NCBI GenBank assembly: GCA_947034885.2
Contig: OX344758.2
Coordinates: 13,853,067 to 13,917,066 of the forward strand
DNA: 64,000 bases
From: Thuidium tamariscinum
Lineage: Eukaryota; Streptophyta; Bryopsida; Hypnales; Thuidiaceae
Direction: 5' to 3'
The position numbers were made by a program, and so were the translations under genes. The notes beneath the pieces are model-generated. The model worked only from the letters and a program-made list of their open reading frames with translations, was not told the origin of the DNA and made no database searches. Positions within the stretch are counted from its first letter, which is position 1; each line of letters starts with the position of its first letter. Below are positions 1 to 64,000 of the stretch, piece after piece.

Positions 1-397
1 TGCTTGTCATTATAATTATTTGAAGTCTACTAATGATCACAAAATAAAATTTACCAAAGGACCTAAAGAGTTTATTCTATTGAATTTTATGGAGTCATAT
101 CCATGATTTATTACTTTATTTTGTAATTTATTATTACAACAAAGTATTTTCATTTTAAATTTGTAGCTACTATGAATTTTTGGATTTTTTTAATGAATTA
201 CAAGGATTTCTTAATGAAATACTATTTTTCATCATTTCATTTTTATACCTTTCATTACTCATCTCAAACTAAAGAGTTTTATCATTAAATCTATAATTCA
301 TGCAACCTTGAAAATTTTTAAGTTACAATTTAGAATCTTGGACTTTTTAAATACTTTTCATTGATTGAATGTGCTTACAATTCAAATATGTCAATAG

Positions 398-2937
398 GTT
401 TGAGATTGATATTCCAAAGCCATTGGGATTTGATATGGGATATTGGGGAATGCCTTCATGTTTAGGCCAAGGATTGAATGTACTTGAGCATGTTCCAAAG
501 TATGGAAAAAAATGTAGCACATGGTTAGTATTTCTTTCATTTTTAACACTTGAAATTCAATTATAAATTCTTTGATAACATGTAAAATTGATTGAAAAAT
601 AGTGAAGTTTAAAAATTTTAAAAGTTAAAAATATTTTCAAATTTTAATATTCATATAGCAAATTTTTTTTTTTGTATCATTTTGTAATATGAATACAATC
701 TAAGTTTATAATGTTCTATTATCAACATAGCAAAAGTGATACTTTATGAAATGAAAATGTTATTTTTACACTTAGGAAAGAACATGAGCAAATTTATAAT
801 CCACTAAGTGGACATCGTGTACCAGTGTGGACCCATAAACCAAAGCTTAAACCACTTGATGCTGGACTTTATAGATCCCCATTTCAATATAAGTGAGTAG
901 TTTATATCATTTTGTACGACTCATATTATTTTTTCTATTCATTAGAAAACTTTCAATATTTTATTTCATCAATATTGATGTCTTGTTTTTTGTTATTATT
1001 AAATTTTAGAATCTATGTTTAATAATTTATAGACAAAATAACTTTAGATAAATTAAAGTATATCAAATATTTCTATTAGGATTTAGTTGAAGCTTGAAGA
1101 TTATGAAAATTGAATTTCAAATATTAAAAAAAGCATAGCTAATTCAAAAGTATTTTAATGGTTTGACATTTGTAAAATATAATTTTATTGTACATATAGC
1201 TATTTAGAAATTTTAGGAAAGATCCAAGAAGAAGACCTAGCTAAAGGGCGTACTCAATATGATTATTTTCCAACTAGACTTCCTTCTCCTCATAAGAAAT
1301 TAAATGTTGAGCCACCTTCTATGCCAATTCGAAAAGTCTCCCTACCATCAGCAGAAATAAACCAAAGGCCTTCATGGTGTCAAGTAATTAAAATCAACAT
1401 TTACATTTATTTATTAAAAATTGACATTTTGTTATAGATAAAGAATTAAAAACTTTCTCAAAAATCATTTTATTTTGTAATATGATTGACATTATTTATT
1501 GTGTCAAGTATTTGATTTACATTGAAGTGTTTTTTTAATAGTATATGGTTTTTGTTTTTCAAAATAATTAGCTACAAAAATCATTACATTTACAAGAGGA
1601 TTTGCAATTGCCATAATTAAAATTACATTTGCATCTAAATTAATATTTTATTGATTCAAGAAATGTGCTTGGTATTTATGTAGCATGCAGATTCCCTACC
1701 AGATCAAGACCTTGCAAAACATACATGTGAGGTTTGGACGAATTCGATTTTTTTAAATTTATTTTATAGAATTTAATAATTTATTATATTTATATTCTTA
1801 ATCCTTGTATCTTTATCATTTTTATAAACAAATATTAGTCAATTAAAAGTGATAAAATCATACATCTAAATTATTTTTTATATTGTAGAATGAAACACAT
1901 TGATTATCGTCTCTACAGAAATAGACAATTAAATATCTATCCTATTTAGTATTTGTAATTTTGTCTTTTAATACAATGTTACTTAAAAAAGCATTTGTAA
2001 ATTAACTTTCTAGAATTTTTATCAATGTAGCAATAAGTTATATTACTCTTTCATTTGTTGTATGTGGTGTAGAGGCCAATTGATAAGGATTTTAATTTAG
2101 CAGCAATTGAAATGGCTAAAGAAGTTGGTGCTATGGTGCGTAAAACTACAGCACAAGAAATTAGGAATCGTCAAGATTCAAAGCTACCTCCTATTTACCA
2201 GTAAGTCCATTATCATTATTTTCTACACATGCATACTATTATTTTTATATATTATTTATATTGACATTATATATATATTTGTATATTAGTTCTAAAAATT
2301 CATTGATAAAAGCATAATCATTTGCATTGTCAATATCTTCACATATAATACATTATCAGAGTCTCACATCTAGATTTTAAAGATTTTTGTCATGTATAAT
2401 GTATTTATATCTTTTATAAATTTAGTTCAATTGTTAATCAATATTTCAAATTTTGTTCAAAAATGTTACTTATATAGTAGTGTCAAGTATTGTAAATTAT
2501 ATGGGAACAAACTATTCATGATTTGATAATAATGACATTTTAATTAGGTAGTTTAAATTAAGAAATTTTGAAAATTTTCAAATGACATTATTTTGTCAAC
2601 ATACTATCATGTTGAAATGGCAAGGTTTGGCATGCTTATTTGCTTACATAGTTGTAAAGAAATGGAATATTATTTGTATACATGTCATAAATCTTTTTAC
2701 ATTGATTTGTTTTTTAAAACCATTTAGAATTCTTTTTCTATTATGTATTGATGATGTGATTGTTTTTATGGTTGCAGGGCACAGACACCCATAAATAGTT
2801 TGAGAGGAAGTGTTGTAAGTTGGAAACCTATTGTTAAGGCACCTCAAAAAATGTTCAATAAAACCTTCATTCCACAAAATGTACGACTTGCTCATGAAGC
2901 AAGGGAAATTGATATTGAGAGTGTAAAAGGACTCTAA
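398..2937 (+). CDS. Unrecognised multi-exon protein gene, 3' part (5' end not resolved)
   Basis: I join six exons: 398-523, 776-892, 1200-1383, 1691-1726, 2073-2200 and 2778-2937. All have GT-AG borders and the phases agree throughout, giving about 250 residues up to a TAA. The peptide starts FEIDIPKPLGFDMGYWG, has the segment LDAGLYRSPFQY in exon 2, TQYDYFPTRLPSP in exon 3, a Lys/Glu-rich helix-like stretch in exon 5 (IEMAKEVGAMVRK) and ends IDIESVKGL. It is rich in Pro, Lys and aromatic residues. I see no enzyme motif, signal peptide or membrane segment and do not recognise the family. Small basic Pro-rich proteins of this kind occur among axonemal proteins, but that is only a guess. The 36-nt exon (1691-1726) is the least certain; its phase fits exactly. 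The start codon must lie upstream: frame 2 is open from base 2, and a GA|GT donor at 69/70 would join it in phase. Confidence 0.72.
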
Positions 2938-2946
2938 GTAATTTGA

Positions 2947-5900
2947 TTAAAAAAACTTGCAAGTCTTAAATATTTTCAAAAGGTACACTAATAATATTGA
3001 TTTTAAATTTTATCATGTATAATATCATTATTAGTTTAAGAATAAAATATCAATTATATATTTAATTATTTATAGCTTTAAAAATTAAATGAATCTAACC
3101 CAAGATCTAACTTGAAACTTCAAAAATGAATTGAAATATCTTAGCAATGGCAAACTATGATTTAAATGATAGAAAATATATTATCATATTCAATGAAGAA
3201 AAATACAAAAGAATAGAATTCACAAGAAATATGTATCCTTACATAAAAGATGAAACATTCAAATTTAAAATGTAGAAAATATTTGATATAGTCTCCCAAG
3301 TCCCAAGTTGTCTATTTCAAAGCTCTAAAATCTTAATACTGAAATTTTGTATAGATTATTAATAAAATCAAATTGTGGGCTTACGGCTAATGTTCTTTAG
3401 TCAAATTTTGCATAATAGAAATTAAAAATTGAAGTTTGACAATACTAGATACTTGATTCAATATATTAATTTGGATTTTTTTGTTAATTATTTGGTTATT
3501 AAAGACTATAACAAAGAATCTTTATGTTAAATTTCAAAGCTATTATATATTTATGATATTCTAGTGAATAAAGTTTCAATATTTAAATTCTGAACAAAAT
3601 GAATATTTAATTTTTTCTAATCCATAAATGTACACAAAATAACTGAAATAATGCCTTAAAGTCATGGAATTCATCCTTGCTTTACTTTTTATTCAAAATT
3701 CCTTTTGAGTTTTATTTGATTTACATATTCTTAAGAATGACGACAAGGCTTAATTGTTTTGTTTTCTTTTGAAGTTGAGAATTTGTTCCACCCTTGTCAA
3801 GTAAAGGGTGATAAAAAAAATTAGACCTCAAGGTTATTATTATAGGCTTGTAGCATCACATCCTAATCAAGCCTAAATTCATGGAAGAGCATAAAAAATA
3901 TCTCATCAAGTTTTTTCAAGATTTTATTGAATCTATCTACAAAAAGCTTTAGAGTAAATACAAGAAATAGACAACATTGCCAAATAGAAATCCATAGCCT
4001 AAAAAATAATAAAACATTTAAGCTTCTCTTATATAGAACAAATATGCAAGTTGGAAATTCCATCATATGTAATGATAAATAAAATCAACATATGTGAAAC
4101 TATTTGATGTAAGAAAATTATTTACCTTATGTAGAAGTTTCAACAAGGCAAGTGGTTGCCGGATAGGAATATAACTCATCGATTCATGGATTTCATGCTT
4201 CAAAATTGTATAATATGTGGATAGTCATTCTATGTAATTAAGTTTCAAATTTGTGATACTAATCCCTGAAGGTGCAAAAATTACATCTTTTGGATAAACA
4301 TTGACAAAAGTGATTGTTTCTATGAAAAAAAAAATTCAATTCATAGGGGGGGACATCTATCATTTTGACATTTTCCCATTGGTTGAAAAAATGAAACAAG
4401 TGCTTGTGAAATATTTACACACACCATATTTGTATTTTCCTAAAATCTATTTGGTGTGCAAACAATATGGATATTGATTGCCATATGTCTTTTGTATCTA
4501 TATATAATTTGTAACCATGATTCATATAGATACATGTATATTCTATATGTTTTTGTATGTTATTCTAGTATATTCTACATATTGTATTGTATCCTATATT
4601 CAACAACCAACAATAGCCAAAATTGTCTCCCATGATAGTGATCAATGGCAATTGTTTACTTTTAAATTGGAGGTCAATGACATTAATTAGAAACGGGGAG
4701 GGTAACCAAGATCATTGGCTCTAGATTTGTAGAGGGGGGATTGTATGAATATGACCTACTTGCATCTTCTAAAAAGATTGTCACTATGGCCCCTCAAAAA
4801 GCGTTATACATCACGGGTGCCATTAGTGCTTCTCTTTTTCAAAAATAAAAAAATCATAGGTTATTAGTTTTTTTTAAATGCCTTCCCTCCAAAATGTTGT
4901 CAATTTTTCAAAAAAATTCAAGTCATTGATCTTTATGAGATTCAATTTGAGCCATTCAAAATACAATTTAGAATATAGATATGGAATTACAGATATAGTA
5001 TGAATATGAAACAAAGATACAATACCAACTATAGATACAAATACTTGTTATGGTGAATATAGGTACAAATATGGATATGAAAGTGGATACAAATATGGGA
5101 TATGGGATATGGGATATGGAATTTCAAATTGTCCCATATTGATTATCAAGTTAACCAGGTACTCAAAATTAGGAGGGAGGGGAGAGAGGGGAGGGAATTA
5201 ATTTTAATTAGTTAAAAATAATTAACTTGTAGGTAGGAGTTTAGGGGGGGTTATTAATTTTCTTACAAAATTTTAAAATTAATTGGAATTCTGAGTGCAC
5301 AGTGACAGAAAATAATATGACTATGCACTCACATTGTCATTCAATGTGTTTCAAGTTTCAAACAACAAATCCTAGCACCCTTGTCTAAATTTTTTGTTTT
5401 TTTATTTTTTTATAAAGTTTGAGGTTTCAAACACTAGTGTCAACTAAAACACATTGTCATCTAAAGAAATTGTCACAATCCTCATCAAGAGGTATGCTTG
5501 TTCCAACTTGGTAAACAAAGAGGACATTGGAGGTGAGATTAAGAGTGTTTGTTAATTAGAGCATTGTAGCAATCTCATCAATAAGAGTTAGAAGACATGC
5601 CACACAAAATTGAAAATCACATGTAAAGGAGAATCCATGGATTCAAAGATTGTGAAGATTCAATTTGTGAGTCAAAAATTATGGCTCTTCAAAGTTGGCA
5701 ATGTCCTTGCTACATCTTTAAATGTAGAACATGGAATCAAGGTTTGGGAGGATTCATTTCCAAGGCCAAATAAGATATTGTTAGGACCCTTGTCACAATC
5801 TTAGATGGATAAATGCATTGATAGACAATAAGAATGATGATTGGATGATGACTTTTGTCATGATCTTGATGGATGAATGCATTTATGAATGATTGTGAAC

Positions 5901-6317
5901 TAATTAATGATTAAATGTGCACTAGTGGATAAACAAAGATTGTTCGGAGATAGATATTTCAAATGATGGATTTGTGCATTGGAGTTAGACAATTCCAATT
6001 GGAAGACAAAGGTAGTGAATTGCCTAAAGATAAATGGATGTAAACGATGGACCTAAGTGGTGCAACTTCACTTGGATGACTAGTGCACTAGATGAATACA
6101 AAAGTGTTGGAACTTAGAGTTAGAATGATAACTCCAAGTAGAAGATGATGATTTAGAATAAGAAATAAGATATGATTGGAGAAGGAAATTAGGATTCTTA
6201 CTTTAGTGTATGATTCAAGATAGAACCCAAGATAGAAAGTGAAAGATAGAAGAGATCTTTAGTCTATTTTAAGACTAATAGTCTTCAGTCTCTATTATAT
6301 AAGGAAGCTTGGGGTTA
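2947..6317. other. AT-rich intergenic stretch, no gene seen
   Basis: Apart from the AATAAA at 3041 I see no coding exon with supportable splice sites. There is a short tandem run of the 7-mer GATATGG around 5095-5120 inside a TATGG-rich patch (4970-5120), and G-runs near 4690-4735 and 5165-5255. A 64-codon ORF at 5610-5804 has no recognisable content and is probably chance. Confidence 0.6.
3041..3046 (+). terminator. Possible poly(A) signal of the first gene
   Basis: An AATAAA hexamer lies about 104 bases after the TAA of the preceding gene. In DNA this AT-rich such hexamers are common by chance, so this is only a reasonable candidate. Confidence 0.35.
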
Positions 6318-7365
6318 AGGGTGAGTTCAAGAAAGACCAACTGATTTTGGTACACTTTGGCCATGGTAATCCTGATTTTTCAGGAGTATTTTAAAAATAG
6401 AAAAAAAAAATTTTAAATATGAAAAATATGCTTAATGTGTATTTATTGAAGAAGAAGATATCCTAAGAAGGAAAAGTGTAGGAAAATTTTCTAAGTAGGT
6501 GAACTAGAAAAATGCAAAATCTCATGAAAATAGACACTTTTACATTTTTATTTGGAAAAAATAGGAAAAGAAACTTTTTGAGAAACTAAAAATTTTCCAT
6601 TAAGTAATAACTGATGATGATTAGATTTCACCAAAAGAATTAATAGGAAATTTCGTTAAAATGGTGCCATTTCGTTAAATTGGCGCTTTTGAGCAGTTTA
6701 GACTGCACGGTCTGAACCGTTTTTTCTACCCTAGGATCTACACCTGTACTAGATTTTGGAAATCTACAAGTCTCCTAGATTTCTGAAATCTATACCAATT
6801 CTAGATTTTTTAGATTGTTTGGTCTAATATCTATGCTTGTCATAGATTTCAGAAATCTAAAAGTGTCCTAGATATTAGCAATGTATACTTGTCCTAGATG
6901 TCAAGGTGTGAAAATGGCATGTGGAATACCGCCATTTTAACGAAATTCCCCATATTATCTAAAAACCATCTTCAATGTTAAAAAATTGCATGCAATGGAA
7001 GTGTTGTTTGTACTCATGTGGAGGGCATAAAATAATATATTTTCAAATTTCCTTTGGTGGATACATGATTCCCTAATATGAAAATAGACTATGAAATTTT
7101 GAGCTCTAAATCATTAAATTTGGGTACTCCTAACGTAGTAAAAACCCTGAAACTCCTAATTGTGACAAATTAGCTAAATTAAAAATTAATTATAAAGTTA
7201 ATTTTTAAAATTTTCAAAAAATAAGGTATCTGATTAACATCAAGTTATTCATCTCTAATAAAAATACAAGCTTATAGGATTCATGTATCAAAAGTTATTG
7301 CTAAAAACAACACTGTCACTTTGATTGTGACTTGAAATAGGACCGGTCTTTCCTAAACTCACCCT
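6318..7365. mobile_element. 1.05-kb terminal inverted repeat element (host of a nested MITE)
   Basis: The left end AGGGTGAGTTCAAGAAAGAC matches the reverse complement of the right end (AGGGTGAGTTTAGGAAAGAC) at 18 of 20 positions. The interior is AT-rich and non-coding. It contains the 4-bp-TSD MITE at 6643-6953, so this element is the older of the two. Flanks read TTA on the left and TGA on the right, so no clean TSD can be claimed. Superfamily not determined. Confidence 0.6.
6643..6953. mobile_element. MITE, 4-bp TSD family (family T4), copy 1
   Basis: A 311-bp element. Its right end, read in reverse, is ATGGGGAATTTCGTTAAAAT, continuing GGCGGTATTCC; the left end is a diverged version. It is flanked by the direct repeat ATTA (6639-6642 and 6954-6957). 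The interior is a tandem series of short hyphenated palindromes of the form AGATTT-N-AAATCT plus one GC-richer palindrome around GACTGCACGGTCTGAAC. No coding capacity. 4-bp TSDs are known for Sola1/Sola2 and some other superfamilies; I do not assign one. Confidence 0.9.
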
Positions 7366-8673
7366 TGAGGAGATTTTCTCTTTGGAGATTGATCTCTCTC
7401 TATGGTTGGTGGTTTGAACTTTTGTGAAACAATTAGTCTATTAAGTATATTTTGTATTTGCATTTGGAGTCCATTGTGATTTAATGTTATAAACTATAGA
7501 AGGGTTGTTACAGATATGAAACATATAGTTCAAAATCCAAGGAAAGAAACTTTCTAAAATACTAAGGTTCATGAAGAGATGAGGTGTGAACTAAAAGTTA
7601 TGGTCTTATGGGCATCCAAAGTAGAGGGAGTCCCAAAGAACCATATATCTCCTAGGAACTGAAACCTTTGGAGGCCATAACTTGATACTTGTTTGATTGG
7701 AAAAAATAAGTAGTCCGTGGTGATTATAGAAAGTATAAATTAAAAAGATGGCATTGTATGTTGGATTTGAAGTCTTGAGCAAAAGTTATCCCATTAAGAA
7801 ATTTAGGGGGGATAGGCGGCTTGATTTTGGAACTCGAGACGACCATATGAACACGGGTGAACTTCCAAGATGGTATGAAAGTATCTTGGATGTTCCTAAA
7901 GAGCTATAGAATGGAGGATCTCACAATTTTCACAAAGAGTGCTATGAAAAGAGGTAGTCAAGGTTGTTCTGCCGGACAGTGCAACATCGCGACAGACAGA
8001 CGTCACGCAACGTCTAGTAGAGCCCTCGTGACGTCTCATTGACTAAAAATCAAGTTGACTCAAAAATAAATCATTAGAAATTTAAAATTTTGACATATAT
8101 AAGTTGGGTTTCAATTAAGTGTTTCAATTTTATGAATACATATTACATTCTTCATTTAGGTTCACAGTAATAGTAAGATTTTCATTTTTTTGAGCTGCTG
8201 AAAATGGACTTTCGCGACGAGGTGGGACGCCCTTCGTAACAAGTTGTCACCGGGACACGCGACGTTGGACGTCGTACACGACACCCAAACCCAAAAATAT
8301 GTTCGACAAGACAACCCTGGAGGTAGTCCCCTTGCTCACTCCCAAATGGTGCCATAGTAAGTATTAGGGTGCCATAGTAAGTATTAGGGTGCCATAGCTA
8401 GTATTAGTAAAATTAGTATTAAAGCTAAGCCTCACTACCACTGTCATGTTATCAAAGAGTACTTTTGCAATCCTTGATACTAGTTGGATGGTGTCCACTC
8501 CACACTAGGCCACGATGTGGGTTCCAATTGCTTAGTCCTAGTGAATAATTTCCTCAAGTGAGTCTTAAATTGTAATAGATTGATCCTACTTGAAGGTAGT
8601 TAGCATTGATAGAGAGTAGTAATTAACTCCATTAAATGCTTGGACATTAATAGAAGTTCCACCCATAATATGC
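7366..8673. other. Intergenic stretch with a CpG-rich patch
   Basis: No gene is supported. The segment 7960-8290 is GC- and CpG-rich compared with its surroundings and repeats the hexamer GACGTC/ACGTCG several times (see 7996-8036 and 8256-8282). A 61-codon ORF (7857-8042) overlaps this patch but shows no recognisable domain. A short tandem repeat follows at 8346-8406. Confidence 0.5.
8346..8406. repeat. 20-bp tandem repeat, three units
   Basis: The unit GTGCCATAGTAAGTATTAGG occurs twice exactly and a third time with one base changed (TAGCTAG) and a variant end. Confidence 0.85.
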
Positions 8674-9433
8674 GGGTGATTGCAAGAAACACTTGTCCTT
8701 TTTTTTGTCCCCTTGACCTCCAGGAGGTACTTTTTTGCTCATAACTTTTTCATCTTTTTTTTTTGGCTTGAAATTTGTATTGAAGGTGAATACAAAAGTT
8801 TCAGATGTTGAGTAATTTTTTCAAAATTTTTTAATTTAGTTTACTATTTTTAAACTACCCCCGATTGGGTGTCTACCTTGGCCATTTTGGAGGTTTTTAG
8901 TCCTATTTTTGACTCAAAAATCCAAATTTGAAGCCTCATATTGGACAAGTTGGAGGTCTACTAACATTACAAGGGGTGACGATGAGTTCTTATGAAAATA
9001 GTAATATTTTTATTGTGCACATGGGGTCAAAGTGACCTTCCTTTACACAAAGGCTATGAAGAGGGGAAAAATTTCCTAGAGGAATTTTTTGTTGTAATGT
9101 AAGTACAATTTTGTTTAGAAAAATGGATTTTCTTAAGAGAATTTTTTGAATTTTTTTGAATTATTAAAAACGAAAAGGTCCATAGACCCCTTTTATGCTA
9201 TTTTCTGCTTCCAGTGGCCTCAATAGTACTTGTAACACTCTATAGTACTTTATAGTACTACATAATACTAAATCAACGGCTCAGATTTATAAGCGCCCAA
9301 AATCAACGGCTGACATTGACAAGCACAATGCAGATGTGCAGTACTAGTAGCTAGGATCGCACAGGATTTCTAATCCTACATCCAAAAACTGCGTTTTTGA
9401 GACAAAAACTTGAAGTGTTTCTTGCAATGACCC
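8674..9433. mobile_element. 760-bp TIR element with possible 4-bp TSD
   Basis: The left end GGGTGATTGCAAGAAACACT pairs with the right end read in reverse (GGGTCATTGCAAGAAACACT), 19 of 20 positions. The flanks are ATGC on both sides (8670-8673 and 9434-9437), a possible 4-bp TSD. The interior is non-coding. The TIR differs from family T4. Confidence 0.72.
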
Positions 9434-9562
9434 ATGCTCGGTGTTTTGTGGGAGTTAAGTGTTGGAAAAGAAGTATTGGAAGTTAGAGAGGATTAGAAAA
9501 CCTGATAAGTAGTTGAAACATAATATTGTAGTTGTATGGCATGTGTAATGCTAGGAAATTGA

Positions 9563-9670
9563 CTATCTTTATAGTCAAATTTTACTAAAAACCTTATTTA
9601 AAGGTCATTAACTTAAAAGACTATACTATTAGGTACTACTACACTCAAAACACCCCTTCCTCTTGTAGTG
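9563..9670. mobile_element. Right-hand remnant of a CACTA-like foldback MITE
   Basis: The right end CACCCCTTCCTCTTGTAGTG and the adjoining ACTTAAAAGACTATACT segment match the right half of the complete copy at 15156-15358. The left terminal sequence is not recognisable, so this copy is truncated or decayed. Confidence 0.6.
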
Positions 9671-11158
9671 CTTGGTGTCACTTAAAAGTTAGGTGCTTGG
9701 GAAACATTTTGAAGTGAGCTTAGAGAACTTAAGTGTTAGTAAGAGATGCAACAATATAGAATAATTAACACCTATATCAATACACATATTTGCATTTGTG
9801 TAGGTATGTATCCTTGCCCATATTTTTATGAATATAAGTATCTATATGTATTTGTATTTATATTTGTATATATATTTGCATTTTCTTTTGTATCAATATA
9901 TGAAAAACTTACCTAAGGTGACTCTTGATTCTTAATTTATTTCTCTCCTTGTGAGCCCAAACTTCTTATTTAATTTTGTAGTTGGTATTTTTTAATAGAT
10001 GGTAAAGTTGATAGTTTCATTGATATCAATAATTGAATTATTTTTTTGCTTAACATATAAATAAATAACTATCATTCATTATTGTTGAAAGTACTAAAAA
10101 ATCTACCAAAAGATCAAAATAAAAATATTACAAAAGAATTTTTTTTAATCATCTTCACTTCATAGAAATATATTTAAGCTTCTTCTAAAATTCTTAAGCC
10201 TAATCCATTGAAAACCCATAGATAATTTTATCATATATTGGATAAAGTTCAAATTAAAACAAACAAACAATATATAGCATAGACAACATGATGAGTTATA
10301 TAGTTATATAGTAATGCACAAATGAATTCACTTAGAATAAATCACCATAGTTGTTTTACATTGCAATCTTCTATTAGAAACCATTTTATTTTAACTTGCT
10401 TAGTAAGAATTTGGAAAAAAAAAAAAAATTTGCCTTTAATTCCTTTAAGTTTTAGAACTATAATTTTTTTCTAATAGAAAAGTGCAAAGTAAAACAATTA
10501 GTGCATTGCATATAAAATCAAATTAACTTGTGTATTAAACATTAAAACAACCATTGTCCTTTTAGTAGACAATCTAAAATTTGAATAGGTTCCTATAAGC
10601 TAAATTTTTACTTGAGTTTTTGGAAACTTTTTGATGACATGTAGTACACAAAGAGCTTTGTGATTAATAATTTGATGTCAAGCAAAGAAGTTGTAAGTTT
10701 TTAAGGTAAAGTTCAATTCAAGGGGCAATATAAATAGCCCACACTTAGTTGATTGAGACTAGACTAGTTAAAATGAGGAAGGCTAAGTTAGGTAGGTGTT
10801 GAAGGGTTTGAAGAAGCAACCATCAAGAAACTAATGACAACATGCTTGCTGATGAATTCAAGGTCCTCCAATTAAGGGCAACAAACTTTAGTTCTATGAC
10901 TAGAGAAACGAATTTACATATCAAATACCATTGTCATTTGACAATTTTCCATTAAAACTTTTTTGGTTTGCACAACATTTGCAAGAATTGCTTTACATGC
11001 ATTTGGAGAGATTTTAGGGTGGAGAGGTTGATTTTATGATAAAATTCATTGTCCATTATGAATCTTCAAAGGATATGGAATAATTTGAAGATGAAAGCTT
11101 GATTATTCATTATCAAAATGTAGGAATTGTATGTGAAGTAGAGGTTTAGATCTTAATT
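9671..11158. other. AT-rich intergenic stretch
   Basis: No ORF, splice-supported exon or inverted repeat that I can support. Several A/T homopolymer runs (for example near 10417). Confidence 0.6.
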
Positions 11159-11414
11159 CCACATAATAGTGAAATTAGATTGTGCCAAACTAATTTCTCA
11201 ACATTTGGCACTATATAAATCTTTTTGGGTATTGTACAAGAATGCACTACTTTTGAATAAGGTATTGTTGTAATTGGGACTTTTGAACCTCTATGTAATA
11301 TGTATACAAATAGAAATATTTTTAGAACTATTTATTGACTTAGATGGCTTGTAAAGTAACTTTCTTGATCTAATCAATCTAATTACTCATGCAATTAAAT
11401 TTCACTATTTTGTG
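11159..11414. mobile_element. MITE, CACAAAATAGTG family (family C), copy 1
   Basis: The left end CACATAATAGTGAAATTAGA pairs with the right end (reverse CACAAAATAGTGAAATTTAA). The interior shares stretches such as GAACCTCTATGTA, and the AAGTAACTTTCT segment, with the copies at about 50.1-50.35 kb and 62516-62754. Non-coding. Confidence 0.72.
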
Positions 11415-11811
11415 TAAGCATGGTAGAAAAACAAATTTCAAGAAACTTTGAACTAGGGAAAGTTTGAAAATCAAGAAAACTTTCATTTTCAAAAACCCAT
11501 TTGAGATTTTGAGCTTTCAATCAAAAGTAACGTACAAATTTTAGAGAAGATGTTTGAAAATGTAAAAAAAAATTCCCTTCCAACCCCTCTCTGAAATTTG
11601 TCTATAACTTTTGGTAAAAGATTCAAAATCTCAAATAGATTTTTGGAAATGAAAGTCATCTTGATTTTTCAACTTTTTATAGCTTAACATTTGTTTAGAA
11701 AAGTTATTCAACTATGCCTAAATGAGGTCTTGAGTTCAACTTTAAACAAAATTTTGCCTTTTAACTTTACAACGAGCATTTGGATTCTTGCTAATTCTAA
11801 TGTACAATGGT

Positions 11812-12936
11812 GTACCAATCAAAATGGTGTTTTTGAATTTGTAGCAAAGAAATTTTAGTGCTTCCAACTTTGATAGCCTCTTGAGAGCTGAAAAATTGGT
11901 ATTTCACTATGAATTTTTTTTCAAAAGATCATATCTAAGCTAATAACATGTATGCCAAATTTCAAGGCCAAACATCTTTGTCAAATTTTGAACCACAAAA
12001 TCATGGGCTTATGACACTATACTAAGGGCCCAAAAACGCATCCTTCCAACTATACCATTAGGGGATTTTTGAAGCCATTGGAAGACTGTGGATTCCCGAA
12101 CTACAGGAACGAAGTTTTTGCTGCATGAACAAGAATCCTATGTGGTTGAGAGAGTGCCACGTCATTAATTTTATTTTTTTGAAAAAACAACTCTTTTGGG
12201 GCTTTTTTTCATATTTTAGGACCCAAAATTTATTTTTATTTTTATTTTTTGGGTAAATGTTGGCTTGATAGTGGACGACAATTATGGGAACGATTTCGCC
12301 ATTTTGGGGAACAACCCCAAAACAGCTCTTTGGAGGTCTCAAATCCCCTTCAATGATGTTGATAGATTTTGAATTTTTTTTGGGTAATTCTTTAGACTTT
12401 GAAATTTAGCACACATATTATCAATATAGAAATGATTTCACAAAAGAAATTCATGGTTAGAAACCAATTTTTCAACTCTTGTCAGGGTGTCAAAGTTCGC
12501 AACTGTGAAGATTTTTTCAAAACTACACATGTTGGTAGATTTCAAATATCTTTTTTTACATTAATTTTTTGACCTATAAATTTTTCATGAATATTCAAAA
12601 AATATATTTTATTTCATAACAAAAATTTCATGGTAAGAGAAAAAATTTAATCCTTGGGAGGGTGTCAAAGTTGAAAGTAGTGAAATTTTCATACTACTAA
12701 GTAGTGTCAATTTTCAATTTTTTTCATTACTACACATGTTGGTAGATTTTGAATATCTTTTTTGTGTGAATTTCTTAGCCTTATAATTTGGCATGCATGA
12801 TATGGTTAACTTGGACATGATCTTGTGAAAAAAATTCATGATTAAATACCAATTTTCAGTTCTCAAGAAGTTGGCAAAGTTGGCAATAGTGAAATTTCTT
12901 TCATAGCAAATTCAAGAACACCATTTTGATTGGTAT
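11812..12936. mobile_element. 1.1-kb inverted-repeat element hosting a nested MITE
   Basis: The left arm GTACCAATCAAAATGGTGTT continues as TTTGAATTTG and pairs with the right arm read in reverse (ATACCAATCAAAATGGTGTT). The interior is AT-rich and non-coding and includes the element at 12056-12355. No clean TSD identified. Confidence 0.6.
12056..12355. mobile_element. MITE, CATTAGGGG family (family G), copy 1, nested
   Basis: Ends read CATTAGGGGATTTTTGAAGC on the left and, reversed, CATTGAAGGGGATTTGAGAC on the right. The interior has the family's conserved stretches TTCCCGAACTACAGGAACG, and TCCTATGTGGTTGAG followed by GTGCCACGTCATTAATTTT. A 94-codon ORF on the minus strand (12058-12342) spans the element and is judged a chance frame. 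Other copies: 16138-16424, 32855-33113, 39544-39811, 52917-53479 and a fragment at 24308-24372. Confidence 0.75.
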
Positions 12937-13273
12937 ACATATCCCACATCCTATTTCCTACCACGTCATTTGCGTAATCTTATGAAGAACTTTTCTTCTC
13001 ATTCACAAACCCAAAGCAAGTTGAAAATGATTTTCAAAGAATGTGAGGTAGTTGTCAAAGAATTGAAAGTTAAATTGTTTATATATAATTTTAAAGCAAC
13101 GTAAAATTGGCACTTTTTGGTGTGGCTACAATACAAATGCTCTAAGCTTTTTTGCCATAGTAGGAATGTTAATGAAGGAGGTCAAGCTTAGAGTTCTTAA
13201 TGAAAGGGAACAAATGAGGAACACCAAACACCTGTGAACCCATTTTTCAAAGTTTGCCCAAAGCCTTAGCCTA

Positions 13274-13546
13274 AGGTAGGTACACCCAAAAGCACCACTT
13301 ATTCATATTGAGCCTAGTTCCTGCTATTAATTAGTTCAAATTTTTATGTAGTCTTCTTGGCAAGTGAAAGCATGTTCCAACGCACCAAAGAACGCAGGAT
13401 TTGGATACCGTATGCAAAAGTTATTAACAGTCAAAGCCTGTTTCTGAAAGCGCCATCTACAGTCTCGGTACATGACTGATTTCGAAAATGTATGTACACT
13501 ATAGATGGTGCTTTTAGAAACAGGGTGCTTTTGGGTGTACCCACCT
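13274..13546. mobile_element. MITE with TA target duplication (family TA-1), copy 1
   Basis: A 273-bp element with ends AGGTAGGTACACCCAAAAGC and, reversed, AGGTGGGTACACCCAAAAGC, flanked by TA on both sides (13272-13273 and 13547-13548). Target TA with short TIRs is typical of Tc1/mariner (Stowaway-like) MITEs. The interior (CTTGGCAAGTGAAAGCA, CGCACCAAAGAACGCAGGAT) is nearly the same as in the copies at 42299 and 53183. Confidence 0.9.
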
Positions 13547-13548
13547 TA

Positions 13549-15155
13549 TATATTATTCATGTAGTCCTTATAGATTCTATAGGAAGTAGAGGTTTAGTTT
13601 TTTTCCAATTTTTTTACCTTATAAAGCATTAAAAAGGCTTTCAATCTACCATTCAGATTTTCAAATTTCATAATTATGTAGAGACAAATGTGTTTGAAAT
13701 TTTTTATTGTGCAATGTGAACATTTAGATATTATTGCATTGGAAGACTTTTTTGAATATGCTTCACATCTTTTTTTGCCTTGAATTTTTTTGGAGACATG
13801 ACTAACAACATTTTTAATATTTCAAAAATTTTAATTCAAAATTTGTAGAACAAATTCTTTTGATAATCAATGGTCAAAGGCATCTAAAATTGTTGGAGAT
13901 AGTGGAAATTTTTTAAAAAAAATTTCCTTCAAATGCTTGTATCTTTCAATCCATACAATCAAATGTCACAAATTTTTATCAATTTTTTTCAATAGGTCTA
14001 CTATAAGATCCTCCAATCAAATGTAAAAAAAAAATATCTTGTTAAAATTTTTGGTGAATGTAGTAGCAAGGGTAATTTTGGCAAAGGATTTTGACAAAAA
14101 TATGGCTTTGAACCTTTGGAGGTTTAGTGCAAAAAATCCTTGAAAGTCAAAGCAATAAATTGATAGTAATTTCAAAAATATTCCAAGTAGGCTCCTCACT
14201 TGTGTATTTTGAAAGAAAACTATGCTTCATTTGGCCAAAATCTCTTGTATGACTTGGCAAAAATTGCAATTTTGTCAAAAACAAGAATTTAACCAACACT
14301 ATATTTCCTCTAAAAAAATACTTAATTACACTAAGAATGAAGGAGATTTTTTTGGCTTTGAGCCATTAGAGAGCTTTATGGTTGATTGAAAGGAAAAAAT
14401 AGATAGTAAGTTGCACCTTCAGAGGGTCACACCCTATATTTTATATATCACATGCAATAATGGGATATTCTATTGGAGGGTATTTATGTGTTTATAAGTA
14501 TTATTGCCTCCCTCTTTTTACATAAAAAGCTACCAATATGTACTTTTCAACACCCTAATTTTTTTGTAAATGTTGAAAGAAGCTAATTTTTGGCACCCTA
14601 TTTTATTTCAATAGTGTAGAATTATGGAATATCATGAAGAATATGATGGCATTGCAAAACCAAATATTCAAAAACTCTAGAAACAAAAGAGGATTCCATC
14701 GATGTTTCTTTGAATGATCACTCATTCCTTCTATGAAAAATGATAAGTTTGGAGAAATTCAAATGATCCAAATTATTGTAGATTTGCCTTAACTGGGGCC
14801 TTAATCCTCAAAAGACATTATAAGCACAATGGACATTTGGGAAGTCAAACTTTAATTTTCTATATAATTTGTGATTTCTACATCCGTGTCAAACTTTGAC
14901 CCACAAAATCACCGTATATGAGATTTCTCATGAGATCATTTCTCTGTTGATAACATGTGTGCTAAATTTGTAACTTCAAATTTGAAACAAATTAAATTCC
15001 TTCCTCCACCCAAAAAGAAAGAAGTTGAATTTTCCTCCACGCACTTAATTTAGTAGCCAATTGTCCACAATACCAAATTAGATGGTGATAATTGAATTGA
15101 ATCTACTAAAAACATTTAGGAAGATCCCATATTTGAAATTGATTTTTTTTCTACT
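13549..15155. other. AT-rich intergenic stretch
   Basis: No gene or TIR element that I can support. A 60-codon minus-strand ORF (14017-14199) is rich in Phe/Leu/Ile, as random AT-rich frames are. Confidence 0.6.
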
Positions 15156-15358
15156 CACTACAAGAGAAAGGGGTGTTTTAAGTAGTGTCCTAGACATCAT
15201 GTCTTTTAAGTACTATCTTTTAAGTAAGGTTTTAAGTAAAAATTTACTAAAAAGACAGTCTTTTTAGTAAAATTCTACTTAAAACCTTACTTAAAAGACA
15301 GTATTTAAAAGATGTGATGTCTAGGACACTACTTAAAACACCCCTTTCTCTTGTAGTG
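15156..15358. mobile_element. CACTA-like foldback MITE, complete copy
   Basis: A 203-bp element that is almost entirely one inverted repeat: CACTACAAGAGAAAGGGGTG begins the left arm and the right arm mirrors it to ...CTCTTGTAGTG. It is flanked by the direct repeat ACT (15153-15155 and 15359-15361). The CACTACAAGA terminus and 3-bp TSD are the signature of plant CACTA (En/Spm) elements. A transcript would fold into a long hairpin. Confidence 0.92.
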
Positions 15359-15586
15359 ACTATACAACAAAATGGAAGGATTGTATAACACCTTATTTTT
15401 TAATTATCACCCTAAGCACATATTAGTAATGCTATGGTAGATCTAACAAAAATGTAAATTTTTTTCTTCAATGAATTAAGTAGGTCCTATTTTTATGTCT
15501 CATATTAGTTTTTTAAAATTTCAATGGTCTCCCCCCAAAGTCGCATGAGTGAGATAGACAAGAAATTCTTGCAATGAATGAATAAT

Positions 15587-15897
15587 ATGGTAAATTTCGT
15601 TCAAATGGCGGTATTCCATTACTTTGATACTTTTGACAATTCAGTCCGCGTGATCTGAAATCTACAAACCTCATAGATTTTTGAAATCTACATGTGTTGT
15701 AGATATCTGAAATCTATACCTATCCAAGATGTTTCAGACCGTGCAGTCTGAAATCTAAATTTGTCATAGATTTTGAAAATCTCTATGTATCCTAAATGTC
15801 TAAAATCTATATCTATTTTAGATACCAGTTTTTAGTTCAGACCACACGGTTTGAAAAATGGCATTTGGAATACCGCCATTTTAACGAAATTCACCAT
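15587..15897. mobile_element. MITE family T4, copy 2
   Basis: A 311-bp element with ends ATGGTAAATTTCGTTCAAAT and, reversed, ATGGTGAATTTCGTTAAAAT, each followed by GGCGGTATTCC-type sequence. TSD TAAT at 15583-15586 and 15898-15901. The interior again carries a series of AGATTT/AAATCT hyphenated palindromes and the GC-richer palindrome CAGACCGTGCAGTCTGAA. Confidence 0.92.
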
Positions 15898-16137
15898 TAA
15901 TTTACTAAGATGAATTTTCCTATAACTATTCACTATGTTTTGCTTCAACCACATAAAATTTGAAGTAGTTTGAATTTGATGAAGTAGTATCTATACAACC
16001 TTCTAAACCATCAAGCATTGATATCTACAACAAATTGAAGCACCCAAGAATATAGGCCTTAAAAAATGCTGCTTTCTAAGAGTCAAGAATGTGTAGCCAC
16101 CTCATCTTTTTCAAAAGGCATAATCCTAAAACTTGCA

Positions 16138-16424
16138 CTAGGGAGGATTTGAGGGCTAAAGAAGATTGCAAGTTTTTATAATCTAAAAATAGAAGAACTA
16201 CCTTGAGAATGCAGAATCGCAGGAATCTTATGTGGTCGAATGATTGCCACATCATTAATTTTTTAAAAATTAAAAACAACAACTTTCTTTCATATTTCAG
16301 GACCCAAAAAAAATTATTTTATTTTTATTATGTAATTGTTGGCTGACAACTGCCAGTAGTTCCCTAGACAATGTTGAAAATAGACCTTGAAACAACCCTA
16401 TAGAGGCCTCCAATCCCTCCTAAA
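16138..16424. mobile_element. MITE family G, copy 2, upstream of ATG6
   Basis: Ends CTAGGGAGGATTTGAGGGC and, reversed, TTTTAGGAGGGATTGGAGGC. The interior keeps AATCTTATGTGGTCGA and the TTGCCACATCATTAATTTT stretch of the family. It ends roughly 100-400 bases before the start of the ATG6 leader, so it may lie in the promoter. Confidence 0.68.
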
Positions 16425-16484
16425 ATCTGCTATCCTTAAAGGGCTCCTAGCTTGGTTAAGAATGTTAGGCTTAAACACGCTAAA

Positions 16485-16980
16485 GAAGCACTCATTCATT
16501 TTATCTTTGCGAACTCGCATACAGTGCCACGGTGGTCATGTTCTTTGACCAGAATTGGCACACTCTGTATACCATCAGCAACAACACCGACTACAACCTG
16601 TTCCGTTCCTCGGAAGCTTTAGGGTTTCAAAACCTCGAGCTTTCCGCAATAGTTTGCCAGTTTAACGGAGGAATTTGCTGAAGCAGATCACTCGCCCGCA
16701 CACTTTGACGATGCTGTGCTCGAGAATTTCTCTTTCGATCCAATTCCGACAGACGATGCCGCGGATTGCAGCCAGGGAGGGCGCGTCATCGACCAAATCC
16801 GGGCGATGAGTAAGTGGATCCTCGTCCTTTGAAATTCTCAATGTTTTCCTCTTCAATTGTGTTATGAAAATCTTCTTGTGAAATTTTTCGTGGCGCATGT
16901 GAAATTTGCGTGGTGATTGTGAAATTTTGGTGGATTTTACAGAGTTTTCGTTTCGCGCGGGTTGAGTGTTGGTAGTCACG
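16485..16980 (+). promoter_or_regulatory. ATG6 promoter-proximal region and 5' leader with an intron and two uORFs
   Basis: The base composition turns GC-richer at about 16.48 kb. A strong donor (GATGA|GTAAGTGG) at 16810 and an acceptor (TTTTACAG) ending at 16942 define a likely 133-bp leader intron. Two upstream ORFs precede it: 16538-16681 (47 codons plus stop) and 16711-16809 (32 codons plus stop); the TGA of the second is the last triplet of the leader exon. No clear TATA box is seen. The exact transcription start is unknown. Confidence 0.6.
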
Positions 16981-21946
<4,966 letters not shown>

Positions 21947-22508
21947 TGAGTATTCATTGGTGTGAGTTCAAACCACAGCAACAAACTTCGTTTTTTGCAA
22001 ATGCTGAACATTATTCTACGGTGTCAGGCTGATACTCGTGTTGCGGTTGACATACCGAGTATGAAGGAACAGCAAGTGACAGTAGCTGTGTTCTGGCGAG
22101 GCTTATTGCCGTGTATTTTTTGCAGGTCTCAGATGGGGGTTGGCTTGCACAGGAAGGTAACAGATTGCACTGTACAGTATTCGTCTACTTGTATGAATAG
22201 AGCGTTTAGCTCTTGATTGGGTATGGAAGAAACAGAAAATGTGGTACGTTAATTAACTTCCAACGGCCGCTTAACTTAGTTGGCCGATAGGTGTTGGACA
22301 TTCTTAGGAACCTGCAGGGTCTTGTACATACATTTGAAATTGGATGAGTCCATTATATGGGAAGTTGAAGGTGACATAAAATACAGTATTGTTAATTAAT
22401 CTGATTACTCTGAGTATGCTCGTCTGTTTGGATCACTTTTGTTTGCTGACCATCCCAAGTGCTTGGGAGTCTACAGTAGTCTTGGACTCCAGGTACGGAA
22501 ACTTGTCA
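21947..22508 (+). other. ATG6 3' flank, probable 3'UTR
   Basis: The sequence stays moderately GC-rich to about 22.5 kb, consistent with a 3'UTR. No canonical AATAAA hexamer was seen. A GTAACAG-type donor context and acceptor-like CAG near 22.12-22.16 kb could allow splicing in the UTR, but this is not secure. Confidence 0.4.
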
Positions 22509-22512
22509 TTAA

Positions 22513-22629
22513 CCCTTGAACGACGGACCGTGGAAATCATGCATTTTGATTCCGTGTGACATCATCTACTTTGGAAAAGCCAAATATATTCACTGGAAGT
22601 CAAAGTCCATAGAAGAGTTTCATTTGTTT

Positions 22630-22666
<37 letters not shown>

Positions 22667-23023
22667 ATAGAAGATCTCCCCTTTCCACCCCTAAAACCAA
22701 GGACCAATAGTTGCACTTCCATTCTACAAGGGAAGATTCTCTCTCATTTAGTGGATGCAAAACGTCCTTTTCAGTGTTTAAGTCCTTTTCAGTGTTTAAG
22801 TTACCTTTAAACGATGAGTTCGTGGTTGTGGAAATCATGAATTTCAATACCGTGGGAATCATTGGTTCAAAAATTTTGAAAGTTCTCATTGGAAGTCAAA
22901 GCATTGTAGAAGAACTTCCCTCTCTACCCCTAATATTGAGGATGAATAATTGCATTTTTGTCCTATATAGAAAGATTTTGTCTTGTTCATCAACCAAAAT
23001 ATGGCTTGTGTGTCATTTAGGGG
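22513..23023. mobile_element. TTAA-flanked (piggyBac-like) non-autonomous element, copy 1
   Basis: TTAA flanks at 22509-22512 and 23024-23027 with ends CCCTTGAACGACGG and, reversed, CCCCTAAATGACAC. TTAA plus a CCC...GGG terminus is the piggyBac signature. The interior contains an 18-bp tandem duplication (GTCCTTTTCAGTGTTTAA, 22764-22799), an internal repeat of the 'GGAAGTCAAAG...TAGAAGA' module (22594- and 22890-), and a later poly(A) insertion at 22617-22659. It is related to the element at 32705-33190. Confidence 0.72.
22617..22662 (+). mobile_element. Extremely 5'-truncated retroposed insertion: poly(A) with target duplication
   Basis: Only about 14 bases (GTTTCATTTGTTTC) and a run of 32 A residues lie between two copies of AAAGTCCATAGAAGA (22602-22616 and 22660-22674, where the first As merge with the tail). 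The related element at 32.8 kb has the uninterrupted site, which shows that the sequence was inserted. A long TSD plus poly(A) is the mark of LINE-type target-primed reverse transcription of a LINE, SINE or mRNA end. Confidence 0.75.
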
Positions 23024-23027
23024 TTAA

Positions 23028-25242
23028 ACCTTGAATGCCCATCAACCTTTTTGAGCCTCTCAAAGTTTGTTCAAAACTAAATGAAAGTCCAAGTTTTGAT
23101 AAGTATTATCAAATTTCTTAAAATTATAACCATACAAGTTCAAATTGTCACATTTGAAAACATAACAAAGAACATCACTTGTGGATTGAAAGATTATAGT
23201 GCTTCATCAAGATGGTGTTAAAGTCACAAAAGTGATTTTGAAGTCTTTCAATCCACTTTATACATGTCAATATAAAATTCAAGTCATCAAAAAAATATAG
23301 GGTTAAAGGACATGACATGTATAACCATGATTGGAATATGGCTTTTCAAAATCTTTTCTAAAATTTCCTCAATTGAATTTTTTGTGTGATTCCCCTCCAA
23401 AGATCTTACTAAGGTATTTGAGGCTCATGTCTAAGAATCTAATGCTAAAAACTAAGATTTGAAATGGGTACTCTAGCACATTATCTTCAATAGAATTTTT
23501 TCTCAAAATCATTTTCTGATGCTCAAATTGAACTTTCAATACCAAACTATGATGCCTTTGACATTTAGAGATTAATAGATGTAGTTGTCAATTTGTGACA
23601 TATTGAACAAGGAACTATTTATTTTCACAATTAAGATTAAACAATCTTTTTGAAGATATGTTGAAGTCTATTCTAATTATTTAATTTTGTTTTTCATTAA
23701 TCCAAATTTCATAACAATGTTTGAAAATGGAACACTATGTAAAGTAAACAAATCCAAAATTGCCTCCAATCTAATTGTGACCCCTGCTTTTGAACCCAGT
23801 TGCTCCTTGTAATACATAGTGAAAATTATAAACGATTGCATTAGGACCTTTTCAGTGTAGAAAGTGACAATTTTATAACTTTTCTAAATACCGTGTAGTT
23901 TTTAGACATAGTGAAAGATTCGTTTGTATTCAATGATCATTTCATTACACTAAGATTGTCATGACATTATGACAACCTTAGTGTGAAATTGAATTGAAAA
24001 GTTGCAATTCTATAATAATTTGAAAAGATGCTTTCAAGTTACCATTGCAGCCATGTAGCTAGAATAAAGAAGACCACATTTGAGATTCAAATAGATAAAA
24101 ATATTTCCCCCCTCAAGACATCAAATGGAAGCTACATGTTTTTTCTTTGACGACATGTGTGGTTTTTTAATTAGGAATGAGTTGACCAAAATACTTATGT
24201 GAAAATCTTCAATTTTAAAATAATTTTTAAAATAATTTTTAATAATATTTATTATTATTATTTATTTTATTATTTTATTATTATTTTATTATTATTATTT
24301 AATTTGATGGGTTCACAGATTGTGGAACAGGGTTGAAACGGTCTCTCAAAGCCCTAGAAAATCCTCTTATGCAACAATGAGTCATTTTATGTTAAAGGTG
24401 AGGTCTAAGTGAGAATAAGGAATGACAATGGGTCATCTTACCATAGTGCATTTCCACTTTTTGTTCTCTTACTCTTGATCATCAAATTGATTTGTTGTAA
24501 ATTTTAGTTCAATTAAACAAATGAAAACCATCAAATCTAGTTTTTATTTTAAATTTTAAATTCCTAACATTTGATTTTTTGTAGTAGTTTGAAGTTTGGT
24601 CTCAATACTATAATGTTTTAAATTTTTTATAAATATTGATTGCTATCGGAAATTTTATTTTACACTATAACTATGACTATAATGTCACCTTCATAGTTTA
24701 CACATCTTGTGAAATCTTGAGTATTTAAAGGTTTTGTTTTGTTTTTATAGAAAACTTCTCCTATTTTTTTAATGAATTTTCTATAAAATTCATGAAAATT
24801 CTAAATTTACAAAAATATGGAAATTTTCTAAAGATGTGATTTAATTATTAAGAAATAAAAATGATATTATTTTCATTCAATTGTAGTACCCAAATGCAAC
24901 ATAAAATTGAAGATTATTGAAGATATATAAAATTAGATTTCTTTTAAAGCTCATAATTTCATTTGTAAAAATTAGAAAACCTATCATTTCTACATAGTTA
25001 TTGAGGTTAAACAAGGCTTAAAAATTGAGAATTCTCAAAGCTTTATCATTTGGTTATTAGTTTAGGATCAAGTGTGTTTTGACGAAAGAATTGATTGAAG
25101 AACACTAAATTGGCAACTCAAAATAAGTACAATATTTTTCTAAAAGCAATTCCTATTGGTTTTGGTTTTAGGTTCTAAGGTTGTTTTGAAATATTTTTAT
25201 AACCAATACCAAAAAAAATTCAATTTTACAAAAAATTTATAC
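23028..25242. other. AT-rich intergenic stretch with a palindrome and repeats
   Basis: No gene. It holds an imperfect palindrome at 23943-23986 (CACTAAGATTGTCATGACAT and its mirror), the fragment of a family G MITE at 24308-24372 (GGAACAGGGTTGAAACGG, TCCTCTTATGC), and a TTA/ATT-rich low-complexity run at 24238-24300. Confidence 0.55.
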
Positions 25243-25362
25243 CAAGGTTGTCACATTGGACAAGTTACTATTCATTTCTTGTTCAATTGAACAAGAAATG
25301 AACTGGAGACCTATCTAATTGGACAAGAAATGAATAGTAACTTGTCCAATGTGACAACCTTG
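25243..25362. mobile_element. hAT-like foldback MITE, 120 bp
   Basis: Near-perfect inverted repeat: the left arm starts CAAGGTTGTCACATTGGACA and the right arm is its mirror, ending TGACAACCTTG. Flanks are ATTTATAC (25235-25242) and ATTTATAT (25363-25370), 7 of 8 matching. An 8-bp TSD with a CA-N-N-G terminus fits the hAT superfamily. Confidence 0.8.
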
Positions 25363-25826
25363 ATTTATATACCAAATTCATACTAGAATTTGTTGTTAAA
25401 TTTTATCAACTATCAATAAGATCCAACAAAATTAAAGAAGATCAATATTAGTAATTATTTTATTAAGTTTACTTTGTCAAATTTGGTTGTTCATTCTTCA
25501 CAAAAGTTTTTAATTATTTTAGTAATATTGTATATTTGCCTTTCCTTTATTTAAATCTAGTCATATTTCAATAATTTATTTGGATTGCAATTGTTTATGT
25601 AGTAATTTAATTCCTAAAGGACAAAATGTTCAAAATTCAAACAACATGTGGTTGCAATTGTATCCTAACTACAAAGAATCTTCATTTTTCCATCCATCTT
25701 CTATATGATTGTAACTTATTGTGTTAGTTTTATTTTATTTATAAGGCATAGAGCTATCCCAAAAAAAATTAGAATATTCTATGTTTCAACATATACAAGT
25801 ATGCTTCACCAAAATAAATAAATATT

Positions 25827-26031
25827 TATTAGAAGAGAAAGGGATATCTTAAGTACAATTCTAGTACCATAACTTATAAATAATGAATTTCTAGGAAATT
25901 TTTAGTAAAATCTCACTGAAAATACATGTATTTTCAATAAAATTTTATTAAAAATCTCCTAAAGAATTCATCATTACTTGTGGAACTATACTATTAGGAC
26001 TATACTTAAAACACTCTATTTTCTTGTAGTG
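25827..26031. mobile_element. CACTA-like foldback MITE, decayed copy
   Basis: The right end TTTTCTTGTAGTG and the left AGAAGAGAAAGGGATATCTT correspond to the complete copy at 15156-15358, but the first bases of the left end have changed (TATTAG for CACTAC) and the arms pair less well. Flanks ATT/ATA. An older copy. Confidence 0.7.
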
Positions 26032-26514
26032 ATATTAAAAAATTAATTAATATATAAGGAATTTAAGCAAAAATAAAGTTTTTAAAAATATCAAAATAAC
26101 TTAGTCTTCATATTTTGAATTTAATTTTTAAAAAATCTTGTGAAAATATTGGTACATCTTGCTAAAGTATTGTAAAAATAAAAATTATTCAATCTATTTC
26201 CAAAGGTTTTTAACTGTTTGGTTTCAATTGTTTTGAAAGATATTGGTTAGTGAAGTAGTTGATCTAGCTACATAAATGTAATCTATGAAATATATTTAAC
26301 AAATTTTGTTTAAAAATCATTATTAGATTATTATTCCAAGTTGGATTCATAGTTGAATTTTGAAAGTTTGAATTTTCCTTTGGTCCTTAAAAGTGCTATT
26401 TGCACACATAATTCACCTCTAAGACCTCAAGATGTAAGTCATTATCATTGGTGAATCAACTGTATACCAAAATATTCATTGGTGATTTAATCATACCACA
26501 AGTGTTACAAATCT

Positions 26515-29398
26515 TTATGATTTGCGAGTATTTTGTCCATTGTCAATAACTGTCATCCACATGGGTCCACCAGAAGATGTTGTGTTTTTTGATGGTCTTG
26601 CTCCAGGAGATCGAGGGGATAGCAAACCAATAAATTTTTGTGGCTTGAAACTATCCAAAGAGATAGACCGTTCAAGGGACATACCTTGGTTGCTTACCAA
26701 AATTTGGTGGAAATCAGTGCCTTTTGTCCAACTTGGGCATTCCTGATCTTCACATATTTCTTTACCTTTTATATGACATGGTATAGGTGGTCTTTTAGGA
26801 CTCTTACCATCCCTAAGATCCATCATACATTTTGTCAACAATTGTGGTGGTGGAGTAGGTGGTCTCTTGGGACTCTTAGCATCTCCAAAATTTGTCATTG
26901 TACTTTTAGTGACCATTTGTGGTGTTACAAATTGTTCATAGTGGGGTTTATATAACGTAAAGTCATTTGAATCCTCATAGGAAGCATGCATTGTTGGTTC
27001 TTGAGTAATGTTATATGGTTGTTGAGGACTTCCATGTGGTGATGTTTTGATATGGTGGTAGTTGTTGTAATTTTGTCCGAGTAGAAATGGTGAAGTTGAA
27101 CTTTGTGTACCTTCATTGTTTAGATTGACATTCAACATTGGTAATGTTGAAGGTCTTGGATAGCTTGGCCTATTTCCTAAAACAAAATTACAAAACACAT
27201 AAACAAAAGTGATTGTTATATTTAATATATTTTTAAAGTTTCAAGTAGATATATTTGGTAGGTTTCAATTGCCAATAGATTGATAATATTAGGTCTCGCT
27301 TAATATGAGTGAATTTTTTAATGTAAACTCATAGAAAGTTGTATTGCACTCTTCAACTTGATTTGTAACTATAAAATTCTACACATTTCAAATATATTAA
27401 GATTGAAGTTTCACAAATTCATTGCACCATATTTGTAACCATGACTAAAATTTGAATTTTTAAGCTCAAATTTTGCATAATATTTTTGGGTGAATTTTTT
27501 TTAGTATACAACTTTGATTATTTATGTGTGTTTTTTAATTCTATCAATTTCAAATTATAAGAAGAAAAGATAAATATTTACCTTGTTGATTCTTTTGATA
27601 CATTTGTAGTCTCCAGTTGTATTGAGCTTGTAGATTAGTAAATCCTTTGTAACCATCAAACAAAGCTTCTTGTGAATTCGAGTCTTCTCTTGATGTAATT
27701 GGTTCAGAATAAATCCCTGGTTTTTGTAATGAAGATAGTGTAGACCATTTTTGAGGAATGATCCCACTTTTCTCCAAATATGCAATGTGCTCAAGAAAAT
27801 TTGGTGGATTGGGAGATTTTATAGGTTTAAAATGAGAGTTCGTTTCACACTTTGTTTTTGGGTTTGTAGATGTAGGACTTGGACATTGAACTTGGCACAT
27901 CTACAATAATAAGAATTATAATCAAGCTTCAAAAAACATTGGCATAGACTATTACTAAATTTCAAAATATGCTAAAAATAATATTCCAAAAAATTAATAA
28001 TATTAAAATAAATACTTGTATCTATTCATAAGTATTTAAATTTTATAAACAAAATGATTTATCATGAAAGAACTAAAATTTCAAAGATCTCTCATTGAAG
28101 TTACTATATTTTTTTTCAAGTACTCCGATTATGACCTTGCTGAATCAAATTGAAAAGATTTAATGCTTTTGTCAATCCTAGTTTTATTTCAATAATTTAA
28201 TATCTAAAATATTAAAAATTTATAGTTTTTGGACATGGAGTAAAGAAACAAATTCAAATAGTTTTGAATAATTATTATTTTAAAATTATAGTTTTGAAAC
28301 ATATCATGTTTTATATTGTATTCACATTCAATAATTCAAATTGAATTAAATTTTTTTTTAATTTTAATTAAATTTTAAGTTCAAACCTTATAAAAGTTCA
28401 ATTGATCACTCATTATTTAGCAATATGGTAGATTATAAAATTATTGACTTGATGTTATGATTTATTAAGGTTCACAAATTTGGAACCTCTTGAGCTGAAG
28501 TGGTAATTGAATTGTTAGGTGAAAAGACTTGAAATAGGTGCCTATGTGACAAATGTGCAGGTCTCACACATTGTACACGAGTTTTGATTTGTTGTTGTGT
28601 ATGGTGAAGCCGTGTAGAATAGCATTCAGTAGTAGGGCATATTGTTGTGCACTCCATACGTGCTAAATGAGTTGGAAACAACTCTATTGGAACATCAACC
28701 AATGTTTCAACTGCACCAATCCATACTTTAATACTTCTGCTTGATATACGCTTCACCTGAAAAACTCCACAAAAAAAAAATTGTTTATTTGAATATAGTA
28801 CAAATCAAGGGAACAATTTTAAAGATTTATTAATCTTCATAACAAAAAATCCATTTCATGATTTTTTTACAATTATTAGAGAATTTTTTTTAAATTAGGA
28901 ACTACAAAAAATTAATACCTGACCAGCAAGCCACTTGCTTTTATTACAACGGACTAAAACATTGTCCCCTTGATTCAAAGATGGTGAAAGTTCAGATTTG
29001 TATTCCAATTTTTTGTTGTTATTATTACTATTGCTACTATTTCTATTGCATTCAATGTTGCAATCTCCAAATCCATGACCAGGGTGATTGCTTTTAGGAC
29101 TATATTGAGTGCAATTTGGCACCAAGTCAATATAGTTGTCTTGGGTTATCCACAATGACCTTGGTATTATCTTCATTGGAGTTGTTTTTATTGGTGGGCT
29201 CAAGACCATGCCTTCTCCAGGACTTTGAGGGGAAATGGGAAAGTCATAGATTCCACGAGGAGATTGTGCACTTGTTCCTTGTCTTCTTGGTGTAGTCGGA
29301 TCAATCTTAGGAATTTCAAGTTTTGGTCGAGGAAACCAATTAGGGTTTACTAATGATGGCCCGTGCATCTTTGTTCTTTCCCACTTTGCTTCATCCAT
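26515..29398 (-). CDS. Ser-Pro-rich protein with a Tudor/Agenet-like segment, family not recognised
   Basis: Four minus-strand exons in phase: 29398-28919, 28756-28487, 27900-27582 and 27176-26515 (1731 nt, 576 residues, TAG/TGA-type stop at 26515). Exon 1 begins MDEAKWERTKMHGPSL and is rich in SP sites (SPRGIYDFPISPQSPGEG), followed by an Asn/Ser run. Residues about 140-195, across the first intron, read GDNVLVRCNKSKWLAGQ then VKRISSRSIKVW and VDVPIELFPTHLARM, which resembles a Tudor/Agenet or SH3-like barrel. Exon 4 has a tandem SPKRPPTPPPQLL / SPKRPPIPCHI repeat and LLSPRSPG. The many S/T-P sites suggest a kinase target. The exon 2 donor (GAG|GTTCCA) is weak and the least certain junction. 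Function unknown; a chromatin or adaptor role would be inference only. Confidence 0.78.
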
Positions 29399-29434
29399 AT
29401 TTAAAGATTTAATTTTGTTATCAATCTAAGTATT

Positions 29435-29581
29435 TTATTTGTAATCCATTTCAAATTTCTTCCCAGTGCCTCTCCATGCCCACCAATTGTGACTATATTG
29501 TTTCCTCAACATCTTAGTTGTTTCTTTTTGCAAGCTTTTAGTTGCCACATTTGCCTTCTTACGTCTATTTTTCATGACCAT
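29435..29581 (-). CDS. 48-codon upstream ORF, in frame with the Tudor-like gene
   Basis: Starts MVMKNRRKKANVATKSL and ends GTGKKFEMDYK, with NWWAWRG just before that. It is basic and Trp-rich, composition unlike random AT-rich frames. It lies directly upstream of the next gene's ATG and in the same frame, separated by TAA and TAG stops. No internal GT donor that would bridge the stops convincingly was found. It could be a real uORF, a missed first exon, or chance. Confidence 0.4.
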   Translation of the reverse strand: MVMKNRRKKANVATKSLQKETTKMLRKQYSHNWWAWRGTGKKFEMDYK

Positions 29582-29599
29582 CTTGTTTGTAATTATTCC

Positions 29600-32500
29600 T
29601 TTTATAGGTGATTTTTTAAATCACCAACAAACCTATAATACAAAATTATAACATTTCATCTTATTATAACTATATCCATATAAATTTGGATATTTACAAA
29701 AAACTTATCATACGAATATACTTGACAATATATCAATCCATTACCATATCCATTTTTTAATAACAATAGTCCAAATGAATTTCTTGAATTTTGATATTAT
29801 AAATAATGATTAAAAAATCAAAAGCTCTAACCTTTTGCATAGTTAGATCAATGATTTTTTCTTAACTTCAAATTGAAAATCATCAAATTTCTTTTGCAAG
29901 TGTTCTCAAAATTACAACTTTTTGTAACTATATTTAGATGCATTGTATAATAATTTAGCAAGTCTATACTTAGCTCAATTTTCTCAAGACTTAAACTTCT
30001 AACAGTGTGCAATGTCATAACTACAAAAATTATCTTTGTGTGAATACATTGAATATATTAGAACATTAGAAAGGTCTTAAATTTGAATTAAAAAATTTCA
30101 ACAATTAGTATTGCCACAAATAGAAATTGATAACATTCACGAATTTGTAAAGGCAAAATCTAAGAGCAATGTGTCCTTAAAAAAGTCTATTAATTTGGAA
30201 GAAATCAATGATTAGAAAGTGTTCAAGAATTCCTAAAATCCATGTTTGACAAAGTAAGACAAAGCAATAGCAATAAAAGAATGAATAGATAAAATTAAGA
30301 AAATACAGTAGACAAAGATGGTAGAATAACTAACCCAACCATAGGTGTATAGAATAGACAAGTGCACTTAGAATCCTACTCTAACTACCACCATCAGTTA
30401 TTCTTGTGGCCAACTCCTTTATCATAATTTTCTTCTCCATATTACATTTTCAAATTGCATTCTTTAACTAAAATTGATCCTCTCATATTTTCAAATCTAA
30501 AGTTTAGTGCCATATAGAATTTTGAAGATGAATAATGATAAAATCAACTAATAATTTTGCCATTTTTACAATAGAAAAGGTATCTATCACATGTGAAATT
30601 CAAGATGTTTGGTTTAGCTTTCATTAAGATTTTAATAAGACTCCATTACTCTCCATATTACTAGTAATGTCCAATTGAAGGTTTTGGGTCCTATTATTAG
30701 ATGGAGAGACCTTTGTAATGAGAATTTTCACACAAATATTTGAGCCTTTAAAATATAGTTGGTAGTACCATCTTTGAGAAACTAGATGAGCCTAAATTTT
30801 TCAATGAAGTATTGATGCACTTCCTAGCTTGCTTTATGATTTGATATTGTAGACAAGATTGAGGCACTTCCTTCAAGGATACAACTTCAAAGTCTACCTA
30901 GCAACTATGATTTGTTTCAAATCATGAATAATTTTGATGGAGTGAAGTTAGGACAAAAATAACAAAAATTAGAAGCCATAGTTGAAATAATGGGATTTTG
31001 AAGTCAAGACGTTAATAACTAAATTTTGAAGAAAAAACAATTGATGAGGGTTTTTATCCAAGAAATTCCAAAACCTTAAAGATTCTTATATAGGATTTTG
31101 GAAAATATTTAGAATTTTTTTTCTAAAGTATAAATCTATAAGCATTTAGGATACTTGGAGGGTTGGTTGATACTTCATTTTTAATTATATGATGTAAATT
31201 ATTTGTCTACCATCTACATTCCATTTCCAAATGCTAAAAAAGATGTCAAATGTTTTCCTAATTTCCAAACTTTTTTTGGTCTATATTTTAGAAATATATT
31301 AAATATCAAAGGTTTCCTAGCAATGGTTTTCTAAAATATCTTTTCAACTTCTTCAATTGAAAGGACACTTTGTCATGTGGGGATTTCAATTTTTGTCATA
31401 GGACTTCAAAATTTGTTTATTTTTGTTGTCACTTAAAACTTTGTTAATTCATTCTAACTTCATTCCACCATTTTAGTCCAAGCTTTGTTATATCATTCAA
31501 ATCCTTGTTTCAATTTTAATCATCGACTTGTCACTTTAAACACATCCCAAATGTACTCCATGGTTACAATTTAGACCCAATATTTGTTGGTATAGAAAAT
31601 TCAAAGGCCTCTTCAAAATTGACTATTTGACTTTGAAGTCGCTCCTTTGAATGTACATTAGAATTTGAACAAAATATGTTTTTTTGTATTGAAGGTTGTT
31701 TTTCAACCCTAGAAACATATTTTAACCTCTAAAGGATTGAATGACTAAATAAAATACTCAAGTGATCTTAAATAGATGTGTATGAAGTCATTCTCTAATG
31801 AATGTTGTTCAAATTTTGGCACAAGGTATGAATATGTACCTCCTAACTAGAAATATATATTTTTTTTCAATGAGGTGTTCAAATCTAAATTATATTGCTA
31901 TGAACTTTGGAGGTAGTTTGTTTAGTATATAGGTGGAGTTGCATGCGTAAAATTCCACCTACAATTTCGAAATATGGCAAATTTGTAATTTATATGATAT
32001 AACATGCAACCATAAAGAATAATTATCAATTATAGTGTAAAAATCTCACTTTCGGAGGAGTTAAAGTCTATTGGCCATATTGAACAAGATTAGACCAAAA
32101 AAAACTCTTCCAACTTCAAATATTCTAATCTTTCAATATGTGCAGTCAAAAAAAATTCTTCATGTTTCCATAGTAGTCTAGTTTGTACAATTGAGTTTTG
32201 ACAAAAACAATTTAGAAAAAAAATCATTTTTTCTTACTACCCTCAAAAATGGTATTTTTTTACTAATTTGAGTCTAAAAAGTGTATTGGTTATTTAAAAG
32301 TTAAAAATACATAGATTTGTTTAGAGTCTTAGGTTAACCTTAAATGAATGAGAGAAAAACTACACTTTGGTTGACTGTAAGGGAAGATTAAAGTTAGGAA
32401 AAATTTTAACATTTTTCCACTCAATCTCTTTGAAGAAACTTGTTTGAACTCAATTTCAATGAATGGTATAGAATACTCTTTCCTAGTAATATTTTCAATT

Positions 32501-32704
32501 TTCCTACATAAGAAAATGGAAATTCTAAATTTTTTATTTTGGAAACTTATACTCATTTCATTTGATTTGATTTTAGCCATAAACTTGCCCAAACCTTAAA
32601 GAATCACTCAAAGTAACTCCTAGGATTGGGACTATAGTGGTTAAAGTTCCATTTTGGTTCCAAGCTATTTTTTGATGGAATGTGGGATAGAAGAAGTTTC
32701 TTAA
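29600..32704. other. AT-rich intergenic stretch
   Basis: No ORF with recognisable content, no convincing spliced exons and no TIR element that I can support. It probably includes the promoter of the minus-strand gene that ends at 26515. Confidence 0.55.
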
Positions 32705-33190
32705 CCTTTAAACAATGCGAGGGGTCATCCAAGAAATCATCTTTTTTGAAACTGTGGAAATCATTGTTATCAAAAAAGTCCAAAAATGTGCATTTGAAGT
32801 CAAAGAACTATAGAAGATCTTCCTTTTCTACCCCTAATTCCAAAGATGTATACATTAGGGGGGATTTGAGGCCTTTAGAGGGTTGTTTTAGGACTCTTTT
32901 TGTAACTGCTGGTGACCTTTAGGCCAACAATTACCAAAAATAAAAAATAAAAAATTGGAGGTCTTGAAATGAGAAAAAAAATCCAAAAAAAATTAATGAT
33001 GTAGCAATCTCTTGACCATGTAGGATTCCTACGATTTTGCGTTCCTACAACAATTTTTGCATTTCCAGATTGTAGGAAATTACAGTCTTTCGGAGGCCTC
33101 AAATCCCCCCTAACGCTTGTAGTTCTGTCCCGCACTCCAAAATGCTCTCTCGTTCATCAACCAAAAAATGGCTTTAGCATCATTTATGGT
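32705..33190. mobile_element. TTAA-flanked (piggyBac-like) element, copy 2, interrupted by a MITE
   Basis: TTAA at 32701-32704 and 33191-33194; ends CCTTTAAACAATGC and, reversed, ACCATAAATGATGC. The interior module (GTCAAAGAACTATAGAAGAT, CTACCCCTAATTCC, TTCATCAACCAAAA, TGGCTTTAGCATCAT) matches the element at 22513-23023. A family G MITE (32855-33113) is inserted within it. Confidence 0.72.
32855..33113. mobile_element. MITE family G, copy 3, nested in the TTAA element
   Basis: Well preserved ends TTAGGGGGGATTTGAGGCCT and, reversed, TTAGGGGGGATTTGAGGCCT: identical over 20 bases. The interior keeps the family's ATGATGTAGCAATCTCTTGA region and GTAGGATTCCTACGA. No unambiguous TSD. Its ends are the best preserved of the family in this window. 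Confidence 0.82.
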
Positions 33191-33194
33191 TTAA

Positions 33195-34790
33195 TGACAA
33201 AAGATTTTACGAGAATACCTAATGAGAGTTGAAGAGTTCTTTGAGGCAACCAATGAGAATTGAAAATTTTTTTGCTCTATAGAAGGCATGTTTATAGAGA
33301 GTAAAGTGGAAAGAGTAGGTAGTATATGCTTTCAACTTTTTTAATTCATAGAATATTGTGAGGTGTCAAAAAATTACTACTATCAAAGGTGGCTAATATT
33401 ATTCTTGAAAAAAAATTATTGTTCAAACAAACTACCTACCATTGTGTTGGCAAAGATGGTGGCATATTTGTATATATCCACCACATTTAGCACATGGCCA
33501 CTATTACACACTCTAGATTCAATACTCTTCAAGTGTGGATGAAAAGCACTATCGGATCTTCACAATATTCACTTCAAATTTGACCCTAGTGTGTTGAGGA
33601 ATGATCCTTGAAACTACTGTTCATCCTAAGATTACTTGTTTTACTTTTTATTTTACTAGATGAATGGTCATTTGGCTAATTATGAACCATGGATGGTGAA
33701 CAATCATGAGGGACTAGGAAATTGAAGGCCCTTCAAAGTAAGGTGGAAAATGACCTACCAATCATTGCTTCAAAAATATTTTGATTAAGGGAAGATGCTC
33801 TTAAATGGAGCAGTCATTAAAGATTGCTTGTAGGTAGGCCATGGAAGTGTGTAGAAGTAGTTTTGAAAATGGCTAAGTTCTAGTGAGGTGGTTAATATGT
33901 CATTCCCAGGGAGCAGTTCAAGACAGTTAGCATTCTATATGGAGTCAGAGATTGCACAGTTTGTCACTCATTAATAAGTCTATTAATATGATAGTAAGAA
34001 GCAACAATATAAGAATCTCTATTTACTTGCCAAGTAACCAAGAAAATTATTACAAAAGCTAGTGTAATAAATGACATGGTGCGCTCTATTTTTGACACTC
34101 TTTGTGCACTTTTCAAAATTCTCATGAGCAAGTTGAATCTACTATAAATTAATTTCTAAACTCATTCACTACATTCTAAGGCATAGTCCAATTCATGATT
34201 GATGCAACCTATGTGCAACAATAGTACTCTATAGACTTAACCTTTTGAAAAATCAGAATTTAATCAACGTGACTCTAAATATTATCCCCCCAAAAGGCTT
34301 CCAATTGTTTCCATTTTTCTATGTATCCGAAAAAAATGGAAAGATTTGAGCGCACTGGTCCATGATTAGATACGTTTTTCTCCTTAGATGAGCGATTTTT
34401 GAGCTTCCTACAATGAGCTCTAGTTTTGATGTTTAGAATAGGCTAGCAAAAACTAAAATGCAATTGTTTGAAAATATAAAAATTATCTTCAAGGATTTGT
34501 CCTCAGGTATTGTGTACTATTTTCCCATAGAAAATTACATGGAAAATTTGAGGGTGCCAAGTTGGGTGTGAGATTGGGTTGGCAGTTGAATATTGCGATG
34601 ATGTCGTTTCTTTGTAGCGGGTGTGTTACATATTTTTGCCAGAGTCACTGGCAGGAAAAAATCGCAGTCCAGATGATAGATCACAAGAAATTAATTGAAA
34701 TTAGATTGAAAGTTGACTGCAGAGTGCAGAGATTGGTTACTGCACAAGTGAGTGGTGACCCAGTTGTCCATTTTTGAAATTGGGGCTAAA
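33195..34790. other. Intergenic stretch, no gene seen
   Basis: Mostly AT-rich. From about 34.56 kb it becomes more GC-balanced; a 71-codon plus-strand ORF (34562-34777) has no recognisable content. This may be the distal 3' flank of the minus-strand gene at 35.4-37.3 kb. Confidence 0.5.
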
Positions 34791-34807
34791 CTGAAGTGAC
34801 GAATTTC

Positions 34808-34813
34808 TTTATT
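34808..34813 (-). terminator. Candidate poly(A) signal of the F-box-like gene
   Basis: AATAAA on the minus strand, about 590 bases beyond the stop codon, at the point where the GC-richer transcribed-looking sequence gives way to AT-rich DNA. Confidence 0.35.
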
Positions 34814-35398
34814 TGTATGAGTACAGTACTTGGCGCACATCAAACTCCGAGGCTTTTGTGAGGATATGAGAGTTGGTTGATGTGAAACAGGTGAGAAGGA
34901 AATTACTTAATTTCTATTCTGGTCATAATAACAATATATTTAGCACAAGCAGCGCGTCACTGGTTGAAATCCAAGATAAGTACCTCAAGATCCGAGCCGT
35001 GCACAGAACAGTCTCCAAGGTTGCAAATCAGGTGTGCGCAAAAAAACAAGTTAACGGGATGGCTCTTGAAACATCATACACAAGCTTATACATCAAAATA
35101 CAAATCGTACTGGTACAATATCAAAGTACTCGGGAAAGGAAATGCCGCGATTCCGACGGAGGTGTACACTCGAAGGACATGGTCTCTATAGCTCGTAATT
35201 ACAGGTATATACAAGACGGGGGTCCTCGACTATGAAGATTCCATACCTCTGGACCAGCTGCAAAAATCTTTCTACGGCCTGCTCTTCCTTTCGCCAAGAG
35301 AGCGAAAGAAAAGAATAGTCGAACTGAACTAATAGTGTTACAAGGTGTGGGTATTAACAAACTACTCCTGCAGGGTAGAAATGATCGTTTTCAAAAAG

Positions 35399-37274
35399 TC
35401 ACGATAGCATCGACACTTCAAAGTTCGTGAACTTGTGAATCAATCCTTCACCGTTGCAATAAAAGTGTTGCGCGCCGGTAGAAGAGTCTGTGAGCTTGGC
35501 TACTTCAGCAACAGCCTCCGCCATTTCCTCGTCAGTTAACTCTTCCTCTTCGTCGTCACTGTCGGAGTCCTCGGTCCAGCTCCCACCTAAAACACCACAT
35601 TGAAAGGTCAACAGCAGCCAGATATGTCTACGCAAAGATAACAACTCTACCTCACTGGTCCAGAGCACTCAGAAAAAAAAGGGGACTTCAATTATTTTCA
35701 CCTAATAGATCACTGTAATTGTGCAGACATTAGACAGAGGCTTTCATTACTTTCCAGAAAATATCAAAAATTGAATGCGCAGAAAATTATGAGATCCAAA
35801 ATCCATGAAACGAGGAAATACCTGTTGAGCATACAATGTCAGCAGACTGGGCTTCTCCGGAGCATAGAGAGTCTGCGGCACTTCCTCCGCTGACTCTTGA
35901 GTGGCGGATGATGAAATCACCATCCGAGCTGCTTCGCAAGATGCCATCTACACCGGGAACAATAACACCGCGAACCTCCACAGGCGCCCCTCCGTTTTCT
36001 TCAATAAGCTTCGAGACCAACCTGTTTGGAACAACGGCGATTACACCGCAGGTAGTAACATTTGCACCGACTTCTTGACGGTCGCGGAAAACCTCAAAGG
36101 CGGTGTCATCATCATGAATGACACAGCTCGTACGCAAAACCGCACACTGAATACCACGATACGTCAGAACCAAATCACTATGGCCAAACTGTTCCACGAT
36201 CTTTCGGAGCTCCATTTGCTTGCTGTAGTTGGACCTCCCTTGGAAGAATAGGCAGAAGCTGCATATCAAACGAACAAGAGCTCAGAAAACGCTGTTGGTT
36301 ATTCGAAGCCAAGAAGTAAAATTCCGATCGAAAATTGTAGTGATGCTGCTCTTCCGGAGGCTCTATCAGAAGCTACCAATTTCGCCATGATACGACAAGG
36401 AACGCTTGGAACTGCAGACAATCGTAAAGAAAAATCCAACTCTAACACTTCAAAAAATAATAGGACTGGTCAAAGTGCACATACGGGTCCAGGATGGTCA
36501 CATCTCCAGAAAAGTGCAAATTTGTGGAGGACTCGAGCGGCGCAGCATGCAATGAACCGTTCAACGCGGCCTTGAAGCTCGAACGCCAGTTTTCCTCCTC
36601 CACAGCTTTCACAACAGATTTCTCTTTCGCTCTCCAGCTCCACAGCACATCCCGGGAACACAATTCATGATAGTGTTTGTTAACCTGTGAAATTGAGAAG
36701 ACAGTCAGCCAAACCGTCTAGCATACATGCCAAACGCATGAGAGGACGTACAACTTGCCCTCACATTGCTCATACTCTAAAAGATTTTAACTAATGGCGA
36801 ACACAGGTCATCGCTGCTAGGCATAATATGTCGCACGTGTTTCAAGACATTAATATACTCTGCGAGAATAGGAGAATTGATGTGAAAAATCTCCGAGCTC
36901 TCTTCAAAAGCTCGATTAAGCACCTGCGCGAGCCGGCAAAGATCGGAGGTAGACAACGACCGAGAGACACGCTCAAGAAGGCAAAGCTCCAAAGCCTCCC
37001 ATCCTCCAGCCGATTTCCGGACCGGCTCGATAGCCTCATCATCTTTGGTCGGAGTTCCAGGCCGAAAAGCATCGAGTTCAGCAACTCCCTCCATAATATG
37101 GCCTCTCTTCACTACTTCCGACTCCCCAGTAGTCTCCACACTACCGTCCACACGAACGCAAATCCTTTTACTCCGAGGCACTTCGCCATCCGGCTCTCTA
37201 CTCCTCAAACACGTGCGGAACGCTTGGTTGAGCGGCGAAACCAAAGGCGCCATGCTCTTTGTCATGATAGTCAT
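35399..37274 (-). CDS. Protein with an F-box-like segment and acidic C-terminal tail
   Basis: Four minus-strand exons in phase: 37274-36792, 36684-36449, 36258-35822, 35586-35399 (1344 nt, 447 residues, TGA). The segment across the first junction reads IMPSSDDLCSPL then VNKHYHELCSRDVLW (residues about 150-176), which looks like the C-terminal half of an F-box (LP..DL....V.K.W..LC.D..LW). The middle (exons 2-3) has DPYVHFDQSYYFLN, KIVEQFGHSDLVLTYRG and VEVRGVIVPGVDGIL and should be a folded beta-rich domain that I cannot name. The tail is acidic (DSDSDDEEEELTDEE) then ends FTNFEVSMLS. If the F-box is real it would bind SKP1 in an SCF ubiquitin ligase; the substrate is unknown. The first donor (TTA|GTTAAA) is weak. 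Antisense ORFs here, one of 190 codons, are shadows. Confidence 0.78.
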
Positions 37275-38152
37275 AATTCTCTAACCCCGGCAAACAAAGA
37301 ACGCAAGAATGCTACTACAAATAAACCAACGCCCTCTCAACGCTCTCTACACCGAACGGCACCTAAACTACAACATCCAGCTCCAAAAAAACAGCACTAG
37401 TAAGCCTCTTCACATTCCACTACTAAAGTTACGATCTCCAACTTCTCTCAAACATAGAACACATGAACACCTCTGATCAAGTTCGTGCCACAACCAAGAA
37501 CCTTCAAAAAGAAAGAACCAACGTAAGGCTCCACACTAGCTGGCGCACAGAGGATTCAACGAAATCGCAAGGAAAGCAAGACCGCAGCTAAAAATAAAAC
37601 AGAAGCAATGGTAATAAGTTCCTTCCGAACTCAGTCCAATTCTTCTCAAAGAAAAAACCTCCAAACTCTCAACGGCTCTCTTCCTCGAACGGAACGTCCG
37701 CTTCCAAAACAGCACTAAAACAGCTTCAAATACAATTTCGGCACAAACGCCGCTGATCACTCGCCAAGATCAAGAACGTGCAAATACCGCGATAACACTA
37801 CTCCTAAATAACGCAATATGATCGACGAAACGGAGAGTTTGAACTTCAGATCGAGAGCAAGAGAGAAGCTCGCGACGGGGACTGCGAAGATCGTCGGATG
37901 AGAGTGAGGCGATTGAGGAGAAGGCTTCTGGACAAATGGTAACTGGTAAGCTCAGTTCAAACTTCAAAGGGAGCAGGAAAGCAGCGAAGTGACGGTAGGC
38001 GACCAGCTTATTATAACGTCTTCGTAGATACGCTTGCATTGATTGATGGGCTTTTCTCGGCAAAGAATAATTGTTAATGCTTTTTTCCCTTCTTTTAATT
38101 TCTTTCTTTTTCCTTTTCCTCTCTTTTTTCTTTCTCCTTTCCTTCTCTTTTA
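37275..38152 (-). promoter_or_regulatory. GC-richer 5' leader and promoter region of the F-box-like gene, with a pyrimidine tract
   Basis: The sequence between the ATG and about 38.06 kb is GC-balanced and contains a 97-codon minus ORF (37770-38063) without recognisable domains, probably leader sequence. At 38081-38152 the plus strand is almost pure C/T (GA-rich on the sense strand), a composition often found at plant promoters. No TATA box was identified. Confidence 0.5.
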
Positions 38153-39543
38153 CGCACTGCTATTCTTAGGGTATGAGCTGCCCGCTGCCCCTACTCGCTT
38201 CAATTCTGAGCTTTGATAAATGAGCAGGGGTTTTGACCCCGTCAGTCCTTGGGAGTGGATAAGCTTATTGAAGGTAAGTTATTACCATTTACCAAATACC
38301 AATAACTTGAAGGTGCAGCGTTTGGGAAGTTCTTTTTAATTTTTTTGAGCTTCGTAAACAATTAGGCAAACTTCGGAACATGTCTAGAATTTTCTTAAAT
38401 GTACAACAATTTTTGAAAATTTGAGGAAATTTTATTGTTGCCAATTCTAAATATTAAAATATTATTCTTGAGAAAATCTAAAAAAACAAACATACAAATA
38501 GAAAAAAAATCAATCCATTCAAAGAAAAGTGTCAAAAAATTAGAAAAAAAAAAGTTTCCAAATCTAATAAATTTGAATCAAGCTCAAGTACAAACTTTTG
38601 GTGATTTTCTACAATTTTTTTAACTCAAAATAGAAGCTTTATCAAGTTTTTATATTTGTTTTTTGTTGATGTTTTCTATTAGCAACCCACTTTTTTTCAT
38701 TCCCACTAATTAACTTTGAACTAACTCTGAATTCTACTTGAATATAAGGGAGGTATATGCTTGTGAATGGAATTGGTCACTTGCATCATATACTAAACAA
38801 TAGTTTTGTTATAATAGAAGTGATTTGGCCTATACCATACAGGTAAAATTCAACATTTAAAACTAGATTATGACTTTTAAATTGATTTACACATATAATA
38901 AAACAACAATGATCACTGAAAAGATTAACACAAATTGGAAACACACATATAACATGTCACAACAAGTCATAGGTGCCTTTACCAATTTGTTTAATCAATT
39001 GATCATATAATGTTCAAAATAACTACAATTTTCAACTTTCTTTTGCCAAAACAATGCGATAATTACATGAAAGGGTCTTTCCATTTGTTACTATTATTGA
39101 TAACAATAATAATAATAATAATAACAATATGATGACCTTGGAAACTTGGACTTGGCATTATAGTCCAATATCTTGAAGCCTAGGATCACACTTCTACCAT
39201 ATTCACAAGAGTTCTTCTTCTTTTGTCTAAGTTGAAAACATAAAAGAGAGCAAACAATTGGCTTAAATTAGCCCTTCAATGTTATAGATGACCTTGTATC
39301 TTATTCTGATGTCAAATAATCAATTATTATTTTAATAATTTAAAGTTTACTCCAAACATGTAGTAGAAGATTTGGTCATGAAGACATCCTGCATCAATTT
39401 CTATTATACTACTTCTAAAAATCAACATTTGCATTAATTTCTGCATCAAATAGAAATGCACTAATTTTTTACTATTTTTTTTTTTTATGTAGTAAAAAAT
39501 AGACATTTATTTTGAAATGGTACCATAAGAGTTTTCTTGGCAA
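38153..39543. other. Intergenic stretch
   Basis: No gene. 38320-38640 is a dispersed repeat: the run around TTGAGAAAATCTAAAAAAAC recurs, diverged, at 49560-49800. A short ATA microsatellite lies at 39107-39127. Confidence 0.5.
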
Positions 39544-39811
39544 TGTTAGGAGACTGCGAGTTCCCAAACTATGAGAACTCATTGAAACTTGTCCCAATAA
39601 CTAATCTGTTGTGATTTGATGTGGCAGAGAGACTACCACATCAAATTTTATTTTTTTTAATTTAAAATTTTATTTTTTTTATTTAATTTTTTCAAAATTT
39701 CAAAATTTCAACTTTTTTTAACTTTTTTTTAATTTGACCACCAGTGGCTAGTTCACAAATTGGGAAACGGGATTGAAACAGTCTCTTAGGACCCTAAAAA
39801 AACCTCTTATG
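39544..39811. mobile_element. MITE family G, copy 4 (diverged)
   Basis: The left end GTTAGGAGACTGCGAGTTCC and right end CTTATG (reverse CATAAGAGG) fit the family, with the internal GATGTGGCAGAGAGACTACC and AAACGGGATTGAAACAGTCT stretches conserved against the copies at 12056 and 52917. Non-coding. Confidence 0.55.
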
Positions 39812-40185
39812 AATTTTGGCCTCACAATCTTTCCAAAAGAAGGATTGCACTTCAACTCATACATTTCAACCTTCTATTAATAACAAACAAAATGCAAAAT
39901 AGTACTACCATATGTTTTAGAATCGGAGCATCCTCTTCATTTAAATGAATTCTTCAAAGTTTTTGTTTATCTTGTTTTTTTAAAATATATGAATTTCCTA
40001 TAGAAAATAATCAAACTACATTGATCAAATAATTAAGTTGCCTCATTCTAAAAAAGTTATCACTTTGCAAGCCAATGAAGTCAACAAATATTTCTAAAAA
40101 TATTTTCATTTGATCACAAGGAGTTTCATGAGTTCCAATTGGAACAATGTCTGATTCAAAAGTAGCACATTATTGTACAATAGGA

Positions 40186-40540
40186 TTAGAGGTACCCATT
40201 ATTAACTAGCACCCCATCAACAATCAATAGGGTACCTTATTTCCAATCAGGTGTGTGGCATTGTACTTTTTTAAGGTTTGATCCAATAAGTTAATGATAT
40301 ATAAGTGAACAAGAAAGTAGGAAGTAGTGAGTGGGAAAATGGTTCTTGAATGTTCAAAATCGGATGACTTTAAATGTTAGTCATGGATCAAGTCCAACTT
40401 TTGCCTTTCAAAATTCATAGTAACTTCAATTCAAGAGACAAAATTATCAAAAAAATTGCAATCCTTATCATTTTTGTTAATGCACCACTAAAAATATTTG
40501 TTTTGCTTTGCACTACCCTAGATCATGTCTAGCCCCTAAA
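40186..40540. mobile_element. Family TA-3 MITE, decayed partial copy
   Basis: Contains AGAGGTACCCATTATTAAC at the left, then AAAGTAGGAAGTAGTGAGTG and ATTATCAAAAAAATTGCAAT, which match family TA-3 elements at 43860-44550 and 47547-47969. The ends cannot be fixed. Confidence 0.5.
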
Positions 40541-41083
40541 AGCCCAAGGAATTAGGACCAAACACAAATGTGTTATAAAATATAAGTTCTATAACTTTTT
40601 TGAAGTTAGTATCAAAGACGATAATGTGAAGCACAAAGTGTAAAAATTATCTATACCGTCAAAATTATAAAATTATTTTAAGATTCTCTATAAATGAATC
40701 TCATAGATATAACTTCAAAAATTCACCAAAAATATAATTTCTATATTTAATAATTGATTTTTTTAGTAGTCAAAATTGTGGTTTCTATTAAATTGTGAAA
40801 AAAATAATGCAAAAGATTTAGTAATGAGAGCATCAACACTTTCTTTAAATAGTAAGTTTTTCAACGCTAGGCAATTTAAAACACTTTGGCTATTTCTCTT
40901 ATAAATTTTGTTTGACCTTACCGATCTTAGTTTTGAATAAAAATGTTGAAAGACAACCTAACTTTTTTCAGAACTGAAAAAAATTTGAATAAAGCTTTTT
41001 TCTGCCTAAAAATACTATCCAAAGTTGGACAATGACCAAAAAATGGTCGCTTGAGTGCATAGGGGCTAAGTGTGCTTATTTAA

Positions 41084-41995
41084 CCCCTAAAGGACCATTG
41101 TCCCGAGGGACAAAATGGATTTTGGGCAAGTTTCTATGACTTCAATTTTTGGTGAAACCTTTTGAAACTTTCTCACAAGATAGAAAAATTGATTAGCTCT
41201 GTGGGAATGTAATTTTTATTTCAATTGGTGACCAAGAGAAAAAGTTATACTACAAAAAGCCCAAATTTTCATTCGGCGAGTAGAATTTTTTTCTTGTAAA
41301 AAGTCAAAAAGAAATTTAATTTCTGAAATAATATATTTTTGCCTCCATGTGAAGCTGTAATTCATTCTATTTGGACTTATAATGAGAAAATTATGGACAA
41401 TCTTGTTTTTTGGGCAATCTAAACAATTTCTTGAAAAAATAACCTATAGGATTCATTTCTAAATGCAATTTTCACAATTTAAGAAAAAAAGTGTTGGACA
41501 ATGTTATATTTACTTACTAGAACAATCTCACCATTGGGGTTATTTTATTTAAATTCCATCTTAGAGTTATTAACCATTTAGTATTTCTTTCAATCTTGGA
41601 CCTACATCTACTTAACAAAATTTTAAAGAATGAAAATCAAGTGTTTTTTGTGTGAAATTTTTTTCGTAGACTTTCAACTTAAATTTTTAACACAAAATAT
41701 CATAAATTCAAGGTCTATAGTGCAAATTGTTTTTACAAATGCTAGTCACAGTCATCTAAAATTGCAAACCACAATTCAAAAAAACTTATATTTCCAACTT
41801 TGAATGCTCATATCTTCCAATCTATATAGTCAAACTTTATGAAATTGTTACCGCATGATCTCAATCAAGTTAAGTACAAGATCCAACGGTTAGATTCTTA
41901 AAGTTTTGTTTTGTTTTGTTTTCTTGAATGAATATAACAAAAATGGCAGTTTTGAGAGGTTTTTGACCAAAGAAAAGGCCTTGTTCCTTTAGGGG
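41084..41995. mobile_element. TTAA-flanked (piggyBac-like) element, 912 bp
   Basis: TTAA on both sides (41080-41083 and 41996-41999). The ends CCCCTAAAGGACCA and, reversed, CCCCTAAAGGAACA match over 12 of 14. The interior has no long ORF, so it is non-autonomous. Confidence 0.8.
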
Positions 41996-42049
41996 TTAAT
42001 CAGTTATACATACCTCTATAGTAACTAGAAATATTTATATGCAGGATGT

Positions 42050-42296
42050 TAAATCCTACCAACAAAGGTGGGCCCAACGGGATAAAACTCAAGTTACCTG
42101 AGGATAAAAATAAAAGCCCCCTATTTTGTGCCGTGTTTTTGGTTATGTTCTTGATTCCACCTATCTAATTGGGGGTCTTTGGTTGCAAATATGAATTCAG
42201 AATTTGCAAAAAGAAATTTATGTAAGAAATAAAAAAATTCAGCGCTTACCCCTGGGTAAATCCAATTTGTTGGGCCTAGACTTTGATGGTAGGAAT
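42050..42296. mobile_element. MITE with shared AATTTGGGGTCT core (family K), ends type 1, copy 1
   Basis: The left AAATCCTACCAACAAAGGTG continues GGCCCAAC and pairs loosely with the reversed right end (ATTCCTACCATCAAAGTCTA, then GGCCCAACAA). The core TGGTTGCAAATATGAATTCA is shared with four other elements nearby. It abuts the TA-1 MITE that begins at 42299. Confidence 0.6.
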
Positions 42297-42298
42297 TA

Positions 42299-42569
42299 AG
42301 GCGAGTACACCTAAAGTGCTACTTTTTGGTACTCTGCCTAGTAACCATTACTGGTCTGATCAAATTTTCATGTAGTCTTCTTGGCAAGTGAAAGCACAAT
42401 CCAATGCACCAAAAAACGCAACATTTGGATACAGTATGCAAAAGTTATTAAGGTTCAAAGTCTGTTTCTAAAAGCGCTCTAGCCAAATAGGTACATAATG
42501 GAGTTCAGAAATGTACAGCAACTATAGATGGCAGTTTTAGGTGAGGTGCAATTTTAGGTGTACCCACCT
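42299..42569. mobile_element. MITE family TA-1, copy 2
   Basis: TA flanks at 42297-42298 and 42570-42571; ends AGGCGAGTACACCTAAAGTG and, reversed, AGGTGGGTACACCTAAAATT. The interior keeps CTTCTTGGCAAGTGAAAGCA and GCACCAAAAAACGCA. It is more diverged than copies 1 and 3. Confidence 0.85.
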
Positions 42570-42576
42570 TAACATC

Positions 42577-42840
42577 CTCCTATTTATATAGGGCAGGGAG
42601 AACTGGCCCCCTCGCTCGTCCACTTGGATAAACGCTGTAATTTTTTATTTTTCACACAAATTTGTTTTGCAAATTTTGAATTCATATTTGTGATCAGAGA
42701 CCACAAATTAGCTAGGGGGCAAAGAAAGTAGAGGTGATCACGGCCCTAACTAGGAGCTTTTTGTTTTGATTGCACCTCTGGTAAAACATGGTAAGGCTGA
42801 GCGAGGGGACCAATCCACCCAGATCTTTATATAGAGCCGA
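42577..42840. mobile_element. Family K MITE, ends type 2, copy 1
   Basis: The left arm has TATTTATATAGGGCAGGGAG then GGCCCCCTCGCTCG; the right arm mirrors it with CGAGGGGACCAATCCACCCA. The core (reverse strand TGATCACAAATATGAATTCA) is that of family K, but the ends differ from those of the 42050, 48580 and 51965 elements. Confidence 0.6.
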
Positions 42841-43275
42841 ATGTTGAGAAATAAGTATAGGGCAACCGACCTAATTTCTCTAGTGTAGTTTTCTATGAAT
42901 TCCTTTGTAAATGGTAGGCAAATTATCATTCCCTGACTGACGGACGGGTTCAGTTAGTTACAAGACAGTTACTTCCCAATCAAATCAATCTCCTCGGTCC
43001 GTACTTAAGTTATTTAGGGTAGCCTCGCCTCGCCAGCTCTGGCCAACGAATCTCCGCAATCGACTAATTTACGAGCCCATGCTAAACTGGAGCGATAATC
43101 AGTAACTTGCTGTAGCGTTTGTTGGGCTCCATGCAGGTCAGATGCTCCCGTACTGGACGAGTTTGGAAAGAGCTCTGACGGACGAACCTTTGGAACTCAC
43201 TCAGAGTCGCCCTCTGTCAGATGGCTTTGGGCTTTTTTATTTGCATGGGGGGAGATCTGGCAGAGGCGGGTTTAA
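42841..43275. other. GC-richer non-coding patch
   Basis: A stretch with ACGGACG and CTCCTCGG motifs and no ORF of note. It resembles the start of the island at 53.5 kb in general style (GACGGACG, CCGTCCG). It might be a promoter remnant or another repeat; nothing firm. Confidence 0.35.
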
Positions 43276-43520
43276 CCCTTGAACGTCACACTGGGATGTT
43301 TTTCAGACCTTCGATTTTGGGAGACCGGGTTCATCAAACCTTATAATGTTTGCATCCGTATGATGGATTTCCACCCCCAAAAAAATGAGTCTGGATTGAT
43401 GAGGTTGCTGGCTATAGATCTATATGGTGAAGAATGCAATAATCAATTCAAATTCAAGTTATGTTGCATTTTTCAGAATAGACCCGCCTTCAGAGTTGTT
43501 TGGTTTGTGACGCTTAAGGA
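43276..43520. mobile_element. TTAA-flanked (piggyBac-like) MITE, 245 bp
   Basis: TTAA at 43272-43275 and 43521-43524; ends CCCTTGAACGTCACA and, reversed, TCCTTAAGCGTCACA. An 81-codon ORF (43279-43524) fills the element, but since it begins and ends inside the TIRs it is probably incidental. Confidence 0.82.
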
Positions 43521-43523
43521 TTA

Positions 43524-43840
43524 AGGTAGAAGGCTCTTAAATGGAGGGGTTTCTAAAATGGTGCCCTACCTTAAATGTACAACATTTGTACATGTTGCTT
43601 TTTCATAGCCTTTAGCAGTGTACATTTTAGCTAGGGCACCATTTTAGAGCCCTATGCCCTTTCAACTTCAAAATTTGATTACTAATTCCACAAAGCTTAG
43701 AAAAATATGAAACGACTTGGGTTTAATGTCAATACTACTTCTCTTTCAAGGAAAATTTACTCAAAAACATTTCAAACAAGTTTTCCCTCCCTGAAATCCT
43801 GTTTCAGCCCTTAAATGGTCCATTATAGGACCTCTTACCT
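43524..43840. mobile_element. MITE with TA target (family TA-2), copy 1
   Basis: TA flanks (43522-43523, 43841-43842); ends AGGTAGAAGGCTCTTAAATG and, reversed, AGGTAAGAGGTCCTATAATG. The interior includes ACATGTTGCTTTTTCATAGC and ATAGCCTTTAGCAGTGTACA, shared with the copy at 44749-45074. It directly abuts the preceding TTAA element. Confidence 0.85.
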
Positions 43841-43859
43841 TAGTTGATCTTGGATATCA

Positions 43860-44550
43860 AGGTAGAGGTACCCATAGTTGATCATTTAAGCAACTTTAAG
43901 ACTAATGTGCCTTGTGCCTTATGCCGATGCGACAATCAAAATTAAAGTAAAAGTAATTTTTTAATTTCTTAGAATAAAAAATAACTCAAAAATCCATAAC
44001 TTTCACACCATAGGTTGGAATGCCACGAAGCAAACCCCGTGCACCCCTCCTTGCCGAGAACTTTCCAACGGTACCAAACATGCAACCGGGAGACGCATGG
44101 TCTAGGAGATCTCAACGTGACAAACAAACAAAACAAAACAAAACAAACTACTTGTCTTAAGGTATAGATTGTGAGCAATATGACATAATTTAAGTGAAAT
44201 TTTTGTCACGCAAGAAGATAAGGAATACGGGGATTGCAAATTTTACAAAATTTTATTCCCAAAATTGAAATTATTGTGATTTTTGGAAGCCAAAAAGTTG
44301 TATGGACTAATAGCCAATATTGAGGCTCTTCCAATTCCATTCATAGACTAAATATTTTTCCACTCACTACTTCCTACTTTCTTGCTCACTACCTTGGGAC
44401 ATGCGGCATGATCTTATTGGGCCTAGCCTTAAAAAAGAGGATAAAATAGATTCCAAGCTTTGGTTGGAAATATGTTCTAGCCTTGATTGGAAATACATGC
44501 ACTCTATAGGTTGGGTATGGGTTTGTGGTGAGGAATGGATGATCCTACCT
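43860..44550. mobile_element. MITE family TA-3, 691 bp, copy 1
   Basis: Ends AGGTAGAGGTACCCATAGTT and, reversed, AGGTAGGATCATCCATTCC, with CA/TA flanks. The interior has TTGGAAGCCAAAAAGTTGTA and CACTCACTACTTCCTACTTT, and a central part (CCCCTCCTTGCCGAGAACTT) that is absent from the shorter copies. Confidence 0.72.
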
Positions 44551-44713
44551 TAGTTGGTTGTGAATATTAGTAGAGCCAACCATTCTTCAACATTCAATTG
44601 GCCTAAATTAATTGCCAAATTTTGAACCCTAAATTCTCAACTATTTTATGGGATGGATGGATTAATGAAGAATGAATAATCAATGTTTAAGAAATTAGTG
44701 AGACTTTATCTTA

Positions 44714-45411
44714 TGTAGAGCCATCCAAAACTAATCACTTAAGCGATGAGGTAGGAGATTCTAAAAGTGAGCAAACTATAAAATGGAGCACCTCCTTAAA
44801 TTTACATAGTTAGTACATGTTGCTTTTTAATAGCCTTTAGCAATGTACAAACTATATGCATTTTAGAAAGTGTTCTATTTTAAAGTCCTATGTCACTTCA
44901 ACTTCAAAATTTTATAACTCATTCTTCAATGCTAAAAAAAAATGAAACAACTTGTGTTTAATGTCAATTCTACTTGTCTTTTAAGGAAAGTTTTTCAAAA
45001 AAATATTTTCAAATGTTTCACCTCTCCAAAACTGAGGTCCAACCCTTAAATGCTCCATTTATGACCTCCTACCTTATTGCAATTTATTTTCTTGAGTAGA
45101 AAAATAGAAATCATCAAGATTACAAAATTTATAATAATTTTTTTCTCGAGACTAAAATTATAGAGAATCTTTGGAGCCAAAAGTTGGTCCAAATCAATAA
45201 TCAATGTGTGAAGTGTTTCATAATCATTCATTCAAAAACTTTTAGTTTGGCTATAAAAACCAAGGATAGGTGTCATGACATTAGTGATTGGAAGGTGACC
45301 TTGGAATCATCCATTGATGGTTGATTAAATTAGTCCTAGCCTTTGTTGAGTTTTTTAGGGATCCTATAGATTGTTGATGTCATTTCAATTAGTAATAGAT
45401 GGCTCCACCTT
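44714..45411. mobile_element. MITE family TA-3, copy 2, split by a family TA-2 insertion
   Basis: The left end GTAGAGCCATCCAAAACTAA and right end (reverse AGGTGGAGCCATCTATTAC) are one TIR pair. Family sequence runs 44714-44748, is interrupted by 44749-45074, and resumes 45075-45411 with TTTGGAGCCAAAAGTTGGTC. Confidence 0.65.
44749..45074. mobile_element. MITE family TA-2, copy 2, nested in TA-3
   Basis: Ends AGGTAGGAGATTCTAAAAG and, reversed, AGGTAGGAGGTCATAAATGG. The right flank is TA; the left reads TG. The interior matches 43524-43840 (ACATGTTGCTTTTTAATAGC, CTTCAACTTCAAAATTT). Confidence 0.78.
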
Positions 45412-45756
45412 ATATTAATTGAAGAAGAATGAAGATAAATTATATCATACATCAATGAAAAGAAGAAATAATACTCTATATAAATCATTAATATAGATAT
45501 TTTAGCGAAGTTATAGTTATTAAATTAATTTTGCTAACTAGGATTTTGTTATCATTGATTTGAGAACTTAGACTTATTTAAGATTTTGTTAAAATGACCA
45601 ACATTTAAGAAAATAGTAATTTTTAGATGTCCAATTGGACTTTGGCAAGGGATAGTTTTGGATTTTGAAAAACTATAACTCATGCTGAATTTGTGTGAAT
45701 TGAGGGTCTATTCAATTAAGGGCTCATACATAGCCTAAATGAATAGGCATGAATGA
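45412..45756. other. AT-rich spacer
   Basis: No gene or repeat that I can support between the split TA-3 copy and the CACTG foldback. Confidence 0.5.
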
Positions 45757-46020
45757 CACTGTGCTTCCAATGACGCTAGTATATGAGCATAGAAATGTGA
45801 GCTTGTGAGCCTTGAGCCTAAGTATAAGTAAGTATCCTACACTCATTGAAGGTGTTTATAGCATAAATACCTATAATATAGGTATTTAGAACATAGAGGC
45901 ACTATAACCATTGAAGTGTCTATAATATAGACACTTATACTATAGGTGTATAGAATTCTAGGCTCATAGGCTCACACTTTCTATGTTCATATACTAACAA
46001 TGATGACTATGCTTCCAGTG
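45757..46020. mobile_element. CACTG foldback element, 264 bp
   Basis: The left CACTGTGCTTCCAATGACGC continues TAGTATATGAGCATAGAAA and pairs with the right end read in reverse (CACTGGAAGCATAGTCATCA ... TAGTATATGAACATAGAAA). The middle is itself made of shorter inverted motifs (TGTCTATAATATAGACA). No TSD identified. Confidence 0.7.
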
Positions 46021-46414
46021 TTTTTGTTTTATATTGAAATTAGGACCTCCTCTTGCTCTACCATAAAGAAGCTACCATTCCGCCATGGAAGAGATAGAAC
46101 TATAATATTATTGGTTGATCAATAACCTGACCGAACATGCTCAAGACTACATATCTCCATTTAGAGTTGAAACTCTTTACTACCTATTGACAAAATAATT
46201 ATTTGTTTGTTTTTGTTTGCATTGAGATTGAGTAGTTCCAAATATAAGTAGTTATTTGGTTATTTGGTTAATTTATTTTGTAAGTGAAATAAGTGTAGTT
46301 TGTATAGCAAGGTCTAGTTGTTTTAGAGTTTTTATTTGTATAGTAATATATAAATGGAATACTATGTAGACATATACATTAGAAAGATTAGCATCTATTT
46401 TAAAAAATACTTAT
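46021..46414. other. AT-rich spacer
   Basis: No gene or repeat that I can support. The tandem GGTTATTTGGTTATTTGG near 46256 is a minor low-complexity motif. Confidence 0.5.
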
Positions 46415-46724
46415 ATGGCGAATTTTGTTAAAATGGCGGTATTCCTTATGCCATTTTTCAGACCCACGCTCTGAACTGAAAACTAATATCTAGAAATGGT
46501 ATAGATTTTAAAAATCTAGGACACTTGTAGATCTTCAAAATCTATGATACATTTAGATTTTAGACCGGATAGTGTAAAACATCTTGGATAGGTGTAGATT
46601 TCAAACATCTACAACACATGTAGATTTCAAAAATCTATGATTGTTTTAGATGTCAGACCACACAGTCTAAAGTGTCAAAAATGTCAAATTAATGGAATAC
46701 CGCCATTTCAACAAAATTCGCCAT
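46415..46724. mobile_element. MITE family T4, copy 3
   Basis: A 310-bp element with ends ATGGCGAATTTTGTTAAAAT and, reversed, ATGGCGAATTTTGTTGAAAT. TSD TTAT at 46411-46414 and 46725-46728. The interior is again a run of AGATTT/AAATCT palindromes with a TCAGACCACACAGTCTAAA palindrome. Confidence 0.92.
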
Positions 46725-47039
46725 TTATGCAAAAAATTCAAATGACAAAGTCATTAGACTATGCCTAAATCTTCAATAAAACCAAAGTGGGCTATTATGC
46801 CTTTCAAGCTTTCTCCCCTAAAGGAACTTAAGCTCATCATGTGTCTTCTATAACATTTTCTATTGTTCCCTGAATTCTAGTAGTTAAAGAAGAAGATGCA
46901 ATTTTTTTAACAAATATTCTACCTGTACGAATAGTAGAGGTCCAAAAACAACTTTGAAGATTTGAAAATTTCTTTCACAATGATTTTTCATATTGGAGTT
47001 ACTTTTTTTGTTCTTTACAATGGACCAATGTTGTTGTTG

Positions 47040-47300
47040 CCTAAACTATACTAATAGCTTCAATATAACAAGTGTGCCCTCTACTAATTCCATAGTCAAA
47101 ATAAAAGTGAAAATGATTTTGTAAAACTTCAACATTCAATAGCATCCTCCATTTACTTATATCTAAACACCATGAAACAAAGTCCATACCCCCCTCCTTG
47201 CAAAGGCCTTTCTAATGGTATGAAGACTATGACTTGAGAATGCATACTTAGTCCATGGCATCTCATTGTAAGAAAATAAAACACTTTTAACTTAAGGTAT
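47040..47300. mobile_element. Family TA-3 fragment
   Basis: The CCCTCCTTGCAAAGGCCTTT and GAGAATGCATACTTAGTCCA stretches match the central part of 43860-44550. Ends not found; probably part of an older TA-3 element. Confidence 0.5.
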
Positions 47301-47546
47301 GCTTTAAAGTAGAATTGTTTTGAATCCCATCATCCATCCAATTCTACCACCTACAAGATCTTCCCATTTCTGTCAATATCCCACCGAATACCACAATCTA
47401 AACAGTTCTTCATTATTATGACAATGGACTTGGAGAGTGGGCATGTTAGTCCATGTTTTAATAAAGGTCTACCCATGTTTCAACAACAGCTATTCATACT
47501 TTTACATTCTAGTTTTGAAAAATCATAGAAAATTCACTTCTTATTA

Positions 47547-47969
47547 AGGTAGAACCACCTATTCCTGATCAAGGACCTACATCCAACCTATAGGATGTGG
47601 CTATTTCCAACCAAGGCCAGAAGAGATTTACAATGAAAGCTTGGAATGTACTTTTACCCCATTTTCAAGGTTGGGACTAATAAGGTCATGACACATGTCC
47701 CAAAGTGTCATAAAGTGTATAGGAAGTACCGATTGGGAAAGTAGTCTTGACTATGATCCGAATTAGAAGACTCTAGACATTGGCTATGAGTTCGAAGCAC
47801 TTTTTGGCTTCTAAAAATCATAATAATTTCAGTTTTGGGAATAAAATTATGAAAAAATTGCAATCTCCATCTTTCTTATCTTGCTACATGTGAAAAATTT
47901 GCTTAGCCTCATATTCCTCAAGATCTGTTCCAGAATTGCTTAAGTGATCGGGTATAGGTGGTTCTACCT
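47547..47969. mobile_element. MITE family TA-3, copy 3 (423 bp, opposite orientation)
   Basis: TA flanks (47545-47546, 47970-47971); ends AGGTAGAACCACCTATTCCT and, reversed, AGGTAGAACCACCTATACCC, 17 of 20 identical. The interior is the reverse complement of much of 43860-44550 (TAGGAAGTACCGATTGGGAA, TTTTTGGCTTCTAAAAATCA). Confidence 0.85.
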
Positions 47970-48579
47970 TAGAGTGGCTTCATTCTTTTTGCAAATGACT
48001 TCTCTCAAACTTTTCTATCCTTGAAGAATGAAAGAGTTGATAAATAGCTTCTCTGAAGTATCTAGATAGCAAATCTGTATGTGAATAGGCTGATCTACCT
48101 TAATTATTCAGATATTTATCCATCTACTATGCAAATGACCCAACCAGACTATTTTTTTTTCCCATTCCTTTTTCCTCTTCTAATGAAAGAAAATTCATTG
48201 CCAACCCAAACACAATTGAACAAATCAACTGAACCCGCCCAAATTTATGGAGAAACGTAAAAATGGAAAAAAAAAAAAAGAATGGTTGGCTACAGTCTAG
48301 TCTTAATAATAATATGAGCTGCCTGGCTATCCAGGGACTGGTGGCTGAACAGGAAACCAGGGCGTGATTAATGATCAAGAGACCTTAATATTTTAATATA
48401 ATTTTAAAGCTAATTCCCGTCCTCGGCTCCTCCAATGAAGTGCCTTCTGGTGCCCCGAGATTTGATTTTGCAGTTGCATGTCGGTTTCTCAAATATGGTG
48501 GGCGGGTTACTGCTGGAGAGGCTCCCAAATTAGACACTGCACAGTAGGTGAGTGGCTATCCACTAACTCACGGAGGACA
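47970..48579. other. Intergenic stretch with a GC-richer end
   Basis: No gene. From about 48415 the sequence is GC-richer (CCTCGGCTCC, GGTGGGCGGG) and runs into the family K element; a 61-codon ORF (48478-48663) extends into the repeat and is judged incidental. Confidence 0.45.
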
Positions 48580-49275
48580 CTAAACCCGCCATTCGAAGTG
48601 GGGCCCGCAAGGCTGGATTTACCTCAGGGGAAAATGCAGGAAATTTTTATTTTTTGTAAATAATAATTTTTTTTCAAATTCAGAATTCAAATCAGTTACA
48701 ATCAGAGATCCCAAATTAGTCATGAGAGGTCTAGAACATACCCTATATATAGCAGAAAATAGGGGGCTTTTTATATACCTTTATCTTGAATAACTCCAAA
48801 ATTACCTTGTTGGATCCACTTCAAATGAAGGATTTAGAGCATCACCACCCGCTTGGCAAAATGCGGATGGTGCTTTGGTTGGCATTTTGCCATCCATCCA
48901 GTTTGCAAGGTGGACGCCCCACCCATGGCTTCGTAATGACAGGCTCAGTTTGAGTGATATGAGAGGTTAAAAATAAAATATAAGTACTGAAATTCAAGGC
49001 TATGAAGTGGTTTAGTTCCGAAGTTGCATCCCGAAGTTGCAGAAAGTCCACTACGAAGTTGTGGACAGTCGCATCATGTTTGTCCTACATTGTCTGCGGG
49101 CTGGCTAAGAGGTCGGAAGGTGGCTAGCAAAATGGGCCTGAAATGCCAGCCGATATGAGTTTGCAGGTTGGTTCAATGAACTAGCCATTCGAAATGTAGG
49201 ACGGGTGGGGCGAATTTGGGGGTCCCAACTAAGAAGTCATCTAAAATGCAAGACGGGTGGTGATGCTCTTAGTAT
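48580..49275. mobile_element. Family K MITE, ends type 1, copy 2, split by a TTA-flanked MITE
   Basis: The left CTAAACCCGCCATTCGAAGT continues GGGGCCCGC and pairs with the reversed right end (CTAAATCCTTCATTTGAAGT). The core GATCCCAAATTAGTCATGAG is that of family K. The right end GGATTTAG is split by the insertion at 48837-49268; the sister copy near 52.2 kb shows GGATTTAGTAT uninterrupted. Confidence 0.7.
48837..49268. mobile_element. PIF/Harbinger-like MITE with TTA target duplication
   Basis: A 432-bp element with ends GAGCATCACCACCCG and, reversed, GAGCATCACCACCCG, identical over 15 bases, and TTA on both sides (48834-48836 and 49269-49271). TTA target and GAGCATC-type ends are typical of PIF/Harbinger MITEs. 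Interior GC-richer than its surroundings; no coding evidence. Confidence 0.85.
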
Positions 49276-49295
49276 CCTACCTCACTCTCTCATAA

Positions 49296-49540
49296 TCAAG
49301 GGTGAATTGGCTCCCTCACTTGGCCACACCAAGTCATTCCAAAGGTGTAAATAAGAATAAAAGGCCCCTATTTTGCGGTCAATTAATTTACATAGTACAC
49401 CTCTCCTAGCTAATTTGGGGCATCTGATTGCAAACATGTTATCAAAATTTGTAAATTTGATTATGAGGGAAAAATAAAAAATTTCAATGTTTTCCCAAGT
49501 GGCTAACCAAGGGGGTGAGTTCATGCCAGCCTTACTCAAG
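49296..49540. mobile_element. Family K MITE, ends type 2, copy 2
   Basis: The left AATTGGCTCCCTCACTTGGC pairs with the right CCAAGGGGGTGAGTTCATGC. The core CTAGCTAATTTGGGGCATCT and TTGCAAACATGTTATCAAAA is that of family K. Confidence 0.6.
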
Positions 49541-49555
49541 GCTTCATTTAAGCTA

Positions 49556-50094
49556 TATTGTACATGTAGGTCAGCTTTGTAAATAATTCGGGAAAATCCA
49601 GAAAATGTCGAAATTCAAAAAATTATTTACAACTATTTCTAAAAATTTGGAAAAATTGTTCTTGAGAAAGTTTAGAAAAAAGAACACATTTATAGATGAA
49701 TAGAAAGAATCAATCCAAAATCAGGAGTACCCTTATAAAGTGCTTAATTTTTTTTAAAACTCCTATGTGTCTGCCAAATTGTTGAATTGCAAAAAGTAGA
49801 ATATTTTGACATGAACTGTCAAAACTGAACTACACATATGGTAATTTACTTTCCACTTTTTCCTCACCTTTTTATTACTGATCGGGAATCAGTCAGACCC
49901 AGTTTAAAATTCTCTAAATGTCAGCCAGCCGTCACCAAGGACAGTGTGAGAGATTCCTACATATATTCTATTTTATCAGAATAGTATAATGTCTAGATTT
50001 TAATAATCAACTACAATTTAATAAACCAGGATGCTTACTCAAGAATATCGTCACCCATTTTGAAGATAAACTGGATACAAAAACTACACTATAT
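49556..50094. other. Intergenic stretch with a dispersed repeat
   Basis: 49560-49800 resembles 38320-38640. Nothing coding. The GTCAGCCAGCCGTCACCAAG patch at about 49920 is a short GC-richer spot without an assigned role. Confidence 0.45.
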
Positions 50095-50347
50095 GGTGAA
50101 ATAGTGTAATTAGGTGGCCATTCACTAATTTCTCGACATTCCACATTATATAAATATTTATTTTTATCGTACAAAAATGTATTCTTACTTTGAATTAGTT
50201 ATTGGTCAATAGTTGAAACTCATGAACCTCTATATGTATAAATAGATATATTTGTAGAAATATTTGTTGATACTGATAACTTATAGAGTAACTTTCTAAG
50301 GGGTAAGGCAACCTAATTGTAAAAGCAAACTAATTTCACTATTTAGT
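50095..50347. mobile_element. MITE family C, copy 2 (diverged)
   Basis: AAATAGTGTAATTAGGTGGC at the left and AAACTAATTTCACTATTTAG at the right are the diverged TIRs. The interior AACCTCTATATGTATAAATA and TTATAGAGTAACTTTCTAAG match the copy at 11159. Confidence 0.6.
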
Positions 50348-51964
50348 AAAGAGCATCAATATAGGTGGGGCAAGAGATAAGGGCACTTGGTCCCTACTTG
50401 GCGTACAAATAGAATGAGTCCAATCTTTGTGTCTTGTTTGTTCTCCACGGCAATTTGGGCTAAGAACATAGGGAAGTAGGTTTGCATGGACCCCAAAGTA
50501 CCACCTCATTAACATTCAATACTTAAAAGGCATTTAACATTCAAAAAATACCTTGAAACTTGCACATGAGGACAAAAGAAATACATACTAAGCTGAATGT
50601 AAGATACTTCATTTGCCCATGTAGTCACTAAATTTGTGTTGCATCACACTATTTTAGTGAGTGGCAATTTTAGTGACTTTATATTTCAATGAGTGGTAGA
50701 GATTATTCTACTAATTGAGATATAGTCAATGTGTTTTTAAAAGGCACAAACAAAGTGAGTGAATTTGGAAAGTCCACTTTGATAGCCTACTCATACATAA
50801 AATGGACCATTGAAATTGAACATGTGTTGTCGCTAAGTCTCCCTTGATAGAATATATGCCCTCCAACTAAAAGTTTTGTTTATTTCAAGGATTAAAATAG
50901 GTGAGGATTCATATAACATAGTTTTGTTGAATGTAAGGGTGCTTGTTTCAAAATAAAGGAGATTTTTGCCTCATTAGTGAAAGCATATTTCCATTTGACC
51001 TTTAGAGTTCCTAAATCATTATATGTTATTTAAAGCCTTTCGAAGACTTGTAAGTTCTTGAACTGTGTCTTAGACTCCAAGAACACCAAAAGAATTTTGG
51101 GAATGTTGTGGGGATTTCTAGGAACTCTACCATATAAGCAAGTTGACATAGTCAAAAGATTGTCACATTAGATAATACCAATCAATTACTTTTTTTAATT
51201 GATTATTGAATTTATTTTCTTTTAAAATTTAAAAAATAATCCATTTTAAAACCAATTTTCAAAGTCTTTATACATTTTGAAAATTTTGAGGATTAAATAC
51301 CCTAAAATAGTCTTTTAGAAGGTGGAAAAAACATCTAATGTGGAGGGTTTCTTGTAAATCTCTTGCACAATGTTTAACTTTTGTACTTGCTCATGTGCCT
51401 CTAATGCCTCTTTCATCCTTTGGCATTGGGTATTTTTAAATGGAAACCTAGGAGGCTTGGATGTTGGTCTAAAGGAATTCAATATTAAGATAAAGACATA
51501 ATGAATATTGTGCCTTGAAATTTAGCCTTTGCGGTAGAGAATTGAACCATGAAATTTTGATGGAAGAAGCAACCAAATGATGATTTACTACTATCAACAA
51601 TATCTTTCATTAAATTGTTGGTGACTTTTGTTGTCCTCCAAATTCAATTACAAATGCTATAGAAAACTTATCACTATTTAGGCCCACATGTTGGGACTAA
51701 GGACCTTCCACCTCCTACTCATTCTAGGTCCTTTGAAAGGTCCAACAAAAACATACCCTAAATAGTGTAATGAAGTTTTTCCAAAATTAATTCATCAAAA
51801 CACTCTTCATTCTCCACCTTCTTATTGATAAAAAGTTGAGATGAATTTTCTAAATTTTCCAAGATTATTACTATATTTACAATAGTGACCCTCTAAGGTA
51901 GAACTTGAAGAGGATTGTAAAAAGCTTAAATTTCAAAGACAAAAGGCCCAATCAATTGCAACAT
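50348..51964. other. AT-rich intergenic stretch
   Basis: No gene, TIR pair or tandem array that I can support. Confidence 0.55.
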
Positions 51965-52211
51965 ACAAATCTTGCACGTGAAGTAGGCCCAATAAAAAAA
52001 TCTTTGGATTATTCACAATAAAAATAAGAAAATCTCCTTCTTTTGTGTTGTGTTTAGCGTATGTTTGAAATTATTGCTGTATGATTCAAGGTTTCTAATT
52101 GCAAATACGAATTTGGAACTTGGAAAAAAAGTATTTGCAAAAAACAAAAAATAATTGTCTTTTTTTCTAAGGTAAATCCAACCTATTAGGCCTACTTTGA
52201 ATGGAGGATTT
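51965..52211. mobile_element. Family K MITE, ends type 1, copy 3
   Basis: The left CAAATCTTGCACGTGAAGTA continues GGCCCAATA; the right reversed reads CTAAATCCTCCATTCAAAGT, then AGGCCTAATA. The core GGTTTCTAATTGCAAATACG is that of family K. It shows the intact GGATTTAG end that is interrupted near 48.8 kb. Confidence 0.62.
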
Positions 52212-52916
52212 AGTATTTTCCTAATTAATTCCACTCATGTTAAAATAAGGACAAGCTTGTTTGCCTTTCTCATGATGTCATTAAAGTAAAGAACATGTGA
52301 TAGAAGGTGAGGTGTTGATTCTAGCATTGGGCTACAAACTATAGATTTTAGAAAAATGCTCTCTTGCATTTAATGCTTGAGAGCAGGTAACGTAAACTAG
52401 CCCATGACAGGTCAACTTCAAAAAAATTTGTAACAAATTCATACTTTGTCAAAAAAATAAAATTTCAATTACTCTCCCCATTTTTCATATTTACCTTTAT
52501 AGGAAAAAAGAAGTTTCAAATATGTCAACAATACAAACCAATCAATCTCCCTATCATATGCTAGTTTACCTTAGTTGCTTGCGCAACTGAATGTATAAGC
52601 AACTATCCATTCTCTAATATAGTTGACCCTTATTCAATCAACCCTCCATTTCTAAAGCCAAGATTGCTCTATTTCTAAGCTTAGGAGGAAGGAGTAACCG
52701 GCCCATTATAATGCATTATGAGTTGTTGATTTCTGATGTATTTTTTGACCTTCAATTGATTGTAATTAGACATACAGTTATGTGAAGAATAGGTTTCAAA
52801 AAATCTGAGCAAAAAGAAATTCAAAATAGTTTTGTTTTAAGTGAAAAAATATGAAAATATTCAAAATCCGTCTTAAATCTATTTCCCCATAAAGGACAGT
52901 AGATGAAATTTGAGGG
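52212..52916. other. AT-rich spacer
   Basis: No gene or repeat that I can support. Confidence 0.5.
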
Positions 52917-53479
52917 CATTAGGAGATTACGGGTTCCCGGACTGCGGGAACGCAATTTCTACCTTGTGAACTCAAATCCTACGTGGTTGTGACCCTGCCA
53001 CATAATTTTTTTTTGAATTTCTTTTTGAGCTTACTTCCATGTTTCAAGACCCAATTTTTATATTTATTTATATTTATTTATATTTATTTATATTTATTTA
53101 TATTTATTTATATTTAAGCTGGCATGACAGCGGCTAGTAGCATTGGGAGCCGTTTCAAGAACAGACCCGAAACGGCCCTGTAAGGTGGGTACACCCAAAA
53201 GTGCCACTTATTCATACTGTGCCTAGTTCCTATTATTAGCTAGTTTAGATTTTATGTAGTCTTGTTGGCAAGTGAAAGCATGTTCCAACGCACCAAAGAA
53301 GGCAGGATTTGGATACCGTATGCAGAAGTTATTAACGGTCAAAGTCTGTTTCTGAAAGCGCCATCTACAGCCTCTAAACATGACTGATTTTGGAAATGTA
53401 TGTGCACTGTAAATGGCGCTTTTAGGAACAGGGCGCTTTTGGGTGTACCTACCTTAGTGCCTTCAAATTTCTTCTAATG
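52917..53479. mobile_element. MITE family G, copy 5, split by a TA-1 MITE
   Basis: Ends CATTAGGAGATT and, reversed, CATTAGAAGAAATT. The interior has GGGTTCCCGGACTGCGGGAA, AATCCTACGTGGTTGTGACC and GAAACGGCCCTG. It contains a 10-bp tandem repeat (TATTTATTTA, five or more units, 53059-53115). The TA-1 element at 53183-53454 lies inside its right part. Confidence 0.75.
53183..53454. mobile_element. MITE family TA-1, copy 3, nested in family G
   Basis: TA flanks (53181-53182, 53455-53456); ends AGGTGGGTACACCCAAAAGT and, reversed, AGGTAGGTACACCCAAAAGC. Closely matches the copy at 13274-13546. Removing it rejoins the two parts of the family G host. Confidence 0.92.
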
Positions 53480-56030
53480 AAAAAATTTCCCCCACCAAAC
53501 TCAACCGGGAGCTATGCTGAATTCCTTAACTGATCAGTAATGGGATTAGTATCAAGTGATAGTCTGAGCGAGCTTTCATCGACTCCCATCCGTCCGTCCG
53601 AGTCCCGCCAGCTGTCTGTCCACTTCATCAGTCAACGGCCCTTCCATTGACCATTTTGCTCTCCGGGTCCCCCCAGTCGAGCCCCTGGCTGCCCTGATTG
53701 ATGCGCATCATGCGATGCGTCGGATGCGTCGGAGCCTGGCCCCTTCTTCTCCCTTCTCCCTCAAGACGTTTCGCTTAAATTGGAAAGTGTGCCCAGCCTT
53801 GATTGAGTCGAACCCCAAAGGCGTTCTGTTGCAAGCCCAATTAAGCTGCAGCCTGCGCTCCCATGCAGAACGTAGCCTCCCGAGAATAGAAATAGGAACA
53901 GAGCCGGCGCTGCCAATCTTGGCCCCAGCTGAGCTGGTTATCAGTCACTGCATCCGTCCTACAGGAAACGACGGAATGCGCTTCACTTATTAAAATATAT
54001 GCTCATATCACTCCGCCTGCCTGCCTTGGGGAATACGGAGGCTTTTTCCTGACTTCTGAGAGGTGCGCAACTCAATGGATACAAGCTTGCTTTCACTTCC
54101 ATCTTCTTCTCTTCTTTTCTTTTGAATTTTTTATCAAAGGAAACCGACTTTCACAGGTCCATCTGACGGGAGGGAAGAGAGGAGCGACGATGGACGGAAC
54201 TTCACTTATTTTTTCACTCAGGGCACAGGGCAAGACCTTATCTTTAGCTCAAGCTTGGGGTTGGCGGCACAGGCAAATTTGAACAGCAGCGAACACGCAG
54301 GGCAGGCAGGGGAACGGTAGAGGACTTCCGAGAATCATTCAGTCAAACTCGGCTTCAATGTATGGCTCAAGAAAAAAATAATAGTCGGAATGGCTAGGGT
54401 GATTGTTCCCACAGGCAAAACTCTTAAGATTACGGTAAGTGGAAAGCTCTTGGCTTGGTTCAGAATGTTGGGTAGCAGCTTGGCTTGAACTTCACGCAAT
54501 CTGTAGCTCTAAATATAAACACTACAACGTCCCGGCCTACGTCTTTGCTTCAGCATCTGAGACCCCGTCTCACTCCGAAGACAGCGGGAGGTCGTCTTTG
54601 GAATTGAACCCATGACCATCCTTCACAGCAAACAGCAAGTCTGACTCGAATCCACCCAATGTCTCCCAATCCACGCCGCTAATTCCGTTGGGAATTGAAA
54701 ACGTTGTTCGATTGCCGGCTCATTCCCCCAGAGATTGTAGCGTTTCACTAGCTTTAGCCTCGACCCTCCAATATTTTATTTTAAACAACTTCCCTGGCTG
54801 GCTTATTACGTTGCTTGTATTGGGCGTAGAATCACGGAGAGCCGACTCCCCGGATTCATCGTCTCTTCCGAATTTTTCCCCTGTTTGTCTTGCTCATGAA
54901 ACCGCGGGTTCCTCACCTCGCAAATGATTTTTTAAACCCGCGTTGAATGTCTGTCAATCGTGTGTGAAGAATCACGGGAGATTGATCGATCAATTTCTCC
55001 AATTGAAAAGCAAACTTGAACATTCGACTCAGCAATCATCAGACGCCCGCATCCCCTCGAAATCGACCATTCAATTCCCTCACAAGAACACTGCGCGAGC
55101 AAACCAATTCGCCGAATTCAAGCGTCCAATGACACCCTACGGAATGCCATCCCCAAAGGAAAAAAACCAGAAATTCACGAAAGCACCGAAACCAAAATCG
55201 ACCAACCAAAGACTGGATCCAACTGTAAAATCTCAAATTTCGCTTGGATTGAATCCAATTCAGGAAACCCAGTGGGGTCGCACAAGTCCCTTGAGACGCC
55301 TAATTATATACAAGCCCTGGGTTTGTTTGAAGTTTGCGACAGGCGTCCAGCATGGGGTCTTTTATATATTTAGGGTGGAGGGTGGCGTGTAGTGTTGTTT
55401 TTTTGGAGACAAAATTGAAAGGACTGATTGCATCAGTTGCATCATTTGCATGGCGAAATGAGAAAGACGACGGAAGGAAACGCGAGTGAGGCGTGCCGTG
55501 ACGAGAGCCTGTGGATTCGATGCGATTTGAGGGCTAACTTAAACCTTGATCATCGATTCCACAGGCTGCATCGTCTCTCCCGAATCCCTTCTTTTTCTTT
55601 TCCTCGTTTTCTTCTCTTTTCCTGATTTGGGTGTGCCTGAAAGGAAGAATTCACTGCGAAAAAGATGGAATTCGGGGGTAAAAGGAGGACGATGACGCAG
55701 CCGGGTGGGGGAGACAGTCTGGCGGTGCCGCATTTAGAATGTCTTTGCTCTGCTGCCTCCTATTTGGGAACTGAGTAAGGTATCTCGTGGGATGCCTTTT
55801 CCTAGAGTGGCTGGCTGGGGGCGGAGTCCCCGGAGTGGGTCATGGACTCATGATTCATGAAAGACCGGAAAGCAAAGGGAATCGTCGAGGGGGAGATTCA
55901 CACAAATTGATAAAAAGAGAAAGAAGGAAAAAAAAAACGCTTTTTGTGGTCCTTCTCCCTCAAAGCACCGTTTTCTTGGGCGAAATTGCACCAAAATATT
56001 GGGCCTTGCATCAAGCCCTTAGAACATGAA
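53480..56030. promoter_or_regulatory. GC-richer island, possible promoter and first exon of a plus-strand gene
   Basis: The composition shifts from AT-rich to balanced for about 2.5 kb. A TATA-like AAAATATATGC lies near 53992. Three ORFs of 79-149 codons (53715-53993, 54688-54927, 54943-55392) have no recognisable domains; the longest is Lys/Pro/Gln-rich (MTPYGMPSPKEKNQKF). A second TATA-like TTTATATATTT is at about 55365. A short exon candidate is listed separately. The rest of any gene was not found. Confidence 0.4.
54390..54434 (+). CDS. Candidate 15-codon first coding exon
   Basis: ATG opens MARVIVPTGKTLKIT and ends in phase 0 at an ideal donor, ACG|GTAAGTGG. It lies in the GC-richer island about 400 bases after a TATA-like box. 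I could not find the next exon within the window, so it is a suggestion only. The protein family is unknown. Confidence 0.35.
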
Positions 56031-56102
56031 CATTAAAATTTTGAATGAAATTGCCAATAAACTTCAAGTTGAAAAAATATATGGGATGAAATCGCTAGAT
56101 AA

Positions 56103-56362
56103 TTGAGTTATTCGTAAAGTACCCTAAACCAGGGTTTAAACCCATGAGTTTTGTGAAAAAGCTGGTTGAGTTAAAAAAGTCAAAATAAAAGTGGGTATGA
56201 AACTTATTTTTCCATCAAAATGGTGCCTGAAAAAGTTTGGTCCCCACTTTTGAAGTTGTGACATAAGTATCTTGCAAAAAAGTTTGACGCTTCAATTATA
56301 GTTGCCTTCTCAACTTCAAAAAAAGTCATGCCCAAAGTGGGGGGACTTTACAAATAACTCAA
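56103..56362. mobile_element. TTGAGTTATT inverted-repeat element, 260 bp
   Basis: The left TTGAGTTATTCGTAAAGTAC pairs with the right end read in reverse (TTGAGTTATTTGTAAAGTCC), 18 of 20. Inside, CCCCACTTTTGAAGTTGTGA is followed by further short inverted motifs. No TSD resolved. Confidence 0.65.
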
Positions 56363-59010
56363 ATGAATGAAAATAAAATTATAGATATGTAATATGTGCT
56401 AATATGATATTTTCTATCCAATATGTTGAAATTTACATCACCATCATAACATTTAGTATCACCACTTTGGCATTTTACAATAAAAAATGAAAAAAAATCA
56501 CCTTGCCTCAAAGATTGCATGAGTAAAAACATTTTGATGAGATTCCTTTTGTAGTCCTACCCTCTCAAAGGTAGAATGATCAAAAATATATATGATGAGG
56601 CTACAATTGATTGTAAAGGTCATTCCTAGTTGTAATATTGGCATTAAAAAAGGGTTTGAATTGGTAGATCAAATAGTACAAAAGAAACGCAACAACAAAC
56701 TACATCGGCTCTTACTTTTAGTGCTCCAAGGAGTTTCATCTTGTGTAGACACTTTATGATTATTCCTATTATTAGTAGGTTGAAGTGAAAATTACTCCCT
56801 CTATTCTACTAAAAAACTCTAAATTGAACATGGTGCTTTTGCGACTAAAGTGCTCTGTTTTATTGATTTTGATTGCCAAGAAAGTGATGTGGAATTCAAT
56901 CAATTTCTACTCAATCAAGCTAATGATGTAGAATTTCTACATTACTTATTCAATGATCAACAATCAAAATCAATAAATGGGAAAATTCTAATGGTACATG
57001 CACTATGTTTGACCAAAGTTTTTGAGTGGGATAGAAGGGATAAACTCCCAAAAGATATTTTTTAATTTTTTGACATTTTTGGTATTATTTACAAATTTTC
57101 AAAGTTGAAAACATAGGAACCACCTAAACTTAAGACTAGACTTCCCATAAAAAGACATTGTTAAAGTACAAAATATCTCAACTTTCATTGATTGCTTTAA
57201 AAATTTATGTACCTTTCATTTGTTGTTTCTGAAAAAGTACTGTGTAGTTTTGAGCCTTGAAAGTGTTTATTAAACAAAACTTTTTTAGATGTTAGAAAAC
57301 AAAACTTGTCTCTCTTAGGTATTGCTAACATATCACAATACAAAAATTTATACAAACACAACTAGTAATTATAGAAGAAGAATCCTATTTTTTGTGTTTT
57401 AAGTGAATTTTTAACATACAAGGTTACTTCAATAAATTGATTTGTCCTATTAGTGTGTATTACAAAAATGAACTTGATGTAGGCAAATAGGAAGTTGAAC
57501 ATCGAGTATTCAATGAAATAAGCTAAAATAACCTATAGTTATTGGCCTAGTATGGTAAAAAACATAATATTATTCACACATGAGTTATAGGCTCATACTA
57601 TCATTTTGGCCACAATAGGAGCATTTAATAAACACAATTGCTAAGTATCTAGGGAGTTTAGAATAAACATGACTATCACTATCATATGTAGTCAAATTGC
57701 TGGCATTATCCTTTGACAATGGCATTTAAAAACCAACAAAAGCACGCATTAAAATAAATAACTTTATTTCATTTAAGATACCAAATCCATTTAAAAAAAA
57801 TTCTACATACCTACTATTTTTGGATGATGCATATAATAACCTCTTAGAAGGTTGGAATATCTTCATGAATTTCAATTGCATAATACCTATTTGACTTTTA
57901 TGTAGAAGAATCTCTACAAATATCTTTGAAAAGAACACTTTAATATTTTGCAATATCACAATTAGTAAAAACTAATATAGCAAAGGGGAGGGGGAATAAG
58001 TAGTATTTGTTAAATTTATGTTCTTGAATTACAATTATTTTCTTGGAATTAATTGGTACAACATAGAAATATTTCAACTAATATTATTTCAAAATAGTGT
58101 GGTATCAATAAATTAATGCTATACACACTATTTGAACAAAGTGAAGTAGTAGAAATGAAGTTTTGGAGCACCAAAGCGGCAAAATGCAAGAACTTTATCC
58201 ATAATTCTTTTCTAATTAATACATAATTTCCAATGGATTTCAATATTTCTAAAATTGAATATAAATATTTAAAAAAAATATTTTTGTTAATTTCGTAAAA
58301 TATTTATTGTATTACTATTGTGCTTAGTGTATTTGTAACTCAAAAAAATATTTAATTTATTTTCCTAAATGTATTATTCGATCCCACTATCAACTCATTT
58401 ATATAGCTTATTTTCTAAAACTAATAGTTTTAATTCATTTCAATGAAATGAAAGACACTATTTGAGATGATATAATACAATAAGCTTGATCTATTTTAAT
58501 GAAATACAAATATTTTCATTTGAAGAAATTATTTTGCATATAGTATTTGTTTGAAATAAAATAATCCTTTTCAATTGGTAAAACATAGAAAACCATTAGT
58601 AATTATATGGATGAAAAAATGTCTATTCCTCACGTGGACCTAATAAATTGAGTCAACTATTTATCAAATTTAAAATTAACTTATATTTTGAAAATTGAGA
58701 AAGGGAGAAATTTTAAAAATTTAAAAATTTGAGGTGTAGGCAATTGCTCTACCACCCTTTTGTACACCAACAAACAACTTTTGCACCTAAAATTCCTAAA
58801 TTTTTTATATCATGCTCATCAACATTCAACAACATTGGTTTGGCTCTATATTGCTCTTTAAAGCTAGATGGTGTGTCAAATCACACAAGCATCTTATAGA
58901 TTCAAAATAGATGAGTATTAAATTGGTGATAGATTGGTGGTGAATTCAAAACAAATTTTGAAACCTTCTAACTACAATTTTAATCTATTATTTCTAAGTC
59001 TTTTTACTAT
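56363..59010. other. AT-rich intergenic stretch
   Basis: The only notable frame is a 71-codon plus ORF at 56850-57065 (LMVHALCLTKVFEWDRRDK). It has no supported splice sites or recognised domain, so I do not call it a gene. Confidence 0.5.
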
Positions 59011-59194
59011 ATGGTCAATTTTGTTAAAATGGCGGTATTCCAATAAAATGGCACAATATTCCATTAAAATGGCACATTTTCTTCCTCTACCTCTAAGCCT
59101 CTATGTCAAAATGGTACACAAAATATGTCAAAATGGCACTTGAAATTTGTCAAAGTGGCACTCGGAATACTGCCATTTTAATGAAATTGACCAT
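59011..59194. mobile_element. MITE family T4, short variant (copy 4)
   Basis: A 184-bp element with ends ATGGTCAATTTTGTTAAAAT and, reversed, ATGGTCAATTTCATTAAAAT. TSD CTAT at 59007-59010 and 59195-59198. The palindrome array of the long copies is missing; the interior is repeated AAAATGGCAC units instead (AAAATGGCACAATATTCC, TCAAAATGGTACACAAAA). Confidence 0.88.
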
Positions 59195-59993
59195 CTATTA
59201 CTTCTCTAACTTGGTTGATGTACTTCAAAATTTCATAGCTTTTTTCTCTATTTCATAGCTCTTAAAATATGAAGTTAGTTGTAAAACTTGTATGAAGTAT
59301 TACTAATGTGGGGAAGCATCTAAATGATGTATAGATTTTTTTACCCAACTCTTATGCAAATAGTTTCTACAAAAGACAACCCACTCCACTTTTAATTTAA
59401 TTTTAATGAATCCAAAATGTTGACTTTGTCATTTTTTTTTTGCATAATTCAATTTGAAACATCATGTTTACCCACTTTCAATTTATTGTTCATTAATTAT
59501 TCAATTTTATGATCTGTTTTTTCCAACAAATAGTGTGGACTGTGGACTTTCTATTGCAGAATGTTCTTCATATTTTTACTAAAACTGTTCCTCATGAATG
59601 TAAACTTCAGGCATGGACATCATGCGACCATTATGAGGAAATGAAGAATGATGGCATATGATGACGTCATCTTCCCATTTAAAAATGTTATTAAACCATT
59701 TATTTTTCCCCTTTTGGAAAATATTCGGCCAATGATTATTATAAAATGGAGTATTTTACTAAATCAAGAAAAAAAAAGTTAATGTAAATTGGAGCACAAA
59801 CTCTGGAGAATATTAGTAATCTTTTATAACCCAATAAATATTATAAAATAGTATCTCGATTAATAATTGAATAATGCAATAATACATTGAAATACCGTAT
59901 TAAAAAAATTAGTACCCTATTGTACTGTACATATTATTTAAAATCATTCACATATTCAGTCACTAGTGACGGCCCTGCTTGTGGGCCTGTAAT
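59195..59993. other. AT-rich spacer
   Basis: No gene. It contains TGACGTCA at 59662-59669, a perfect bZIP-type palindrome, and GTCACTAGTGAC at about 59959. With no gene nearby, neither can be given a role. Confidence 0.45.
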
Positions 59994-59997
59994 TTAA

Positions 59998-60714
59998 CCC
60001 TAAAGCGCTTCGACGTCCATATTCTGGATGATGAATAGAGGGCTTCAAGGCACTATTTCATCCAATTAACATCTGCCATTTCATTGGTGGGCCGTGACCT
60101 TGAATTTGACTTAATTTTAAAGGAAACCCAGTCACTAGCTAGGCACTCAAAATTTCTTGCCAGAAAAATTTAGATCATTTAAGACCCCATCCATAAGTAT
60201 ATCCATTATATTAAGTAAGTATATAGTTAACCCATAAGTGTAGAAAAAAATCATTGTAAAGAGCTCTTTGGATGAATATTTTGGAATTGAGATGCAAATA
60301 AAAGTTGTAGAGTTTGAGTTTTTATTCTATCCATACGGTTAGATTCACCAATGTTATCACCAATATTTTAGAGTGAGTTTTGTTGGAATGGATTTGAAAT
60401 GAGATTTTCTTGACATTGTCATTTTTTGGAATTTTTGTATTCTTTGCTTCTATGTCCTCATTTTGCAATTCCAAGTTTGAACAAGAGTCAATGCAATTTC
60501 AGCTTGGTCAACCACTTGACAAACCTCCACATTTTTAATTTTAGAAAAATATAGTCTTCTACCACCAAATTCAACCTTTAGATAAAACAACTTCATAAAG
60601 TATGACTAAAAATTAGGATGACTTTCATCCAAGTTGTAATGAAAAAGAAATTTAATCTTTAATTTGTATATCATTAAGAAATTGGGTATTGGTGTGCTTT
60701 AGGGTTAAATGACC
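59998..60714. mobile_element. TTAA-flanked (piggyBac-like) element, 717 bp
   Basis: TTAA at 59994-59997 and 60715-60718; ends CCCTAAAGCGCTTC and, reversed, CCCTAAAGCACACC (CCCTAAAGC in common). No long ORF, so non-autonomous. Confidence 0.72.
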
Positions 60715-60718
60715 TCCA

Positions 60719-62238
60719 TCACATAACTTGTCATATGTTCATCATGGAGAAATATTACCTAGTTATTTGACATTTAAAATAAAAATTTAAAGCACAACAA
60801 ATATTTCTTTAATTTGTCATCTACTTATTTTCTCTTCTTCTTATATTGTTCCTATTTATAGGTTTGACTAATATGGATATAAATGTATATTATTTTACCA
60901 CTACATATGTAGATAACTTATTTTATATTTATACTAAAAGAATAATATAATATTAGTTGTATATTGTTAGAATTATGCTGTCAAATTTTGAAATTGTATT
61001 CCATTCTCAAAGGGAAACTTGAAGGAATTTATATAAATGTAATATCAACTCAAAAAGTACAAAAAAATCTCCATAGTTATATCTTTTAAAGTATAATACT
61101 ATAGTGAAAACCAAATTTTGTACGACATGTAGTTAAAAAGAATCACTATGTTCTAAACTACAGTTGAAGGCTTGAGGTTCAAACTAAAAATTTGGAGATT
61201 TTATAAAATATCACTTCATTTGTAGCTATTTTAAAAAATAAAGATAAAGATGAAACATGTTTACTCTTGCCAATGACTAAATATTCAATGAACAAATTTA
61301 TAAAGTTAGAAAACTTTAATTTTTTTTGGTTATGAACTTTAGCTTCAATTAAAAAGAGAGAGAAATGTACAAACTAACTACAAGACTTGATGCCTCTCCA
61401 ATATGAACTAAAATGTTGCTGCCTCATACCTCCCTCAAAATTTGAAAGGTAAATATTCCCAAATCAATGAATGGGTAGGATCATTATAGGATGAAGGGGG
61501 CAACAACAAAAAGAAGACAGCCCAATAATTCAATTCCAGACTAATATATATACCAACATATTCCAAGCCAATTTTCACATGAACACTATGATAGAAATCT
61601 TGAATTCCATATACACCAATAGATCAAGATTTCCCCAAATATTTCGAGGTACTTCTATACTAAAGAAAATTCATACAAATTTCAAACACGAGAAAAGTAT
61701 TATCAAAAACATCTCTCTCCCTTTACAACATGAGAATTCCTTATCCCAACCGCAAAAGGTAAATATACCTTAAGCTTACTGTGCACATATCCTCAATTGA
61801 AATGCGTGGCTAGAAAATAGAAATTAAAATTCAAACAAAGGGTAAAAAGACTACAAAAAATGGATCTTCAAATTGGACTGCATTGATGAGATATTCTCTA
61901 CTATCCTAGGAGAACAAAAGTTGAATTCAAAGTCACCTCTCATTCTCTAGCTACGAGAGGTTGTCCGAAACAGCTACTCTTACAGCTCTTCTGCAAAAAA
62001 CTTAAGAGACATCCACAGCAACCATGCTCACGGCAAATTTTAAAACATGCCGTAGCAGAGAGGTGAACGGCAGGTCCCCAAGGTGTATGCTAACCCTAAA
62101 AAGCTACTCATCATATCTACAGTCGTTTGACCTATGCCTAAAACGCTTATGCCAGTATGAATAACTTTAGCAAGGAACGTGGAGATCTCACATTGCATTG
62201 GGACTCCAAGTCAAAATTAAAAGGCTAGTATAGATCTA
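60719..62238. other. Intergenic stretch and 3' flank of the helicase gene
   Basis: AT-rich to about 61.9 kb, then more balanced, probably the 3'UTR of the minus-strand helicase gene. No clear AATAAA on the minus strand close to the stop. A 64-codon plus ORF (61579-61773) is judged chance. Confidence 0.45.
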
Positions 62239-64000
62239 TCAAAAGCGAGTGAATTTGGTCTTATCACCGCCTGTTTTCTTACCATAAGGATTGCTTGCGT
62301 TAAAGCCATGTTTGCCACTACGTCCCTCGGTTGCTTTCGGGCCTTTTTTCCTGAACTTAGCCGCATTGCTGTCGAGATTTAGGTTGACCTTTGGAGGACA
62401 GCTGAATCCAAATGAAGAAGACACAGCCTGCAACAATCACAATACACTCAGAAACTTAATTTTCCACTCGAGTGCAAGAACAGAAACTAGAAAGATCCAG
62501 TTTATCATCTGATATCACAAAATAGTGAAATTAGGTTGTCTTCACAATTAGGTTGCCTTCAAGAAAGTTACTTTATAAGCCATCACAGTCAACAATATTA
62601 ATACAGATATTTCTGTTTGTACAGATACAGGTTCATGAGTTCCAATTACAACGACACTTCAAAAGTAGTGCATTCTTGTAGAGAAACAATATATATTTAT
62701 TTAGTGTAGAATGTCGAGAAATTGGGGAGGGCAACCTAATTTCACTATTTTGTGTATTTAAATGTTTATAAAATACAAAGCGACAAGGCTTTGCAATTGG
62801 GTATTCCAGAAATGATTGAGGAGATACGTTCAAGGTATACTTAAATAGGGGCATACCTGTAAATCCAACCGATGAACATTGAAAATGTCTTTCATAGCAT
62901 GGGAATTGTAAGCCAACAAGTAGGACCGGTACGCATCACGAGCTGACTGATGAAGATAGTAGTTCTTCTCGACGAGCTTAGTCAGTTGAGACTGCACATT
63001 GGCTATTTTGCTCGAGGGAAACTCGTACTCGTTTAGTGGGACTTTAGCACCTTTTAGATAGCGAAGAAAGCCCAGCTCTTCGGGAATGAGAAACAGGAGA
63101 GCACGCCCTTGAGATCCTTCTCCTCTCGCAGTCCGACCCACTCTGTGAATGTATTCCCTGGGGTCATCTGGAGGGTCGAATTGAATGATCCAATCCACTG
63201 CTGGGATGTCCAGCCCACGGGCTGCAACGTCTGTACAGAGTAGGATTCCCTTTTCGGCATTGCAGAACTCGAAGTAAGTAGAGGTTCTCTTCTGTTGCTT
63301 CTGCTTGCCGTGAATGTCGAGGCAAGGAATGTCGATGTAGTTCAGAAGTTCGCTGTGGAACTTCACAGAGTTGCAAGATGAAAAGAAAACCATAATCTGT
63401 GTTCCAGTGCAACACATTATTCGGTCAGGGACATAAACGACCGGGATGTTTAAAAACTAAACCAATCATTTCGAATATATTCTGTGTTGTCCTGCAGAAT
63501 CATTAATCTTACTCCTTGAACTACAAAATAGCTCAAGGCTAGTTCTTATAATAGAGGACCCGAAGGAGGAAACCCAACATACTATAGGAGTTCTTCCTCT
63601 AGGACTGACGCTTTGAAGGACCCCAATCTCGACTTCAAGGTGCTCTTTGAGGACTCGTCACAGAACACAAACCCTACGGAACCAGAACTGCCGCTAGGTC
63701 TTGCAAGTCGTCCCACTTAGGGTCAACTCAAATATTACCGAAGTAGGGATCCTCTGAGGTTTGGATTTAATGACCTATGCCAATTATATACACAGTAGGG
63801 TTCTCTACACTAGTCCTACCTCAAGTAGAACCCAATGACTCCCACAGGGACCAACACCACACAATAAAAGACCAAAATCTGGTCCGCTTCGTACGGATAT
63901 CACAACATAGAAGTATCAACAGAAAAAAATTTGTCTCAAATGAGCACACCTTCTTTTTCAAGTTTTTCTTCAAAAAGGTAAAGAGGAGTAAGAAACGTTC
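62239..64000 (-). CDS. DEAD-box ATP-dependent RNA helicase, HAS1/DDX18 type, 3' part
   Basis: Three minus-strand exons in phase: 64000-63950 (cut by the window edge), 63396-62857 and 62427-62239, giving 259 residues to a TGA. The first reads [17 protein letters not shown]. The main exon carries the helicase C-terminal domain: [28 protein letters not shown] (motif V) and [11 protein letters not shown] (motif VI), then the HAS1-type C-terminal extension ([51 protein letters not shown]). The last exon gives [19 protein letters not shown] and a basic tail ending TKFTRF. Order and sequence match yeast Has1 and human DDX18, which act in the nucleolus in 60S and 40S ribosome assembly; plants have two such genes (RH27/RH51 in Arabidopsis). 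The N-terminal helicase domain with Q, I and DEAD motifs lies outside the window. Confidence 0.96.
62516..62754. mobile_element. MITE family C, copy 3, inside the last intron of the helicase gene
   Basis: The left CACAAAATAGTGAAATTAGG pairs exactly with the reversed right end (CACAAAATAGTGAAATTAGG), and both are followed by TTG. Flanks are TAT on both sides (62513-62515, 62755-62757), a probable 3-bp TSD. The best-preserved copy of the family in this window. Confidence 0.85.

Follow-up and report, generated by a model that had tools for sequence, protein, structure and literature searches.

A MITE family with 4-bp target duplications and an ordered internal array of palindromes

Introduction

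What kind of mobile element appears four times in a 64-kb stretch of DNA (the whole stretch analysed here, 33.6% GC, called the window below), each time between a different 4-bp repeat, and what is the meaning of the short palindromes that fill the interior of three of its copies? The first part of the question can be answered from the copies and their flanks. The second is harder. I argue below that the interior is probably a set of putative binding sites, and weigh that reading against others.

Four copies and their target duplications

The copies, with their target site duplications (TSDs), are as follows.

6643 to 6953, plus strand: E1, full element of 311 bp; TSD ATTA at 6639-6642 and 6954-6957
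15587 to 15897, plus strand: E2, full element of 311 bp; TSD TAAT at 15583-15586 and 15898-15901
46415 to 46724, minus strand: E3, full element of 310 bp, reversed relative to E2; TSD TTAT at 46411-46414 and 46725-46728
59011 to 59194, plus strand: E4, short copy of 184 bp without the palindrome array; TSD CTAT at 59007-59010 and 59195-59198

The original prediction, that each of four copies carries its own exact 4-bp duplication, holds at all four starts (ATTA, TAAT, TTAT and CTAT). The flanks match over exactly 4 bp in 4/4 copies and over nothing longer, as checked to 12 bp. Flank pairs taken across copies give a 4-bp match in 0/12 cases, and two random 4-mers from the window match with a probability of about 0.006. 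The elements have the features of MITEs: they are 184-311 bp long, have terminal inverted repeats (TIRs) of 31 bp and a 4-bp TSD in 4/4 copies, and number four in 64 kb. All four copies in the window thus bear out the prediction of a MITE family with a 4-bp TSD. Identity is 82.6% between E2 and E3 and about 74% between E1 and either of these, which suggests that the insertions are old and separate.

Terminal inverted repeats and the sequences just inside them

The eight ends are:

6643 to 6673, plus strand: left TIR of E1, diverged; the TIR core occurs again 19 bp inwards from the left end
6923 to 6953, minus strand: right TIR of E1, 31 bp
15587 to 15617, plus strand: left TIR of E2
15867 to 15897, minus strand: right TIR of E2
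46415 to 46445, plus strand: TIR of E3
46694 to 46724, minus strand: TIR at the other end of E3
59011 to 59041, plus strand: left TIR of E4
59164 to 59194, minus strand: right TIR of E4

They align without gaps over 31 bp, with a consensus of about ATGG-NN-AATTTCGTTAAAATGGCGGTATTCC, and a profile built from them finds those eight ends alone in the window at E<0.01. The common ATGG-NN terminus that had been described is therefore seen in the agreement of the eight ends over the 31-bp TIR, except that the left end of E1 is diverged and reads ATAG.

The core of the TIR, AAAATGGC, recurs just inside the ends. Counting occurrences with at most one mismatch and including those in the TIRs, there are 5, 3, 4 and 7 in E1 to E4, as against 0.46 per 311 bp elsewhere. 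E4 arranges this core as direct repeats of 21-22 bp:

59036-59076 and 59102-59169, plus strand: direct repeats of E4, 21-22 bp, built on AAAATGGCA

The resemblance of E4 to the long copies is confined to the terminal 31-52 bp, so there are two internal types (that of the long copies and that of E4) with only the terminal region in common. The terminal region is therefore probably what a single transposase recognises. In 5/6 comparisons the ends are more conserved than the interior, right ends being 94-97% alike, left ends 71-87% and interiors 71-81%.

In E3 and E4, at each end, the CG of the TIR motif TTTCGTT has become TG or CA. Over the two CpG pairs of the TIR, 6/32 bases are off consensus, every change being C>T or G>A, compared with 6/200 of the other TIR bases, four of them in the left end of E1 (Fisher P 0.002; the two NN columns, 16 cells, are left out, and the two ends of one copy are not independent). 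Such changes fit cytosine methylation of the copies. Cytosine methylation is usual for silenced elements in plants.

The NN bases at TIR positions 5-6 vary among copies, and both ends of one copy agree in 6/8 comparisons; only 2/105 pairings of ends do equally well, the real pairing counted among them. Subfamily descent together with CpG decay may account for this agreement.

The palindrome array of the long copies

Two types of palindrome, A and G, make up the arrays, which have no strand of their own:

6699 to 6885: array of E1; G 6699-6714; A 6750-6766 and 6776-6792; G near 6818, degenerate, 5 mismatches; A 6843-6859 and 6869-6885 (3 mismatches)
15642 to 15853: array of E2; G 15642-15657; A 15674-15690 and 15700-15716; G 15735-15750; A 15767-15783 and 15793-15809; G 15838-15853
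46459 to 46669: array of E3; G 46459-46473; A 46502-46518 and 46528-46544; G 46561-46576, degenerate, 5 mismatches; A 46595-46611 and 46621-46637; G 46654-46669

Steps of 10 and 16 bp alternately separate the half-site TAGATTT from its complement AAATCTA, giving 17-bp A-type palindromes (TAGATTT-NNN-AAATCTA) every 26 bp. After two of these comes a GC-richer G-type palindrome, of the form AGACCG-NN-CGGTCT, which is part of a higher-order repeat of 93 bp in E1 to E3. The order is G-A-A-G-A-A-G in E2 and in E3, where the middle G has the 5 mismatches listed; in E1 the middle G has decayed and the last is absent. The distance from A to A is 26 bp and from A to G 32.5-34.5 bp, with exceptions of 44 bp before the last G in E2 and E3 and 51.5 bp after the first G in E1. 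The scan dropped eight weak A-type matches as off-pattern (4-5 mismatches; two in E1, five in E2, one in E4).

The array is more regular than the original prediction had it. The palindromes themselves are there in E1 to E3, built as AGATTT-NNN-AAATCT with three bases at the core in place of one. The spacing of roughly 30-35 bases gives way to the measured 26 bp between A-types, 32.5-34.5 bp to the G-type and a super-period of 93 bp, and what had been taken for a single GC-richer palindrome occupies three positions in E2 and E3, some of them decayed (up to 5 of 14 mismatches).

How exceptional is such an array? AGATTT and AAATCT separated by 0-4 bases occur seven times in the window, 7/7 within E1 to E3, while 200 dinucleotide shuffles average 0.14, with at most 2 in any one. 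When up to one mismatch is allowed, E1 to E3 have 12, 12 and 13 half-sites and E4 has 0, where the rest of the window has 2.7 per 311 bp; a count by hand puts 30 of the 37 listed for E1 to E3 in phase and 7 off phase. Lags of 26 and 93 beat 2000/2000 single-base shuffles in each of the three long copies. For palindromes in general, the count of E1 is equalled or exceeded in 3/410 other stretches of the window, that of E2 in 11/410 and that of E3 in 41/410 (that of E4, in 176/415). The exceptional part is the repeated word and its spacing; the generic density of palindromes is moderately unusual.

In E2 the middle G-type palindrome extends outward as AAATCTA at one end and as AAGATGT at the other, which makes the G-type resemble an A-type palindrome whose core is enlarged. 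The whole element was also considered as one large inverted duplication, an idea not adopted: identity at a direct lag of 93 is 0.54, 0.56 and 0.60 in E1, E2 and E3, and that of the best inverted arrangement 0.59, 0.52 and 0.53. Direct repetition is thus the better fit in E2 and E3, not in E1, and palindromic units favour both.

Judged by their sequences, E1 to E4 are a real, old, silenced-looking MITE family with a 4-bp TSD and an unusually ordered interior.

A proposed role for the array

I propose that these are non-autonomous DNA transposons of the cut-and-paste, TIR-bearing kind, mobilised in trans by an unseen transposase. The transposase would make 4-bp staggered cuts at AT-rich sites, and would recognise the 31-bp TIR; further copies of the TIR core, AAAATGGC, lie just inside the ends. 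In the long type, the interior would serve as tandem docking sites for a dimeric DNA-binding protein, which might be a host factor or else an accessory domain or partner protein of the transposase. Each 17-bp TAGATTT-NNN-AAATCTA would be occupied by a dimer, in steps of 26 bp, and the bound dimers might aid synapsis or attract the element's own regulation. I lean towards this combination, a MITE family moved in trans with a putative docking array inside it, without leaning hard. The interiors of E1 to E3 are, on balance, probably such an array.

If dimers bind the half-sites, the half-sites should be kept. Four A-type positions in three long copies provide 12 units, picked where palindromes show. 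In these, half-site columns are 90.2% alike, as against 56.8% for spacers (P 0.002) and 47.0% for cores. A matched-unit test by copy pair gives P 0.0004 for E1-E2 and 0.0001 for E1-E3, and a weak 0.06 for the closest pair, E2-E3. The bias in the choice of units is partly answered by a hold-out test, in which sites are chosen on one copy and identity is scored between the other two. Half-site columns then agree more than the rest in 6/6 cases (one-sided P 0.04 to 0.0001): exact sites are 94, 92 and 90% alike against 78, 67 and 66% for the rest (P 0.006, 0.0002 and 0.0004), and sites with one mismatch allowed give P 0.04, 0.01 and 0.0001. All these tests draw on three related copies, and since copies and units share descent they are not independent of one another.

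The effect is not pinned to exactly AAATCTA. Among recurring 7-letter words of E3 (n=49) it comes third, two others being slightly higher, and neighbouring letters may belong to the site.

The 84 half-site pairs comprise 75 that are consensus, 9 that are broken and 0 with compensatory changes. This pattern favours a kept DNA word, as a dimeric protein needs, rather than a kept RNA stem. The earlier suggestion of a binding array is favoured over folded RNA by the conserved half-sites without compensatory changes, and its role stays that of a candidate. Against it, E4 inserted without the array, which is therefore not required for insertion.

Other readings of the interior

The strongest competitor accepts the same MITE family and supposes that the interior is a passive, satellite-like array, amplified by slippage in the founder and hitch-hiking ever since with no binding role. 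It is a possible reading, if a less probable one than docking. The interiors of E1 to E3 are indeed tandem repeats with periods of 93 and 26 bp, E4 moved without any array, and a foldback transposon is reported, in the description given by PMC4079207, to have passed internal tandem repeats on to a satellite. What passive filler does not explain is that half-sites are better kept in two of three copy pairs (P 0.0004 and 0.0001; the third 0.06) and in 6/6 hold-out tests, an outcome that pure drift does not predict.

An extension of the docking model should be set beside it. The family might be a DNA-transposon lineage of a superfamily new to plants, marked by the 4-bp TSD and ATGG-NN-AATTTCGTTAAAATGGCGGTATTCC termini, whose miniatures carry a two-tier, operator-like array (26-bp dimer sites, with every third core enlarged) assembled cooperatively by the transposase or by a dedicated dimeric partner. 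I regard this as speculative, and rather unlikely in its full form.

It is doubtful, more so than either of the foregoing, that the interior of the same MITE family is kept as a source of hairpins, its transcripts folding and being diced into small RNAs that silence the family. The folding of whole copies is far more favourable than that of shuffles (z -7.5, -10.8, -10.8 and -7.7 for E1 to E4), although much of that energy comes from the TIRs, as in any MITE. The interiors of E1 to E3 alone also out-fold shuffles (z -4.2, -5.4 and -3.7), as any array of palindromes must. The half-site changes tell against a selected stem, with 0 compensatory and 9 uncompensated, and the palindromes are 17 bp with three-base cores, forming no single long stem. 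The idea of a hairpin small-RNA source, raised in the original prediction, thus retains the folding of the interiors (z -3.7 to -5.4) and loses the compensatory changes, of which there are 0.

Finally, a Mutator or foldback relic whose true duplications of 8-10 bp have decayed to 4 bp, already disfavoured, can hardly be entertained: the TIRs with internal subrepeats do look foldback-like, but 4/4 duplications stop at exactly 4 bp and decay would leave partial longer matches.

To return to the docking array, it matters in two ways if a protein does bind it. Were that protein the transposase or a host factor, the family would be spreading ready-made clustered binding sites through the genome. 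The array would also offer a straightforward way to ask if the interior of a MITE is a working part or is carried along as cargo.

Placement among transposon superfamilies

Classical plant MITEs (Stowaway, Tourist, hAT, Mutator and CACTA types) are likewise short and non-coding, with TIRs and AT-rich TSDs. Stowaway, Tourist, Mutator and CACTA MITEs were set aside on their TSDs (TA, TWA, 7-12 bp and 3 bp, respectively, as against exactly 4 bp in 4/4 copies here), and the termini of CACTA also differ. The TSD of hAT elements is 8 bp, so a hAT MITE does not agree with the 4 bp found in all four copies. Foldback elements have long repetitive TIRs and a TSD of 7-10 bp, unlike the 31-bp TIR and 4-bp TSD of E1 to E4. 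Kolobok and Sola3, like piggyBac, target TTAA. None of the four TSDs is TTAA, which removes Kolobok and Sola3 and also piggyBac (target as given in PMC7351741). Ginger, according to the definition in PMC10741241, needs 5'-TG...CA-3', a TIR of 40-270 bp and a TSD of 4-6 bp, whereas the termini here are AT...AT and the TIR 31 bp. Chapaev (CMC), as characterised in PMC4079192, needs CAC...GTG and a TSD of 3-4 bp; the family has ATGG...CCAT, with one end ATAG.

Sola, the type named as an example in the original prediction, is defined by a 4-bp TSD (as given in PMC10741241), which is also seen in E1 to E4. Its termini are described as very variable, with TIRs of 11-1124 bp (PMC10741241, PMC9033089), a range that takes in 31 bp. 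It is found in some plants, Sola1 being reported in the moss Physcomitrella (as summarised in PMC9033089). Amoebozoan Sola2, as PMC3627910 describes it, makes AWWT duplications, which fit 0/4 of the TSDs here, yet both are AT-rich, and AWWT is not given there as defining all Sola2. No transposase domain was found at E values up to 0.01 (Pfam) among the 143 reading frames of at least 64 residues in the window, which were scanned out of 460 frames of at least 45 residues; nor did those 143 frames yield a candidate for the array-binding protein. The Sola link thus has the TSD and TIR length on one side, and on the other no transposase in 143 frames and 0/4 TSDs of AWWT. Compared with Sola by described TSD and TIR length only, the family may be of Sola origin, and it is treated here as unassigned.

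The scheme outlined in PMC12550479 uses TSD and TIR to divide plant MITEs into five superfamilies, and that of PMC10004981, for angiosperms, has seven. None of the five, as PMC12550479 presents them, accommodates a 4-bp TSD, so a family of this kind runs the risk of being missed or misfiled. Among the literature matches listed for plant or moss elements with 4-bp TSDs, no plant MITE family like this one appeared. Two 14-base strings from the TIR were not found in the literature searched, and two 11-base strings turned up only in 14 papers, under titles that are not about transposons. A 25-mer of the TIR has 0 matches in viral contigs and 0 in public genome contigs (prokaryotic), and a 19-mer has 0 matches in viral contigs; a plant host is not expected in either collection. 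The three bacterial matches of the 19-mer were taken as chance: each 8-kb locus holds one copy, with no second or inverted copy within 7 of 25 mismatches. Rfam gives 0 matches at gathering score.

Surroundings in the window

On the plus strand, at about 18.4-21 kb, lies a Beclin/ATG6-like gene: three of the 143 frames match Pfam APG6 and two match APG6_N. A portion of a DEAD-box helicase gene, with matches to Helicase_C and CTE_SPB4, occupies 62.8-63.5 kb. These proteins point to a eukaryotic source, most likely a land plant and perhaps a non-flowering one. Five other Pfam families among the 143 frames are weak (E 0.005-0.009).

The window holds other repeats. At 15156-15358, 228 bp upstream of E2, is a near-perfect hairpin of 203 bp that starts CACTACAAGA and has a 3-bp repeat, ACT, on its flanks; the fold z for 15143-15371 is -23.9. 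By its ends it appears to be a CACTA-type MITE. Another family of repeats, about 275 bp long and with AAGGTRGGTACACCCAAAAG as its TIR, is present at 13273-13547 and 53182-53455 (85-91% alike), with a diverged copy near 42300-42570 (62%). The termini of the first two copies abut T...A, a possible TA duplication. A hairpin at 25241-25364 has arms of 54 nt that are 93% complementary, with short flanking repeats of TTTATA or TTAT according to the boundary chosen. The segments 43513-43705 and 44738-44941, about 1.2 kb apart, repeat each other with 76-77% identity.

Comparison with known systems

The novelty of the family is limited, in that miniature elements with a 4-bp TSD are already known outside plants from the accounts in PMC9860276 and PMC5199201. 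The Introners of Symbiodinium are miniature TIR elements with a 4-bp TSD, and the account of them in PMC9860276 mentions no internal palindrome array. Sola1, Sola2 and Ginger are among the classes used by an insect MITE database for its families; its description in PMC5199201, by which alone the likeness is drawn, mentions no such array either. MITEs with sites for host factors are exemplified by the E2F motifs of those in Brassicaceae (as reported in PMC12595863).

Foldback transposons such as Tetris and Galileo share with E1 to E4 non-autonomous copies, terminal inverted repeats and internal tandem repeats that are possibly extra binding sites; Galileo's internal tandem repeats are described as having extra transposase-binding sites (PMC4079207). 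Tetris and Galileo differ in having long TIRs and TSDs of 7-10 bp, as given in PMC4079207 and PMC4168063, compared with a 31-bp TIR and a 4-bp TSD here. The likeness to piggyBac and piggyBat, whose TTAA is absent here, would be one of function, a short repeated motif near the end together with palindromes. The left end of piggyBat, as described in PMC11707139, repeats a motif three times with an imperfect palindrome after each, and is bound there by two cysteine-rich domains of the transposase dimer.
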